Shown here: piece by piece, positions 1 through 64,000 of the stretch
Layout: each line of letters opens with the position of its first letter
Position numbering within the stretch: position 1 is the stretch's first letter
Source of the DNA: Encephalitozoon hellem ATCC 50504
Lineage: Eukaryota > Microsporidia > Unikaryonidae
Length of the DNA stretch: 64,000 nt
Assembly (NCBI RefSeq): GCF_000277815.2
Contig: NC_018479.1
Span: 62,001-126,000, forward strand
Direction: 5' to 3'
Program-made: the position numbers and the translations under genes
The notes under the pieces: generated by a model
Told to the model about the DNA's origin: nothing
Seen by the model: the letters and a program-made list of their open reading frames with translations, nothing else
Database searches by the model: none

Positions 1-402
1 CTTATATTCTCTTACTTTTCTTTTCCTTGACGATTTGTGCGACGTCATGCCATAAATTCTTCTTATCTCATCAATCAGGGCCATTTGCTCCTCCAGCATT
101 CCCAGCATTCCATATTTAGCATCAAGCACTAAGAAGCTGTCTACAACGTCTTCATACCTGTCCCTTGTTCTGGCACATCCCTCGCGAAGTTCAAACCTAG
201 TCTTCCAGAACCTACTTATCTGGTGATCGGCAGACAGCTTTCCTTCTAGATCTGCCCCTTCAAAAGAAGGAAAGTACATGTATAAGCTGTCTACTTCCTG
301 CAAGCACAAATATCTTGCAGCCATATTTTCTGTCTCCTTATCCTTGCCTTCCAAAAGCTTTGAGACGCTTTCAGCAAACGAAGAGACACGTTCTTCCTCC
401 AT
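1..402 (-). CDS. Hypothetical protein, 3' end cut by window
   Basis: A minus-strand frame starts at an ATG at 402-400 and stays open for 134 codons to the window edge, so its C-terminus lies outside. The start is preceded by ACCCAAA, a CCC-type start signal as at most genes here. The visible part is helical, charged and rich in Glu, Lys, Arg and Leu, ending in a basic Ser-Arg-Lys stretch (KSSRKRK); no membrane segment or known motif is visible. It is transcribed divergently from RFA1 across a 137-bp spacer. I do not recognise the family. The clean open frame, the CCC signal and the spacing support a real gene. Confidence 0.7.
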   Translation of the reverse strand, partial: MEEERVSSFAESVSKLLEGKDKETENMAARYLCLQEVDSLYMYFPSFEGADLEGKLSADHQISRFWKTRFELREGCARTRDRYEDVVDSFLVLDAKYGMLGMLEEQMALIDEIRRIYGMTSHKSSRKRKVREYK

Positions 403-539
403 TTTGGGTCTGAAAGTGTTGCAACGCCGTTCTCTCATTGCTTTGTATTTCCAGAGTGTTTTGGTACCTTTAGTATATATCAGTATCTGAAACAATATCC
501 GTTGGGTACGACTATTTCAATTATTGGCCTAAGTCCCCC

Positions 540-2258
540 ATGAAACTTGAGCCGGGAACAGTCGAAGCTCTTTACAACAGCCAGACCAGCAATCCGCTGT
601 ACAAGAGTCCAATCCTCCAGATCACATCTCTAGGAAAGTTATCTGTCGCTATTGGAGATAAGCAAAGATATCGAGTCAATCTGTCTGACGGTGTGAACTA
701 CATGAAGGGGATTTTCTCCAGTGAGCTCACACCTCACTTTGAGAAGGGGCTTGTGAGTAAATATAGCCTGATCAGGCCTGGAAGATTCAGCGTAAGGTCA
801 AAAGACGGCAGTGTATACATATACATCCAGGAGATTCAGGAGTATGAGGACTGTAATGTCGAGATAGGAAAGCCCGTAAACATAAGCACCGGCAATGCGT
901 CTTTCAGCGACAACCAACCCAGCCCCGGGAATCTAAAACGAGTAGAAGTAAATCAGCAGCATTGGAAGCAGGCTGATGAGGAAGATAAAAAAAGAGTAAA
1001 GAGGGATTCCAATTGCGATGGGGAATTTACAGCAATAAACATGCTGAATCCGTTCCACAACAAGTGGGTTATAAAGGGAAGGGTAGTGGTGAAGGGCGAT
1101 ATAAGAAGATTCACTAACCAGAAAGGCGAAGGAAAAGTATTCAACTTTGAGCTTTCAGATGGGACTGCGCAAGTGAAGATAATATGCTTTTCTGATTGTG
1201 TTGATATATTTTTTCCGATAGTGGAGGTTGGGAAAGTGTACACTGTCACAAAGGGGACAGTAAAGATGGCAAACAAGCAGTACTCCACAAACCCGTTTGA
1301 TTATGAAATAATTTTGGACAAGAATTCTGAGGTTAGGTGTGCAGCCGATGATGGATCGCCTCGATACTTTTTCAATTTTACTAAAATCTCTGATATATCG
1401 CTTGGAAGTGCCTACTGCGATGTAATTGGAGTTGTTAAGGAAGCATATGGCCCTTCGACCGTGATGGTCAGAAGCACGCAAAACGAGCTTCTTAAGAGAG
1501 ATGTTGTTCTTGTTGATGAAAGCGGGAGTGTAAGATTAACCCTGTGGGGGCAGAAGGCTGAGATCGATATCGAGGAGGGGGTAGTTATTGGGCTGAAGTC
1601 TATCAAGGTCAGCGAATTTAATGGGATCTCGATATCAACCACAGGAGGGTCGCAGGTTGTGGTAAATCCCGATATTTCTGAAGCACACGAGCTTGCTGGA
1701 TGGTATCAGTCGATTGGAAAGAACATGCAGGTGACTCTCCCGCGAAAAGAAGAAAAAAGGAGGCTAGTACAGGAAGTCAAGGAAAATGAGCTGGCCTATT
1801 CGACCATCCAAGGGACTGTAATGTTCTTAAAGGAAGATGCTCTATGGTATGCGTCATGCAAAGGCGAGGGATGCAATAAGAAGGTCATGATAGAGGAGGG
1901 TGGAAACTACAGGTGCGAGAGATGCAACATGACATACGAGGATTGTAACTACAGGTACATGGTCACAATGCATCTTGGAGACTTTACTGGGCAGATATGG
2001 GTGAGTCTCTTTGACGAGGCTGCAACGGGATTCTTCGGAATATCTGCTAAGGAGATGAAAGAGATGAGCGAGGAGTCTCCTGCTGAGCTACAGGCACTAA
2101 TTAGGAGGATGTGCTTCAGAGAATGTTTGTTCAGAATCAAGTCGAAGCAGGATAACTATAACGATGAGCTTAGAATGAGGTACAGTGGATTGAGCGTGAG
2201 TGCCTTGGATATTTTGAAGGAGTCAAAGAGGCTTCTCGATGTGATTGAGAAGGCATAG
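540..2258 (+). CDS. RFA1: Replication protein A large subunit (RPA70)
   Basis: 572 aa, near the usual 600-620 aa. This is the main single-stranded-DNA-binding subunit of the RPA heterotrimer in replication, repair and recombination. The N-terminal OB fold (DBD-F) covers about residues 1-110, followed by a polar linker. Central OB folds (DBD-A and -B) span about 165-410; the MLNPFHNKWVIKGRV stretch is the typical start of DBD-A. The C-terminal OB fold carries a Cys4 zinc ribbon at about 440-465 (CKGEGC ... CERC), the trimerisation DBD-C. The ATG directly follows CCCCC (535-539). The family call is firm from the zinc ribbon and domain order. Confidence 0.93.
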   Translation: MKLEPGTVEALYNSQTSNPLYKSPILQITSLGKLSVAIGDKQRYRVNLSDGVNYMKGIFSSELTPHFEKGLVSKYSLIRPGRFSVRSKDGSVYIYIQEIQEYEDCNVEIGKPVNISTGNASFSDNQPSPGNLKRVEVNQQHWKQADEEDKKRVKRDSNCDGEFTAINMLNPFHNKWVIKGRVVVKGDIRRFTNQKGEGKVFNFELSDGTAQVKIICFSDCVDIFFPIVEVGKVYTVTKGTVKMANKQYSTNPFDYEIILDKNSEVRCAADDGSPRYFFNFTKISDISLGSAYCDVIGVVKEAYGPSTVMVRSTQNELLKRDVVLVDESGSVRLTLWGQKAEIDIEEGVVIGLKSIKVSEFNGISISTTGGSQVVVNPDISEAHELAGWYQSIGKNMQVTLPRKEEKRRLVQEVKENELAYSTIQGTVMFLKEDALWYASCKGEGCNKKVMIEEGGNYRCERCNMTYEDCNYRYMVTMHLGDFTGQIWVSLFDEAATGFFGISAKEMKEMSEESPAELQALIRRMCFRECLFRIKSKQDNYNDELRMRYSGLSVSALDILKESKRLLDVIEKA

Positions 2259-2318
2259 TATGAAAATAAAATCATGTTGGAGCTCAAACATATTTTAGTC
2301 TGTGTATAGCTGTCCCAT

Positions 2319-2822
2319 ATGCAATACAAAGGCATCAATAGAATGACAAGAGAAAAGATACTTAGCTCGGAGGAGTTCAAGAGCATGAGATCGTTTACAG
2401 AATCAGATGTGGTTGAGAGTATCTGCACCTTGGATTCCATAGGAGGTCTGGTCAGGGGTGTGCCCCACAGATTTCTATGTCTTGTCCAGAAAATGGGCGC
2501 AATTTCCATGAAGGAGGAGGCTATTGCCATAAGTCTAGAGAATCTAAGGCCTACTGAACCCAGGATTGAGGATTCTTCGATGAAGAAGTTTCGTGGCAAT
2601 GTCTGTCTCATAGCAGCCTCTCTCTTGTACCTGAGGCTTTCCAAGAGGTTTGACGATTACAGGTCTCTGACGAAATCATTTCTTATGGACTTCAGAAAGA
2701 TACCTGTCATTGACAGCCAGAACAATAGGACATTCATGTATCTTGATGTCCTTGCTGACGATTTGCTCAACAAAAATAGGATATTCAATGTTCATCTAGG
2801 CGGGGCCAACAGAACTTCCTGA
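2319..2822 (+). CDS. PRP38: Pre-mRNA splicing factor PRP38
   Basis: 167 aa, essentially only the conserved PRP38 domain; the RS-rich tail of animal homologues is absent. PRP38 belongs to the U4/U6.U5 tri-snRNP/B complex and is needed for spliceosome activation. Visible hallmarks are IGGLVRGVPHRFLCLVQKM near residues 41-60 (family pattern IGG...PTPFLCL..KML), a second helical block with LLYLRL near 100, and the closing DFRKIP ... LDVLADDLL block. The start at 2319 follows TGTCCCAT; an in-frame ATG also occurs 24 nt downstream. Its presence fits the three introns seen in this window. It ends 60 bp from the convergent importin gene. Confidence 0.85.
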   Translation: MQYKGINRMTREKILSSEEFKSMRSFTESDVVESICTLDSIGGLVRGVPHRFLCLVQKMGAISMKEEAIAISLENLRPTEPRIEDSSMKKFRGNVCLIAASLLYLRLSKRFDDYRSLTKSFLMDFRKIPVIDSQNNRTFMYLDVLADDLLNKNRIFNVHLGGANRTS

Positions 2823-2882
2823 GTGATTCTCTTTAAGTTTTTATTGCGTCGATGCAGTTGGAGTAGGTGGTTTAATATGGCT

Positions 2883-5702
2883 TCATATTTTCTGGACAAC
2901 TCTCTCTCCATTGAGGACAGTAGAGATGGACTCTTTCTGGTGGTTGGTCATTGCAGAAATAATTTTCTCTCCATAGGACCCAGCTACAGGGGAAGAGAGT
3001 ATGGAAGAGATGTACCCAAATGGCTCGAAGTGGTCCAGGGCCGACTCAAAGTAAATATCCTCTTCTAAGATATCCATGGTATCAAGATCATCGCTTGCAT
3101 CAAGATAATCTTCTTCTTCTGAATCTACCGAAGACATGGCAGCGTCTTCGTTTTCCTTCATCTGATTTCTGAGCTTTATAGCTGCAGGGAGTGTGGTGAT
3201 TGTTGACACAAGAACCTTGTTGAGGTTGTGGATGTCGAGCTCCGGAAGAGTTCCGTCCTGAAGTCTGCAAATCGTGCCCACGAACAGGGTGCATATCTTC
3301 TTGTCATGAACCCTCTTGAACCTGCTTTTCTGCTCAAAGAATTTTTCAAAGAACGTTTGGAAGTACTTCTGCATTCTAAGAATTTGGATGGTTTCACTTG
3401 GCCTCAGAATAAAACAATTCATTACAACTTCAAGTGCATATACCATTGCTGCGCTACTCTCGTCAATACTGTCGCTAGACATTGCAACAGAAATGAAGAA
3501 AGACAACCTTGAAGGGTCCTTGCAAAGAACTTCGTTTCCTATGTTCAAAATTATCGATTCGATAATTCGGCATCCACTTATAAACTCCTCGTCAGAAAGA
3601 TTCTCCTCGTTGCATAAACAGAAGTTTGAAATTAAAGAGTAGATGCTTCCCAGTATGTTTGAATCAATAATGCTTGTTTTTCCATATGTTATGAAGTTGT
3701 CAATCAGGTTAGCCACTTCTTCGGAATATATTCCTACCTCGTCTGCAGGGAGATTCAATATCATCTGCAGAAGGCCCCACATGGATCCTTCTATCTCCTT
3801 GATCATGAAGACATAGGCATTGAGTATGTCCAGGGCCTCGTGGTAGAAGTCTGATTTTTCCTCCTTTAGAATGAAGGACAGTACATCATATGAGTTCATG
3901 TATGAATGTCTAAGTGTGGGTGATCTTTGATTGAGCGATAGAACAAGATTCTCCATGCTTCTAAGGAAGCCTGAAACGACCAACAGCTTGTTTTCCCCCT
4001 CATCGCTTTCATTCATCAGATGCGACAGGGTGATTCTTGATATTGAGCGGACAAGTTCCGGTGCATACTTCGATATTTCGTCAGGATAGTATCCGATAAT
4101 CGAGTCGAGCAATATTGTAAGAGACTCAAAGTCATATATGTTTGAGAGGCTTAGTATGGACTCTACTGTTTCTGGGATCAGCTCCTTGAATTTCTCAGAG
4201 GCCATTTCGTTAAACAAGAAGAATGACATGGCAAGAGTGCCTTCCACCTTGAGCACCTTGTGATCAGACTTCATAAGTTTGTGTACACTGTCCAATGCCT
4301 CGAATACTATGGTGTTGATGGGAAGGTCCTCTTGTATTTCCGACAGGAAGTAGCAGGCCTGAGACTTTAGGGCCAGCGAGTTTCCACAGAGGGAGGGAAT
4401 CACATGGTTCACCATAACATACACAACCACGCTCCTAGCCTTCCTCAGCAGTGTCGACTTTATCTTTGCTAACAGGAAGAGAGATCCATATGCTAACCTT
4501 ATATTGTCAGGCGTCGGGCTTTCTTTGCACTTCCCGAGAACAGAGACAAGGTAGTTAATGATACCCTGGAAGGTCTCTTCCTTCTGCTTGACCTTCGATA
4601 TGATATCGCAAAACAGTATACTAAGGCTGTTTCTTAGGTCATTTCCAAAGAAGCTGTATTTCTCCCTCAAGTATTTATCGGGATCGTTCTCAATGTCGTC
4701 CTCTTCCGAATCAGACAGAGAGTACACTGGCAGAATGTATCCAGAAATAAGATAAAACAGATCAGGCTCCATGTAACGAAAAAACTCTGAGTTCGATGTT
4801 AGAAGTACAAAAAAGTCTATGGCATACAGCTCAATGTCCGTGGTCTCCTCCGATCTTTCTTGGATGATCTTGATGAATGTTGTGTATATCATCTGGAATC
4901 TGTTGATGTCGGTAATGTACTCGGTGAGTTCGTTGTTTTTGTAGAATCTCTTGATTCCCTTGCTGCAGGCCTTGTACATAAAGTATGCTGCCCATTTTCT
5001 GCTTTCAAGTAGATTCTCATCAGTACCTCTCAGATTCAAAATCCGGAGCGACAAGTTGAATGCATATGAAAAAGTGCCTATTGCGGAAAGGAAGTCGGGA
5101 ATCGAGTAGTAACAGTAGGATTTCGCTAGCACAACCATCCCAATCTTAACCATCCCATAGTTCCCCGCCTCTAGAAACTCGTACACCTTCTCAAGGACAT
5201 CCTTTCCTGCAGTATTGTACATCAACCCCAGAACTTGTTCAAGATTATACTTTATCTTCTCTGCATCGAATATCTTCTCGTACATATTCAACGCAGTAAA
5301 AACGCTGTTTGTGTCAGCGCTTTTCATAAGCTCGGACGCCTTCTGGAATAGCCCATTCAACTCATTCAACTTCTCCGTATTGAAGATATGCACAATAATT
5401 GCATCGTATGCCACTCTTGTTATCTCGTCTCCATACAAAAACAAATCCAGTATGTTTTCTATAAGATATTTCCGAACTTCAGAATACGTGCTGTCCTTCC
5501 ATTGCTTGATTATTGCATTCTTGAAGTAGATCGTTGCTATTCTCTTCAGTATGGCATCAGAATCTTTCATGCATGTGTGCGGAAGAGACATCACAAACTC
5601 CGGATCCCTCTCTAAATTCATCAGCATAGACTCCGCCGCATTTCTCTTTCCAAGATCAATATCAATCGTCTGCAGAAATATTTGGCGTGTTTCTTCTCTC
5701 AT
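2883..5702 (-). CDS. Importin-beta family karyopherin (importin-7/8, Nmd5/Sxm1 type)
   Basis: 939 aa from the ATG at 5702. A HEAT-repeat nuclear transport receptor. The N-terminus (MREETRQIFLQTI, then AAESMLMNLE and YFKNAIIKQW) matches an importin-beta N-terminal Ran-binding domain. The rest is helical repeats, with an acidic C-terminal stretch (SEEEDYLDASDDLD, about 880-895) followed by a hydrophobic end, as in Nmd5, Sxm1 and importin-7. An in-frame ATG at 5759 and a TTG-only extension to 5828 exist, but homology starts at 5702 and TGCCCTC immediately precedes that ATG. The family is clear; which importin-7/8 paralogue it equals cannot be told by eye. Likely cargoes are ribosomal proteins or histones by family analogy. 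Confidence 0.8.
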   Translation of the reverse strand: MREETRQIFLQTIDIDLGKRNAAESMLMNLERDPEFVMSLPHTCMKDSDAILKRIATIYFKNAIIKQWKDSTYSEVRKYLIENILDLFLYGDEITRVAYDAIIVHIFNTEKLNELNGLFQKASELMKSADTNSVFTALNMYEKIFDAEKIKYNLEQVLGLMYNTAGKDVLEKVYEFLEAGNYGMVKIGMVVLAKSYCYYSIPDFLSAIGTFSYAFNLSLRILNLRGTDENLLESRKWAAYFMYKACSKGIKRFYKNNELTEYITDINRFQMIYTTFIKIIQERSEETTDIELYAIDFFVLLTSNSEFFRYMEPDLFYLISGYILPVYSLSDSEEDDIENDPDKYLREKYSFFGNDLRNSLSILFCDIISKVKQKEETFQGIINYLVSVLGKCKESPTPDNIRLAYGSLFLLAKIKSTLLRKARSVVVYVMVNHVIPSLCGNSLALKSQACYFLSEIQEDLPINTIVFEALDSVHKLMKSDHKVLKVEGTLAMSFFLFNEMASEKFKELIPETVESILSLSNIYDFESLTILLDSIIGYYPDEISKYAPELVRSISRITLSHLMNESDEGENKLLVVSGFLRSMENLVLSLNQRSPTLRHSYMNSYDVLSFILKEEKSDFYHEALDILNAYVFMIKEIEGSMWGLLQMILNLPADEVGIYSEEVANLIDNFITYGKTSIIDSNILGSIYSLISNFCLCNEENLSDEEFISGCRIIESIILNIGNEVLCKDPSRLSFFISVAMSSDSIDESSAAMVYALEVVMNCFILRPSETIQILRMQKYFQTFFEKFFEQKSRFKRVHDKKICTLFVGTICRLQDGTLPELDIHNLNKVLVSTITTLPAAIKLRNQMKENEDAAMSSVDSEEEDYLDASDDLDTMDILEEDIYFESALDHFEPFGYISSILSSPVAGSYGEKIISAMTNHQKESISTVLNGERVVQKI

Positions 5703-5793
5703 GAGGGCATCCCAGATATTTTTTGAAAAATTTTTGGAATCTCTCTTCCCAGTCTCCATACAAAAAGAAGATTCACAGCTATTCGAAATATCT

Positions 5794-7329
5794 TTATTGA
5801 CTCTTCTCAGCCATGATGGTCGAATCAATCATGATAATCGAGGCTGCTCCGTCGAGGGACGCCTTGATCATATTCTTCTTGACCTCAAGGGGCTCGTATA
5901 TACCAAGATCCCTCATGTCTTGGACTCCTCCAATGCTGACTCCTTGATAGGCAGATCCATTGGCATGTCTTTTTCGGAGGTCCTGAATTACGCTGATGGT
6001 GTCAAACCCAAAGTTCCTGGCCAAAAGGAGAGGAATCTTCTCAAACGCCTGTCCCACGGCCTTTGCAACAAACACCTTCTTGTTTCCATATTCCATCGAC
6101 TTCTCTCTAACGGCTTTGGATAGTTCCATTTCAACAGATCCTCCCCCACAAACAGCCTTTCTAGTCTTTAGGGCAGTCCTGACAACACATATTGCATCGT
6201 GGACAGCCCTTTCAATCTCCTCAAGAACCTCTTGCCCAGGCCCCCGAAGTATTATGGTGCATGCCTGCATCCCTCCCCCTTCAAAATAGTTGTATCTGAG
6301 CTTTCCCAGCTGTCTTTCCTCAAAGAGCTCACACGACCCCAGACTGCCTTCCAAGTAATCCGTAGATCCAAGTATTCTTCCTCCACACGATCCAACCACC
6401 CTGCTGAGATCATCCTTCGAAACTCTTCCTGCACAGAATATTCCATGCCTTGCAAAGTATTGTGTAGCATAGTCCCCTATAGATAGCGAGCTCAAAACCA
6501 CATTCGCCCCACTGTCTATTATCTCATCTAGCTTCCGCCTGATAATAGCCCATTCTGCGTCAACAACCTTTTGATATTCCTCAACACCGCCAACCCTTAT
6601 CTCTGCATTATCACGCTCACTTTTCCACTCAAGTTCCACATTCAAACACACAATCTTTGGGTTTTCAATTCTTTTTGGCTGTTGCTCATATCCTGCATAA
6701 GTAAAGCACTTCTCAAATGCAATACCGTTCACAGCAATCGAATCCCCTATGCTTCCTCCTTGCACCTTCTTTATTCCAATAGACTCCATGTTATCTGTCT
6801 TTGCCTGCCTTACTGTATCAACTATCATCCGTGAAAAGTACTTCTTTTCATGCCTGATATTCTTGGAGGTAACACAAGTCTCAGCCATCTTGTAAAGCAT
6901 TTCGTCATCAACCTCCATACTTATTTTCTCCACATGCCCAATACACACCGCCCTAAGCTCAGAAAGACACTCTCTGATGGATTCAAGATCAAAATTGTCC
7001 TTGATAAGCGACTTCAGACAGCTTAATATCTCTGCAGTTAGAACCACAACACTGGTCGTCCCGTCCCCAACCTCGCTGTCCTGCGACTCAGACAGCCCAA
7101 CTAGAAGCTTCCCTACAGGATGCTTTACTTTCATGTGTTTGAGTATCGTTGCCCCGTCATTCGTTACCACAATTTCCTTCCCTGCGAACAGTTTGTCCAT
7201 CCCATAGGGCCCTAGCGTGCTTTCCAGGAACTCGGCTATCTTAGTGCACACGTCTATGTTCGATACCACCTGAAGCTTTCCCTCCCGAGGATCCGCTATC
7301 TTCTCTGTCTGTACAAAAAGCTGGTTCAT
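5794..7329 (-). CDS. CCT7: Chaperonin CCT subunit eta
   Basis: 511 aa. One of the eight paralogous subunits of the cytosolic TRiC/CCT ring that folds actin, tubulin and other proteins. Group II chaperonin signatures are present: TLGPYGMDKL, the ATPase loop GDGTTS near residue 90, the NDGATILK block near 60, and a C-terminal AGGG-equivalent (CGGGSVEMELSK near 390). Subunit eta is indicated by the apical-domain tracts IGIKKVQGGS, DNAEIRV and QYFARHGIFCAGRV. The frame extends to 7386 only from a TTG; the ATG at 7329 has AGGCCCAGAT directly upstream and matches the family N-terminus. Confidence in the paralogue is high. Confidence 0.92.
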   Translation of the reverse strand: MNQLFVQTEKIADPREGKLQVVSNIDVCTKIAEFLESTLGPYGMDKLFAGKEIVVTNDGATILKHMKVKHPVGKLLVGLSESQDSEVGDGTTSVVVLTAEILSCLKSLIKDNFDLESIRECLSELRAVCIGHVEKISMEVDDEMLYKMAETCVTSKNIRHEKKYFSRMIVDTVRQAKTDNMESIGIKKVQGGSIGDSIAVNGIAFEKCFTYAGYEQQPKRIENPKIVCLNVELEWKSERDNAEIRVGGVEEYQKVVDAEWAIIRRKLDEIIDSGANVVLSSLSIGDYATQYFARHGIFCAGRVSKDDLSRVVGSCGGRILGSTDYLEGSLGSCELFEERQLGKLRYNYFEGGGMQACTIILRGPGQEVLEEIERAVHDAICVVRTALKTRKAVCGGGSVEMELSKAVREKSMEYGNKKVFVAKAVGQAFEKIPLLLARNFGFDTISVIQDLRKRHANGSAYQGVSIGGVQDMRDLGIYEPLEVKKNMIKASLDGAASIIMIDSTIMAEKSQ

Positions 7330-7386
7330 ATCTGGGCCTAAAATTTTTATGCTCGATAAAGGTTCAGAAGAAAAGTACCTCACCAA

Positions 7387-7500
7387 CTACGAGCCCAGGA
7401 CATATCCTAAAAGAGCTAGGAAAGAAACGTGTGAGCAGATCTCTCTCATAGCACCTAGAAGACGCGGCTCTCTTTTCAGAATCGATCTCCCAAAAGTCAT
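7387..7500 (-). CDS. Candidate 37-aa membrane microprotein
   Basis: A short frame in the 259-bp gap between the dynein stop (7589) and the CCT7 ATG (7329), same strand as both. From the ATG at 7500 it encodes 37 residues: a basic start (GRSILKREPR) followed by a hydrophobic, membrane-like end (HVSFLALLGYVLGS). CTCCC lies 11 nt before this ATG, as at real genes here; an in-frame ATG at 7548 would give 53 aa. The gap is large for this genome, which favours something functional. No family is recognised; small tail-anchored subunits of translocases would look like this, but that is speculation. It could also be chance. Confidence 0.35.
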   Translation of the reverse strand: MTFGRSILKREPRLLGAMREICSHVSFLALLGYVLGS

Positions 7501-7588
7501 GGAGGAAAGGGAGTACTTTACATTTTCCAGATTTCTCAATAGATTCATCAGGTGAGACTTTCTATACAAAGTGCTTTTATTTACAGGT

Positions 7589-10500
7589 TCACATATCGAT
7601 TCTGCTGCCATATACAATGGTCTTCAGATATTCTCTATCGCAATATCTCATATTCTCAGTGCAGAGAAGCAGATCCTTCAGCCCAAACTGGCTACTCCTA
7701 CTTGCCATTTCCATATGGAACCTTACCAGCTCAGAATCTCCTTCGGAAATTAGAGCAAGGTCAGCTGCCTCCCGAGCCACGCATCTTTTACAGTAAACAA
7801 CCTTGGTGTCCTCCATCAGAGAGTGCTTCTTACCCTCCTCAATCGTAAGTATTAGCCTGCTGTTCCCTGTCTTCTTAATATTCCTTAGGAAGTGGATATT
7901 TTTGATTAGATAGGTTCTGCTTTCTTGGGACTTCTCAGATAGCATCTCGCGGATCTTCTCATTATTTTCCTTAGGTCCAGCCGATATCACAGAAGTTATC
8001 TCTATCTTCTCTTCAATCATATGTATTGCATCGTCACAGGCAATTACAAGTGTATAGTCGAATGGGTATCTGGCTATTTCGCACAGGATGTCTGCATATC
8101 CACTTTTAGTGTCTGGAAGCGAATTCGAGTAGAACAAGTCTACATCGCTTGAAATCATGTCTTTTAAAAGGCCTATGTCTGTGTCCATTATACTGCTCCA
8201 CATATCCTTAGTGCTATCATTACATGTCTTGCCATACAAAATCGGGAACAACACATTCTCCACATATTCCTTGTAGATCCTAAAAGAAAGATGCACTCCA
8301 TATATATCAAAGAAGACCTTACTTTTCTTATTAAACACCGTGTTGAGAAATTCATAGATCTCCCTTTTCCTTGCATGCCGCCTGTCAATGCTTCTTTCTT
8401 CCTCTAGCGCCTTCTTATGCCTGCATATCTCATCAAGTGGTGCATGCCCAACTATCAATTCAAGAAGCCTCTCCTCAGACCTTTCTAGACTCCTAGATTC
8501 CTCAGCCTCAAACTTCTCTGTAAACTCGCAGTTGAATGTGTACTCCTTGTAAAAGTTTGTTCCTGAATTTGACACTAGTATGATCGAGTATGCAGCACTG
8601 TCCATCTGCTGCTTTAAGGCTCTATATACGTCCTTATCAAACCGGTCGCATCCGTAAACAATAACATCATTTCCATAATAGTTGCAATTTGACAGAATCT
8701 GTTGGTAGTTCTTATCTTCGAGACTTGTGCAAATAAACCTTCTTGCCTTAAGAAGCTCAGAGACATTGCCTCCATGGGCAAAGCCGTTCTTGTTGTGACG
8801 AAGAACCCAGTCTGTGCTCGTAAGCATATGTCTTATAGGGCACATGTACTTCATTCTCTTCCACTTTTCAATCTCGTCAGATAGTTCCTCTATAATCCTA
8901 CTGACGAGAGAAGCCTTTTCGTCAGCAGTTGATATTTCTATTTTTATGGACTCAAGCCTGAGCACAGATGCATTATACTCGTTCTTCATGTCCTCGATTC
9001 TGCCCTCAATGTCACTAAGCTTCTTTTCTTCTTCCTCAATCTTCTCTCTGTTTCTCAAGATGCTACCACCAAGCACTGCTATCTCCTCCTCCATCGGCAA
9101 TATCTCCTCCACAATCTTGGCATATTTGCACCTTGCTATCACCCACATAAAAAGAGACCCACAAGCCTTGCTTGCATTCTGTGCTTTCTCGTAAGTAAAC
9201 AGCGGATCAGATATCAGCTCTTCGAGGGCACTGGGAATGGCAGTGCTTCTGCAGTTCAGAACCTTCGAGACAAAGTCTTCTCTCTTCATAAACTGGATCA
9301 GTCGCCTCCATTCAATCCTTTCTGCGTTTCCCTTGGCCGCTCCTTCCACCAACCAGAACACCGCCTCAATAGTATTTCTGATTATTTCAGGAGGATTTAT
9401 CATCACCTTTATCTCAGACAGACTGCTTTTAGGAAGCTCCTCAATGCTTCTCCTTGACTCTTCCAGCAGTGCTTTGGCTATCTCTAGCCTTTTATCTATC
9501 ATCTCTTGCTTCTTCTGGTTTATCTTCAGTGCTTCTTCCATTTCTTTTTTCCTATTTCCAACAACATTCTTCTCATCTTCTAATTGTTTCTGAGAGCTAA
9601 TGATCTTCTCAAGCTGCTTGTCCAGCTTCAAGTCAAGCTCCTCCAGATCCTTCTTCTTCCGAGATGACTCAGATCCCAATGCCCATGCCTCTTTTCTGAA
9701 CTCTTCAATCTTTCCTAATCCTCCAATCAGAAACTCCTTCCTTTTAGCTTCCTTTTCTCGGAGCACCTTGCAAATCCGGACAAAGCTCTCTACAAATCCA
9801 ATAGACTTGCAGAAAAAGCTTGTTGTTATAACATTCGGGTGAAGACACGAAGGGGGATGCCCGTCTTCCTCAACATTCATTATCAAAGGAGATGTCTCAA
9901 TCAATGCTCCAATGCTTTCAGAATCAATGCAGATCCCAACCTCAGGAACAAGACATCTTCTCCATACATCTTCCAGAGATATGTTCTCATTGGCAACCAT
10001 ATTATAAACTTTGAGTAGGTCTACAGAATAATAGGTAGCCCTTGCCAACTTAAACACCATGCACCGGCTAAGTATACTTCTTCCAAGAGAATGTCCATTT
10101 TCTACGAGGAATGCTGTTTGCCCATCAATCTTCTTTTCATCCGAGCTCCCAACTACTTTTACGTTTATCTTCATCCGCCTCATACATTCTTTTATCACCC
10201 AGTGCTTTCCAGACATCTTAGGTCCTTCAATCACAACGTTGTATCCTCTATGAAGAATCGACCCTATATATGAGACATCACTACTCTCCCCAGCCTTCCT
10301 AAACTTCCCTGTCTCAAGATCAAACTCAATCTCATCAACCTTTCTTCCAAATATCCTCTGTATCTCATCCCGTAGGCGCACACACTCTCCAAAGTAAATC
10401 TTCGATTCAAAGTACATTAGGCTCGCAATGTCTTCTTCTCCAATGCACAAGTCTCTTAATGTCCTAATGAACCCTATAGCCTTCCCGAGAGAGACCCCAA

Positions 10501-13500
10501 GACTTCTGTAGGCAAACAGCACAGTTTCTAAAATCTTCATAGTGTCCCCAAAATGCCTTGTATCTCTGAATCTCTTTCTGATCTCTTCCCCAAATAAAAA
10601 TGATATGTTCCTTGGCGCCTCTACAAATATGGATCTCATATTCCTTTTCAATCTTTCTGCCGCTGTATTGCAAACTGCATCCTCCCCTCTCTTCTCATCA
10701 ATCCCACAGATCAGAACCATGTTTTTTATTTCCAGCTCCCCGACTCTTCCATACTCATTATATTCCCTAACCACCTCTACTAGGTTTTCATTTGTACAGT
10801 CAAATCCTTCAATGTAAACCACAGATCTTACATCGTGCACCTTCTCTCCGTTCATCCTCTTTATCTTATCTTCCCCTAGAATTCTTTCCATTCTCGAGGC
10901 CTCCAGCACCTTTCCTTCAATCACAGTGACGTCATCGGAAAAAACCTCTTCAACCAAAGATCTTTTTCCAACACCCTCCTCTCCTCTTATGAAGAAAGCC
11001 CTTCTTCCATCGCTTGATAGTGCCTCAATACTCCCTGCATAAAAGCTTTGCTCCTCCGTTGAAGTCAGTTTCCTAAATGGAAATCCCTGAACCTTACTCC
11101 CATCATACTTTATGTCTTTCTCGGAATCGCTAGCGTCTCGTTCACTTAATGCAGAGGAAGGCTCGCCCTCCTCCATGTATATAAGAAATACCCTAGTCAA
11201 TGTTGCAGGCGTTAGCTTCTCCGTGGACGTGCTTTCAAACACAAACCTATAGTGATCTGGAATCATGATTCTTTCTCCAGAGCTTAAGCACAGCAGTCTG
11301 TTTTCATCCAGTATCGAATTGAAATCCTCAATCCAAAAAGACTCCACAATCCCGTCAAATACAAACCAGCACTCCTCCTTTCTGTGCATGTTTCTCCTTA
11401 GGTCTCGGACGAACTTGCTGTCCCTCCACTCCCCAGTGAGGTCGTCACGCCACCCAAACACTCTTCCCATGTTCTTTGGGTTGTAATAGAAACATATGGC
11501 CTTCCTTACATCTCGGACCATTCTTATCAATCTGCTTTTCCCAACACCGTTTCTCCCCACAATAAGAACACCTCTTCCGCTTTCAAATCCGTACATCGCC
11601 ATGTCCTTGTACGAAAGATTTACACCTACCTCCGTTCCAAAGGCCTTCTTCATCTCCTTAACAAACACGGCCTTATCTTTCCTTAGAAGACATGCCATGT
11701 AGAAGTAGACAATCGACTTCATAATCTCAAACTCTCCACTTTTCCTTGCAATCACTCGGATTGCTCTTAGCCCAAAGTCATAATGCTCTTGCTTACTTGC
11801 ACTTGCCTCCACTTTGCACATTAGTTGGTATATCTTTTCAGAAATCTCCCCACAGTAGTGATCGATGATATCCTTCGTGTCAGGCACGTCAATCCTTATT
11901 TCCCCAAACACTCCCCTTAGACTTATGGGAAGTTGGTATCGCCCCTTATACCCTATGTTCATTGTGAGGAAGAACTTCGTCTTGTTCCTATTCGAAAGAA
12001 TAAGCTCTGTGGCTCCGCTCATTATCTCCGAGCTTAGCCTGTTAAACTCGTCAAAGCATAGGTAGGATCCGGTTAGAACCCCAGCCTCAATAACATTCCG
12101 AAGCGTCACTAGCTCACATCCCTCATTGCAACAGAATACAAAAACAGGCCTTCCAACAAGTCTACAGTAGTACTTCACCGACTCCGTCTTTCCTGTCCCG
12201 CTTCTTCCATACAGAATCACGCCACACAAACTCCTTAGTGAGACAACTATGCTTGAAATCACACGGCACACTAAGGATGTAAATACAATGTCTGTCGGCG
12301 GATAATACTCAAAGCCATATTCTGTCTTTTCAATGGAATCCATGTAAACCACCCCATCTACCATAACCGGCTTTGGATACAGCCGGCTCACTCCATTGGG
12401 ATGCTTCTTCATTTCTCTCTCAAGCATCCTAAGCTTCGGCGTCATCTTGCAGTCCTTCATGCTGAAGTACTTGAATTCAGTAACCAGGTCCAAAATAATT
12501 GATGGACATCCCTCCTTTATGTCTTCCAGGCTTTCATAGAACCAAGACTTAAGGGTATTCCTAATCTCTTCCGAAAGCATCCTAACAAAGCCTCCAATGC
12601 TTTGGTCAATCGGGATCTGCTTCCGCAGCATTACCCGTTCTCCGCAGCTTTCAAACCCTATAACATTCCCGTTCTTGTCTATGACAGACCCTATATTAAA
12701 CATCATCCTCACTATCTCTTTATAGTAAGACCTACTGTTCAATGCCTTGATAAGATCGTCATCAGAAACAAGGTAAAGCCTGGGTGTTTCCTCTCTGCAT
12801 CTTTTGAGAAATGCCTTGAGTCCTCTTGTCGTGTCGTCAAGGTTCTTCTTAATGTCTAGGAACTTGTCTTCGTGGGCCAGGAGTGTCTCTAGCTCAACAT
12901 ACTCATTTTGGGCAACTCCTGAAGATCTCGGCCCAAATAAGCTATCAGAGAACTTTTGTCTTATCATTGAGTATCTCTTAGACTCAAACTCTAGCATTTC
13001 AGCAGAGAAGACGTTTGCAAACCCTAGTATTCCTTTCTGTACCTCTTCAATGCAGGACAGAAGGTCAAGGCATCTGCTCATTAGTAGCTTAACACCATTA
13101 AGCTCTTCAAAGAGAAAGTGTTTCTTGTTGAATCTTGATATTGAATCATGCTCCACTAAAAGCTTGTTGACCTTATCCATAGCATCGTCCACGTTTGATA
13201 CAACCAGCTGCTCCCCAACAGCAATCCGTGTCTCAAGCCTCATTAAAGATACCTCTGCCCTAACCTTCTCTATGTATCTCTCAACCTCATATTCCATCCT
13301 CGAATCCATAAGCTTCTCTTCTATTTCCTCCTTGTTGAACAGAAAGAAGAACTGTTTCATTTCCATCTCCACGTCAAAGTACTTTTTCTTTACATAGAAA
13401 CTTCTTACATGCTGCAAATAACTCGACGCCAGCACATAATGCCTTATCTTGTTCAAAAACTCTTTGTAGTATCCTGCACAAGACTTGTCCACATCAATAG

Positions 13501-16500
13501 ATTTTAGAAATGAGGTGATCTCGTGAATGTCTACATTGCATACCCTCTGGGACTCATATTCCTTAAGAGATGCCCCAAGTTTAGTGAAGTTGCTCCATTC
13601 GTTATCTAGCACATCTATCTTCTCACTAAGGTTGCTGGAAATCATTGGAAGCTCCACAATCTTAAGGACCTTGTTGAAGCTTCCAATCCTCTCATCAAGC
13701 TCCCTTTGCTTGGCTTTGAGTGACTTAAACACAGGCCAGAACATAAGCTCATCCTTCTCTCTGGTTATGTCGTCTATCTTTTCTTCAAGAATCCTTGCCT
13801 CCTCAACCAAAGATTTCCGCATCAGCTTCAGAGAATCAAATGGAACTTCATTCAAAAAGGCATTCAAAACCTCCTTGCTTGCTTTCAAAGATGCATCTTT
13901 TTCTTTCCTGAGAAGTTCAATTGATATCCCTGGCTTTCTCATTCCATGTTCAGATACAGCTTTATTTAGCTCTTCAAGAGTTTTGAATTCATTAGAGTTC
14001 AAATACTCACTAACCTCTATCATCTGAGATACTTCGCTTACTAGATCGCATTCCTCAACGCCTCTTTTTGGCCACATAGCGTCATCAGCACTGGTCTTCC
14101 TTGATGTCAGCATTTCGTAGACTCTGGAGTTTTCTATGTCTACAAACCTCTGAACCTCGTCGCATGCCGCTTCCAACAGCTTTATATGCTCAGAAGCATC
14201 CATGCAGTGCTCAAAAACAAAGAAGGGAATCATGTTCTTCACTAGCATCTCGACACTTCTGCAGGAGTCTTTAATCTTCGTGAATCTTTCGTACAACCCT
14301 GAGGGAAGCTCAGAAACAAAAACAGCCTCTAGGGTTTCTAAACAAGTGCTGTACTTCGTCCTAACGGCTTCAATTATGCTTTCCACCCGTGCCTTTGCCT
14401 CGTCATCAGGATTGAACCTCAGAAGAATCTCATCAAAGAAGTATCCGCTCTCAGAGGGAAATATTCTATCTAGAATCTTAAAGTACTCGGAAAGAGGCGG
14501 CTCGAACAAGCCCACCAAGTCACAACACTCTCCAGTGCTCTTTATCCGCCCTCCCTTAATTCGATGTCTCGAGATAAAGAAGTTGCTGTCATCCGCCTTA
14601 AGTGCCTCAAGCACAGACTCGAGATACTGCAAGAACACTCTACCCATCGATCTGTTTATCCCCCGTATTACAATACTCTTCTCGTAAAACTTGAAGAATT
14701 CCAGGTAAGCCTTCGATTCAAGCGAAAACACCATTCTTTTCTGGATCTGCTTCGAAAACACTGCCCTCATCTCCTCTCTTGCTACCTTCATCACAAAGAA
14801 TCTGTAGGAATATACTCTGCTCTCAAGCTCTCCTATTTTATTCATGAGCGCATCTATCTCTCTTGTTTCTTTCACATCCTTCCACCTAAGCTCTAAGATA
14901 TTTTCCATGGATGCAAACACCGCATCTACTTCTCCGTAGAACAGATCCATATCGCTGTACATATCCTCTAATATCATGTTGATCGTATTGCACCCATCGT
15001 AAAGCTTTGCGTAGGCAGATTTGATTTTGGATGCTAAGAACGCTGCTTCCCGCACTTCCTGAGTAATCCTATGTGTACTATCTTCCAGCTCCACAATCAC
15101 TAGATACTCTTCTAACCTCTTTAGAACAGTGGGTCCAAGTGAAACCTTGAACTTTCTGCCACCACCTACCCTATGAATTCTTACCACTCTCTCAGAGAAA
15201 AACCCGTCCGAAAGTACCCAGCTACTCCATTCGTCTATTACATCATCTGTTTGCCTTTCCACGTAGTTCCTTGTCTTTCTAATCTCAGATAGATGCACCA
15301 TTCCGTCGTTCACCTCTCCAAAAAACAGCCTCAAAACCCTATCTACTTCCGTAAGCAAGTCACGGAGTATGAGGATATTTGGCACTTTGCTGCAGCAGTC
15401 TTCACAAAGAGATGAAAAGCCTACATTTACAATGGAGTTCAAGTACCTGATAATCATCATTCTACTGTTGAGCGTTCTTCTCGAAAATGTGTCAAAGGAA
15501 TTGAAGAAACGGAACATCTCCATGATCTTGCACAATTTTGAAAACCTTTCTCCATCCTCCTCCCCAAGTAGTACAGACAAAACTTCACTATCACTTTCCC
15601 CTAAAAGAGCTAGCCCAGCCTCATTCACCCTTTCAAAAACTGCATTGAGGACGTCCGAAGCAAATATCTCCTGGCTGTGGAACGAAATCTGCGATCTGAT
15701 TTCGGGATCAAAAATATCTTTTGCCATCCACGCTACCACAGGCTCGTCACTTGGATCCCCCACTTCTAGTACAGTCTCCTGTAGTAACACTCTGTGCTCT
15801 GCTTCACAATCCTTGTCCTTAAGACCTTCAGGCAAGTCAAAAAGGACCTTACCAAGTCTCTTGAATGACCAGGTAAAGAGAACAACTCGTTTGATGCCCT
15901 CAAATTCGGCATAGAACCGTTCTAGGCGCTCTCTTCCTCGGAACTCGTAGAATAATGACGATTCAAAGGATCCTACTTCGGACTCTTCTTCCTCCATAGA
16001 GGTTGAAAGTGAGGACATCCCCTCTATGCAACGTATAAGTAGCTCATCAAAACATTCTATTAGCCCTATAGACATGTGCTCGTTCACATGGTCCATTATT
16101 AACCCGACCAAGCGGTCCATTTGGACCAAAATTAGCTTTCTAGCCATTTTTGATTGCTTCCCAATACTCTTGCTGATCATCTCTATAGCATTTATAGTAC
16201 AATCCTTAAATTCGTATAAACTCTTTGGAAAGTAGATCCCGCTGAAGTCTATGTCTTCATAGAACCCGTAGAGCCTTTTCCCAAGCTCAAAGTACTTGTC
16301 TGAAGACAATAAGCTGTCCAATGTTGTTACAATAACAAACCTCCCACTTTTCCTCAAGACATCATGAGCAAATCTAAATACTTCATACTCTCGGAATTCT
16401 CTTATATAGCACATAGACATATAGAATCTGCACCAGAAATCCTTTTCTTCACAAAAGCCGTCTCGAGTAGACCCTGTAGACTCATACAGCCTTCTTATGC

Positions 16501-16999
16501 AGCTAACCCATTGCTCTCCACTCCTATGGATAAGGTCCATTTCACACTTCGAAAGTAGTTTTTCTGGATCAAGCCCATTCTTAAGATCGTTGGCATACTT
16601 CTCATAGATCTTGGAAACATCCTGCGTTTCCATGTTCAGACATGGTCTTGCACTGCTAGCTTTCTTGTTTAGCGCTCTGGCCAAGTGGCTGGCATGATGC
16701 CCTAGCAGCCTAAGCGTCCCGCCCATCGAAATGGGCATTGCCTCTTTCTTGGCCCTAGATATTATTGATGGTATTATGAAGCTAGACATTGCGTCTATCA
16801 TGAACTCATGCGAGCCCTTGAAAATTAGAAAGCCATCTTCCCGATGCTTAATCATGCAATCAGCATCACCTGGAACCTCACCTCTATACAAGCTTGCTCG
16901 ACCGTTGATGTCGATTACACATTCGCACGGGCTTTCAAGAGACTTCAACTTCTCTCCAATTCTATTGATTTCCTTGTAAAGTGTATTGTTTATGTCCAT
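7589..16999 (-). CDS. DYN1: Cytoplasmic dynein heavy chain
   Basis: 3136 aa, the largest gene here; typical cytoplasmic heavy chains are 4100-4600 aa, so the N-terminal tail is much reduced. The AAA1 P-loop is GRSGTGKTES near residue 1597 with Walker B FDEFNRL; AAA2 has GRNGVGKS near 1814; AAA3 has GEEGVGKRSL near 2004; AAA4 has a degenerate GPKMSGKHW near 2257. Two long coiled coils (about 2415-2525 and 2630-2715) form the stalk around a microtubule-binding domain (INPPEIIRNTIEAV ... WVIARCKYAKI). AAA5 and AAA6 follow, and the protein stops with little or no C-terminal domain, as in yeast. The frame extends to 17071 only from TTG; the ATG at 16999 follows ACCCTCCA. It probably serves nuclear or spindle positioning, because these organisms lack cilia. 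Confidence 0.95.
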   Translation of the reverse strand: MDINNTLYKEINRIGEKLKSLESPCECVIDINGRASLYRGEVPGDADCMIKHREDGFLIFKGSHEFMIDAMSSFIIPSIISRAKKEAMPISMGGTLRLLGHHASHLARALNKKASSARPCLNMETQDVSKIYEKYANDLKNGLDPEKLLSKCEMDLIHRSGEQWVSCIRRLYESTGSTRDGFCEEKDFWCRFYMSMCYIREFREYEVFRFAHDVLRKSGRFVIVTTLDSLLSSDKYFELGKRLYGFYEDIDFSGIYFPKSLYEFKDCTINAIEMISKSIGKQSKMARKLILVQMDRLVGLIMDHVNEHMSIGLIECFDELLIRCIEGMSSLSTSMEEEESEVGSFESSLFYEFRGRERLERFYAEFEGIKRVVLFTWSFKRLGKVLFDLPEGLKDKDCEAEHRVLLQETVLEVGDPSDEPVVAWMAKDIFDPEIRSQISFHSQEIFASDVLNAVFERVNEAGLALLGESDSEVLSVLLGEEDGERFSKLCKIMEMFRFFNSFDTFSRRTLNSRMMIIRYLNSIVNVGFSSLCEDCCSKVPNILILRDLLTEVDRVLRLFFGEVNDGMVHLSEIRKTRNYVERQTDDVIDEWSSWVLSDGFFSERVVRIHRVGGGRKFKVSLGPTVLKRLEEYLVIVELEDSTHRITQEVREAAFLASKIKSAYAKLYDGCNTINMILEDMYSDMDLFYGEVDAVFASMENILELRWKDVKETREIDALMNKIGELESRVYSYRFFVMKVAREEMRAVFSKQIQKRMVFSLESKAYLEFFKFYEKSIVIRGINRSMGRVFLQYLESVLEALKADDSNFFISRHRIKGGRIKSTGECCDLVGLFEPPLSEYFKILDRIFPSESGYFFDEILLRFNPDDEAKARVESIIEAVRTKYSTCLETLEAVFVSELPSGLYERFTKIKDSCRSVEMLVKNMIPFFVFEHCMDASEHIKLLEAACDEVQRFVDIENSRVYEMLTSRKTSADDAMWPKRGVEECDLVSEVSQMIEVSEYLNSNEFKTLEELNKAVSEHGMRKPGISIELLRKEKDASLKASKEVLNAFLNEVPFDSLKLMRKSLVEEARILEEKIDDITREKDELMFWPVFKSLKAKQRELDERIGSFNKVLKIVELPMISSNLSEKIDVLDNEWSNFTKLGASLKEYESQRVCNVDIHEITSFLKSIDVDKSCAGYYKEFLNKIRHYVLASSYLQHVRSFYVKKKYFDVEMEMKQFFFLFNKEEIEEKLMDSRMEYEVERYIEKVRAEVSLMRLETRIAVGEQLVVSNVDDAMDKVNKLLVEHDSISRFNKKHFLFEELNGVKLLMSRCLDLLSCIEEVQKGILGFANVFSAEMLEFESKRYSMIRQKFSDSLFGPRSSGVAQNEYVELETLLAHEDKFLDIKKNLDDTTRGLKAFLKRCREETPRLYLVSDDDLIKALNSRSYYKEIVRMMFNIGSVIDKNGNVIGFESCGERVMLRKQIPIDQSIGGFVRMLSEEIRNTLKSWFYESLEDIKEGCPSIILDLVTEFKYFSMKDCKMTPKLRMLEREMKKHPNGVSRLYPKPVMVDGVVYMDSIEKTEYGFEYYPPTDIVFTSLVCRVISSIVVSLRSLCGVILYGRSGTGKTESVKYYCRLVGRPVFVFCCNEGCELVTLRNVIEAGVLTGSYLCFDEFNRLSSEIMSGATELILSNRNKTKFFLTMNIGYKGRYQLPISLRGVFGEIRIDVPDTKDIIDHYCGEISEKIYQLMCKVEASASKQEHYDFGLRAIRVIARKSGEFEIMKSIVYFYMACLLRKDKAVFVKEMKKAFGTEVGVNLSYKDMAMYGFESGRGVLIVGRNGVGKSRLIRMVRDVRKAICFYYNPKNMGRVFGWRDDLTGEWRDSKFVRDLRRNMHRKEECWFVFDGIVESFWIEDFNSILDENRLLCLSSGERIMIPDHYRFVFESTSTEKLTPATLTRVFLIYMEEGEPSSALSERDASDSEKDIKYDGSKVQGFPFRKLTSTEEQSFYAGSIEALSSDGRRAFFIRGEEGVGKRSLVEEVFSDDVTVIEGKVLEASRMERILGEDKIKRMNGEKVHDVRSVVYIEGFDCTNENLVEVVREYNEYGRVGELEIKNMVLICGIDEKRGEDAVCNTAAERLKRNMRSIFVEAPRNISFLFGEEIRKRFRDTRHFGDTMKILETVLFAYRSLGVSLGKAIGFIRTLRDLCIGEEDIASLMYFESKIYFGECVRLRDEIQRIFGRKVDEIEFDLETGKFRKAGESSDVSYIGSILHRGYNVVIEGPKMSGKHWVIKECMRRMKINVKVVGSSDEKKIDGQTAFLVENGHSLGRSILSRCMVFKLARATYYSVDLLKVYNMVANENISLEDVWRRCLVPEVGICIDSESIGALIETSPLIMNVEEDGHPPSCLHPNVITTSFFCKSIGFVESFVRICKVLREKEAKRKEFLIGGLGKIEEFRKEAWALGSESSRKKKDLEELDLKLDKQLEKIISSQKQLEDEKNVVGNRKKEMEEALKINQKKQEMIDKRLEIAKALLEESRRSIEELPKSSLSEIKVMINPPEIIRNTIEAVFWLVEGAAKGNAERIEWRRLIQFMKREDFVSKVLNCRSTAIPSALEELISDPLFTYEKAQNASKACGSLFMWVIARCKYAKIVEEILPMEEEIAVLGGSILRNREKIEEEEKKLSDIEGRIEDMKNEYNASVLRLESIKIEISTADEKASLVSRIIEELSDEIEKWKRMKYMCPIRHMLTSTDWVLRHNKNGFAHGGNVSELLKARRFICTSLEDKNYQQILSNCNYYGNDVIVYGCDRFDKDVYRALKQQMDSAAYSIILVSNSGTNFYKEYTFNCEFTEKFEAEESRSLERSEERLLELIVGHAPLDEICRHKKALEEERSIDRRHARKREIYEFLNTVFNKKSKVFFDIYGVHLSFRIYKEYVENVLFPILYGKTCNDSTKDMWSSIMDTDIGLLKDMISSDVDLFYSNSLPDTKSGYADILCEIARYPFDYTLVIACDDAIHMIEEKIEITSVISAGPKENNEKIREMLSEKSQESRTYLIKNIHFLRNIKKTGNSRLILTIEEGKKHSLMEDTKVVYCKRCVAREAADLALISEGDSELVRFHMEMASRSSQFGLKDLLLCTENMRYCDREYLKTIVYGSRIDM

Positions 17000-17059
17000 T
17001 GGAGGGTGTGTGATGACCAGATATGAGGACCTTAAGAATTGATAGATGCGCCCCCGAGA

Positions 17060-17944
17060 ATGGATGTCCAAGGATTAAGGAAGGAGAGAGAGGCCTGCAT
17101 CAAAGAAAGGGGCTTGCTTGCGGATGAGATGGATTCCTTCATTGTCGACCACTTAGAAGAGATAAGAGAGGCGCTAACAATGGAAGATGTTACGGCTAAC
17201 AAGATATCTTCGGAAGAGCTTCTAATGTTTATCTCCTGGAGAGTCTCTAGGCTGGTGAGGTCAATAAGAGACAAAAAGATAGAGATTCTCAGCGGTCTAA
17301 TTGGGAAGGGGATGGACTGCGAGTGTCTTGAAGACATTCTGGCTGCAGAATACTGCTGCAAAAGGATTCTGGCAAATGATCCTGCTGAGTGCCCTGTGCT
17401 AGATGCAGATGTATACATAGATACAAGAAATGGGGTTGTTGATATAAAGAGCGACAGGTTCCAAAGGGTCGTAGTTGGTGCAGATAAAGTCATTTATAGA
17501 TCGCTGGAAAATCTGTTTTCCGAGGCATTTCACATGAAGGTTTCTAAGGAGCTGATGCTGTCGTATACACTCAATGTGAAGCTAGAGATGGGGCTGGAAA
17601 TGTTCAGGGGCCTCTATGAAAAGCCTTTGGATACTTTGAAAGCATTGTCTTCCTATAAGCACTACAAAGAAAAGGGAATTCCCATACTTGCTAAGAAAGA
17701 TGGAGCGTCGCATGACCTCCTAGAAAAAGTAAGAGCCAAGATCGAGAAGGAAATGGCTGGCATAATTGAAAAAGAGTTTTCTGACGAAAAGAAAGCACTT
17801 CTTATCAATTATCTGCTTGTGATGTTTGGAGGGATTGGGTCCGACCTCGACCTAAGCTACTTCGATGGTAAAAAGGAAGCATACATGCTGGAGTGGAGAA
17901 AGTTCGAAACCAATACCTTTACTCAAAATATAAATACAAGCTAG
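17060..17944 (+). CDS. Hypothetical protein
   Basis: 294 aa from an ATG preceded by GCGCCCCCGAGA; the frame opens at TTG 21 nt earlier. Divergent from dynein with only 60 bp between starts. The protein is soluble, acidic and helical, with a Cys-rich patch near residues 86-100 (CECLEDILAAEYCCKR) and no membrane segment. A central region (about 115-140, DADVYIDTRNGVVDIKSDRF) looks like beta strands. I recognise no family. The CCC signal, the length and conserved-gene-like composition make it a confident gene of unknown function. Confidence 0.75.
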   Translation: MDVQGLRKEREACIKERGLLADEMDSFIVDHLEEIREALTMEDVTANKISSEELLMFISWRVSRLVRSIRDKKIEILSGLIGKGMDCECLEDILAAEYCCKRILANDPAECPVLDADVYIDTRNGVVDIKSDRFQRVVVGADKVIYRSLENLFSEAFHMKVSKELMLSYTLNVKLEMGLEMFRGLYEKPLDTLKALSSYKHYKEKGIPILAKKDGASHDLLEKVRAKIEKEMAGIIEKEFSDEKKALLINYLLVMFGGIGSDLDLSYFDGKKEAYMLEWRKFETNTFTQNINTS

Positions 17945-17953
17945 TACATGACG

Positions 17954-19087
17954 TCAGCATAACTTAAGAAGAGATCCGTTCACACACTTGCTTCTGGACC
18001 TTTGGGCCTTTTGGAGCTGCCTCTCGTCATATGTGAAAATAAACTCGTTCCCGTCTATCCTCAGCATCTTATATGCAGAAAGAGTTCCTACTATGTCATC
18101 CTCGGATATGTGGGTTTCCTTAGAAATCTCTGCAATGCTTGCTTTGCTATGTCTTGATAAGTACTCGACAATCACCTCCATCCAATATGTTCTGTAGCTG
18201 AGCAGCCCGAGATCGCTCAAAGGCTTTTCCGGTCCGGAAATCATATTATCTCTTTTGCTAAGAAGATAGGAAAAGTCTATCAGAATCTTTCCATATCCTT
18301 TTCTTTGCTCAAAGGGGAGTGTCAGAATGCATGCAAGGTTGTATCCTTGCTCCGACATCTTCTCCTTTGAAAAGTATCCCACTATCTGGTACCCGTTGTC
18401 TTCAAGTCTACAAAGCACATAGAACATAAACACATCTACGTCATAGTAAAGAGACTTATGGTCCAGAAACAACTTTGACAACAACGATAGGTTTCTACAG
18501 TAATTCTTTTGTATGTGCCCATCGCACTCAAAAAAGCTCAGGTTTCCATCCCGATAGATTTCCCTGCCTGGTGGATGGCGGAGTTTGCATTGCTTTGCAT
18601 GCAGAACTAGGTTATCCATTGTGTTGAAGTAATACAAGCAAAACTCGCATATGTAAACAATGTCACTCTCTGCTATTGCCTTTGGATACGGCGAGAAGTA
18701 CCAGGCATCAACAAGGTGATTTCGAAGCATGATCTTCTTGACATTCTTCATTCTGAACTCCTCATCTTGCGGCGGCCTCTCCAGCTTGGGCTCCTCCTCT
18801 TTCATCCCGTCCTCCTTTTCAGAGGCTCTTCTCGACTTCTCTGCCTTCGTTTTTTCCGTCTTCTTCTTCTTTGGAATCTCTATCTGGCTTGGATCGCTCA
18901 GATCTACCATGGATCCATCGACCCATTCGTCAAGCCTTCTGTTTAGCTCCATATAGTGTACATAGAACTCAAGCCCAGACTGGCCTTCTCTTCTCCCCAG
19001 AATCTCCGCTTTATATATCTCTTCCGTCGCATTTACAATCTTCTTAACAGGAACCTTGAATCCTACATGAATATCCTCAAGCCTCAT
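17954..19087 (-). CDS. ESA1: MYST histone acetyltransferase, Esa1/Tip60 type
   Basis: 377 aa. Catalytic subunit of a NuA4-like complex acetylating histone H4 and H2A. An N-terminal chromo-barrel covers residues 1-55 (HYMELNRRLDEWV), followed by a Lys/Glu-rich linker to about 115. The MYST domain has a C2HC zinc finger (CEFCLYYFNTMDNLVLHAKQC), the catalytic cysteine context ACILTLP, the acetyl-CoA loop QRKGYGKILIDFSYLLS and the catalytic glutamate in GPEKPLSDLG. A C-terminal winged-helix-like region completes it. Domain order and length match Esa1 rather than Sas2/Sas3. It diverges from NIP7 across 50 bp. Confidence 0.93.
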   Translation of the reverse strand: MRLEDIHVGFKVPVKKIVNATEEIYKAEILGRREGQSGLEFYVHYMELNRRLDEWVDGSMVDLSDPSQIEIPKKKKTEKTKAEKSRRASEKEDGMKEEEPKLERPPQDEEFRMKNVKKIMLRNHLVDAWYFSPYPKAIAESDIVYICEFCLYYFNTMDNLVLHAKQCKLRHPPGREIYRDGNLSFFECDGHIQKNYCRNLSLLSKLFLDHKSLYYDVDVFMFYVLCRLEDNGYQIVGYFSKEKMSEQGYNLACILTLPFEQRKGYGKILIDFSYLLSKRDNMISGPEKPLSDLGLLSYRTYWMEVIVEYLSRHSKASIAEISKETHISEDDIVGTLSAYKMLRIDGNEFIFTYDERQLQKAQRSRSKCVNGSLLKLC

Positions 19088-19137
19088 AGGCTAGATGTCT
19101 GCATGCAAATTTTTAGGAAATCGGTTCTTCCCTCCAG

Positions 19138-19668
19138 ATGAGGGATCTAAAACAAGAGGAGGAGAAGGAGGTTCTCAAGAAGCTTAAATTCTTTATTGGC
19201 GATAACGTACACAAGATCCTTTCTGGGGAAGACAAGCTGTTCCTCCACAACCAACGTGTTATGCTTCTTCCAGAGAAGATGAGGGCTGCAACATCGATGA
19301 TATCTAGAAAGAATCTTGTCATAGCAGGGACTGTGATAGGTAAGTTCACCAAGAGTGGGAGCTTCAGACTAGGGATATCGTCACTTAATTTCCTCTCCCG
19401 ATGGGCAATATATAAGATATGGATCAAAAACAGTGCAGAGATGAACTATGTGTACGGAAACAACTCGCTAAAGTCCCACATATTCCGGAGCTCAGAAGGG
19501 ATTCCTATAAATGCAGGTGTCTTTGTATTCAACCAGAACGATGTTCCTCTTGGGTTTGGGATCACTGCTTTGACTCCCCAAGGCTACACCAACGCAAAAG
19601 GACATGCACTTGTGCTACTGAGGCAATCTGACACAGGGGAATATGTCCGCAACGAGGGAAAGGTGTGA
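19138..19668 (+). CDS. NIP7: 60S ribosome biogenesis factor Nip7
   Basis: 176 aa, close to the family length of about 180. Nip7 is a nucleolar factor for 27S pre-rRNA processing and 60S assembly, binding RNA with a C-terminal PUA domain. Characteristic tracts are MRDLKQEEEKEVLKKL at the start, GKFTKSGSFRLGISSLNFL near residues 67-85, AIYKIWIK, then NNSLKSHIFR and DVPLGFGITA in the PUA fold. The ATG follows TTCCCTCCAG. The stop is 113 bp before the DHR1 start. Confidence 0.93.
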   Translation: MRDLKQEEEKEVLKKLKFFIGDNVHKILSGEDKLFLHNQRVMLLPEKMRAATSMISRKNLVIAGTVIGKFTKSGSFRLGISSLNFLSRWAIYKIWIKNSAEMNYVYGNNSLKSHIFRSSEGIPINAGVFVFNQNDVPLGFGITALTPQGYTNAKGHALVLLRQSDTGEYVRNEGKV

Positions 19669-19781
19669 TATATATAAACGTTTCCTTTACTAAAGCTACT
19701 TTTACTTCTTGGTCCTGTGGTCACAAAGGCCTTATCTACATTTGCCGTTATTTGTATTTGCAATGGAATAATCCTGGCGCG

Positions 19782-22169
19782 ATGTCTTCCAAGAAAGAAA
19801 AGCTTTTGAAGAAATACTTGGAAAAGAAAAAAAAGCAAAGAAGCAGAGACGATCTGTATGCGCAGATAGCTGCACTGAGCAGGCCCAAGGAGCATGGTGA
19901 TGGTGAGAAAAAGCCTGGTGGGGAAGGCCCAGGGGTGTTTGAAGAAGTCCAGTACGATATGAGTGATGTATCGACCTCAACAACAGAAGATCTTCCGCAA
20001 AACTTAGAGAATGAAGATCCTCCATCTGTAGTGATGGAAGTGCCTACTGCATGCGAAGCCACAGAGGACTTGGACAGGGAGGATGCTATCTCCATGTACC
20101 TATGGGACTCTCACGTGAGGAATGTCCATGAGGAATATGCAGACGCCGCCACTTCTCCTGAATATGAGGGAGTGGTGGAGTGCAAGGACATTTCTGAATT
20201 CTCTATTACTGAGGACGGAAATGCCTGCATTGCGGAGGATGCAAGGAAAGTTGTGAGGAGATATGATACAAAAACCCTTGAAAATAGAAGAGAGGACATC
20301 GAAGAATCAAGAAAGGCCTTACCCATTTATTATGAGAAGGCCGAGATTATATGTGCTGTCCGGGCATCGCCTGTGGTTTTTGTTACCGGGGCGGCAGGAT
20401 GTGGGAAAACAACACAGATTCCCCAGTTTCTCTATGAGGGAGGGCTTGGAACGGAGGGGATGATAGGTGTTACGCAGCCAAGGAGAATATCGGCAATCTC
20501 GATATGTGCCAGGATCAATGAGGAAGCAAACGAAAATCTTTGTGGATATAAGATTAGATATGAATCGACTGTTACTCCGGAAACAAAGATTAAGATGATG
20601 ACGGATGGGGTCCTGCTTAGGGAGATACAGGAGGACTTTCTTCTGTCGAAGTACTCTGTCATAATCATCGACGAGATCCATGAGAGAAGTGCTAACATTG
20701 ATCTTTTGATTTCGATTATTCCAAGGATCATGAAGGTTAGAAAGGAAAGAGGGTGCGAGCTTAAGCTGGTTTTGATGAGTGCCACCGGGGATGTGGACGA
20801 GCTCAGGGGATTTCTCGGAGATATTACGGTCTTTGTGTGCCCTGAGAAGAGATTCCAAGTAAGCACGTTCTATGAAGAGAAGACGCCGGAGGATTACCTG
20901 AATGCAGCATATGAAAGAGTAAGGAAAATAGTTCTTTCTGGATCTGGGGCCAGGAAGAAAAGGAGAGTGAATGGAGGAAAGATTGATATGATAGGGTCTG
21001 GGGTCTCCAACGACGCATCTGCCTCGATCCTTGTTTTTCTCACCAGCAAGCAGGAGATATATCAGCTCAAAAGTAGGTTAGAAGGTTCCGGGATGGACAT
21101 AACAGTACTTCCCCTTCACTCGTCTCTTTCGAAAGCAGAGCAGGAGGTTGTGTTCAACAAGACGCAGAACAGAAAGGTGGTTCTTGCCACTAACATTGCA
21201 GAGACAAGCATCACCATACCGGACGTTGTCTTTGTGATTGATTCTGGAAAGGTCAAGAACAAGATAGTGGATTCCGAGGGAGTTACGAGGTATTCCGTGG
21301 ACTTCATCACAAAGTCCAGTGCGATTCAGCGAATGGGGAGGGCAGGAAGGACTGGGCCGGGGATATGCTACAGACTGTATTCTGGAGAGGCCTACGAGAG
21401 GTTCTATGAATCTCCGGAGCCACAGATTTTAAAAGAGCCTCTTGACAGCATTGTTTTGAGTCTCATGTCCTTAGGAATTGGAAATGTGCAAGCATTTCCA
21501 TTTTTATCCAAGCCAAGAAGGGCAAGCATAGCCAATGCCATCACCCGTCTTCAGGGCCTAGGTGCTGTCGACAAGAACTTACATCTAACGGATATGGGAA
21601 AGAAGATGTCAAGATATCCCATAGAGCCCAGGCTTGCAAGGTTGCTTTGCACACAAGGCCTTGAGGATATATTTGCTGAGATCCTTGCTCTTGTCAGCCT
21701 GATTTCTTCTGGAGCCGAGATAAAAAGAAACAGCAACAACAAGAAGTATTTTGAAGGCTCGAAGAGCGACTTTCTTGTCCAGCTGAGTATATACAAAGAC
21801 TTTTTAGGAAGTAAAAGCAGAAGAGCATTCTGTGTAGAGATGGGCCTGAACTACACCACTGCAGTTGAAACGATGAAGATGATGAAGCATCTGCTAAGAA
21901 TGGCTGGATGGCCGGCAGATAAGGATGTATCCCTAGATCTATCACAGGATGTGTGCCTGAAAATGAGGAATATGATATACAGGAGCTTTGCTGATCATCT
22001 AGCAATCCCGCTGTCTGGATCACATTTCTTCCACAAGGAAGAAGTTGTCCCATCAAGAGACAGTATCTCTGTTAACAACGACGACTTCGTCGTATTTGAC
22101 ACGCTAGTTTCCACCAAAGGCAAGCTATATATGAAAAATGTCACAGTTGTCGAGAAAACCTGGTTCTGA
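19782..22169 (+). CDS. DHR1: DEAH-type RNA helicase, Dhr1/Ecm16 (DHX37) type
   Basis: 795 aa from the ATG at 19782; an upstream in-frame extension overlaps NIP7 and lacks homology. Motif I is TGAAGCGKTT near residue 201 and motif II reads DEIH, not DEAH, near 295. SAT and the QRMGRAGRTGPG motif VI follow, then the winged-helix/ratchet/OB C-terminal module. The block MTDGVLLREIQEDFLLSKY plus IRYESTVTPETKIK points to Dhr1/DHX37, which releases U3 snoRNA during 40S assembly, rather than the splicing DEAH helicases. The N-terminus is lysine-rich, as in nucleolar helicases. It converges with SPB4 across 49 bp. Confidence 0.85.
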   Translation: MSSKKEKLLKKYLEKKKKQRSRDDLYAQIAALSRPKEHGDGEKKPGGEGPGVFEEVQYDMSDVSTSTTEDLPQNLENEDPPSVVMEVPTACEATEDLDREDAISMYLWDSHVRNVHEEYADAATSPEYEGVVECKDISEFSITEDGNACIAEDARKVVRRYDTKTLENRREDIEESRKALPIYYEKAEIICAVRASPVVFVTGAAGCGKTTQIPQFLYEGGLGTEGMIGVTQPRRISAISICARINEEANENLCGYKIRYESTVTPETKIKMMTDGVLLREIQEDFLLSKYSVIIIDEIHERSANIDLLISIIPRIMKVRKERGCELKLVLMSATGDVDELRGFLGDITVFVCPEKRFQVSTFYEEKTPEDYLNAAYERVRKIVLSGSGARKKRRVNGGKIDMIGSGVSNDASASILVFLTSKQEIYQLKSRLEGSGMDITVLPLHSSLSKAEQEVVFNKTQNRKVVLATNIAETSITIPDVVFVIDSGKVKNKIVDSEGVTRYSVDFITKSSAIQRMGRAGRTGPGICYRLYSGEAYERFYESPEPQILKEPLDSIVLSLMSLGIGNVQAFPFLSKPRRASIANAITRLQGLGAVDKNLHLTDMGKKMSRYPIEPRLARLLCTQGLEDIFAEILALVSLISSGAEIKRNSNNKKYFEGSKSDFLVQLSIYKDFLGSKSRRAFCVEMGLNYTTAVETMKMMKHLLRMAGWPADKDVSLDLSQDVCLKMRNMIYRSFADHLAIPLSGSHFFHKEEVVPSRDSISVNNDDFVVFDTLVSTKGKLYMKNVTVVEKTWF

Positions 22170-22218
22170 AGGGTTTTCCTCCAAGCTCCGCACTCATACT
22201 TAAACACTTAGTTTATTA

Positions 22219-23598
22219 CTACTTACGCTTGTGTTTCTTTCTGGGCTTATCTCCTTTCTTTCCACTTTCTAGAGGTTTGGCAAACTTCTCGAACTTAACG
22301 TTCCTTAACTCGGACATCCCAGGTATTTTTTCCAAGAAGAAGAGCTCTGCCAGCGAGTTGAAGTCCAAGCCCCTGTAGTCCAGTATGTATGACACGAAGT
22401 GCTCCTTGTAAGACCTTATATATGAAACAAACGCCTTGACAGAAAGCTTCAGAAGGTCGGGGTCAATCTTGCCCTTCATATCATCATGAGAAATGGTAGG
22501 CTTCACCTTGTAGCTGCCCTCCATCACAGGAATGCCTTTAATCTTCAGGAATTCCGTATAAGCCTTTTCGTTTGGCATCACAAAGAGAATGGACTCTCCC
22601 TTGCACCCGTTCCTGGCCGTTCTACCACTTCTATGAACTATGCTGCTGTACTCCTTCGGAATGTCGAAGTGTACAACCAAATCCACATCCTTGAAGTCTA
22701 TTCCCCTTGCAGCAACATCCGTACAAAAAAGAAGGCCGTTTCCCTGGCAAAACTCCTTATAGACATTGTTTCTTTCATCTTGGGACATCTTCCCATGTAT
22801 CTTGCATACGCTCCCAAGCCCAATCCTCGAAAGTAATCCAAAGAAAAAGTCAACCTCATTGCATGTTGCAAAGAAAACAATACATCTTCTACCGCTCACA
22901 ATGTCCATCAGAGCAAATAGCTTTTCCATGGGACTCAAAACAATGTACTCAAGAAGAACAGGCATTGCATTGTTCCCCACTTTAATGCTGACAGGATTCC
23001 TCAGAGAAGCCCTCGAGAGTTTATCCACCGAGTCGTTAATCGTTGCAGAAAACAGTCCCGTAACTCTGTTCTTTGGAAATTTCTTGATCAACTGCATCAG
23101 TTTTTCTTCAAACCCAAATCCTAGTAGCTTGTCGGCCTCGTCGAGAATAAGATGCCCGATCCTGGAGAACTTCTTTATGTCTTTGCTGACAATCTCCAAA
23201 AGCCTTCCAGGCGTTCCAACAGCAATGTGGAACTCTCCCTCCATCTTCTCATAGTCCTTTTCTATGCTCATTCCACCTATAAAGCACTCGCAACTCACGT
23301 CAAATAGCTCTGCCACTTCCTTGATCTGTAAAGCAAGCTCCCTGGTGGGCGTAATAACCACTGCAGCAACGCCTGCCCTTGCATCCTCTCTTACATCATA
23401 TATGCAGCTAAGTATCGGAACAAGAAACGCCATGGTCTTCCCTGTACCTGTCGGGGACTGAACCACCACATCCTTTCCTTTTAGCATCTCTGGAACACAC
23501 ATCCGTTGAACATCAGTCATCTCCCCAAACCCGTTTGCCTCAACTTTCTCCCTCAGCCTGCTGTTAATGCAAATATCCCCAATTCCCTTGGTGTACAT
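22219..23598 (-). CDS. SPB4: DEAD-box RNA helicase, Spb4/DDX55 type
   Basis: 459 aa (yeast Spb4 about 606). RecA domain 1 has SPTGTGKT, PTRELALQ, GTPGRLLE, LDEAD and SAT; domain 2 has ARGIDF and HRSGRTARNG. After the core comes the DUF4217-type C-terminal block (AFVSYIRSYKEHFVSYIL, then LDFNSLAELFFLEKIP) that defines Spb4/Dbp/Has1-type helicases; the spacing and the basic KKHKRK tail fit Spb4, a 60S assembly helicase. The frame extends to 23628 only from TTG; the ATG at 23598 follows GTCCCAGTTTTT. Has1 or Dbp4 are less likely alternatives. Confidence 0.82.
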   Translation of the reverse strand: MYTKGIGDICINSRLREKVEANGFGEMTDVQRMCVPEMLKGKDVVVQSPTGTGKTMAFLVPILSCIYDVREDARAGVAAVVITPTRELALQIKEVAELFDVSCECFIGGMSIEKDYEKMEGEFHIAVGTPGRLLEIVSKDIKKFSRIGHLILDEADKLLGFGFEEKLMQLIKKFPKNRVTGLFSATINDSVDKLSRASLRNPVSIKVGNNAMPVLLEYIVLSPMEKLFALMDIVSGRRCIVFFATCNEVDFFFGLLSRIGLGSVCKIHGKMSQDERNNVYKEFCQGNGLLFCTDVAARGIDFKDVDLVVHFDIPKEYSSIVHRSGRTARNGCKGESILFVMPNEKAYTEFLKIKGIPVMEGSYKVKPTISHDDMKGKIDPDLLKLSVKAFVSYIRSYKEHFVSYILDYRGLDFNSLAELFFLEKIPGMSELRNVKFEKFAKPLESGKKGDKPRKKHKRK

Positions 23599-23678
23599 AA
23601 AAACTGGGACGGGCCTCAACGGATTCAAAAATAGAGCCCCAGAAATTCATAACTCTCTTCTTAAAACCTTTATTACCA

Positions 23679-25343
23679 CTAGCCAGCTGCAGAGTTGGCC
23701 CATTTCTTCAGTATCGAGTTGTATTTCTTAAAAACAGAGCGGGAGATAATTCCGTCCTCGACCAATAAATAGCCGTACTTGAACACTATGTCCATCCTAA
23801 TGCTCGGAGGGCATTCCCCAAACCCTTGTGCAATAAGGTCCATGAGCATCTCCTGCTTTTCAACCTCCCTCATGTGGCCGTCGAGAATGCCAAAGAACAT
23901 AGAAGCCCTTATTGCTGATCCGTCTATATCGTTAAAGTCTATCATTTCTACCAAAAACATCGAAAATGCCTCTATAAGATCAAGATCCGAGGCATTCCGC
24001 ACTATTCTAAGGAGGGTTATTTGCTTCACTACATCATCCATGTCTAATCTGTCCAAATCCTCTCGCTCAACTATGGACAGCAGATATACCACTACATCGT
24101 CAAAGAACGACGTCCCTCTCTTGGGCTCCTTTTCCTCATACACGTCCTCGTCAACCTCCTCCTCTAGATGGTTGTAGTGGAAGACCCTCCCCTCAGAGAA
24201 GACTATGTGATCAATGAAGTCTTCCTTTATCGAGACATCGTCCCATATAATACATCTGTCTATATTTCCTCCAATAAAGCACCCGTGTCCTACAACAGAG
24301 TTCTTGATGAAGTGATTCATCTTAAACTTCAGGTCACATCCAATAACTGTGTTAGATATGGGCTCGTGGAGTTCCATATCAGGGATATCGAAGAAGAAGT
24401 TGCTCTCAACCTGCACAAAGTTTCTGAGATCCCTGGAGTTATGGCACTTGAACCTAAGCAGGTCCACGGCCTTGCCCTCCCTGACATCCTCATTGAACTT
24501 AAAGTAATCGTACAGTGTAATAATCTCTCTGCTATAGAATCCATTCATCCTTTCAATGCTGAGATGCTCCAGTCCTCCAGAGATATCCATGTCGCCCTGC
24601 CGGCAGCACATTATCTTGAGATTGTAGGCATTGAACCCAAGAATCCCCCCGACAAGATCCCCAAGAGTTCTAAAGTCGAAGTTCTCAGTAAATAATGGGA
24701 ATATTGCCGACGACACCACTGCTATTGTTGGAGACGACAGGCTGGCCGTAAACTCAATGGTCCCGTCGTTTTCTATTGCGCCTTTGACCTTCTCGCTGTC
24801 ATACTTCTCATTGATGCACTTGTTATAGAAAATAACCTCGCTGCCTTTGAATCCATACAAATGAGATACCTTGCTATTACTTTCGTTGGGGTGTAGAAAA
24901 AGAGTCATGGCAAAGCTCTTGTCCTCTCTATGCTTATTAACAATGCTTCGGAGCGGATAATTTGTGTAGTGGTTTGCATATATAACTAGCAAGTCATCAA
25001 ACTCAAACCCATTGTCATCAATGTGCCTCATCAAATCCCCTAAAGACTTCCCATCACACCCAAGAGAAATAATGTTCATCCTCTCATCAAGCTCAGTCCT
25101 TCTGACGTAATCCACAACTTCCTCACAGTCGTTCCCAGCAAGAATCACATTGAGAAATTTCTGGTCACAAAGACTCGACAAAACATACTCAATCAGAGGT
25201 ATGTTTGCAACAGGAAACAAAGACAGGTTTTTCTTGAGATTCGTCATCTCCTCTGGAATGTGCTTTGTTTCATAGAAGTCGCATATCAGAAGTACTATCT
25301 CTCTGTTTTCTCTTATAAAGTTTTTAATGTTCCTAGTTTCCAT
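23679..25343 (-). CDS. GCD6: eIF2B epsilon subunit, guanine-nucleotide exchange factor
   Basis: 554 aa from the ATG at 25343, which has GGCCCTTCAATTTG upstream; in-frame ATGs at 25394 and 25409 would add 17 or 22 residues. eIF2B-epsilon catalyses GDP release from eIF2. The N-terminal nucleotidyltransferase-like domain is recognisable by LFPVANIPLIEYVL. A left-handed beta-helix follows (NTVIGCDLKF, NSVVGHGCFIGG, CIIWDDVSI). After an acidic linker comes a C-terminal W2/HEAT domain ending in LKKWANSAAG, which carries the catalytic activity. The yeast protein is about 712 aa, so this version is shortened. The call rests on domain order. Confidence 0.85.
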   Translation of the reverse strand: METRNIKNFIRENREIVLLICDFYETKHIPEEMTNLKKNLSLFPVANIPLIEYVLSSLCDQKFLNVILAGNDCEEVVDYVRRTELDERMNIISLGCDGKSLGDLMRHIDDNGFEFDDLLVIYANHYTNYPLRSIVNKHREDKSFAMTLFLHPNESNSKVSHLYGFKGSEVIFYNKCINEKYDSEKVKGAIENDGTIEFTASLSSPTIAVVSSAIFPLFTENFDFRTLGDLVGGILGFNAYNLKIMCCRQGDMDISGGLEHLSIERMNGFYSREIITLYDYFKFNEDVREGKAVDLLRFKCHNSRDLRNFVQVESNFFFDIPDMELHEPISNTVIGCDLKFKMNHFIKNSVVGHGCFIGGNIDRCIIWDDVSIKEDFIDHIVFSEGRVFHYNHLEEEVDEDVYEEKEPKRGTSFFDDVVVYLLSIVEREDLDRLDMDDVVKQITLLRIVRNASDLDLIEAFSMFLVEMIDFNDIDGSAIRASMFFGILDGHMREVEKQEMLMDLIAQGFGECPPSIRMDIVFKYGYLLVEDGIISRSVFKKYNSILKKWANSAAG

Positions 25344-25572
25344 CAAATTGAAGGGCCTGAGGGTTGCTTTTTGTTTATCGCCTAAACGTGCCATTGGCCT
25401 GCAGTCCATTCAAATCAGTTACACATTCAATCACTCCATTTGCACCTCGGTCTTTCTGACATTGCATCAAGCAAGGCCGCCCTACATGCCACAAAAGGAC
25501 AGCATCTTTCCAGCCACAGACATATTTTCCTAATAAGTCAATCCTCTCAAACTCTACCCTTTTCCTCTCAGC

Positions 25573-28329
25573 CTATGGGCCCTTCAACCTTTCTCTGACC
25601 TTTTCTGCCTTCCTGACAACAGCCTCAGGAACCCCGGCCATCCTTGCAACATATAGCCCATGGGAGTCCCGGGATATGCCGCTCATGAGTTTGTACAGAA
25701 ACACAATGTCCTTTCCTTTGACTACAGAGCCCATGTACCCATTGCTGACTCCCTCGACCTCCTCAATTATTCCATGGTAGTGCGTTGAAAACAGGACATG
25801 GCACTCCTTCTGCTTGAGGTACTCAAGAACCGCCCTAGCAATACATTCTCCATCCTTAGTTGAGGTCCCCCGCCCAAGCTCGTCCATCATCACAAGCGAG
25901 TCTCTTGTCGAATGCTTCAGTATGGTGGCCGTCTCCGCCAGCTCAACCATGAAGGTCGACTCCCCCTTCGCCAGATTGTCTCGGGCCCCTATTCTTGTGA
26001 AAATCCTGTCGAAGAGAGGCGTTTCCATTCTCTCGCAGCACACATCCATCCCAACCTGACTGAGAATCACGTTGAGGCATATCGTCCTCAGCAGTGTCGA
26101 CTTCCCTCCCATGTTGGCGCCAGTAAGCACAAGTATCCTTTTCTGTGCATCGTAATCGTTTGCCACAAAGTTGGAATGTATCGGACTCGACATCCCAGAA
26201 AGGCACAGCTTCTCAGAAAAGACAGGCGTCGATGCCCTGTTCCGCTGAGAAAATATTGCAAACGAAAGATAGCAATCTATGCTGGCAAGCTCGCAGAACA
26301 TTTGACGGAAGAAAATGGCATGTGGGAGAAGCATATCGATGGCCCTCCTAAGTAGCGACCCCTTGGACTGGAATATCCTCTCCTCACATTCCACATATCT
26401 TTCGACGAGCTTCTTCAGATCTCTAGAGTAGTATCTGTTGGTGGTTTTGGTTGATGACATTATATAGTAATCAGAGGGAGCCTTGATCTCCTTGGGCACC
26501 TCTATTTGGAATATCTCCTTTCCTATGTCTTTGAACCTAATTGATCCGAGCTTCAGCCTGTCCCTTTGCTTTTGTAGGTATTCATTCAGGTCATTTTCGA
26601 TCCTTTCTTTCTCGCATAGGAGGTGGCACAGCTCGTCCTCGTTATGCTCTCCAGGAGATATCTCCGCATCAGTTACATCATAGACCTTGCGATGCCATCC
26701 AAGTATTTCGTTTATTTTTCGGGAGCATTCCTCAGACCTTTCAGCCACCGCCTTGGCATTGACGCATTCGCTTTCTCTCATCATCTGCCCTAAAGTGTCA
26801 AATGCCTCTCTACAAGTATCAACACATACAATAAACTTACTTAGGTCTTTCGCTAAGGGATTTCCATTGTAGAGCTTTGACAAAAGACGTTCTCCATCCC
26901 CTATCCTTTGAAGTGTATCCCTTAGCCTTGAAGTCTCCATCCCCTTGAACATTTGCCCCATCTCCTGCCTCCGCACAATATCATCTTTCTTCACCAAAGG
27001 TGCCATTACCCATTTCCTCAGCAGCCTCTGCCCTCCAGGCGTACTAGTAAAGTCAACAGCCCTGAAAAGCGTCTTCTCGCCAGTCCCGTTGTAGTTGTTT
27101 TTGAATATTTCCATGTTCCGAAGCGTAATGTCATCGATAATCATAACACGTGATTTGTCTTGAAGTTTCGAGATCTTCACATTCTCTAGAGCATTGCCTC
27201 TTCGAAGCCTTTCCATGTACTTCATCAGATATTGGAAGCACACATACTCCCTTTCGTTCGAAAACTCGTACTTCTTATTCGACACACACCCAGTTTTGTC
27301 AGGCACAATCCGCGGAATCCCTTCAATGCAAAAGTCTGCAATCATCTCCTTGACATCGTGCTGCGAAAGAATCGTCCTGATCTCATGTCTAGATCTGTCA
27401 TCGCAGAAAGATGAAAAGTATATCTCCCCAATACTTGCATCATATAGCAAGACAGAGGTATGGATCTCTCCCTGGCACACCTCGGAATAGCAAACATCGT
27501 CCGTTGCAACACTCATCAGGTACATGGGAATTGCAGATTTTATGTAATCTATGTTGTATATCGTTCCCTGGGTGATAATCTCCTTGAGTTCCCGCTTTAT
27601 TATCTTATCCTTCATTATTCCTCCCTTTTTACTCTTGCTCATCTCATCTCTCTCTCTTATTTGCTTCCCAATCATGTTCTCGCTTTGATCAACTCTGGCA
27701 ATCTTGTATCCATGCTCCAGAAATCTCCTGGCCCAGTAGTCAAGGCTGCTCTCAGGAAACCCAGCCATCTTCATGTTAACCCTGTCTGTTATCCTCAGGT
27801 CAAACAGTTTTGCACCGATAAGTGCATCGTTCTCATATAGCTCATAAAACTTTCCCTTCTTAAAGAATACAATGGTGTCAAAGTGATCCTTCTTTATGTC
27901 CCAGAACTGCTTTTCAAAGGGCGTAAACCTGCTATACTCGTCATGCGGTATAAAAAGAGTCGAGGGATCGTATCCTTCGTCCCCTCTTTTCCTTCCATTC
28001 TTATCTCTAATGTTCTCCATAAACCCGTATCTCCTCTCCTTATCTACTCCCCTCCTCTCGCCTCCTTCCTCTCTATCGTCTGTTTTGCCATTGCTTCCCT
28101 GTGGAGCTTCCATGTCACTTGTGCTTGCCCATTCCTCTCCAATACTTCTTTCACTCCAGCTTTCAGGACCTAAAGCTTTGCACATCCTTTTGGTACCATG
28201 GTGGTGCATGGCCCCTGCATCGTTTCCGGCATTTTCAGCCTCAAATTCTTTCTTTGAAGCCTCATTAGAACATTCTTTTTTCTCCTTTGAAACTTCAAAG
28301 TAGTCAAACAACGTCTTCCTCCCCTTCAT
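25573..28329 (-). CDS. MSH6: DNA mismatch repair protein MutS homologue 6
   Basis: 918 aa (yeast Msh6 1242). With Msh2 it would form MutS-alpha, which recognises base mismatches. Residues 5-11 (KTLFDYF) resemble a degenerate PCNA-interacting peptide, typical of the Msh6 N-terminus. The mismatch-binding domain shows FFKKGKFYELYENDA with the Phe-x-Glu element. Core, lever and clamp follow. The ABC ATPase has Walker A TGANMGGKST near 735 (usually TGPNMGGKST), the Walker B MMDELGRGTST near 813 and STHYH. The DPSTLFIPHDEYSRFTPFEKQFWDIK tract (shown only in part elsewhere) is Msh6-specific. It starts 24 bp after the stop of the ankyrin-DHHC gene. Confidence 0.9.
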   Translation of the reverse strand: MKGRKTLFDYFEVSKEKKECSNEASKKEFEAENAGNDAGAMHHHGTKRMCKALGPESWSERSIGEEWASTSDMEAPQGSNGKTDDREEGGERRGVDKERRYGFMENIRDKNGRKRGDEGYDPSTLFIPHDEYSRFTPFEKQFWDIKKDHFDTIVFFKKGKFYELYENDALIGAKLFDLRITDRVNMKMAGFPESSLDYWARRFLEHGYKIARVDQSENMIGKQIRERDEMSKSKKGGIMKDKIIKRELKEIITQGTIYNIDYIKSAIPMYLMSVATDDVCYSEVCQGEIHTSVLLYDASIGEIYFSSFCDDRSRHEIRTILSQHDVKEMIADFCIEGIPRIVPDKTGCVSNKKYEFSNEREYVCFQYLMKYMERLRRGNALENVKISKLQDKSRVMIIDDITLRNMEIFKNNYNGTGEKTLFRAVDFTSTPGGQRLLRKWVMAPLVKKDDIVRRQEMGQMFKGMETSRLRDTLQRIGDGERLLSKLYNGNPLAKDLSKFIVCVDTCREAFDTLGQMMRESECVNAKAVAERSEECSRKINEILGWHRKVYDVTDAEISPGEHNEDELCHLLCEKERIENDLNEYLQKQRDRLKLGSIRFKDIGKEIFQIEVPKEIKAPSDYYIMSSTKTTNRYYSRDLKKLVERYVECEERIFQSKGSLLRRAIDMLLPHAIFFRQMFCELASIDCYLSFAIFSQRNRASTPVFSEKLCLSGMSSPIHSNFVANDYDAQKRILVLTGANMGGKSTLLRTICLNVILSQVGMDVCCERMETPLFDRIFTRIGARDNLAKGESTFMVELAETATILKHSTRDSLVMMDELGRGTSTKDGECIARAVLEYLKQKECHVLFSTHYHGIIEEVEGVSNGYMGSVVKGKDIVFLYKLMSGISRDSHGLYVARMAGVPEAVVRKAEKVRERLKGP

Positions 28330-28353
28330 TCGCGGTCTTTTGCTATCGAAAAT

Positions 28354-29454
28354 TTATAAAGGCCTAGGGCTCCTTCCAATCACACTTGCAACTAGGATAA
28401 GCACGATAAAGATAGCTATAGACATTAACTCAAAACTCATTCCAGAAGCATGTCCAGACAAAAGCACATTTACAATTACAGTAAGGGTGGAGAGCAGATG
28501 CTCCCTGAACAGCCCCATGGTATCCTTACCGACACAGCTGTTTATGCATGGGCAGTGATGATCAAACGCCAGGACACATCTGCTGCAAATAGAACAGTGC
28601 TTCGTCCCGCTAGCCTTCCTTTCCAAGCATGTGTAGCAGAAGTTTTCTATCTCATACTCATCCTGATCTACCATCGTAGACACTAGCTCCCTTATCTCGC
28701 TGTATGTTCTCACGGTACCAAATGCCGGGACAGACAGAAACAGACGAGAGAGGGTGAAGAAGTAATTGAACGCATAGACGATATGTTCGCAGCTTTCCTC
28801 AACCGCATTGCAGCCAATGTAAAAGGAATAGAATAAATTAAGGTACATAGGAAACCTTGTGCGGGCTATTCTCCCCCAGAAGATCAGGAACATTCCAACC
28901 ACCCCAATCTGATACATCTTCCCAAGGAAAAGAGACATCCCATGGACCCCCATAGACAGCCCCTCGAGCACCCATTCATTATGCTCTCTTTGCACTACAT
29001 TTGCTTCTAAAAATCTTTGGACGCATCTTGCACCTTTTGTCTTCGCATACATCCACAATGTTCTATTCTTGGTGTCCTTGGCATTCACATCAGCACCATA
29101 GCTCAAGAGTAGAGCCATCCCAAGAACATCATCAAACCTGGCGCATGTATGCAAAAGCCCCAGGCCACTTTTATTGACATATGCGATGTCCGCACCGTTC
29201 TCTATGAGGAGCTTCATAACCTTATAGTTTGAGTTGTAGAGTGCATAATACAGGGGGGTGCTGTCCAGTACACCTCCAACACTATTGACGACATTGCGGT
29301 CTTCTACCAGCCTTCGGCAAATGTCCAGATTGTTGTACATAGATGCCCAGTGGATTAAGCCTGTTCCATCAGAAAACCTATAATTGTTTGGAACAGCCTC
29401 CAGGGACCCTGTGTTGTTTGCCATCAAGGCAGCCTTGATTTCCTCATCGTCCAT
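28354..29454 (-). CDS. AKR1: Ankyrin-repeat DHHC palmitoyltransferase
   Basis: 366 aa, half the size of yeast Akr1 (764 aa) but with the same architecture: ankyrin repeats over about residues 25-160, then membrane segments near 170-255, a cytosolic Cys-rich domain and two or so further segments (about 320-360). The Cys-rich domain contains HCSICSRCVLAFDHHCPCINSC with the catalytic Cys in DHHC (Akr1 of yeast has DHYC). It would S-palmitoylate proteins at Golgi or endosomal membranes. No CCC signal precedes the ATG, but the start codes a clean N-terminus (MDDEEIKAAL). The paralogue assignment is by architecture only. Confidence 0.85.
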   Translation of the reverse strand: MDDEEIKAALMANNTGSLEAVPNNYRFSDGTGLIHWASMYNNLDICRRLVEDRNVVNSVGGVLDSTPLYYALYNSNYKVMKLLIENGADIAYVNKSGLGLLHTCARFDDVLGMALLLSYGADVNAKDTKNRTLWMYAKTKGARCVQRFLEANVVQREHNEWVLEGLSMGVHGMSLFLGKMYQIGVVGMFLIFWGRIARTRFPMYLNLFYSFYIGCNAVEESCEHIVYAFNYFFTLSRLFLSVPAFGTVRTYSEIRELVSTMVDQDEYEIENFCYTCLERKASGTKHCSICSRCVLAFDHHCPCINSCVGKDTMGLFREHLLSTLTVIVNVLLSGHASGMSFELMSIAIFIVLILVASVIGRSPRPL

Positions 29455-29556
29455 AAAATAAACAAAGCAGGCAAATATAACATCCTGGAGGTGAGGAATG
29501 CTGCAGCTCTGCGAGGAGTGGCCGAGAGGCTAATAAAAAGATATTCTCAAAACCCT

Positions 29557-30360
29557 ATGATACATGATGAAAAGACTCTTCTGAAGGCCCTGGAACATAA
29601 AAGCACCGAGGAGAGGGAGCTTTTTTCTTCCATGTGCTCTGTTCTTGGCCTCCAGTACTTCTCCGAAGAAAGCAGCGTTCTGTCACACACCTTTGCGAGT
29701 CCGTCGTTCGTCATAGACATATCTGAATCAAGTGCAAGGATAACCTTTGTTGACGAAAGCTTCTCAAGATGCTTTAGGTATGTTGAGTTCTTGCTGTCCC
29801 AGCACCTTGAAAAAAGCAAGATGGTTGACTTCTACTTTTACCTCAGGATGTTTGTCCGAATGGAGACAGGGCATGGAGGGATTCTTGAAAAGGACACCAC
29901 AGATATTTGCCACTGTGTTTTTGACGGGAAGTATTGCATAAACCCGTCGTTCAAGGACGTGGTTGTGGCAAGTGCTGATGGAATATACAATATATATAGA
30001 CACAGGTTTGAATATCATTTGTACACAAAGGAGTTTATCCTCCCCATTCCTACGAATGCCCTGCCGGAAGATGAGGGATGTACTTCTCTAGTGGGAGAGA
30101 ATGCAAACGGAAGGGAGGTAAATGCAAGAGTAAGCCTAAATCTGGCAAGGTACTTTGGTCCTGAGGCCTTTAGCCGGGAAGTGTTCAGGGCGCTTCCTCC
30201 TGGAGACTTTTACTGGAAAGGAGCAGTGGGGAAATACTCAGAGGTACTTGTGCAGAAGGACCTTGCCGTGTATGCCGATGGGGGGTTGCACAGAGATGCA
30301 TCCTTCCTCATGAAGCTTGGAAAGAATCTAGACTTCTGCTTTAACTTCCTTGGGGACTAA
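29557..30360 (+). CDS. Hypothetical protein
   Basis: 267 aa from the ATG at 29557, which is preceded by CCCT; the open frame extends to 29491 only from a GTG. No membrane segment or catalytic motif is visible. The middle has a Cys/His-containing strand region (DICHCVFDGKYC near 115-126) and the C-terminal third is rich in aromatic residues (FYWKG, FCFNFLGD). It is divergent from the ankyrin-DHHC gene and lies 63 bp before the RecA-fold gene. Family unknown; conserved-looking codon pattern and the CCC signal support it. Confidence 0.7.
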   Translation: MIHDEKTLLKALEHKSTEERELFSSMCSVLGLQYFSEESSVLSHTFASPSFVIDISESSARITFVDESFSRCFRYVEFLLSQHLEKSKMVDFYFYLRMFVRMETGHGGILEKDTTDICHCVFDGKYCINPSFKDVVVASADGIYNIYRHRFEYHLYTKEFILPIPTNALPEDEGCTSLVGENANGREVNARVSLNLARYFGPEAFSREVFRALPPGDFYWKGAVGKYSEVLVQKDLAVYADGGLHRDASFLMKLGKNLDFCFNFLGD

Positions 30361-30423
30361 GAGCATCCTTTCTCTTTGGAGTGCCCTGGGACTTGAAGGT
30401 CTATAGAAAGGCTCCCCTAACTG

Positions 30424-30924
30424 ATGATGTTGATTGTAGATGGGATGCGTCTGAGAATGAACTCGATTATAGAGCTGTGTGTACTTCCAGACATGAACGT
30501 CCACAGCAGAATGGTTGATTTAAGTAGGCAAGTGAGCAAGCCTGTGTTCTTTGACACAGTTGGAAATCTTAGATTCGTGGCTGACGCCCTATACATTTTG
30601 AGCTATAGAAAGCTCATAAAGGCACTTCTGTCACTAAGGTCGAGGAGGGGATTTGTGCTTTTCATGGACTCCATTTCGTTTCTTGCAGACAAGTCTGTGA
30701 CGAACCTTCAGAGGGTCTATAACGTCTTGTGGATGTTGATATACGAGAACGATGCCACTATTGTTGTATCGAATCATTACAAGATTGTTAGCAGCATGGG
30801 CGGTGTTAAATTTGTGCCCAGGCTTGGACAAAGATGGAAGATGATGGTTAGCCACAGAGTGATGTATGAGTATGAAGGGAATAAGGTTGTTGCAAGAGTC
30901 TATAGCGATAAGTTGTTTGAGTGA
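30424..30924 (+). CDS. Degenerate RecA/Rad51-fold protein (Rad51-paralogue-like)
   Basis: 166 aa. The C-terminal half follows the second half of a Rad51/XRCC2 ATPase core: a hydrophobic strand FVLFMDSISFL resembling Walker B (vvIDSia), a helix, then ATIVVSNHYK resembling the vvvtNhv strand, then VPRLGQRWKMMVSHRVMYEY resembling the PALG-x-x-W...R tract. PVFFDTVGNLRF resembles the IDTEG strand. There is no Walker A P-loop, so ATP binding is unlikely. Proteins like this (Psy3, Csm2, XRCC2-type) are recombination accessory factors; that role is inference. ATG follows CTCCCCTAACTG. Strand order is persuasive, exact orthology is not. Confidence 0.6.
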   Translation: MMLIVDGMRLRMNSIIELCVLPDMNVHSRMVDLSRQVSKPVFFDTVGNLRFVADALYILSYRKLIKALLSLRSRRGFVLFMDSISFLADKSVTNLQRVYNVLWMLIYENDATIVVSNHYKIVSSMGGVKFVPRLGQRWKMMVSHRVMYEYEGNKVVARVYSDKLFE

Positions 30925-31028
30925 CCATGGAGATTGGGCCTCAGATATTGGAAGAACAGAACGAAGCTTTATAAAAAATAATTCACAGGACCCCTGCGTC
31001 TGATGTTTTAGATCTTGCGCTTAAAATT

Positions 31029-31124
31029 GCCGATGATGAGAGCTCTTAGCTTAGGCTTGCCAGCAGGGACAAAACCCACCCTCTGCAATGTCCATATGAT
31101 GAGAACAAAAGATGTCTCTGAGGC
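31029..31124 (+). ncRNA. Candidate box C/D snoRNA
   Basis: This lies in the 257-bp spacer between two convergent genes. It has box C ATGATGA at 31033-31039, a second perfect copy (C' position) at 31096-31102, and box D CTGA at 31118-31121. GCC at 31029-31031 can pair with GGC at 31122-31124 as a short terminal stem. A D' box is not clear; CTGC at 31083-31086 is one base off. The guide next to D would be AACAAAAGATGTCT. An internal hairpin is possible (GCAGGG with CCCTCTGC). A TATA-like TTTATAAAAAAT stands at about 30969-30980. This is a motif reading only; the rRNA target is not known. Confidence 0.4.
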
Positions 31125-31181
31125 GCTTTGAACTTAACATTTCTTTCCTGGAACATGGAGTCTTCTCATAGACAAAATGCT

Positions 31182-32282
<1,101 letters not shown>

Positions 32283-32392
32283 TTATCCACTTATCAGACA
32301 GATCATTAGACATCAACTCCAGTGAAGCCATGGCAGTAGAACTGGCCACTCTTTCTCGGGATGGGTCTCCTTGAATGTAGAAACATATTAAT

Positions 32393-35041
32393 TTATTCAT
32401 CAAAAAGCCCGTTCAAGACCCTCTCGGCCTCTAGGACCTCTCCTAGCTTCTCGTTGTATCTCTTATATCCCGTCTCTACAATAGTATCTGCAATCCTGGT
32501 TAAGGAATGGTCTTCCCCATTGTACTTGCGACAGTTTTTCTGCATGAGCTCCAAGTCTTCCAAGAACTCGCTGAACTTCCTGTACTTGTTGTGCCTCACC
32601 TTCGTCTTTATTGTTGTCAGGTCAATCGGATTGGATACAATCAAGGGGTAGTCGGGGAATTTCTTGGTGGATACAGGCCTATGGAATGCAACAGAATATG
32701 GAATTTGGAAGAATTGGGCAAGAAGATCAAGCATAATCTCTTGAAGATAAACCCTGGCCTTTCTCTTTTCTGCTTCAATCTTCTTCTTGGTCATCTTTGT
32801 TGCAGATGCAAACTTTGGGCAAGCCTTGTTTGTTTTCATGTGCCCAACCTGTCCGCAGTTTCCACATGTCAGCACTCCCTTCCTCTCCTCCGATATCCTT
32901 TTCTTTCGAGCCTTCAGATATGCCTTTATGACACGGGGGTCAGATATCTTTTCAATCTCCACACGCGTTGAATCCCCCTCGTTGTAGGTACGCTTGATAG
33001 TTATACAGGTCTCGTCAGACAGCATTGTCGCTTCACTTAGCAGATCGGGATTCCTCTTCTCTTCTTTATGTCTCCGAACAAGGAACGACTCATCAAATGG
33101 AATTTCCTCAACAGAGCTCAGAGATGCAAGTTGCTTGTTCCATATTCTATCTATCTCCTCCTTGTATCTCAGCTGGTGTTCATTGATTATCTTCCTGTTT
33201 TCAACCTCATTTCCTCTCTTCAGCCTGATCTTTCTAAAACTAAATCCCTCTCCTATGCCGGTGGGGTCTCCAGGCCCATTCAGCTCAAGGAGCCCTCTTC
33301 CATTGCATGCATTCACAAAGTTCCTGCTAAGGCACCACGGCGGCGGAACCATTTCCTCCTCGTTTTCCTCGTCGTCACTTTCAACCACCATCTTGTATCC
33401 AGAATCCTGAAGTTTTCTTTCTCCCGCCAACATGCTCTCGTATTGGCATATGTTTTCCGGCGTGACAAGCTTTCTGAGATCCTCCTCTCCCAGCAATGCA
33501 GAGCTCGGCCTCAACACCCACACATTGTCCCTTCCCTTCTTCACACAGTCTGCATACTCCTTCAGCCACTTTCTCTTACTCCCCTCGCTGAAATAGGGAA
33601 ACATCTCATCCAGTTGTGAAATTCTAAGCTCCTTGTTTCCCCCCTCCTTGCTGTTGAATAGTCGGAATGCAGCAACCTTGAGTCTGTTCTTGCAGAATAT
33701 ATTTAGCTTCCTGGAATGGGGAGCATAGACCTCTTCTAGTGGAAACTGTTGTCCGACGCAATAAAGATTATCAATCCCCCTGTATACTAAGAACTCTCCA
33801 TCAGGTGATGACTCCACTATGCATAGGTAGTCTCCAGAGCTGTGCTTGAAAACAGGTGCAATAAACAAGTTGTTGGTGAGTGCCTGTATAGACGTCCCAG
33901 GCGCAACATCCCCAAATCCAAAGAAGGGTGAAGGATCCTCCGGGTCCAGAACCGTGTATTGCGACTGGTCGGGCGCATACTCGTCCCTTGCATTGCTTTT
34001 TCTGTAATATATATTGAGTAGACTCACCATTCCAGAGTTCACAAGGAAGAACGGATCCTCCTCGGAATACTCAAACAGCGAGAATGGACTGCCATCCTTG
34101 ATAGTTAACTCCCCAGACTTCTTTATAATGCTTTGGGCTTTGTTTCGTGTGCTCTCCATCGCCTTGAATCTTATCCCACTTCCACTCAGCACAAACCTTG
34201 GCCTATGGAAGTTTCTAAGCTCCTCCTTCGTGTGATTGTTCTTGTAAAACATCGGGTCCAGTCGTAGTGCAGGGAGAGAGTGCTGGACACCAAACGTCCC
34301 AAGACTGTTCTTTGCCTTCGATTCCTGCCCATAGTACTTGTCAAGCGATATGTTGTACTTTCCCTTCAGAGGCTTGTCCACAGAGAAAACCTCTTTCTGC
34401 TTCTTCTTGGGCCTTGCCTGCTTCTTCTCATCAATCTTCTCGAAAATCAGATTGGGATCCTCCAGATAGAGAGTGAGAAACGACTTGTGGTTCTTCAGGT
34501 CACTCTCATCCACAACCACATACTTCTCCCAGTCATCCTCCAAGATGCTGTCTACCAATTCAGTCGTTACAGTGTCTAGAGCCCCTGCAGATCCAATTCT
34601 GTCGGTGTCGTACACAATATTGTTTTCCCACTCAACAAGGTCAAATGGATACTTGATCTCCTCAACCTCCTCCAGTGAGTCCCTGAAGACCTTCCGCCTT
34701 GATATCTCCTTCTCAAGCTGCTTCCTTTTGAGATACTGCCTCAGCCCAGTACTCCTTGTGGATCCAGAAAGTGCCTGGAGTGTTGTGCTATTGTCCCTTG
34801 CGTATGTCATGCTGTTCCTGAACTTGGCTTGGTCATCCACCTCATAGCTCATCGACTCATTGGGAACCTTTCTCCCCTTGTACTTCCTAAGCTTGTATTC
34901 ATAGGACTTCTCAATCACAAGCAAGTCCAAAAATCTTACGCTTGTTCCCTTTGCTTCCGAAAGCCCATCTTCTTCTTCCAGCAAGACTTCTCCCTCATCC
35001 GGCTCTGTCCTGCTCGAGCAATCGTCTAATTCTCTTTGCAT
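32393..35041 (-). CDS. TAF1: TFIID subunit TAF1
   Basis: 882 aa (yeast 1066 with no bromodomain; human 1893 with two). The largest TFIID subunit, a scaffold for TBP and core-promoter binding. After an acidic N-terminus come the conserved DUF3591 core (PFDLVEWENNIVYD near 130-145, then LEEVYAPHSRK and ATMLSDETCIT further on), a zinc knuckle (CGNCGQVGHMKTNKAC near 725-740) and a single C-terminal bromodomain (about 770-870: SVAFHRPVSTKKFPDYPLIV ... CRKYNGEDH). The Asn of the acetyl-lysine pocket is kept in KYNG. The open frame extends to 35092 only from TTG; the ATG at 35041 abuts a GGGG palindrome. Confidence 0.9.
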   Translation of the reverse strand: MQRELDDCSSRTEPDEGEVLLEEEDGLSEAKGTSVRFLDLLVIEKSYEYKLRKYKGRKVPNESMSYEVDDQAKFRNSMTYARDNSTTLQALSGSTRSTGLRQYLKRKQLEKEISRRKVFRDSLEEVEEIKYPFDLVEWENNIVYDTDRIGSAGALDTVTTELVDSILEDDWEKYVVVDESDLKNHKSFLTLYLEDPNLIFEKIDEKKQARPKKKQKEVFSVDKPLKGKYNISLDKYYGQESKAKNSLGTFGVQHSLPALRLDPMFYKNNHTKEELRNFHRPRFVLSGSGIRFKAMESTRNKAQSIIKKSGELTIKDGSPFSLFEYSEEDPFFLVNSGMVSLLNIYYRKSNARDEYAPDQSQYTVLDPEDPSPFFGFGDVAPGTSIQALTNNLFIAPVFKHSSGDYLCIVESSPDGEFLVYRGIDNLYCVGQQFPLEEVYAPHSRKLNIFCKNRLKVAAFRLFNSKEGGNKELRISQLDEMFPYFSEGSKRKWLKEYADCVKKGRDNVWVLRPSSALLGEEDLRKLVTPENICQYESMLAGERKLQDSGYKMVVESDDEENEEEMVPPPWCLSRNFVNACNGRGLLELNGPGDPTGIGEGFSFRKIRLKRGNEVENRKIINEHQLRYKEEIDRIWNKQLASLSSVEEIPFDESFLVRRHKEEKRNPDLLSEATMLSDETCITIKRTYNEGDSTRVEIEKISDPRVIKAYLKARKKRISEERKGVLTCGNCGQVGHMKTNKACPKFASATKMTKKKIEAEKRKARVYLQEIMLDLLAQFFQIPYSVAFHRPVSTKKFPDYPLIVSNPIDLTTIKTKVRHNKYRKFSEFLEDLELMQKNCRKYNGEDHSLTRIADTIVETGYKRYNEKLGEVLEAERVLNGLFDE

Positions 35042-35057
35042 CCCCAAATGTTTGGGG
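35042..35057. promoter_or_regulatory. GC-capped palindrome at the TAF1 start
   Basis: CCCCAAATGTTTGGGG is an inverted repeat with perfect 7-bp arms and a 2-nt centre. It directly touches the TAF1 start codon and lies in the 73-bp divergent promoter shared with the gene at 35115. Read on either strand it presents a CCC/GGG run, the start-proximal element of this genome, so it may act in both directions; that role is inference. Confidence 0.5.
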
Positions 35058-35114
35058 CTTGGTCGCCTTCCAATTCCGAATTGGTAGGACAAGATGTTTT
35101 TTCACTAGGCCCCC

Positions 35115-35660
35115 ATGAGCACATCTAGCCAGGGAGACATTCCTCAGGAGTATATCAGCAACGAAAACCCGTTTGCATACATGAAGGAATACTCTGGGAG
35201 TCAGTCTCTCGATCCAGAGGTCAAGCTTCGGCTCAACGCTTTGCAGCAGATGCAACCCAAGTTCATTCCCCTTGGGATCAATAGTAGAATACTCAAGGCC
35301 GAGCAAACCATTAAAATCAAGGCCATAGTTGAGTGCCAGATAGAAAAGCTGCTCGATGAAGGAATGAAGCTTATAGACAGCAATGTCCCAGAAAGGGAAG
35401 AGGCCCTCAGAAGAAACGCAGATGATCCAAGGGTCCTCGATATCTTGATAAGCATAGGCAGGTTGAGACTGCTGAGCAACCAAGAAAGACTCAGAGAAAA
35501 GGTTTACTGTGCACTAAAGAGTATGGTACCACAAGACATGACAAATTCTATTGACTACTCCTCATCGATAAGCGAGGATTATCTTTCTGATGCAATGGAG
35601 TACGAGGAGCTGGAGGAGAAGTCCAACCGTGCCGAAACCCCAATGTCTGCAGGAGATTAA
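35115..35660 (+). CDS. Hypothetical protein
   Basis: 181 aa, starting at an ATG directly behind GGCCCCC. Mostly helical: a segment rich in Leu, Lys and Glu spans about 30-135 (IKAIVECQIEKLLDEGMKLI), then a Ser/Glu-rich acidic tail (SSSISEDYLSDAMEYEELEE). No catalytic or membrane motif. Divergent from TAF1 and ending only 4 bp from the RFC5 stop on the other strand. Family not recognised; a small complex subunit with a coiled-coil-like core is the best description. Confidence 0.75.
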   Translation: MSTSSQGDIPQEYISNENPFAYMKEYSGSQSLDPEVKLRLNALQQMQPKFIPLGINSRILKAEQTIKIKAIVECQIEKLLDEGMKLIDSNVPEREEALRRNADDPRVLDILISIGRLRLLSNQERLREKVYCALKSMVPQDMTNSIDYSSSISEDYLSDAMEYEELEEKSNRAETPMSAGD

Positions 35661-35664
35661 ATCC

Positions 35665-36729
35665 TTAGCTGTATTTCTTCTCGCTGAACGCACACATCGA
35701 CGATGTGATAAATCCTTCCAAATGATATATGCTTTTCATTCCAAATCTTATTCTCTCCTCATACTTCAAGGCGCTACGCGAAAGCGAAAGAAACATCTTG
35801 AAATCCTCTCCGAGAATGAGGTTGCGCAGAAGCTCAATAAGGATAGTTCTCGGCGATATGCATGAATTCAGAAGCGTGTAGAGGCTTTTTCTTATTTCAA
35901 TCAGTCCCTCGGGCGTCTGGTTGGACTTGATTATGCTTGTAATTCCAGTGACGGCTAGTTCCCAATCAAGTCTCAAATCTTTGCCATTATCCTTTAGCCT
36001 TTTTGTCTCCTTGTCATTCATATTGAAGCAGAGTAGCTCAAGAATGCACAGGGCCCTTCTCATATTTCCCTCCGACGCCCTGCATATCTCCTCAAGTCTT
36101 TCTTTTGGTACGGCATAGTTTTCCTTTTCCGATATCATGCACATGTTCGACATTATATCTCCGTCGGAAAAGCTCGGGATCCTCAGAAAGAAGCACCTAC
36201 TTCTTATTGGTTCTATCAGTCTTGAGAGTTCGTTGCATATAAGTACAACGCGGAGGACAGAGCTGTACATTTCGATCGTCCTTCTCAGTGCTGCCTGTGC
36301 TTCCAGGGTCAGCTCTTCTGCAGAGGTTATGGCAATAAGCTTGATCGGCGCCTTCTTGGCTCCTCCGAGCATTGACAGTATTGGTTTTGTCTGCCCCATC
36401 TCCTTGATTATGCTTTGTATGACAGCCTTGTCGTGATGACCGTATTGAGACGGTGATATCTCAACATACTCGTCAGACTCCATGTATGACACCTCTATCC
36501 TCTTCGTTCCGCTCACAACCTCCACTGTCCTGACCTTCGTCTCAGGGCTTCCTCCGTACAGATGGTTAACTAGGCACAGGAGTGTTGTTTTCTTCCCGCA
36601 CCCGGACCTTCCATGCAGTATCATATGAGGGATTGTTTCAAGAGTGTAGCTCTTCAGGACGCTTGAAATCTCCTCCCGCCCGACTACACGGTCAAATGAT
36701 TTTGGCCTGTACTTTTCGATCCATATCAT
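35665..36729 (-). CDS. RFC5: Replication factor C small subunit (yeast Rfc5, human RFC3)
   Basis: 354 aa from the ATG at 36729 (MIWIEKYRPKSFDRVVG), which matches the family N-terminus WVDKYRPK and follows CACCCTGG. In-frame ATGs at 36774 and 36801 and a GTG at 36816 would only add unconserved residues. RFC loads PCNA. Walker A is HGRSGCGKKT, with the GKKT ending specific to this subunit. The Walker B position reads TSAEEL instead of DEAD, also typical of the non-hydrolysing Rfc5. The arginine-finger SRC box (RSRCFFLR) and the collar-domain ending (SIYHLEGFI) are present. Confidence 0.92.
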   Translation of the reverse strand: MIWIEKYRPKSFDRVVGREEISSVLKSYTLETIPHMILHGRSGCGKKTTLLCLVNHLYGGSPETKVRTVEVVSGTKRIEVSYMESDEYVEISPSQYGHHDKAVIQSIIKEMGQTKPILSMLGGAKKAPIKLIAITSAEELTLEAQAALRRTIEMYSSVLRVVLICNELSRLIEPIRSRCFFLRIPSFSDGDIMSNMCMISEKENYAVPKERLEEICRASEGNMRRALCILELLCFNMNDKETKRLKDNGKDLRLDWELAVTGITSIIKSNQTPEGLIEIRKSLYTLLNSCISPRTILIELLRNLILGEDFKMFLSLSRSALKYEERIRFGMKSIYHLEGFITSSMCAFSEKKYS

Positions 36730-36862
36730 CCAGGGTGCCGGTACCAACGGGCTTTTATTCGAGCCAAGCACCATACCGTTTCTAGAGTAGGCAGTACACA
36801 TCTCCTTGATATCCACTCTCCAACCGCTGCTCTAGATTTCTACACAGTAAAATTAAAAGGCC

Positions 36863-37609
36863 ATGGAGCACGTTGTGTGCGATGATGGAAGACGCAAGGG
36901 AGCGGAAACTTCAGATGGAGAAGGCGGGCCGGTGCAGAATACGGTCTACCAGATACCGTATGGTGAGTTTGAAGCCTTTGTCGAAAATTACTTTCCAGAG
37001 GTAAATGAAGAGAGATTTGCCAAGGTTGTTTCGAAAACAATAATAGATGAGGAATGGCTTAGAGATATAGTTGAGCACGAGAAGCGATGTGCCAGGGAGT
37101 CTATGATAAGAAGGCTTATCGGATGTCTTATAGATGATGAAGACGCTCCTGAGGAGCATTCTGAAACTGTCGACGGGGAGGGAGCTGTGGAGTTTGATGT
37201 AGAGGACTATCTTGAGGTGGAAGAAGCCTTGGAGTCCTTTTCCTCTGGGAATGTGGAGGATCTCGTTGGGCTATACAAGAAGCAGGTTAATATTAACAAC
37301 AAAAGAAAGGAGATTCTCGAGAAGAAGCTGAGGGAGAGACTGGCCTATCAGGGATATTGGATGGTGCTCAGATCCATTGACTCTGAGATGGAGAGACTGC
37401 TTTTGAAGAAGAAAGGAAAGAAGAAAAGGAAGGATGGAGAGAAGGAAAAAATTAGAGAGATTTTGGAAAAGCGTAGCGAATTTATAGAGCTGTTCAAGGA
37501 TGTTTCTGTGCTAGAGGACGACTACAGGAGCTATGAAGACCTGTTTGATCCTGAAGAGAATGTGGACTGCCGTAGACATGGAATAATGCCGTATGACTAC
37601 TTCTCATGA
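36863..37609 (+). CDS. Ada3/Ngg1-like SAGA adaptor (tentative)
   Basis: 248 aa, acidic, with a Lys-rich C-terminal helix block. The pattern in the C-terminal half (VNINNKRKEILEKKLRERL, then SEMERLLLKKKGKKKRK and ILEKRSEFIELFKD) resembles the Ada3 domain: Asn-rich start, a helix, a KKK run, then a final Arg-rich helix. Ada3 links Gcn5 to SAGA/ADA complexes. The acidic middle (about 95-130) has no assignable domain. No CCC run precedes the ATG. The resemblance is to a low-complexity helical family, so this could be another coiled-coil protein. Confidence 0.5.
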   Translation: MEHVVCDDGRRKGAETSDGEGGPVQNTVYQIPYGEFEAFVENYFPEVNEERFAKVVSKTIIDEEWLRDIVEHEKRCARESMIRRLIGCLIDDEDAPEEHSETVDGEGAVEFDVEDYLEVEEALESFSSGNVEDLVGLYKKQVNINNKRKEILEKKLRERLAYQGYWMVLRSIDSEMERLLLKKKGKKKRKDGEKEKIREILEKRSEFIELFKDVSVLEDDYRSYEDLFDPEENVDCRRHGIMPYDYFS

Positions 37610-37660
37610 GAATGGATGGGGGCTGGGAAAGGAAAACTCGGTGTCTACAGGAACCCCGGG

Positions 37661-38293
37661 ATGAGTTTAGAGAAAAAGCTCATGAAAAGACTTGAGGGAG
37701 GGAAGTTTAGAATGCTGAACGACAGAATGTATCATGGGAAGGGGCTAAAGAAGAAGGACTTGAAGCTCTACCACGAGCTATATGAGGAGCAGGTGAGGCG
37801 ATGGCCTGCTAACCCGCTTGATATAATAATTGAGAAGATAAAGGAGAGGGGAGGGGGGATGACGATAGCAGACATAGGATGCGGAGAGGCAAGGATTGCC
37901 GAGGAGTTTGAGGATGTGATTTCCCTGGACCTCCATCCTTCGAAGAAAGGGATAGTGAAGTGCGACATGAGCCGAAGGATCCCGTTGGATGACAAGAGCG
38001 TGGATATTGCAGTCTGCTGCCTAAGTATGATGGTCGAGAACATTGCGGTTCCTACAAAAGAGGTCAATCGGATACTAAAAGAAAATGGATACTGGTACGT
38101 GGCCGAGGTCAAGAGTAGGATACCTAGCATAAGGCACCTAGAGAAGAAGTTTGAAACGTTTGGGTTTGAGACCAAGCAAGTTGATGTGTCGAACGCACAG
38201 TTTGTTATATTTGTCTTGAAGAAGGTTCTTGACAAGAGCCCAAAGAGGCTTCCCCAGATTAAGCTGATGTCATGGTTGTACAAAAAAAGATAG
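37661..38293 (+). CDS. RRP8: rRNA methyltransferase Rrp8
   Basis: 210 aa from the ATG at 37661, directly behind AACCCCGGG; an in-frame ATG at 37616 would add 15 residues and leave only 6 bp after the previous stop. Rrp8 makes m1A in the large-subunit rRNA. The conserved entry MSLEKKLMKRLEGGKFRMLN is followed by QVRRWPANPLD, the SAM motif ADIGCGEARIA near residue 70, the acidic residue in SLDLHP, and motif IV VDIAVCCLSMM. It closes with the NAQFVIFVLKK strand. The N-terminal region of yeast Rrp8 is gone, leaving the catalytic core. Confidence 0.9.
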   Translation: MSLEKKLMKRLEGGKFRMLNDRMYHGKGLKKKDLKLYHELYEEQVRRWPANPLDIIIEKIKERGGGMTIADIGCGEARIAEEFEDVISLDLHPSKKGIVKCDMSRRIPLDDKSVDIAVCCLSMMVENIAVPTKEVNRILKENGYWYVAEVKSRIPSIRHLEKKFETFGFETKQVDVSNAQFVIFVLKKVLDKSPKRLPQIKLMSWLYKKR

Positions 38294-38324
38294 GCATGGT
38301 ACTGGGGCTGTTTATTGAGCTGGG

Positions 38325-38762
38325 TCACTTGTTGGAAACGCTGAAGAAGAAAACAAAGGCTGTTGAATACACCGAATAGTATATGAAAAACAGGATTGAT
38401 GCCGAGATGGCTGAGACTGACATGGTGGAGCACTCGCTGCAATTTTTGTATCCCCTCCTCATTACAAACACATTGTTCATGACTATGAAGAATGCTATAA
38501 GGGTCATGATCTTTGCAGCGACATGAAGGACTTAAATTAAAATGATCACTTACCATTAATGATTCTGAAGTATAGTTTTCCCTTTCTTGCCATTGGCTTT
38601 GTAAGAGACACGAGTGCTGAGTATGTGACTATTGACATAAGAACCTGCCCTGCATAGAAGTATCTCTGAGCCATGAATATTGTGAAGATCAGTGCAAAGA
38701 GCGTTGTGATCTTTGAATTAGTATGGAGCACTTACCATTTCCAGTTTGTCTTTGACGAGCAT
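38325..38762 (-). CDS. Four-pass membrane protein, three exons
   Basis: Minus-strand exons 38762-38736, 38710-38554 and 38530-38325 join to 390 nt, coding 129 aa plus stop. The first exon gives MLVKDKLEM; splicing is phase 0 at intron 1 and phase 1 at intron 2. Both introns have GTAAGTG donors and TAATT(T/C)-type acceptors. The ATG at 38762 follows GAAGCCCCTAACA. The protein has about four hydrophobic spans: ITTLFALIFTIF, LMSIVTYSALVSL, IMTLIAFFIVMNNVFV, and ILFFIYYSVYSTAFVFFF, with a CSEC pair in the last loop. Without splicing, only two fragments of about 60 codons are visible. The family is not recognised; a small ER or Golgi membrane factor is plausible. Confidence 0.8.
38531..38553 (-). 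other. Spliceosomal intron 2 (23 nt)
   Basis: In transcript direction it begins GTAAGTG and ends TTTTAATTTAAG, with the branch and acceptor merged. 23 nt is at the lower size limit known for introns in this genus. Removal joins G to TC to make a Val codon and restores the frame through exon 3. Confidence 0.8.
38711..38735 (-). other. Spliceosomal intron 1 (25 nt)
   Basis: In transcript direction it begins GTAAGTG and ends ACTAATTCAAAG. Removal leaves exon 1 (9 codons) in frame with exon 2. The retained reading opens at a GTG only, so splicing is needed to give a proper start. Confidence 0.8.
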
Positions 38763-38906
38763 TGTTAGGGGCTTCAGTCTGATTGGTTTGTTGACGAGAC
38801 GTATGAAGGGATATCTTCGAGGCCTAACCGAAGGGAGGCATCTTTGAAATGGACAACTGCCGAGTGTCTGTGGCGAAATGAAGTAAAAAATATTTCCAGG
38901 ATCCCT

Positions 38907-40541
38907 ATGACACGAAGGTTTACCATGACGCCGAACTCCAGGAACTCCATAAAGACGCCTATTTCTGGGATAAAGGCTGTGCCATTTCCAAGGCACTCGA
39001 TGGCAGCAGATGAGGTCAGAAGGCGAGACATGAGGATGGTCAGGGAAAAGGGATACAAGCAGCAGTGTGTCGATGGCATTTTTAAGTTTCTGGTGGAGAA
39101 CGGATACGATGGGCAGGTATCGCAGAAGATTTTGCACAATCCGTCTTCAAAGGATTTCCAGAGTATATTCAAGTTTCTGTATGGATTTATCGATGACTTT
39201 GTGTTTTCCTCAAGGTTTGAGGACGAGGTTGTGATGGTTATGAAGAACCTAAGGTATCCGTACTGTGGAGAGATTACAAAGAGCCAGCTGAGTGCGATAA
39301 CTCCACACACGTGGCCTGTGATTTTAAGCATGTGCAGCTGGCTTGTGGAGCTGATAAGCCACGGGGCCTCTCTCCTTGAGCAGGAGGAAGAAAGGAATGT
39401 CGAAAGCTGCTTCTTTGAGTATGTGTGTGATGGATATATGAGGTTTATGGAGGGAGACGAGGAGGACGGATGTCTTGAGGAGGAGTTTGAAAGGAAGGTT
39501 ACCGAAATATACACTGGGATGTTTAGGGAGATTGATCGGAAGAAGGACGAGCTTAGCAGAATTGAGGAGATGATAGGCGAGGCGAAGAAGGTTTCTGAAA
39601 GCAGAGGGGAGTTGGAAAGAAAGAAGAGAGAGCTGACCGATGATCTGAACATGTTGATAGCCTCTGAGAAGCAGCTTGAGGGGAAGAAGAGGAAGTATCT
39701 GGGGGCTATAAATAGGTTAACTGAGGACATTATAAAGATTGAGGAGGAGATTGAGGGCCTGAAGGTCCAAGAAGATGGGCTGAGGGCACAAATAACAAGG
39801 CAGAAAATCAATCCCGAGGATGTGAGGGAGATGAACGAGGAGAAGATGGAACTGTTCAAGGAGCTTGAAAGGATGAAGCCTGAGAAGGAGGGGCTTATGA
39901 AGGAGGTGGGGGAGCAGGAAAGAGAAGCGCAGGAAAGGGTTGAAGAGTTGGAGAAGCTTTTCTTTGATCTTAAAGGCCTTCGGGACGAGATTTCACTAAG
40001 GATTGTGAGGGATGTGAAGGGAGGAGCAAGGGTGATGAATGAGGTGAGCGGAGAGATGTTTGAAAGTGGGATATCTGATGTGGTTATGGGGCTTGAAGAG
40101 GAGCTGAATGGCAAAAACGATGTTCTTGTGGCGGCCGAGATGAATAAAAGCATGCTTGAGGAGGGAAGATCTGAGAGGGAGAGTGTATCGAATGATCTGA
40201 ACAGCAGGCTCAAGTACTGCAGTGACAAGCTTGTGATGGCTGGGAAGCTATATCTGGAGAAGAAGGAGATATCTGAGAGTGAGCAGAGGAAGAGCAAGAC
40301 TGAGATGGAGCAGCTTGAGAATGAGCTCTTGAAGCTTAACCTGGAGTCCAACACGTCTTTGCTGATGAGCGAGCAAAAGCTGCAGAAGGCTAAGATAGTT
40401 CTCGACAGAACGCTCAATTCGATAAACTATGAAAGAGAGGAGATCAATAAGATGATATTCAGCTTCTACAATGCCGTTGTTGATGTGCATGCATCGATCC
40501 AGTCACAGATAGGCGACCTTCGGGCGTTGCTTAATAGATGA
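38907..40541 (+). CDS. NDC80: Kinetochore protein Ndc80/Hec1
   Basis: 544 aa (yeast 691). Microtubule-binding subunit of the Ndc80 complex. A basic N-terminal tail of about 30 residues leads into a calponin-homology domain (about 45-150: [19 protein letters not shown] ... [14 protein letters not shown] ... THTWP-equivalent [19 protein letters not shown]). Then a long coiled coil runs from about 185 to the end, rich in Glu and Lys. The open frame extends to 38844 only from TTG; the ATG at 38907 follows ATCCCT. A 547-codon antisense frame over the same DNA is a composition artefact. The YPYCGEI and LP/TPHTWP signatures make the call firm. Confidence 0.92.
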
Positions 40542-40630
40542 GGACTGCTGTTATCAATAAAGTAATGTTTCTTGGTGCAAGCATGGTAGCGGAGTTTTAT
40601 TCTGCAATTTTTTGCCCTTTGAAAGAAGGT

Positions 40631-41485
40631 ATGAAGAGGATTGATAAGAAGCCCAACAGAGGAAAGTTCCAGAAGGGAGGGAGGCCACCTAGGGGCGGTA
40701 AGAATGAGGGAAGAGGAAGGATGAATAATAAGAAGAAGGGAAGCGTGAAGGCTGGACTGGACAAGAAGATCCTGGTTGAGCCGCACAAGAGGTTTCCAGG
40801 GGTGTATGTTGGAAGGGGGAAGGAGGATCTGCTGCTTACAAAAAGTCTAGCGCCTGGAACCAGCGTGTATGGGGAGAGGAGGGTCAGTGTCGACGTTGAA
40901 GGGGAGAAAGTTGAGTACCGTGTTTGGAATGTCTACAGAAGCAAGCTTGCAGCCGGGATTGTGTGCGGTGTCGAGAACATCCACATAGGGCCTGGAAGTA
41001 AAGTGCTGTACCTAGGAGCCTCGTCTGGCACAACGGTTTCTCATGTGTCTGACATAGTTGGGAAGGACGGGATGGTATATGCGGTTGAGGTTAGCGAGAG
41101 GTCTGGAAGAGATCTGATCAACATGTCTATGAAGCGGCCGAACATTGTTCCCATAATAGAGGATGCTAGACATCCATCGAGATACAGAATGCTTGTACCC
41201 ATTGTCGACTGTATTTTTTCGGATGTTTCCCAACCAGACCAGACAAGGATTGTTGCGCTGAATGCTCAGTACTTTTTGAAGGAAGGAGGGGGAGTGGATG
41301 TCTCCATCAAGGCAAACTGTGTCAATTCATCTATTCCCGCCGAGACCGTCTTTGCAGACGAAGTGAACATCCTCAGAAAGAGCAATATCAAGCCAAGAGA
41401 GCAAGTAACTCTTGAGCCATTTGAAAAGGATCATGCTCTGATTGTTGGAAAGTTTGTATTAGCGAAGTCTGGAGAAAAGAAATAG
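40631..41485 (+). CDS. NOP1: Fibrillarin (rRNA 2'-O-methyltransferase)
   Basis: 284 aa from the ATG at 40631, which follows TGCCCTTTGAAAGAAGG; upstream frame to 40538 overlaps the NDC80 stop and lacks homology. Fibrillarin is the methyltransferase of box C/D snoRNPs. The N-terminal GAR region is very short and Lys-rich ([15 protein letters not shown]). The core shows [39 protein letters not shown]-binding [29 protein letters not shown] and [10 protein letters not shown]. Its presence implies box C/D guide RNAs in this genome, relevant to the candidate at 31029. Confidence 0.96.
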
Positions 41486-41592
41486 CCTCTCCGATGAAAG
41501 GCTCAAGAGAGAAGTATGGTGAAGATGGAATTAAGTCTTCATATCAAGATCTTTATTTTCGACTAAATAAACGGTTTAAAGGACACCACATC

Positions 41593-42297
41593 TTACCATT
41601 TCATTGTAGCCTTCTTCTTTGTCTTCTTCTTAATGTCTTGGTGCTCGGTGTCAGTTTCAAACATCGCGTCGCTTTCTTCAAGGTCTGCAACATATCTTTT
41701 CTTTCTACTCTGCTTCCTTTCTCTTTCTAATGCCTCCTTGTTGGCCAAATAGAACCTGTCTCTAAGCTCTGTTCCGTAGATTCCGCTTTCAAGCCTTAGC
41801 ATTAGCTCGTCCCCAATGTTCTTCTCAAAGTTGATCTTGTTCAGAGTCTTGAGTGCTCTAAGCTTTTCCCTTCTGTTCATTCTCTTCTTCCTCACCATAT
41901 ATTCTGTCCTTCCGTGCTCTTTGAAATACTCTAGTCTTCTGAGATACTGTGTGAGCTTCGAAAGTTTCTGCTTACATTTGTGAATAATCTTTTCGTCCCA
42001 GAACTCAAGGTTTTCTTCTATCTGCTTAAGAGCTTCTTCGTAGTTCGAAGACAGCTTTATTTCCTCATAGACATCTCGAGGAACATGAACACGCTCAGGC
42101 TCCTTCACAAACAAAAAAAGCTCCTCTCCCACTGCACGGACCGTTGCATACTTCGAATTGGCCAGCGGGCACGAAAACCGGTTGCATATCCCAGTCACAT
42201 TGTTTTGGTTCCTGCATAATGTATCCTCCTCGGTCTTCATCTTAAACGAGCAATATCCATCTCCACCAATATTCCTCCATATGCTTTCGTCAGACAT
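41593..42297 (-). CDS. MAK16: 60S biogenesis protein Mak16
   Basis: 234 aa. Nucleolar factor of early 60S pre-ribosomes. The N-terminal zinc-binding block is complete (DTLCRNQNNVTGICNRFSC then PLANSKYATV), followed by the RNA-binding region with IKLSSNYEEALKQIEENLEFW and IHKCKQKLSKLTQYLRR. The C-terminus is acidic then lysine-rich (KKKTKKKA). The ATG has ACCCACGATAG upstream. It converges with fibrillarin and lies 93 bp downstream of LUC7 on the same strand. Confidence 0.93.
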   Translation of the reverse strand: MSDESIWRNIGGDGYCSFKMKTEEDTLCRNQNNVTGICNRFSCPLANSKYATVRAVGEELFLFVKEPERVHVPRDVYEEIKLSSNYEEALKQIEENLEFWDEKIIHKCKQKLSKLTQYLRRLEYFKEHGRTEYMVRKKRMNRREKLRALKTLNKINFEKNIGDELMLRLESGIYGTELRDRFYLANKEALERERKQSRKKRYVADLEESDAMFETDTEHQDIKKKTKKKATMKW

Positions 42298-42354
42298 CTA
42301 TCGTGGGTACTTACCAGTGCAAATATTAACCGAATATAGACTTAAATCTGACCT

Positions 42355-42372
42355 CCTTAGTCGGCACTAAGG
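42355..42372. repeat. Perfect stem-loop behind LUC7
   Basis: CCTTAGT and ACTAAGG form a 7-bp stem around CGGC. On the minus strand it begins 18 nt after the LUC7 stop and ends about 57 nt before the MAK16 start. It may mark the 3' end of the LUC7 transcript or a regulatory hairpin; nothing else in the spacer explains it. Confidence 0.5.
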
Positions 42373-42390
42373 GGACAGCCATTGCAAGGG

Positions 42391-43104
42391 CTACCTTCTC
42401 AAATACTTGAACGAAAAGCCCTCTGGAAATATCTCTGCCACGCTGGAGATCCCGAACTTCTCCAAAAGCTCCCCTAGCTTACTCCTAACCTGAAGGTATC
42501 CTCTATGAAGCTTTCCCCCCAGATGCCTGTTAATTTTCACATTTGTGTCGCTTAGAATTAGGTTGACCCCGCATATGCTACACTTCCCCATCCCTGCACC
42601 ACTATTCTTCACATAGTATGCCTCCTTCATCTTCTCCAGCTCCTCCTTTGCCTTTTCACACTCATTGAAGATGTGCCATGCCTCTTCCACATTTCCTTCC
42701 ATCCCAAGCCTCTCTATGCTCTGGTACATCCTATTGAATGCTTCTTCTTTCTCCTTGATTTTTCCAAGCAAGGAAATGTCTGCCACCTCCTCTGCACCGC
42801 ATTCTCGGATCTCATCCTGGACACGTAAAACAATCTCGACAAGCAACCGGAGAAACTCCCACTCGTATTCTTCATGTCTCTCTCTTCCGCTTCTATTGTA
42901 CTCGGCCTTGTAGTATTCCTCGTGGTTGCTGTATTTACACCTTCCAATACTCCTTCTGGTATTTCTGAACAGCTCAAATGGACAGAACGAGACAAGCATG
43001 TATGTGCACACATTCGTCCTCGCTGAAGACGTCCTGCTGGGATCGTAAACATCTCTGTCCGGCCCAAGAAGCATGTCGAGAACCTCCCTCGCCCTATCCG
43101 TCAT
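42391..43104 (-). CDS. LUC7: U1 snRNP-associated protein Luc7
   Basis: 237 aa (yeast 261). Luc7 stabilises U1 snRNA-5' splice-site pairing. The N-terminus carries helix 1 (REVLDMLLGP) and a CCCH-type finger (CTYMLVSFCPFELFRNTRRS ... GRCKYSNHEEY). A coiled coil spans about 75-165, and the C2H2-type second finger is CSICGVNLILSDTNVKINRH with GKLHRGY. The frame extends to 43128 only from TTG; the ATG at 43104 follows CTGTCCCTTATTTCA. It fits a genome with few but strong GTAAGT donors. Confidence 0.9.
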   Translation of the reverse strand: MTDRAREVLDMLLGPDRDVYDPSRTSSARTNVCTYMLVSFCPFELFRNTRRSIGRCKYSNHEEYYKAEYNRSGRERHEEYEWEFLRLLVEIVLRVQDEIRECGAEEVADISLLGKIKEKEEAFNRMYQSIERLGMEGNVEEAWHIFNECEKAKEELEKMKEAYYVKNSGAGMGKCSICGVNLILSDTNVKINRHLGGKLHRGYLQVRSKLGELLEKFGISSVAEIFPEGFSFKYLRR

Positions 43105-43264
43105 TGAAATAAGGGACAGGATACTCAAAATGTAAGTAGCTTAGTTTGCAGGCACAATACTATGAGTGTAAGTAGGGCTTCCATAGCTTTATTCACCATC
43201 TTCAGGATACCGACACTCTTACCAGGAAGCAACTGCAAGAGGCTCCAAGATTACCAATAATTAG

Positions 43265-44359
43265 CTATCTACCGAGCGTACCGGAGGTGGGATTGTCAAT
43301 CGTAATTAGCTCCCCACTCTTTAGTCTTACAGAGCACGAGCATAAGGTCTTTTCCAGAAAAGAGATGTAGTCGTGAGGAAGCATTGATGAAGTGAGGTCT
43401 AGATGCCTCAGCATCCTCTTGAAGTGCATGATGATCTCGTAGAAAGAAGTTCCGCTAAAGATGCATTCGGAAAACCCAAGTCTAATCAGATTTGGATATC
43501 TAAGATATATTGCCTTGAATGCCTTGCTATCTATCTCTGCCTGGGTCACATGGAGTGCTTTCAGATTGGGAAGGGTCTCTCTCATATACTTCAAGTCACT
43601 TCCTCCAACATGTATCGCTTCCACCATCTCCAGATCAAGCTTTGAAAGGCACCTCAGGATACCCACACATCGAACGACGCTTGAAAAGGAGCACAGCCTT
43701 ACATCTAGACACATGCCTTCTTCGGCAATTCTGAACCATCCCAGGCCCCTTTCAATGCATAAGTCAGCAAACCGCTGAACACTAACACCCATGCTGGCCA
43801 ACACTATCTTTTTTAGGCCTGGCATCTCTCTAAGCCTCTCTAGAAGCCTTTCCTGCCAATCATTGCATCCTAAGATGTCGACGTTCGTCAGCGACACACT
43901 TACTAGTGACTCTATCCCAAGAATGTTTGCCATGTCTTCATATGGTATTCTAACGTCCTTTAGGGCTATTTCCTGGAGCACGGTATTCACAGGGCCTTTC
44001 ATTCTCACGCTAGAGACTTTAAGAAGCTTTAGTTTCTTGACACAGGTATTGCTAATGGAAGACATATCAAAGGCAGACGAGTCAATGACCTTTAAGACCC
44101 TAAGGTTGATAAAGGGATGGAGGTCGATGTCGAAGGAGGCCCTGGACTCGTAGTATCCCCTTCTCTCATATGGTTTCCTCCAGGGAGCAAGAACAGATAT
44201 CTCCCTTGGAGACGTGCATTTACAGAAAACCCTTAGACGCCTGTCATATCTTGCCATCCAATACACTAAATCCCAGGCAATACGAAGCACGGGGCCGGAG
44301 ATAGTCCTTTGTGCCAGGAATTTCTTGCTTCTAACCTTGAGGTCGGCTATTCTTCTCAT
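43265..44359 (-). CDS. Leucine-rich-repeat-like protein
   Basis: 364 aa. From about residue 85 onward there are roughly ten irregular units of the LRR type with Leu/Ile at fixed spacing (LRVLKVIDSSAF, LKLLKVSSVRM, LVSVSLTNVDI, LKKIVLASMGV, LSKLDLEMVEAI, LKALHVTQAEI, LIRLGFSECIF, LRHLDLTSSML). The basic N-terminus (MRRIADLKVRSKKFL) is not an obvious F-box. No signal peptide or membrane segment. The ATG has ATCCCTTGGAGC upstream. LRR proteins of this shape are often adaptor subunits, but no partner can be named. Confidence 0.7.
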   Translation of the reverse strand: MRRIADLKVRSKKFLAQRTISGPVLRIAWDLVYWMARYDRRLRVFCKCTSPREISVLAPWRKPYERRGYYESRASFDIDLHPFINLRVLKVIDSSAFDMSSISNTCVKKLKLLKVSSVRMKGPVNTVLQEIALKDVRIPYEDMANILGIESLVSVSLTNVDILGCNDWQERLLERLREMPGLKKIVLASMGVSVQRFADLCIERGLGWFRIAEEGMCLDVRLCSFSSVVRCVGILRCLSKLDLEMVEAIHVGGSDLKYMRETLPNLKALHVTQAEIDSKAFKAIYLRYPNLIRLGFSECIFSGTSFYEIIMHFKRMLRHLDLTSSMLPHDYISFLEKTLCSCSVRLKSGELITIDNPTSGTLGR

Positions 44360-44418
44360 GCTCCAAGGGATCTCCTCACCAGCATATTTCAGTATTCTTC
44401 TCTCTCCCCTGAGGAAGA

Positions 44419-44769
44419 ATGAATCTAAAAGAATCCAGCGTGGTGGTCATGTCGATAGGCATGTTTGTTTTTCTTGCAGGTGCCGTCCTTCTGATGGACA
44501 GAGCACTGATGATATCTGGTAATCTCCTGATAATCATAGGCATTTCTCTTCTGGCAAGGTCCAGGATGCTTACCTTGCTACGCCCCGAGAAAATACAAGG
44601 CATGGCGATCTTTACAATGGGCATACTGTTTCTGGTTTACAGGTTTTTGGCATTTGGCTTTCTTTTGGAGATTCTGGGCCTGTTCTTGCTTTTAAGAGAT
44701 AGCATTCCTACGTTTAGAAGCGTTCTGAGAAGCTTGGTGTTTGGAAAGTTAGAAAGACTTATGAGATAG
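44419..44769 (+). CDS. GOT1: Golgi transport protein Got1
   Basis: 116 aa (yeast 138), with four hydrophobic spans. Got1 is an evolutionarily conserved small membrane protein in ER-Golgi vesicle traffic. The signature ALMISGNLLIIIGISLL is nearly canonical, followed by PEKIQGMAIFTMGILFL and a C-terminal LEILGLFLLLRDSIP. The ATG follows CCCCTGAGGAAGA. It diverges from the LRR gene across 59 bp and converges with the glycerol-3-phosphate dehydrogenase gene across 27 bp. Confidence 0.9.
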   Translation: MNLKESSVVVMSIGMFVFLAGAVLLMDRALMISGNLLIIIGISLLARSRMLTLLRPEKIQGMAIFTMGILFLVYRFLAFGFLLEILGLFLLLRDSIPTFRSVLRSLVFGKLERLMR

Positions 44770-44796
44770 ATCTGCGCTGAATTAAAATCGATGAAT

Positions 44797-46638
44797 TTAT
44801 TTTGTGATCAAAGATTTGTTCCCACTCCTATGCTCCTCCTCTCCAGGGCATCCAGCCTCCAGGGAAGACTCGTCCTGAATATCTTCTCTCAAGATCTTTA
44901 GTCCATATGTATTGAGCATCCTTATCGCATTTATCTCTTCGTCGTTGCATCTGTCTGCATCCCATCGATGCTTTCTCTTGAAAATCTCAAGAACTTTCCT
45001 AATGCATCCATAGGCCTCCTTCACGTCCACCAGCCCAATCATCAGCCTGTTGCAGAGCACATCGCATATCCTGACAGCCATTTCATTGTCTATGCAGTAC
45101 TCCACCTCCTCACAGAAGTAGGAATACTTCTCCGACAGAAGGCTCTTCTTGCCTTTTTTAATGTAGTTCGCAAGCCTTAAGGCACCAGTTCCATAGAATC
45201 TTACAAGCCTTTTTGCAACATCCTTTGTCACATTCAACTTCTTTTGCACACAGATCCAAGTGTCTTCGCTGTACTCATCAGCCCCGAGTATCTGCACATA
45301 CTTCGTCACGCATGGCCCCTTCGGCTTCAAGTAAAACGCACTGACAGCCAAATCTATGGCATCCTCCGCTATCTTTCTGTATATCGTCCACTTGCCTCCA
45401 GTGACTGTCAGGAGTCCATTCTTCTCAACCTGCACAAAATGCTTTCTGACAATCGAGCTTGTTTCGGAAACCTCGATGTCCTTGACAAGAGGCCTTATTC
45501 CAGTCCATATTGCCGAGACTTCGTCTTTCGTTAGCTTTGGATTCTGAGACGTGTAGGCCCTGACCTCGTGAATCAGGAACTCCAGATCCTCCTTCGTTGG
45601 AGAGGGAGACGCCTCGTTCTTTGCCTTGATGTCGGTAGACCCTACAAGTGTCTTTCCCATCCATGGCATGAAGAAAGCTATTCTGTTATCGCCCGTAAGA
45701 GGATCCAGAAACCCCATCTCCTTAGGAGCATACTCCTTTGGGATGACAATGTGTGTTCCAGAGCTTTGGACCATGATCTCCCTTGCATCTCCATCGTTCA
45801 TTCTCCTCAGGTCGTCTGCAAAGTTTCCTGTGCTGTTTATGACACCCGCACTCCTGATCTCAACTTCGGACCCCGAAATCAAGTCTTTGCATCGGACCCC
45901 GGCAATCTTCCCCTCTTTCATCACTAAAGACTTTGCAGATAGGTAATTCACAGCTACAGCCCCATGGTAGACAGCAGTCATCACCAGCATCACATTGTTT
46001 CGGACATCGTCTTGCTGCCCATCAAAATAAACCATCGCCCCGCAAAGGTTTTTCTTGTTGACATGAGGGAATGCATCTATAGCCTCCTTTCTACTAATGA
46101 AATAGCTTTTCCCTAATGACTTCAGTCCAGAAATCCAATCATAAAGCTTCAGTCCAAGGTAGAAGTAGGGAACGAGAATCTTGCTGTATATGGGAACCAG
46201 TATCTTAATGCTGTTTGTAAGGTACGGAGATATCTTGAACATCGTACTTCTCTCATCCAGTGCTTGCCATACCAGCCTGTATTGTGACAAGTCCAGGTTG
46301 CTAACAGCACTTGCAAGGTACCTTACCCCGCCGTGCACAAGCTTGGTTGATTTTGAGCTGGTTCCTGACCCAAAGTCAAGGGCCTCCACCAATGCTACAT
46401 TCAGTCCCCTTGTTGCAGCATCGAGCGCACACCCCGCGCCCGTGCTTCCCCCACCAACTATCACCAAGTCGAACACTTCGGATTCAAGCCTCTCCATCAT
46501 AGCCTTCCTAGAAGGTGCCTCCCAATCCTCAGAGGGCTTCTTGATGTGCTTGAGCCTTCCCATCACGAATATCTTTTTGTAGAGATACCGGGAAGCCATA
46601 ACTACAGAAAGGAACAAAAACACCAGTGCAACCAGCAT
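44797..46638 (-). CDS. GUT2: FAD-dependent glycerol-3-phosphate dehydrogenase
   Basis: 613 aa. Oxidises glycerol-3-phosphate to dihydroxyacetone phosphate; in microsporidia the protein has been placed in the mitosome, where it would work with an alternative electron acceptor in genera that keep one. The N-terminus is a hydrophobic span (VALVFLFLSVVMAS) then basic residues. The Rossmann FAD loop is VIVGGGSTGAGCALDAATRG (residues 58-77), with GSGTSSKSTKLVHGGVRYL downstream and a C-terminal helical domain. EF-hands of animal mGPDH are absent. A GGG run precedes the ATG. How the N-terminal span targets the protein is open. Confidence 0.93.
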   Translation of the reverse strand: MLVALVFLFLSVVMASRYLYKKIFVMGRLKHIKKPSEDWEAPSRKAMMERLESEVFDLVIVGGGSTGAGCALDAATRGLNVALVEALDFGSGTSSKSTKLVHGGVRYLASAVSNLDLSQYRLVWQALDERSTMFKISPYLTNSIKILVPIYSKILVPYFYLGLKLYDWISGLKSLGKSYFISRKEAIDAFPHVNKKNLCGAMVYFDGQQDDVRNNVMLVMTAVYHGAVAVNYLSAKSLVMKEGKIAGVRCKDLISGSEVEIRSAGVINSTGNFADDLRRMNDGDAREIMVQSSGTHIVIPKEYAPKEMGFLDPLTGDNRIAFFMPWMGKTLVGSTDIKAKNEASPSPTKEDLEFLIHEVRAYTSQNPKLTKDEVSAIWTGIRPLVKDIEVSETSSIVRKHFVQVEKNGLLTVTGGKWTIYRKIAEDAIDLAVSAFYLKPKGPCVTKYVQILGADEYSEDTWICVQKKLNVTKDVAKRLVRFYGTGALRLANYIKKGKKSLLSEKYSYFCEEVEYCIDNEMAVRICDVLCNRLMIGLVDVKEAYGCIRKVLEIFKRKHRWDADRCNDEEINAIRMLNTYGLKILREDIQDESSLEAGCPGEEEHRSGNKSLITK

Positions 46639-46806
46639 GGCAATGTTTTCCCTCCATACTTCTTATACTTGCTATGTCCAATTGCTAGTTGACAGCCAGC
46701 AGACAAATAGACCGAATAGGGATTCTGTAATTTAGTTGATAGCTGCACATCCTATTGGTCTCGAACCCTTTTACTGCAAATAAAAAAATTCCTGAGGCCT
46801 TTACAG

Positions 46807-47712
46807 ATGGAGGGAGCTGGGTTTGCTGACATACTGCAGTCGTTCGAGAAGAAAGCAGAGGGAGAGGAGTACGTGAGTGTGGAGAGAGACTACAACGAGA
46901 GGAGAGTGATAGAAAACGATGTGAGACGCACTGAGCTGCTGGGCATGGACAAGAAGAATCACAAGGCGGCCAAGTTTCTGAAGAAGTTGCTTTTTGTGGA
47001 GCTTGATAAGATCCCAATCAGATACACACAGGGCATGAGTGAGGTTGCATCTGTGTTTGTTCTCTACTATCTGCAGGAGATTGTTGAGGAGGAAATAGCC
47101 AAGGAGATTATTGGAGGAGAATCTTTAGAGTCTTCGGAAGAAGATGCCTCTGAGAATTTTATTGAGGTATCTGAGGAAGAAAATGCAGAGCTTAAGAGAT
47201 TTGTTTCGAGGCACAAGGACGTGATAGCCAAGGTTGGTGTTGTGCTCACAAACGTGTTTAGGAAGAAGCTGGAGCCGCTTGTTGCCGACGATTTCAAGAT
47301 GTATAAGGAGAACATGGGGATATTTGTGGAGATAATGAAGAAGAGAGGAATAAAGATTCCCGAGCTAGAAAGCTATAAGTTCATGGGGTCGATCCTGACG
47401 TTCTTCCTGAGGAACCTTTCAAAAACAGAGGATGTTCACAGGGTGTTTGGAATAATTCTTTCGTGTCCTAATACTTGCCCATTTATCCTCTTGGTATTGT
47501 TCTATGGTAAGATTGCCAACAATAAGCTTGTAGAGAATATTGACGATGACTTATTCACAAAAGTGGTAAAGCTTGAAGAGGAGTTTGTTGAGGCGAAGAA
47601 GAGAATTGGAAGAAAAGGGCCTGGGTTTTCGAAAAGGAAGATTGTGGCGATAGGGAGTGTGATTAGCATAGTCACTGCGATTGTTGTGTATAAAATAACA
47701 AGGAGAGAATAA
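46807..47712 (+). CDS. TBC-type Rab-GAP-like protein, tail-anchored
   Basis: 301 aa. TBC motifs B and C are visible: VIENDVRRTEL (I-x-x-D-x-x-R, the arginine finger) near 35-45 and RYTQGMSEV (Y-x-Q-G, the glutamine finger) near 76-84. The block before motif B, which usually has R-x-x-x-W, is missing, so the domain starts late. The middle has an acidic insertion (EESSEEDASENF-like, about 100-125). The C-terminus has a membrane span (IVAIGSVISIVTAIVVY) and a short basic tail (KITRRE), a tail-anchor layout. Both catalytic fingers remain, so GAP activity is possible. Confidence 0.75.
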   Translation: MEGAGFADILQSFEKKAEGEEYVSVERDYNERRVIENDVRRTELLGMDKKNHKAAKFLKKLLFVELDKIPIRYTQGMSEVASVFVLYYLQEIVEEEIAKEIIGGESLESSEEDASENFIEVSEEENAELKRFVSRHKDVIAKVGVVLTNVFRKKLEPLVADDFKMYKENMGIFVEIMKKRGIKIPELESYKFMGSILTFFLRNLSKTEDVHRVFGIILSCPNTCPFILLVLFYGKIANNKLVENIDDDLFTKVVKLEEEFVEAKKRIGRKGPGFSKRKIVAIGSVISIVTAIVVYKITRRE

Positions 47713-47767
47713 AGTCTTTTTTCTAGCACTTGCCTGATTTTTATTAATGAAGAAAACGAGTTTACGG

Positions 47768-49702
47768 ATTATGAAGACCAATAGTGGTTGAGTATAGATG
47801 GTGAAAGCTTTTCAAACACGGTCATTTAATTCCAAGTGCCTTGTTAATCTCTTTCTCAAAGAACTTCTCAATAACAGGCCTCCTCTTCTTCCCGGTCGGC
47901 GTAACAAACTCCCCAGAACAGAGGGCCTCAAGCCCCTGCCGCACAACAATAACACGCCACGGAATCTCAAGCTTCGTTATCTTCTTCTGCTTAAACAGCC
48001 TCTCCCCAGTTGAAAGAACATGCTGGAAAATCTCCTTGTCGCTCTTCTGCGTCCCAGGACACACAGCAATCGCAACAATCTTGTCACTGTCAGACCTCCG
48101 CGGAATGCACATGTCCTGCACAACCTCGCCGTCGCTGTAAAGCACCTCAAGCTTCTCGGGGTCAATGTACTCCCCCTGAGACGTCTTGAACCCGTCCTTC
48201 ACACGCCCAATCACAGAAAACATCCCAGTCCTCGTGTCAAACATCCCAATGTCCCCAGTCCGGAGCCATCCGTCAGAAGTAAACAGCTCGCGCGTCTCCT
48301 CAGGCCTCTTGAAGTACCCCTGCGTCACATTGTCGCCCCGAAGCAGAATCTCCCCAACCCTGCACGACGGATACCGCCGCACATACTCAGACCTCAGCTC
48401 GTCGCTTATCTCCCCAAGCTTCACCTCGTTCGACGGAAACGGAATCCCAACATTGTCGTACACGTGGTTGTCGAGAGGCTGCACAATCCCCGCACCAACA
48501 TTCTCAGTCTGCCCATACCCTTGGAAAATCCTGCACGAAAGCACAGCCTGCATGTACACCAGGACATCCTTCTTCAGAGGCGCAGACCCACACAGAATCT
48601 TCTCAATCCTCCCCCCAAACTCCCTCGATATCCGGTTGAACACAAGCCAGTCAAGGAACCGGTTCTTCAGCTCCCCCTTCACAGCTACACCCCACATCTT
48701 GTACCAGAGCGCCGCACGGAAAACCCCCCGCACAAAAATGTTCTTCTGCCGCACATTCTCCTCAATCTTCTCCTTAAATAGGTTCAGCACACGCGGAACA
48801 GAAATAATAAACGTCGGCTTCGCAACAAGGTAGTCCTCCTTGATCTCCCGAGGATTCCCCCGGTAGAACACTATCTTGCATCCATACGCCATCGAAATGT
48901 TGATGCATATCCTCTCCATCACATGTGCCAGAGGCAGGTACGACAGGTACACATCGTCCCGCGAAAGACGCACCATCTCCCCCTCGTTGGATCCGCGGAA
49001 TATCCCTGCAACACCAGAAATAAAGTTCTTGTGCGTCAGCATCACTCCCTTCGGCTTCCCAGACGTCCCGCTCGTGTAGCATATCGTCGCAAGGTCGTCC
49101 CCGCTTGGATACCGGGTGCCGTCCACATCCACGTCAGTAGACACAACATCCCAAAAGTACTCCACCCGGACACCGACATTCTCAAGCATCTCCTTGACAT
49201 TCTCGTCACGGTCCATCAGAATCACACACGAAAGCTTCCCCCTGCTCTCAAGAACACTCTCAAGCAGCAGCTTGGCCTTGTCCGCAGACGCAATACACAC
49301 CTTCATCTCAGTCTCCTCAAGAATCAGCTGCACATTCTCGGGCGAAAACGTCGAGTACAGCGGGACATTCGTGCACCCGCACATGTACGACGCCATCTCC
49401 GCAACAATCCACTCGTACCTGTTCACAGAGTAGATTCCGACAATGTCCTTTGGCTCTGTCATCTTGCTGAGGAAGCTTGCAATGCCCTTGACATCTCTCA
49501 GGGTCTCGCTTGCAGACTTGTACACAACCTCTCCGCCGGATATTGTCCCAAAGAGGGGGTCGCTGCCCGCTGTGCTGCACCTGGTGAGGAAGATCTCCAA
49601 GACTGTCTTCGACCCGTCTGGTGCACACACAACACCCTGCTGGAAGTTGACGTGCTGCACAGACCCATCGTCCATAACTCTGATTCTCCCCATTATATCC
49701 CT
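47768..49702 (-). repeat. Inverted duplication, left arm
   Basis: 1,935 bp. Position x here pairs with 101742 minus x in the right arm with no length change. The arm holds a full acyl-CoA synthetase gene, 54 bp after its stop and 9 bp before its start. The only difference I found is 48464 against 53278 (His or Gln codon). Beyond the ends, the flanks are unrelated. Confidence 0.95.
47822..49693 (-). CDS. Long-chain acyl-CoA synthetase, copy A
   Basis: 623 aa from the ATG at 49693, preceded by CCCTAGGGATATA; an upstream frame to 49810 runs into YSH1 and is not used. Activates long-chain fatty acids to acyl-CoA through an acyl-adenylate; such parasites rely on host lipids. The AMP-binding loop is YTSGTSGKPKGVMLTHKN (about 210-227), with YGQTENVGAG, GWLRTGDIGMFD and the C-terminal lid GEYIDPEKLE. 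The C-terminus has the conserved KKRRPVIEKFF block. No signal peptide. Codons are strongly G/C-ending compared with neighbours. Residue 410 is His. Confidence 0.93.
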   Translation of the reverse strand: MGRIRVMDDGSVQHVNFQQGVVCAPDGSKTVLEIFLTRCSTAGSDPLFGTISGGEVVYKSASETLRDVKGIASFLSKMTEPKDIVGIYSVNRYEWIVAEMASYMCGCTNVPLYSTFSPENVQLILEETEMKVCIASADKAKLLLESVLESRGKLSCVILMDRDENVKEMLENVGVRVEYFWDVVSTDVDVDGTRYPSGDDLATICYTSGTSGKPKGVMLTHKNFISGVAGIFRGSNEGEMVRLSRDDVYLSYLPLAHVMERICINISMAYGCKIVFYRGNPREIKEDYLVAKPTFIISVPRVLNLFKEKIEENVRQKNIFVRGVFRAALWYKMWGVAVKGELKNRFLDWLVFNRISREFGGRIEKILCGSAPLKKDVLVYMQAVLSCRIFQGYGQTENVGAGIVQPLDNHVYDNVGIPFPSNEVKLGEISDELRSEYVRRYPSCRVGEILLRGDNVTQGYFKRPEETRELFTSDGWLRTGDIGMFDTRTGMFSVIGRVKDGFKTSQGEYIDPEKLEVLYSDGEVVQDMCIPRRSDSDKIVAIAVCPGTQKSDKEIFQHVLSTGERLFKQKKITKLEIPWRVIVVRQGLEALCSGEFVTPTGKKRRPVIEKFFEKEINKALGIK

Positions 49703-49770
49703 AGGGATTGAAATTAAGATTTTAATAAAATATCCTATCGAAAACACCTCACAAACAGCTTCATTCAACC

Positions 49771-51702
49771 TTAGACTTCCGAATATATCACCTCTATCTT
49801 TCGCATGCATTCATTTATTCTGTCGACTATAGAAGAGTCGCCTGTCGCTCCTTCAGCACTAATACATGCCTCTCTGCACCCGTTCTTAACTCTTATAACA
49901 CCCTCATCCTTCTCAATCACAAAGTAATTCTTTAGAACACTAATCAAAAGCTCATCCTTTCCCATCTTGCTCAGCTTAACACTCTTTGTCTTCAACCCAA
50001 TCCCAGATATCATCCTGCTTATCGATATCGCCAGGACATCGTCTGCATAGTTGCTCTTCCATTCAAGCACAACCTCTTGTCCATCCAGCCTAACATGGAC
50101 ATTACCTATCATAAACCCAGAATCAACCTCGACAAGTTCAGAAAACCCATCCATAAGAACTTGCTTCAGCAGCATCGCCGTGGAATTGTACGGTATCCTT
50201 TGCCTTTCATATATGCACATCTCCTTGTATTTGGCCTCAACCAGCTCATCTCTCTTGTAAATCCTTATGTCGTCCTCCGTCCCTATGATAATCCCCTCAA
50301 ACTCTCCTTCAACATTGGTAAATATCTTCGCCTCATTGTCCTTGACAAGATCAAACTCCGCCTCCTCCCCATTCCGGAGGGTATAAAGCACCATCTCAAC
50401 CCCCTTCTTCTCATTTCTTTGCTGAATAACATTCCTAAGCCTTTGCATCTCATTCATCTCTCCATGCACAAAAAAGAGATGCTTCGGCTGGCACTCCTCA
50501 ATAAACTGGCTGTTCTGCGTGAAGTCCACATGTGCACTGAACGAGATATATTCTACAGACATATTGAGCCGAAGCTTCTTTCCATTCAGCGCCTCTATCT
50601 CCTTCGGCTCGCTGAGTATTTCCTTTGCAAGTGTTCCATCCACACAATAGCCAGGTATTATCACCGCATTCCTGCTGTCAGAGCACCACCGCTCAAAAAG
50701 ATCCCTTGAAAGCCCACTTTGAAGCATCCCAGGACTAGCCATTATCACACATGGCCCCTCGTCGTCAAACGAGTCTATGCCCTTAAGATTCTTGACATAC
50801 TTAAACGCAAAAGGATTCCTGACAAGGCTCAGCTTCTGGATTCTCTCGTTCATCATCCCTATGTATGTCTGGTATACCCCCATACACCTCTTTGCCAGTG
50901 CAGATGCATAGTAGATGGGAATCTTCTGCAACGAAGCATTCGAGCCCCAATGCTCTTCAAGAATAAGAAGCAGCTCCTGTGCTCTTCCAAGGGCAAACAC
51001 AGGAAGCAGGCACCTTCCACCCCTCTGAACAACATTCTGGACAATACTTGTAAACCTTCCTTCTCTTTCAGCCCTTGGAAGGTGGCATTGCACTCCGTAT
51101 GTGGATTCTGTTATCAGTGCGTCTATTTTGCATCCAGGTGACTCGGCCGCTTTGAGGTGCCTGTCCTCTTCTCTGCTGAAGTCTCCTGTGTAAAGAACCT
51201 TGCTTTTCTCTATTTCAATCAGAAACATTGCTGCCCCCAGTACATGCCCTGCATTCAGCGCCTTGACTTTAATCCCTTTCACATTAACCTCTTGATGGTA
51301 ATCAATCGGTATGATTCTATCGTAACACTTGACCAGATCGGTTTCCGTGTAGAAGTCTGCATCCGATGCTGCATTTATAAGCCTGATGTAATCGTTCAGA
51401 AGCCATTTAAGAATGGCCTTTGTAGGATGTGTCATATAGACCTTTCCTTTGAAGCTTGTTTTTTCTGTTAGAAATGGTAGAGCAGCAGCATGGTCGAGAT
51501 GGAAGTGTGTGATAAATATAGCATCGATCTTCGAGAGGTCCACAAGATCCAAAAAGGGAAGAGATGCCACCCCGGTATATGCAGGATGTACCCCGCAGTC
51601 CAGCATTATAGTCCTACCCCCGCATTCAACAATAACACACGACCTTCCAACTTCATTTCCTGCCCCAAGAGGCATTATCTTTATCTTCTCATTGGAGAAC
51701 AT
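49771..51702 (-). CDS. YSH1: mRNA 3'-end endonuclease CPSF73
   Basis: 643 aa (yeast 779). Metallo-beta-lactamase/beta-CASP nuclease that cuts pre-mRNA before polyadenylation. Zinc motifs: HFHLDHAA near residues 65-72, GHVLGAAMF, TGDFSREEDRHL and STYG. The beta-CASP region includes PVFALGRAQELLLIL and SAHVDFTQNSQFI; HGE near 412 is the final ligand. A C-terminal domain of about 200 aa follows. It alone occupies the spacer between the two acyl-CoA synthetase arms. ATG follows CTCCCCTAGA. The YSH1 rather than Cft2 assignment rests on intact catalytic residues. Confidence 0.93.
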   Translation of the reverse strand: MFSNEKIKIMPLGAGNEVGRSCVIVECGGRTIMLDCGVHPAYTGVASLPFLDLVDLSKIDAIFITHFHLDHAAALPFLTEKTSFKGKVYMTHPTKAILKWLLNDYIRLINAASDADFYTETDLVKCYDRIIPIDYHQEVNVKGIKVKALNAGHVLGAAMFLIEIEKSKVLYTGDFSREEDRHLKAAESPGCKIDALITESTYGVQCHLPRAEREGRFTSIVQNVVQRGGRCLLPVFALGRAQELLLILEEHWGSNASLQKIPIYYASALAKRCMGVYQTYIGMMNERIQKLSLVRNPFAFKYVKNLKGIDSFDDEGPCVIMASPGMLQSGLSRDLFERWCSDSRNAVIIPGYCVDGTLAKEILSEPKEIEALNGKKLRLNMSVEYISFSAHVDFTQNSQFIEECQPKHLFFVHGEMNEMQRLRNVIQQRNEKKGVEMVLYTLRNGEEAEFDLVKDNEAKIFTNVEGEFEGIIIGTEDDIRIYKRDELVEAKYKEMCIYERQRIPYNSTAMLLKQVLMDGFSELVEVDSGFMIGNVHVRLDGQEVVLEWKSNYADDVLAISISRMISGIGLKTKSVKLSKMGKDELLISVLKNYFVIEKDEGVIRVKNGCREACISAEGATGDSSIVDRINECMRKIEVIYSEV

Positions 51703-51847
51703 TCTAGGGGAGCAGAAGTAGATTGAATTTCATGCAGCCGCTTCTTCTTTTTGGCGAAGACGAACATAAAAAACCACCTAGTATTAATGAGCAGATGCCA
51801 AATATGGATAATTTGAAAATATATAATAATGGATAGACTAAGGTGCA

Positions 51848-53920
51848 ATGGGAGGGATTAGGTTTACTGCAGTTAAATCGTTTTTTGCCAGTGTTGTGAT
51901 ACTTAGTAGTCTTGTGTTCGCAGATTATGCTCAAGTAACTAATGGCAAGGGCATTAAGGGTTTTGTACCTGATGCTCCGAAAGGTTCTATGAAGGCAGGC
52001 AGCCCAGGTAGCAATGAAAGTGCTATTGTTTCTAATCTCAGGGATATAATGGGGAGAATCAGAGTTATGGACGATGGGTCTGTGCAGCACGTCAACTTCC
52101 AGCAGGGTGTTGTGTGTGCACCAGACGGGTCGAAGACAGTCTTGGAGATCTTCCTCACCAGGTGCAGCACAGCGGGCAGCGACCCCCTCTTTGGGACAAT
52201 ATCCGGCGGAGAGGTTGTGTACAAGTCTGCAAGCGAGACCCTGAGAGATGTCAAGGGCATTGCAAGCTTCCTCAGCAAGATGACAGAGCCAAAGGACATT
52301 GTCGGAATCTACTCTGTGAACAGGTACGAGTGGATTGTTGCGGAGATGGCGTCGTACATGTGCGGGTGCACGAATGTCCCGCTGTACTCGACGTTTTCGC
52401 CCGAGAATGTGCAGCTGATTCTTGAGGAGACTGAGATGAAGGTGTGTATTGCGTCTGCGGACAAGGCCAAGCTGCTGCTTGAGAGTGTTCTTGAGAGCAG
52501 GGGGAAGCTTTCGTGTGTGATTCTGATGGACCGTGACGAGAATGTCAAGGAGATGCTTGAGAATGTCGGTGTCCGGGTGGAGTACTTTTGGGATGTTGTG
52601 TCTACTGACGTGGATGTGGACGGCACCCGGTATCCAAGCGGGGACGACCTTGCGACGATATGCTACACGAGCGGGACGTCTGGGAAGCCGAAGGGAGTGA
52701 TGCTGACGCACAAGAACTTTATTTCTGGTGTTGCAGGGATATTCCGCGGATCCAACGAGGGGGAGATGGTGCGTCTTTCGCGGGACGATGTGTACCTGTC
52801 GTACCTGCCTCTGGCACATGTGATGGAGAGGATATGCATCAACATTTCGATGGCGTATGGATGCAAGATAGTGTTCTACCGGGGGAATCCTCGGGAGATC
52901 AAGGAGGACTACCTTGTTGCGAAGCCGACGTTTATTATTTCTGTTCCGCGTGTGCTGAACCTATTTAAGGAGAAGATTGAGGAGAATGTGCGGCAGAAGA
53001 ACATTTTTGTGCGGGGGGTTTTCCGTGCGGCGCTCTGGTACAAGATGTGGGGTGTAGCTGTGAAGGGGGAGCTGAAGAACCGGTTCCTTGACTGGCTTGT
53101 GTTCAACCGGATATCGAGGGAGTTTGGGGGGAGGATTGAGAAGATTCTGTGTGGGTCTGCGCCTCTGAAGAAGGATGTCCTGGTGTACATGCAGGCTGTG
53201 CTTTCGTGCAGGATTTTCCAAGGGTATGGGCAGACTGAGAATGTTGGTGCGGGGATTGTGCAGCCTCTCGACAACCAGGTGTACGACAATGTTGGGATTC
53301 CGTTTCCGTCGAACGAGGTGAAGCTTGGGGAGATAAGCGACGAGCTGAGGTCTGAGTATGTGCGGCGGTATCCGTCGTGCAGGGTTGGGGAGATTCTGCT
53401 TCGGGGCGACAATGTGACGCAGGGGTACTTCAAGAGGCCTGAGGAGACGCGCGAGCTGTTTACTTCTGACGGATGGCTCCGGACTGGGGACATTGGGATG
53501 TTTGACACGAGGACTGGGATGTTTTCTGTGATTGGGCGTGTGAAGGACGGGTTCAAGACGTCTCAGGGGGAGTACATTGACCCCGAGAAGCTTGAGGTGC
53601 TTTACAGCGACGGCGAGGTTGTGCAGGACATGTGCATTCCGCGGAGGTCTGACAGTGACAAGATTGTTGCGATTGCTGTGTGTCCTGGGACGCAGAAGAG
53701 CGACAAGGAGATTTTCCAGCATGTTCTTTCAACTGGGGAGAGGCTGTTTAAGCAGAAGAAGATAACGAAGCTTGAGATTCCGTGGCGTGTTATTGTTGTG
53801 CGGCAGGGGCTTGAGGCCCTCTGTTCTGGGGAGTTTGTTACGCCGACCGGGAAGAAGAGGAGGCCTGTTATTGAGAAGTTCTTTGAGAAAGAGATTAACA
53901 AGGCACTTGGAATTAAATGA
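51848..53920 (+). CDS. Acyl-CoA synthetase copy B with fused secretory leader
   Basis: 690 aa. Residues 68-690 equal copy A except residue 477 (Gln for His). Residues 1-64 are unrelated: MGGIRFTAVKSFFASVVILS starts a textbook signal peptide, with a predicted cut after SSLVFA, then a Gly/Ser/Ala-rich stretch to SNL. The homology to copy A begins exactly at the codon after residue 64, 9 bp before copy A's ATG. No CCC run precedes 51848, but AATATATAATAA lies near 51822-51833; the internal ATG at 52049 keeps its GGGATATA signal and could be used instead. Whether the leader is translated is not known; if it is, the enzyme would enter the ER. The leader may be the head of an unidentified secreted protein gene. 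Confidence 0.8.
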   Translation: MGGIRFTAVKSFFASVVILSSLVFADYAQVTNGKGIKGFVPDAPKGSMKAGSPGSNESAIVSNLRDIMGRIRVMDDGSVQHVNFQQGVVCAPDGSKTVLEIFLTRCSTAGSDPLFGTISGGEVVYKSASETLRDVKGIASFLSKMTEPKDIVGIYSVNRYEWIVAEMASYMCGCTNVPLYSTFSPENVQLILEETEMKVCIASADKAKLLLESVLESRGKLSCVILMDRDENVKEMLENVGVRVEYFWDVVSTDVDVDGTRYPSGDDLATICYTSGTSGKPKGVMLTHKNFISGVAGIFRGSNEGEMVRLSRDDVYLSYLPLAHVMERICINISMAYGCKIVFYRGNPREIKEDYLVAKPTFIISVPRVLNLFKEKIEENVRQKNIFVRGVFRAALWYKMWGVAVKGELKNRFLDWLVFNRISREFGGRIEKILCGSAPLKKDVLVYMQAVLSCRIFQGYGQTENVGAGIVQPLDNQVYDNVGIPFPSNEVKLGEISDELRSEYVRRYPSCRVGEILLRGDNVTQGYFKRPEETRELFTSDGWLRTGDIGMFDTRTGMFSVIGRVKDGFKTSQGEYIDPEKLEVLYSDGEVVQDMCIPRRSDSDKIVAIAVCPGTQKSDKEIFQHVLSTGERLFKQKKITKLEIPWRVIVVRQGLEALCSGEFVTPTGKKRRPVIEKFFEKEINKALGIK

Positions 53921-53974
53921 CCGTGTTTGAAAAGCTTTCACCATCTATACTCAACCACTATTGGTCTTCATAAT
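52040..53974 (+). repeat. Inverted duplication, right arm
   Basis: 1,935 bp, reverse complement of 47768-49702. The upstream junction joins CTC to AGGGATATAATG; copy A has CCT at the same place. The downstream end falls in TTCATAAT before the RNR1 promoter. Identity covers untranslated DNA as well as codons, so selection on protein cannot explain it. Confidence 0.95.
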
Positions 53975-53999
53975 TTTTGCTAACCTTTCAAACCCTGAA

Positions 54000-56309
54000 A
54001 TGGAAAATTCTTTGAATACCAAGAGGATCAGAACTGAAAAGCTTGGAATAGAAGGTGTTAGGGGGCAAATAGAGGAGTATGCTAGAATACTTGATCTGAA
54101 ACATGTGGATGTTAACGAGCTGATGGACAAAATAATCTCTGGGTGGTGCGAAGACATGACCAGAAAGGAAGTTATGGACTACTGCAGTGAGACGGCTGCA
54201 TCCATGATTACCAAGCATCCTGAGTATGGGCGAATTTCGTCGAGAATTGTTGTTTCGTACATCCACGAGGTCACGATGGATTCCTTCAGTGAGAAAATCA
54301 AGTACATACAAAAGCACCGAGGGACGATTTCCGAAGAGATGTATGAAATAATACTGGAGAATAAGGAGACCATTGACGCCATGATAAACTACGAGAACGA
54401 TTTTCTGTTCAGTTATTTTGGAATACTTACCTTAATGAAGTCCTATCTTATAAGGGTGGGAGACGAGATTGTTGAGAGACCCCAGGATGTGTTTATGAGA
54501 ACAGCTCTGCAGATCCACAAGACTGACTTCGAGAGGGTGAAGGAGACCTATGACATGCTTTCGGAGCACTACTTTACACATGCAACGCCAACTCTTTACA
54601 ACTCATGCCTCAAGAATCCTCAGCTTGCAAGCTGCTTTCTTATATCGCCGAAGGAAGACTCTATTGAGGGTGTGTATCACATGGTGAACCAAGCGGCGAT
54701 TATAACGAAGTACTCTGGAGGGATAGGACTCAATCTCCATAGCATCAGGTCGAAGGGGTCCCCTCTAAAGAACACTGGGGGAAGAAGCAACGGAATTGTC
54801 CCACTAATCCAAGTTTTCAATGCAACGAAGAGATACATCAACCAAGGGGCTGAGAGAAGGCCTGGGTCGATAGCGATTTATCTTGAACCGTGGCATATGG
54901 AGATATTTGACTTCTTGGACATAAGAAAGAACACAGGGCCTGAAGATCTCCGTGCAAGAGACATGTTTATTGCTCTGTGGGTCAATGACCTGTTTATGGA
55001 AAGGGTCAAGAACAACGAGGAATGGTCCCTGTTCTGCCCGAGCCAGGCTGTTGGGCTAGATGAGGTGTGGGGAGAGGAGTTCAATGCACTGTATTGCAAA
55101 TATGAAAAGACCATCAGCAGGACTGTGGTCCCGGCGCAGAAGCTGTGGAAGGCTATAATAGAGGCGCAAATTGAGACTGGGACGCCATATATGTGCTACA
55201 AGGATGCATGCAATAGGCTCAGCAATATGCAACATCTTGGGACTATCAAGTCGTCGAACCTTTGTGCAGAGATAGTTGAGTATTCCTCAGGAGATGAGAC
55301 TTCTGTGTGTAATCTTGCATCTATTTCCCTTCCCAAGTTTGTTAAGAATGGGGTGTTTGACTTTGAGTCTTTTAGGAGCATAGTTCGGATAATAACGATA
55401 AATCTGAATAGGGTGATAGATTGGAGCTACTATCCTATTGAGGAGGCAAAGACATCAAACATGAGGCACAGACCCATTGGGATAGGGGTGCAAGGGCTAG
55501 CGGACCTGTTTGCGATTTTGAGATTTCCGTTTGAAAGTGATGAGGCAAGGAAGCTGAACAAGGAAATTTTCGAGGCCATGTACTACTCTGCACTGGAAGC
55601 GTCATGTGAGCTGGCTGAAGCCGAAGGGCCATTTGAGTCTTACGAGGGATCGTCGATAAGCAAAGGGATTTTCCACTTTGAGTTAGCTGGAAAGAAGGCA
55701 TCTAACAAATGGGATTGGGAGGGGCTTCGAGAAAGAATCAAAAGGTATGGGACGAGGAACAGCCTTCTGATTGCACTGATGCCAACTTCTGGGACCTCGC
55801 AGATATTTGGAAACAACGAGGCGTTTGAGCCGTATGCATCGAATATATACACAAGGAGAACGCATGCAGGAGAGTTCCAGATTGTCAATCAATATCTAAT
55901 TGACGATCTTGTGAAGCTAGGGTTGTGGTCCTATGAAATGAAGAACCTGATTGTCGAGAACGAAGGGTCGATCCAGAATATCACTTCGATTCCATCGAAG
56001 ATTAGAGAAATCTATAAGACTGTCTGGGAAATAAAGATGAAGTCTGTGATAGATCTGGCAGCAGATAGACAGGCGTTTATCGACCAATCTCAGTCTCTGA
56101 ATATATTTATAGCAAAGCCGACATACTCTCAGCTTACCTCGATGCATTTTTATGGATACCACTGCGGACTGAAGACTGGGATGTACTATCTGAGGACAAG
56201 GCCCATAACGTCGGCAATCAAGTTTACGGTGGACAAGAAGCTTGCAGAGAAAACGCTATCCTCCATGAACTACGATGCCGATGAGCCTTGCTCGATGTGC
56301 TCTTCTTGA
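54000..56309 (+). CDS. RNR1: Ribonucleotide reductase large subunit
   Basis: 769 aa, class Ia. Reduces NDPs to dNDPs with a separate small subunit. The frame runs up to 53961, but the ATG at 54000 follows AACCCTGAA. Substrate-site Cys residues are in QLASCFLIS (near 218) and the NLCAEIVEYSS ... CNLASISLPKF block carries the thiyl radical Cys and partner Asn/Glu. YSGGIGLNLHSIRSKGSP and MPTSGTSQIFGNNEAFEP are near-invariant. The C-terminal swivel CSMC (PCSMCSS) is intact. The N-terminus has a shortened ATP cone, so allosteric activity control may be reduced; that is an inference. Confidence 0.96.
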   Translation: MENSLNTKRIRTEKLGIEGVRGQIEEYARILDLKHVDVNELMDKIISGWCEDMTRKEVMDYCSETAASMITKHPEYGRISSRIVVSYIHEVTMDSFSEKIKYIQKHRGTISEEMYEIILENKETIDAMINYENDFLFSYFGILTLMKSYLIRVGDEIVERPQDVFMRTALQIHKTDFERVKETYDMLSEHYFTHATPTLYNSCLKNPQLASCFLISPKEDSIEGVYHMVNQAAIITKYSGGIGLNLHSIRSKGSPLKNTGGRSNGIVPLIQVFNATKRYINQGAERRPGSIAIYLEPWHMEIFDFLDIRKNTGPEDLRARDMFIALWVNDLFMERVKNNEEWSLFCPSQAVGLDEVWGEEFNALYCKYEKTISRTVVPAQKLWKAIIEAQIETGTPYMCYKDACNRLSNMQHLGTIKSSNLCAEIVEYSSGDETSVCNLASISLPKFVKNGVFDFESFRSIVRIITINLNRVIDWSYYPIEEAKTSNMRHRPIGIGVQGLADLFAILRFPFESDEARKLNKEIFEAMYYSALEASCELAEAEGPFESYEGSSISKGIFHFELAGKKASNKWDWEGLRERIKRYGTRNSLLIALMPTSGTSQIFGNNEAFEPYASNIYTRRTHAGEFQIVNQYLIDDLVKLGLWSYEMKNLIVENEGSIQNITSIPSKIREIYKTVWEIKMKSVIDLAADRQAFIDQSQSLNIFIAKPTYSQLTSMHFYGYHCGLKTGMYYLRTRPITSAIKFTVDKKLAEKTLSSMNYDADEPCSMCSS

Positions 56310-56370
56310 TTAAACGTTATTGTCTTGATTTAGCTTTAACATGGATGGGCGGTGATTATGTCTTTAGCAG

Positions 56371-57975
56371 ATGTATTACGAAGCTCTGATCAACCCATAT
56401 ATGAATTTTTTTAAGGAAGGAGAGAGATTGAAGGCGATTTTTGATAACTTAGTGAAGCAGCATAAGAAGAGTAAGAGGAGGGTTGTTGATAACAAGAATG
56501 TAAGCAAGGAAATGGTGCAGGAGTACGAGGAGAATAGATTGAGGCTGACGCATTTTTTCAAAATGCACTCTAGGTTTATTAGGCCAAGGAAGAATAGTGT
56601 TGGGATATTTTCCATAGACGATTTTGTCAAAGCCAGGACTGAGGCGGTGATGCTTTCGTCGAAGGAAGGACTGGGTACGGAGGAGAGGGCTAGGATGGGA
56701 TTTTCTGTGGGGATGCCTATGGACTGGAACAGAATGAATGACAGAGTTGCCGTGAACTATGGGATGCCTGGAGGAGGGCCACTATATATGCCGGGCGTGA
56801 TTCCTGATGGAAGGTGGGGAGTACCTATGGAGCAAGGAATGCCTATATGGATGGGGCCTATGGGACAGCCGATTATAAGAGGCCAGGAAAGGGCATCCTT
56901 ATGGAATCCCATGCCTTTTCCTAGACAGAGCGAAGGCGTTGGGGGATTTCATGGGGTCCAGCCTCATGGAGTGGAGTACCGAGGCTTCAATGGAGTTTAC
57001 GGCGGCTATGGGATGTATATGGAGCCGAGATTGAGGGACAATGGGCAACACGTGGGGCTTGGCATGGAGGAGGGTAACGTTTATGGCATGTACGGTGGAT
57101 TTCCCAGTGGATGCGAAAGAAATAGGTTTGGAGAAAGATACAGAGTGGCGGGAAAGACGGTTGTGTCTCCCAAGACAGGGTTTTCATATATCTCGGATGA
57201 AAGAGGAGTGAGTGGAGCGAGACAGCCAACGAATTGGGTTGGGGGAGGCCAATTGTATAGCACAAGTAGGAAGAAGGAAGAGGCCATGATGTCGCACCAC
57301 ACAGTTTCTCCAGGGAATCTGAGCTATATAAACGGTATAGCGCCAGAAGTATGTAGAGGAAATAGCTTTGCAACAACGTGTTCGCTATATCCTGAGGTGC
57401 CTGGAAAAAGGAGGTGTTCTGCACAACATCCCCAAAGCCCTACGAATAGAGGGGAGGTTGGGAGAGAAGCAGTAGAAAAAGTTCCTGAGGATAGGATCTT
57501 GGATGAGATAATGGTGGGATCTGACTGCCTGGAGAAAGGTGAGATGTATTCTTGTAATCTGGAAGACCTCTGGCGGCTGGATATACTTCTAGGGCCAGAG
57601 AAAGAGCAGGGATGTGATGGGATTGAAAAGAACGAAATAGAGCTTCCAAAAGATTTGCAGAATAACAACGGGAGAGACCCCAATGGCGAGCTCTGTAATG
57701 TAAATAGAAATGCAGGCTCCGATGTGAAAACAATAGAGGAGTTAATTGGATGTAAGGATATCGACAAAGATGTAAAGGCATTTATCTATGAGCTTTGCGA
57801 TGGGTTTGTTGACCATATCATCCACATGTCGTGTGCATTGGCCTACCACAGGAAGAAGGACGTTGTCGAGTTGTGTGATGTCAAGTTAGCGCTGAAGACA
57901 GAAGTCGGAATCGAGGTTCCTGAAGATGATGAGGATCTAAAGAATGTGTCCACCGAGAGCAAAGAAAAGAGGTAG
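56371..57975 (+). CDS. TAF12: TFIID subunit TAF12 with long Gly/Met-rich N-terminus
   Basis: 534 aa. Only about residues 455-520 are recognisable: a TAF12-type histone fold (TIEELIGCKDIDKDVKAFI ... DGFVDHIIHMSCALAYHRKK ... VVELCDVKLALKTEV). TAF12 pairs with TAF4 in TFIID and SAGA. Before it lie a basic N-terminal helix region (1-90) and a long Gly-, Met-, Pro- and aromatic-rich stretch (about 110-260, for example YGMPGGGPLYMPGVIP and MGPMGQP), likely disordered. With TAF1 nearby, two TFIID subunits share the window. The N-terminal stretch has no known equivalent. Confidence 0.8.
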   Translation: MYYEALINPYMNFFKEGERLKAIFDNLVKQHKKSKRRVVDNKNVSKEMVQEYEENRLRLTHFFKMHSRFIRPRKNSVGIFSIDDFVKARTEAVMLSSKEGLGTEERARMGFSVGMPMDWNRMNDRVAVNYGMPGGGPLYMPGVIPDGRWGVPMEQGMPIWMGPMGQPIIRGQERASLWNPMPFPRQSEGVGGFHGVQPHGVEYRGFNGVYGGYGMYMEPRLRDNGQHVGLGMEEGNVYGMYGGFPSGCERNRFGERYRVAGKTVVSPKTGFSYISDERGVSGARQPTNWVGGGQLYSTSRKKEEAMMSHHTVSPGNLSYINGIAPEVCRGNSFATTCSLYPEVPGKRRCSAQHPQSPTNRGEVGREAVEKVPEDRILDEIMVGSDCLEKGEMYSCNLEDLWRLDILLGPEKEQGCDGIEKNEIELPKDLQNNNGRDPNGELCNVNRNAGSDVKTIEELIGCKDIDKDVKAFIYELCDGFVDHIIHMSCALAYHRKKDVVELCDVKLALKTEVGIEVPEDDEDLKNVSTESKEKR

Positions 57976-58082
57976 ATATGGATGGAGAATAAAGTGGGGA
58001 AAAGAGCCGGAGCCGGAGAGATGTTTACCCTGGGCAGGGGTATATTTTGTTTGCAAAAAGTTTTAGCCCCCTATTTTAGAAG

Positions 58083-58559
58083 ATGGCAACAACTAATGGT
58101 AAGAATAGCAGGCTAGCAATTGAGATGGAGACGATGGCAAAAGACCCTCCACCGGGATGCAGTGCAAGCCCAATAAGCCCCAACGAACTAGACAAGTGGA
58201 TTGCGGTGATTACTGGGCCGCCGGGGTCTGTATACGAGGACGGGATATTTGAGCTTCTGATAGTCTTTCCCCCATTCTATCCATTCAGCCCACCGAAGGT
58301 GACGTTCAAGACAAGGATATTCCATTGCAACATATTTGAGAAGAACATATGCCTGGATATCCTGAAAGATCAATGGAGTCCGGCTCTAACAATAGATAAG
58401 ATCCTTTTGTCCATAGTTTCATTATTACAAGATCCAAACTCTGATGATCCTCTGAACAAGGAAGCTGCAGATTTGTACCGAAACAACAGAGCAGAGTATA
58501 ACAGGAAGGCCAAGGAGTGGGTACGGCTTCATGCCTCCAAGCACAAGTCTGAGGAGTAG
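58083..58559 (+). CDS. UBC4: Ubiquitin-conjugating enzyme E2, Ubc4/5 type
   Basis: 158 aa, near the family length of 147-150. Carries ubiquitin as a thioester to E3 ligases. Active-site Cys90 lies in IFEKNICLDILKDQWSPALT; the catalytic Asn is kept in HCN (82-83), and the FPPFYPFSPPKV loop is normal. The C-terminal half (LLSIVSLLQDPNSDDPLNKE) is nearly canonical for Ubc4/5. The first ten residues are a short extension. The ATG follows AGCCCCCTATTTTAGAAG. Confidence 0.93.
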   Translation: MATTNGKNSRLAIEMETMAKDPPPGCSASPISPNELDKWIAVITGPPGSVYEDGIFELLIVFPPFYPFSPPKVTFKTRIFHCNIFEKNICLDILKDQWSPALTIDKILLSIVSLLQDPNSDDPLNKEAADLYRNNRAEYNRKAKEWVRLHASKHKSEE

Positions 58560-58615
58560 GAGGGTTCCTAATAGAACAGATGGCTCTGTTATATTAAATT
58601 GTTCTGGTTACTTCC

Positions 58616-59221
58616 ATGTACGTCTTTGTGCTTATATTGAAAGGGGAGAAATCTTTGCCTGAAAACGTCCCTATGATTTTCGGAGAGGCAGGGTCATATC
58701 TCCTCGAGGATCTCAAGTCGAGTTTCCTCAAGCCTTACAGGCACGCGGAGGTGAAGGCATTGCAAGGCGAGAACGGGTATCTGGACTCAAAAATGGAGGA
58801 GGTCAGAAGACTAGCTGGAGAAGGAATATCCGAGGAGCTTTCTGTGAACTATGTCATGATAAAATACTTCAAGGAGCGAAACGAAAGGATACTCAGGAGC
58901 TACAAGCTCCACCGGTCCCTATGTCTTTTCGAGGACTTCTTCTCTTCTAAGAAAACCTCTGGCACTCTTTCCTCCGAGGAGGAGGAATACATGGAGAGAT
59001 ACCATGGGATTCTTAGAGAGTACCTCGAGCCTTTCAGACATATCGATTTCGCAATGGAAATGCCTCCGATACAGTTCTTCGTGCAAATAGTCACGCTGGA
59101 AGATTGCGGAATAGTGATGGACGAAGGAAACCTTATAGAGCTCAAAAAAGACAGAATATATTTCATTAAGAAAAGCATTGTTTCCCATTTGATTGGAAGC
59201 GGGCTTGTGCGCATCATTTAA
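58616..59221 (+). CDS. PSF1: GINS complex subunit Psf1
   Basis: 201 aa, matching the family length (about 200). GINS joins Cdc45 and Mcm2-7 in the replicative helicase. The helical A domain includes NERILRSYKLHRSLCLFEDFF near 80-100 and LSSEEEEYMERYHGILREYLE. Then comes the MPPIQFFVQIVTLEDCGIV strand block and a C-terminal B domain (LIELKKDRIYFIKKSIVSHLI). The A-before-B order distinguishes Psf1 and Sld5-type layouts; the sequence resembles Psf1 more. No CCC run lies before the ATG. Confidence 0.85.
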   Translation: MYVFVLILKGEKSLPENVPMIFGEAGSYLLEDLKSSFLKPYRHAEVKALQGENGYLDSKMEEVRRLAGEGISEELSVNYVMIKYFKERNERILRSYKLHRSLCLFEDFFSSKKTSGTLSSEEEEYMERYHGILREYLEPFRHIDFAMEMPPIQFFVQIVTLEDCGIVMDEGNLIELKKDRIYFIKKSIVSHLIGSGLVRII

Positions 59222-59242
59222 TAAATCGGCCCATGCAAACAT

Positions 59243-59743
59243 TTATTTAGATCTTTCGTTTATCTTCTCTCCAATAATCTTCATCGCCTCTTCAAGTGTG
59301 ATTCCTCCTTCCTCTTCTCCAACAGTGTAGTATCCTTCTCCAAAGATGTCCTCCAGTTCCTCCCTTACAACCCCAAATATCTCACACTCCACATTCTCCT
59401 TGATCTTGCCCTCGTCGTATCCCCTCTCCTTGAGCCTTCTGTAGAGAACCTCAACAGGTGCAGTCAGCAAAAATATCAGGTCAAAGGTCGTTTTCTCCAC
59501 CACTGTACAGCTATGGGTGTCGATGACATACGCCTCCTTCCCAAAAACATTTTTTTCTAGAGACTCTCTCACAACCTCGTCATCGAACAGAAGTGACTTG
59601 TATACTTCGCTGTACTCCTCATACAGGTTGTTTTCTTCTATGTACTTGCTCATCTCGATGTGCGGAATCTTGAATCTCTCTGATATGCACGACGAAAACG
59701 TTGTCTTTCCAACGCCGGGTGTCCCAGTAACCAGAATCTTCAT
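59243..59743 (-). CDS. FAP7: Adenylate kinase isoenzyme 6 / Fap7
   Basis: 166 aa (yeast 197). A P-loop ATPase that helps final 40S maturation and has adenylate kinase activity. The Walker A is TGTPGVGKTT (residues 6-15). A lid-like block RRLKERGYDEGKIKENVECEIF, including the RGY and KIxxN features, is specific to AK6/Fap7. The open frame starts at TTG 59767; the ATG at 59743 matches the family start (MKILVTGTPG). Converges with PSF1 across 21 bp. Confidence 0.92.
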   Translation of the reverse strand: MKILVTGTPGVGKTTFSSCISERFKIPHIEMSKYIEENNLYEEYSEVYKSLLFDDEVVRESLEKNVFGKEAYVIDTHSCTVVEKTTFDLIFLLTAPVEVLYRRLKERGYDEGKIKENVECEIFGVVREELEDIFGEGYYTVGEEEGGITLEEAMKIIGEKINERSK

Positions 59744-59773
59744 TAAGAGGTGTCTAGAGACGATCAAATAAAT

Positions 59774-61033
59774 TCAGCCTTTAATCCTTGATTCTACAAA
59801 ATCCTTGAACCAGATCTCCTCTTCAAACCCCTCGCAGAACCTTCTCACTATATTTCCGGCTCCCTTCGCATCAAGCATGTTCAAGAGATAGAAAGATCTA
59901 TACACCTCAAACACACTGTCTCCAGATGGAAGGCAAAGCCTGTTTCTTCCAAAGCCCTTGAACCCTTCGAGGAACTCGTTATGTATCGGCGTTCCCTTGA
60001 TCCTGTCGTTGAGTATTACACATAGAAGCTTCATTGGAATCTCATGGCTGAAGCCTTTTACTCCTGAGAACTTCGAAAGAATCTTAAAAGACATCTCGAA
60101 GTCTCCGTTCCTGAAAGAAGACATCCCGAACTCCTGCAGCACTTCTTGCTCAACCTTCCCTTCCCCAACAGTGCCTTCTATCGATTTGTAGTACTCCCTT
60201 GACTCCTTGTATCCCCGAACCCTATCAATATAAAGAAGCCTGAATAGGGGGTGGGCAGTTTCCACTGCCCTTCCCAGCTTAAAAAACTCAAACTGCAGGA
60301 CTCTCCCCTCAACAGCCTCTCTGTCAATAGCTGAGAGCCTCTTAAGCAAGTTGCCGTAGGGTGCAATCTTGGAAGAATCAAGAGTTTCATATAGAGCTTC
60401 GAGATAGAAATCAATGTTCTCCAGGAGAACACTTCTCGCCGCATTCTCCTCTCCATCTGTCAGACAATCAAGCAGCTCGTTTATTGTCTTCATAATTTCC
60501 ACTCCGTCCTTAGACTTCACGTAAACTGACAGGAGAGTTATCAAGGCCTTGGCCTTCATTGCTACATCCCTTGTACTGTCCTTAAACTCCCTCAGCTCTT
60601 TCTTCCGCATCTCAGTATCCTTGATCACCAGTATCTTGCTTAGATCCCTGGATATCTCCTCCTCATCCTTCTTGCTCTCCTGGCTCATCTGGATCTCCTC
60701 CTTAGACTCGTACTTCGACAGCAATTCATCAATGGCCTTCCTGTGCGATTTGGTGTATGCTTTTGGAGACGTCAAAAACTTCTTCAAAAATGGAGGAAGG
60801 TCTTTGCCAAAATGATTCTCTACCTTCCTTACATCGGCAAGCATCTTCTTCAGCTGCTTGTCAAAAACCTTCTGGTTCTCTTCCTCCTCAAGCTCCATCA
60901 CCCTGCACTGCAGATCATAGAGTCTTTTCTCCTTCTTGCTCTGCCTCTCCGACTCCTCATACACCTTTTCCTTTACCTTGGTCTTATTGCTTTCCTCCCT
61001 CTCTTCATCAACCGACTCAAAAAATCTCGACAT
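59774..61033 (-). CDS. NIP1: eIF3c (Nip1), strongly shortened
   Basis: 419 aa against 812 in yeast. A core subunit of the eIF3 scanning-initiation scaffold. The start MSRFFESVDEE is the eIF3c signature (MSRFF then acidic residues). The N-terminal part is Glu/Lys-rich; a helical region then runs to the end, including RLLYIDRVRGYKESREYY and PMKLLCVILNDRIKG. The usual long C-terminal PCI region is largely missing. The ATG at 61033 follows ATCCCCTG; ATG at 61051 and a TTG at 61057 add only a few residues. The identity is solid at the N-terminus, less so later. Confidence 0.75.
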   Translation of the reverse strand: MSRFFESVDEEREESNKTKVKEKVYEESERQSKKEKRLYDLQCRVMELEEEENQKVFDKQLKKMLADVRKVENHFGKDLPPFLKKFLTSPKAYTKSHRKAIDELLSKYESKEEIQMSQESKKDEEEISRDLSKILVIKDTEMRKKELREFKDSTRDVAMKAKALITLLSVYVKSKDGVEIMKTINELLDCLTDGEENAARSVLLENIDFYLEALYETLDSSKIAPYGNLLKRLSAIDREAVEGRVLQFEFFKLGRAVETAHPLFRLLYIDRVRGYKESREYYKSIEGTVGEGKVEQEVLQEFGMSSFRNGDFEMSFKILSKFSGVKGFSHEIPMKLLCVILNDRIKGTPIHNEFLEGFKGFGRNRLCLPSGDSVFEVYRSFYLLNMLDAKGAGNIVRRFCEGFEEEIWFKDFVESRIKG

Positions 61034-61115
61034 CAGGGGATCAGCTGACATCCTCAAAATCTTGCCAAGACACTAAATTCTCCAGAACTTTGTATTTATT
61101 TTACACATCTACCCA

Positions 61116-61991
61116 CTATAAATACTCCCAGTTCCCGTCCACAATCCCTTCCTTCATCCAAAAATCAAGGGATCTGGCGTTCCTCGTCAAAAGATCATTA
61201 AGCTGCACAAATGATACAACCAGATCTCTTCCATTTATCTGGATCTCGGCATGCGAAAGCGGATGAAACAATTCTATGCATACATCCGGGCTCAGGCATA
61301 TCCTGTCCTTGAGCTGAGGGAAGAGCCTTAGGGCATCCTCGCACCTGTCCTCGTCCTCACACCAGTAGGAGGAAGTAATAATACGCCCTTCCAGAGAAAT
61401 GCTCTTCGAGAGCTCCTCAAAAAGCTCAAGATCCCTCTCAATAATGTCAAAGCACTGCAGATTCTTGTGGAGTCTATCTCTGAGCGCCTTCAGGATCTTC
61501 CTCTTTGGGGGCTGCTGGAGAACCAGAGACTTCACAAAGTACCTCTTGTACTTCTCCAGAAGGTCAGGCATAAGATCAAGAAAAAAGCTTAATATGTCGG
61601 ACGTCTTCAGCCCGGGATACCATGAAAAGAGCTCATCCTCTATCACATCCATGCTCTCTATATGGTCTACAATACACTCGAAGAGGTCGTTCCTCCTGGA
61701 AAGCTCCTCCTTGATCCTCTCGAGCTTCCTGACTATTTTCTTGTTGATGTTCCTGAACGACTCAGAAACTGCAAACAGAATGTTTCTTGTGCTCATGCCT
61801 CTTATTTTCAAGCTAAGCACCCCGGGCCTTGTGTTCCTCCTCATAGGCTCAGAGATGCCCATCGCAACAAGATTTGGAACATAGGAGATCCTTTTGTTCT
61901 TGAGGCTCTCCTTGCATGCTGCCTCCATTGATTCCTTGTCGAACTTCTTCATCCTTCTTACAATTTCTCTATCTCTTTCGATTTCCTCCAT
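61116..61991 (-). CDS. Hypothetical protein
   Basis: 291 aa from the ATG at 61991, which follows TTTGGG, with TATAAA about 15 nt further upstream. An in-frame ATG at 62030 would add 13 residues. The protein is basic-to-neutral, helical, with many charged runs (EIERDREIVRRMKK) and a C-terminal portion with paired Cys (SSYWCEDEDRCEDALRL near 225). No membrane segment and no motif I can name. It lies between eIF3c and RPL28 on the same strand. The family is unrecognised. Confidence 0.65.
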   Translation of the reverse strand: MEEIERDREIVRRMKKFDKESMEAACKESLKNKRISYVPNLVAMGISEPMRRNTRPGVLSLKIRGMSTRNILFAVSESFRNINKKIVRKLERIKEELSRRNDLFECIVDHIESMDVIEDELFSWYPGLKTSDILSFFLDLMPDLLEKYKRYFVKSLVLQQPPKRKILKALRDRLHKNLQCFDIIERDLELFEELSKSISLEGRIITSSYWCEDEDRCEDALRLFPQLKDRICLSPDVCIELFHPLSHAEIQINGRDLVVSFVQLNDLLTRNARSLDFWMKEGIVDGNWEYL

Positions 61992-62116
61992 CCCAAACAA
62001 AGAATTTATAGGACCGATCAAACTCGTCATTTTTCACTTGTTTTAGATGACAGTAAACTTTGAGGGCTGAAGACATCAAAAAACGGAAACATACCGACTT
62101 GTCAAAAGGAGACAGT

Positions 62117-62587
62117 TTAATAAGTAATTATCCACTTCCCTCCAACCCGTGTGATCTCTTCCTTTGCTGATGGTGTGAAATATCTAGCCTTGACAACTAT
62201 CGGCCTCTCCAAAGGCAACTTTCCCCCAACCACAACATGATATCCAAACTCCCTGACATCGATAACAGGTACCTTATCGGCATTGTCTAGGAACTCGTAT
62301 CTCTGCTCCTTCGGGATCATCCCCCATAGCCTTGCAGAGCTGATCGGGCGCGCGTACTCAGAGTTCTCCTTTCTGTGGTAGACCCTCATTCCTCTCTTTC
62401 CATGGTAGTCCGGGTGGAATCTTGTGAAAAGAGTCTTCATGTGGCTGAACCCTCCAGCAAGCCCACGGCCCCCAGAGTGCTTTCTGTGCTTCCCCACACG
62501 CCCATATCCATGCGATACATGACCACGCAGCTTCCTAGTCTTTTTAACATGCTCTGCCTTTAAATTAGCTCATACACCACTTACCAT
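62117..62587 (-). CDS. RPL28: Ribosomal protein uL15 (L27a/RPL28), two exons
   Basis: Exon 1 is only the ATG (62587-62585); exon 2 is 62557-62117. Joined they code 147 aa (yeast 149): [20 protein letters not shown], then the [18 protein letters not shown] block and the C-terminal [15 protein letters not shown]. Without splicing the frame would start only at an internal codon and lose the N-terminus. ATG follows TATCCCTGAA with AAATTTT further up. The intron right after the ATG is the usual pattern for ribosomal protein genes in this genus. Confidence 0.95.
62558..62584 (-). other. Spliceosomal intron of RPL28 (27 nt)
   Basis: In transcript direction it starts GTAAGTGGTG and ends GCTAATTTAAAG. 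Removal joins ATG directly to GCAGAGCAT, restoring the conserved uL15 N-terminus. Compare the two introns at 38711-38735 and 38531-38553, which share the donor and the AATT(T/C)-AAG acceptor. Confidence 0.92.
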
Positions 62588-62733
62588 TTCAGGGATAAAA
62601 TTTTTCCTTGCTCAAGTATAAGCAGCCTGATGCTTTCGCCATGCTGAATGCTACTATGCAACCGCTAGGCTGGTGCATGATGCAAGATGTGAAACTGCTG
62701 TTTGAGCAGGGTTCAAAAGCAGTGTAAGAGTAG
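62588..62733. promoter_or_regulatory. Hairpin-rich divergent spacer
   Basis: The 146 bp between the RPL28 and kinesin starts. The RPL28 side has TATCCCTGAA and AAATTTT. Toward kinesin there are three consecutive inverted repeats: CAGCCT/AGGCTG (62623-62628 with 62667-62672), TGCAT/ATGCA (about 62674-62684) and CTGCT/AGCAG (62695-62699 with 62705-62709). This could be promoter structure or a small RNA; no conserved RNA boxes were found. Confidence 0.35.
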
Positions 62734-64000
62734 ATGGGAATGCACTCCACACACAAGAAGATCAAGGTCAGCATAAGGATAAGGCCTGCAGCAGGGGGCG
62801 GCGAGGTATGGAAGACATCTGAGGACGGCCTGTGGCATGTCCACGGACAGAAAAAGGTGAGGTACAACGGATTCAGAAGTATCCTGACAAACATGACAAA
62901 TGCAGAGGTCTATAAGGTGTGTGTAAGGGAGGAGATCCAGAAGTTTCTGAACGAAGAGAACTGTACGGTGTTTGCATACGGGCAGACTGGCTCAGGAAAA
63001 ACATACACAATGCTTGGAGGGGACGAGGAAGGGATTATAAAGCTAGCCATAAGGGATATCCTGGATAGAAGGCCTGTGGGGATATCGTACTTGGAGATCT
63101 ACAACGAAAAGCTCTTTGATCTTTCAAACAACAACGAGGTCCAGATGTTCAGTGTTGAGAAGAGGAATGTGATTTCGAACCTGTGGGTTGAGTATGTGGA
63201 TAAGTGGGAGGATGTTGTGTCTTTTATTGAGCGGTGCGAGAAGAATAGGAAGTTTGGGACGACGGAGTTCAACACAAAGAGCAGCAGGTCGCATACTGTG
63301 GTCCAGGTCACATACAGCAGTAACAACAGAGTTAGGACACTGAACATGATAGACCTTGCTGGGAGTGAAAGGGCAAGCAGGTCGACGGACAGAAGGAAGG
63401 AGGGGTCGTTTATCAATAGAAGTCTCCTTGCGCTCTGCACGATTGTCAACAATATAGGGAATGGGAAGTACTTGGGGTTTCGAGACTCAAAGCTGACACG
63501 GGTACTTCAGCCGTCGCTGGACGGACGTACGAATCTTGTTGCAATCTGCACTCTGTCGCCTCACGAGGATTGCATTGAGGAGTCTGTGAGCACGCTAAAG
63601 TTTGCAGCCAGGCTATGCAATCTTGAGCTGAAGATTGAGGAGACACTGATACCCGACGAGAATCCAAGGTATGCCGGAGACATGCCGGGAAACGATTTCC
63701 GGCGCGGACTGAAACACAGATGCTGCAATAGGTTTCACTCTGAGGCTGGTAAAGATGTAAGAAGCATTTTGGAGAGAATGGAGTCCATGGCTCTTGAGAA
63801 ATGTCTTGGGCCTTATGAATCACCGAGGGTCAAAGGCCCGGAGGGAAGGGCTAGGGACGATAAGGTGTGTGACGAAAAGGATTCTATATCCAGGACGCTT
63901 GGCGCCTTTGGGTCGATGATTATGGAGAATCTTCAATGCAAGATTGAGCTTATGGAAGAATTGAATGCAATCAATAACGATAGAATACATTTATTGGAGA
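62734..64000 (+). CDS. Kinesin motor protein, 3' end cut by window
   Basis: At least 422 codons, open through the window end. A motor domain occupies about residues 9-315: KKIKVSIRIRP at the start, P-loop FAYGQTGSGKTYTM near 91-104, switch I NTKSSRSHTVVQV, switch II DLAGSERAS, and FRDSKLTRVLQPSLDG. STLKFAARLCNLELKIEE ends the motor. An N-terminal motor without extension and the form of the neck suggest a kinesin-7 (CENP-E/Kip2-like), but family assignment by eye is uncertain. The tail visible so far is charged, with a possible coiled coil beginning at the end. The start could also be the ATG at 62740. Confidence 0.9.
   Translation, partial: MGMHSTHKKIKVSIRIRPAAGGGEVWKTSEDGLWHVHGQKKVRYNGFRSILTNMTNAEVYKVCVREEIQKFLNEENCTVFAYGQTGSGKTYTMLGGDEEGIIKLAIRDILDRRPVGISYLEIYNEKLFDLSNNNEVQMFSVEKRNVISNLWVEYVDKWEDVVSFIERCEKNRKFGTTEFNTKSSRSHTVVQVTYSSNNRVRTLNMIDLAGSERASRSTDRRKEGSFINRSLLALCTIVNNIGNGKYLGFRDSKLTRVLQPSLDGRTNLVAICTLSPHEDCIEESVSTLKFAARLCNLELKIEETLIPDENPRYAGDMPGNDFRRGLKHRCCNRFHSEAGKDVRSILERMESMALEKCLGPYESPRVKGPEGRARDDKVCDEKDSISRTLGAFGSMIMENLQCKIELMEELNAINNDRIHLLE

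Follow-up and report, generated by a model that had tools for sequence, protein, structure and literature searches.

A putative membrane-targeting leader on one of two near-identical acyl-CoA synthetase genes in Encephalitozoon hellem

Signal-peptide hexokinases are the known theme in microsporidia to which the present locus is best compared. Hexokinases with acquired N-terminal signal peptides are described for T. hominis, A. locustae and N. bombycis and are predicted in four Encephalitozoon species, and three of the four T. hominis hexokinases carry a hydrophobic N-terminal leader (PMC6460350). A second related system is the ACSL/Faa group of acyl-CoA synthetases, notably ACSL3 and ACSL4, whose location at membranes is linked to a hydrophobic region at the N-terminus (PMC6696099). 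The third is formed by inverted duplicates under concerted evolution.

The gene pair described here, from E. hellem ATCC 50504, shares features with all of these systems. Like the microsporidian hexokinases, it presents a normally cytosolic metabolic enzyme with a hydrophobic N-terminal leader; unlike them, the enzyme is an acyl-CoA synthetase, its twin enzyme domains are virtually identical, and the leader is far less conserved than the enzyme. The enzyme belongs to the same AMP-binding family as the ACSL/Faa proteins, and its leader may be comparable with the hydrophobic N-terminal region of mammalian ACSL3; unlike the ACSL forms, the twins are two separate genes rather than splice forms, and such a leader occurs only in Encephalitozoon among 61 homologues. 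As in inverted duplicates under concerted evolution, the arms are almost fully identical, GC3 is raised and the edges are sharp; unlike in those duplicates, the unconverted edge bears a putative targeting signal, so that the two addresses would differ. Little is known of the means by which microsporidia, which rely on the lipids of their hosts, capture fatty acids and activate them. An acyl-CoA synthetase directed to a membrane or to secretion, beside a soluble twin, would, if true, give a concrete, testable handle on this process. In the titles listed and the passages opened, no literature on this pair or its leader was found; an E. cuniculi long chain fatty acid CoA ligase is named as a BLASTX match of an Edhazardia EST (PMC2474625).

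The window, meaning the whole stretch of 64,000 nucleotides that was analysed, corresponds to C11:62001-126000 of a 12-contig assembly (2,251,784 bases). Its features of interest are collected in Table 1.

Table 1 Positions in the window of the two acyl-CoA synthetase copies, the inverted repeat and neighbouring features
Feature	Position	Strand	Description
Copy B ORF	51848-53920	+	690 aa
Leader of copy B	51848..52039	+	64 codons: basic start, hydrophobic core at residues 11-25, possible cleavage site between VFA and DY, polar Gly/Ser/Ala-rich linker
Arg-Asp-Ile codons common to both copies	52040..52048	+	nine bases with GGG; 5' edge of the inverted repeat
Copy B enzyme, predicted long-chain acyl-CoA synthetase (AMP-binding)	52049..53920	+	complete 623-aa form from the internal ATG; PF00501 and alignment
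Copy A enzyme, predicted acyl-CoA synthetase without leader	47822..49693	-	623 aa; one residue different from copy B
Inverted repeat arm A	47768..49702	-	1935 bases
Inverted repeat arm B	52040..53974	+	1935 bases; single mismatch at 53278
A/T-rich stretch (0.88) in a promoter-like position, -40 to -16 relative to the leader ATG	51808..51832	+	
CPSF73-like endonuclease gene (spacer of the inverted repeat)	49771..51702	-	divergent from copy B; 145-base gap

Copies A and B are predicted long-chain acyl-CoA synthetases by their AMP-binding domain and motifs. The PF00501 match in copy B spans residues 127-528 and scores 238 bits against a curated cut-off of 29.9 (E = 1.5e-70). The protein also contains YTSGTSGKPKG and DGWLRTGDIG, most columns of which are invariant across 11 aligned sequences and which we take to be the ATP-binding loop (TSGTSG-PKG) and the fatty-acyl-CoA synthetase signature. 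The assembly yielded no further close copy; next in line were two stretches (28% and 23% identical) within one frame on contig C5. A large-subunit ribonucleotide reductase gene lies 3' of copy B.

The arms match as an inverted repeat at 1934 of 1935 bases, the sole difference being CAG (53278, copy B) versus CAC (48464, copy A), that is, Gln versus His. Identity sets in at 52040, nine bases or three codons 5' of the internal ATG at 52049, and continues to 53974, 54 bases beyond the stop; both repeat edges are exact (52040/49702 and 53974/47768), near-identity stops sharply there, and the flanks are unrelated. As stated in the initial annotation, copy A has no counterpart to the 64 codons of copy B (51848-52039), the ungapped upstream identity being 26-29%, about the chance level. 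The same annotation placed the junction of leader and enzyme in frame at a codon boundary, and the frame is indeed open across 51848-53920; such a junction is a one-in-three event and means little alone.

The leader looks coding. Purines occupy codon positions 1, 2 and 3 in 47, 28 and 22 of 63 cases (chi-square p = 2e-5). Among 5000 stop-free shuffles, none attained the contrast between positions 1 and 3, and three attained the four-base chi-square. The sense frame also has the top score among the six frames. An open frame of 64 codons is by itself weak evidence (p = 0.022 in sequence of intergenic composition). As a control of periodicity, 11 stretches of at least 120 bases left as intergenic were used, nine of which gave purine p > 0.05 (one of them 0.051), the exceptions being 38294-38906 and 44360-44796; in the four-base test 4 of the 11 fell below 0.05, namely these two, 51703-51847 (0.030) and 62031-64000. 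The stretches 38294-38906 and 44360-44796, which are outside the gene list, have codon-like periodicity with p < 0.01, and some of the periodic "intergenic" control stretches probably hold unlisted genes. The codon periodicity of the leader, together with the related leaders of two other species, goes well beyond chance.

At the same time, the leader is atypical among the genes of this genome in its codon usage. Its GC3s of 0.274 was equalled or undercut by none of 754 stretches in the window and by 1 of 664 elsewhere, and its coding score, reached by 123 of 2000 stop-free shuffles, was below that of the first codons of all 36 window genes. Note that the control set, these 36 genes of the window plus 110 sampled ORFs, was delimited mechanically from the first ATG, without curation. 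In-frame open extensions do arise by accident, as in the 39 codons upstream of copy A; this extension (to 49810) was rejected as a leader on account of its overlap with the end of the CPSF73 gene and its non-significant periodicity (p = 0.098). An antisense ORF of 371 aa that covers the leader and the beginning of copy B (51704-52819, minus strand) was likewise rejected as a gene, its frame scoring -0.19 over the leader versus -0.09 for the sense frame, and is probably a by-product of GC-rich third positions.

Related leaders were found in two other species of the genus. The acyl-CoA synthetases of E. romaleae, E. cuniculi and E. intestinalis are 79%, 67% and 66% identical to the present enzyme, and the E. 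cuniculi protein P0004 (693 aa) and the E. intestinalis protein P0005 (689 aa) carry leaders of 70 and 66 residues with the same junction. All three leaders begin with MG-x-[I/V]-R-F, followed by a hydrophobic stretch of 15-19 residues. Their pairwise scores lay at z 4.6-7.9 over shuffles (12 tests of 2000 each, including shuffles that kept the first 25 residues apart from the rest), and in no test did more than 2 of the 2000 shuffles attain the observed score. The leaders of P0004 and P0005 are known here as annotated proteins, not as DNA, and conservation of the DNA as such could contribute to this likeness; annotation, in turn, cannot produce in-frame stretches that are both open and alike in three species. 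In E. romaleae, alone among the three sister species on record, the protein (P0003, 623 aa, two member sequences) lacks a leader, and it may be the equivalent of copy A, a shorter annotation or a case of loss; the relatives were drawn from clusters at 90% identity, which hide copy number.

Because only P0004 and P0005 among the 61 homologues besides copy B have a similar leader (judged by eye), the leader looks, on present evidence, to have arisen in an Encephalitozoon ancestor, an old feature and not a fresh fusion. The enzymes of Ordospora, Nosema and Vairimorpha lack it. Other hydrophobic starts were seen in P0047 (51 extra residues) and in P0058 (Hamiltosporidium), and a few more homologues have unrelated extensions. 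The initial annotation had proposed that the leader was captured in frame by one copy, a gene birth by fusion, and that a search with it might reveal the secreted donor protein. This proposal is not supported: related leaders are present at the same junction in P0004 and P0005, and the search returned only the leader itself in the own genome at E <= 10, and no donor among proteins of about 380-1210 aa in two protein searches. Recent capture from a donor gene was rejected on both grounds.

The explanation that we consider fairly likely is that a translated leader, which arose in an Encephalitozoon ancestor, targets copy B to membranes, with copy A as its soluble twin and with gene conversion keeping the two enzymes identical. 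The extension at the N-terminus would have arisen on an acyl-CoA synthetase gene of such an ancestor and evolved fast. Its hydrophobic start would bring copy B to the ER or secretory membranes, acting as an anchor or as a signal peptide that is cut off, and copy A, the inverted leaderless twin across the CPSF73 gene, would supply the soluble enzyme. Conversion between the arms would hold the enzyme domains identical, and the leader and the upstream regions, lying outside the converted tract, would be free to diverge. Against this explanation stand the leader ATG without a CCC or GGG motif, the off-type codons of the leader, the leaderless E. romaleae protein and the weaker core of the E. intestinalis leader. 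If correct, the locus points to a way in which gene conversion can leave an enzyme unchanged and yet permit its address to differ.

The targeting features of the leader were judged by simple measures: charge, the 15-residue Kyte-Doolittle mean and the residues at -3/-1. Its composition is as first described, with a basic start (no Asp or Glu and two basic residues in residues 1-25), a hydrophobic core with a Kyte-Doolittle mean of 2.23 over 15 residues, Val-Phe-Ala before Asp-Tyr (Val and Ala at -3/-1, candidate cut at residue 25/26), and a Gly/Ser/Ala-rich stretch (15 of the 39 residues at 26-64, versus 19% in the enzyme). A comparably strong core with a preceding basic residue was present in 7 of 415 short spurious-type frames and in 2 of 121 long ORFs, and with the core cut-off lowered to 1.91, in 14 of 415 and 4 of 121, respectively. 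The core of the E. cuniculi leader reaches 2.31; that of E. intestinalis, with an Asp inside, stands at 1.907 (1.9067), just under the 1.91 cut-off. An AlphaFold2 model built from 11 sequences was poor (mean pLDDT 59, with residues 1-65 below 50). By these measures the start of the leader resembles a signal peptide or an anchor and would probably steer copy B to a membrane or the secretory route, and the pair most likely represents two isoforms, membrane-targeted (B) and soluble (A). Two differently addressed forms, as proposed in the initial annotation, are plausible because a real in-frame leader with a signal-peptide-like start is present on one copy; a recent fusion is not supported.

Which of the two forms the membrane targeting would take depends on the fate of the leader. 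An uncleaved leader may keep the copy B enzyme attached to the ER on its cytosolic side, where fatty acids would be activated at the membrane and nothing secreted, and to this form of the preferred explanation we give somewhat less than an even chance. It agrees with the build of the three proteins, each of which has 15-19 hydrophobic residues in a row and then a polar linker and a complete enzyme. An acyl-CoA synthetase needs ATP and CoA, both of which are cytosolic, and this also speaks for an anchor. Anchored ACSL forms are, moreover, known (PMC6696099). On the other side, the 15-residue core is short, and in E. hellem a good -3/-1 site (Val, Ala) precedes Asp-Tyr. The alternative form, in which the leader is cleaved and copy B translocated, its site of action being the parasite surface, the vacuole or the host, appears doubtful to us, although regions of n/h/c type can be recognised in copy B and although the signal peptides of E. 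cuniculi and other hexokinases work in a yeast secretion trap (PMC6460350). A screen for over-represented signal peptides found hexokinase and two other families; no acyl-CoA synthetase family is named in that section of the article (PMC3879972). The supply of CoA and ATP outside the cell would be unexplained, and the E. intestinalis leader is weak.

The GC3 of the arms bears on how the twins have remained identical. The GC3s of the enzyme, 0.676, is above that of all 141 background genes (0.509 +/- 0.045, maximum 0.626), which are the 146 control ORFs minus those inside the known duplicated stretches of loci L019 and L022. GC3 changes abruptly at the repeat edge, being 0.25-0.29 in the leader and 0.63 or higher beyond it, so the leader as a whole (GC3 0.274) is outside the high-GC3 tract. 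High expression, considered as the cause, is a poor explanation because the tubulin, GTP_EFTU-family and single-copy ribosomal genes show no such rise. GC3s was 0.445-0.542 in the tubulins (3 of 3 loci) and in translation GTPases of the GTP_EFTU family (6 of 8 loci, those with an assignable ORF, the 859-aa EF2-type locus L027 and L031 being left out for want of one), and the ribosomal S7- and S12/S23-family genes, each found once, had 0.481 and 0.475.

Other near-identical pairs occur in the assembly. The RPS25 genes form an inverted pair (L022:1136-1536 and 2955-3355, C8 at about 101.1-103.4 kb) with 401-base arms that are 100% identical, and their GC3s of 0.689 is the highest of the genes measured; both 109-aa copies lie within longer open frames, of 129 aa and, for the second copy, 254 aa. 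An Arf-like GTPase pair, L041 (C8:194201-195801) and L042 (C11:4501-6201), is situated near two contig ends and is 100% identical over at least 1085 bases (GC3s 0.592). The stretches L038 (C7:64069-68226) and L039 (C4:188329-192486), the latter near a contig end, share a 2608-base segment with 99.73% identity, whose three ORFs have GC3s of 0.663 (no Pfam match), 0.529 and 0.527. The ribosomal L3 genes, L043 (C9:110854-111924) and L044 (C3:131323-132393), are 99.42% identical over 1207 bases (GC3s 0.633 and 0.628).

Tested jointly, six genes of near-identical pairs exceed the background GC3 (p = 0.0006; L3 not included), as do RPS25, the Arf-like GTPase and the acyl-CoA synthetase alone (p = 0.002; the acyl-CoA synthetase is itself one of these three). 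Note that the C4/C7 pair was found through its high GC3, that the L3 pair, encountered afterwards through its family name, stands outside the test, and that two of the seven genes, both in the C4/C7 segment, are not raised (0.529 and 0.527). From these observations we infer that GC-biased gene conversion probably homogenised the arms, as the simplest account. Such a GC3 signature is offered for spotting other converted gene pairs in compact genomes.

A recent inverted duplication in the E. hellem lineage, starting nine bases before the internal ATG, could also have made copy A and left the leader behind. Near-identity of the arms is expected from a very recent event too, and on each side the limit of the repeat lies near that of the gene. 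Nevertheless, an arm GC3s so far above the background needs time and a biased process, the same bias is seen in the other near-identical pairs, copy A already has its own CCC and GGG and an A/T-rich start region, and a leaderless protein is on record in E. romaleae. We regard a recent duplication as rather unlikely, weakened as it is by the ribosomal gene GC3 control.

There remains the start of copy B itself. 5' RACE in E. cuniculi revealed 5'UTRs shorter than 7 nt; the start is preceded by a motif resembling CCC, in some cases GGG, and further upstream by an AAATTT or A-rich element. The original annotation of E. cuniculi took the first AUG as the start, and 364 of 1996 annotated starts were judged wrong by the CCC/GGG-type signal (PMC2803860). 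In the window, CCC or GGG occurs within 15 bases before the start in 20 of the 36 genes and neither occurs in 16. The copy A start has both, the internal ATG of copy B has GGG at -8 to -6, and neither motif is present in the 15 bases before the leader ATG. The A+T fraction at -40 to -16 reaches 0.92 before copy A and 0.88 before the leader ATG, both above the values of all 36 window genes (maximum 0.76), against 0.68 before the internal ATG. The statement in the initial annotation that the internal ATG keeps its own start signal holds only in part, for the GGG; the CCC and the A/T-rich region of copy A are outside the repeat. Because the internal ATG has GGG and the leader ATG a strong A/T-rich region, both starts of copy B are possible, dual use included.

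If the internal ATG at 52049 were the true start, the upstream frame would be untranslated promoter DNA and both copies would encode the same soluble enzyme. The GGG is placed as most E. cuniculi starts would have it, with CCC/GGG before most starts and 5'UTRs of less than 7 nt (PMC2803860); the leader ATG without such a motif, the leaderless E. romaleae protein, the off-type codon usage and the accidental in-frame extensions at copy A (39 codons) and around the 109-aa RPS25 genes (129- and 254-aa frames) point the same way. This alternative is nevertheless unlikely in our estimation in view of the codon-position periodicity, the in-frame related leaders of two other species and the strong A/T-rich region, which precedes the leader ATG and not the internal one.

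The preferred explanation can be extended to a bolder one, which we put forward as improbable: twins equalised by conversion would be sent to the two sides of a membrane by a genus-specific leader, copy B being exported to trap host fatty acids as acyl-CoA, and the second, internal start might give both forms. The exported enzyme would be a lipid counterpart of the secreted microsporidian hexokinases, and the supply of ATP and CoA is the problem of export to the host interface. As regards the repeat itself, the telomere-to-telomere Encephalitozoon paper plots repeats with a bit-score floor of 5,000 (PMC10158259), which, by our estimate, a 1.9-kb repeat such as this one would miss.
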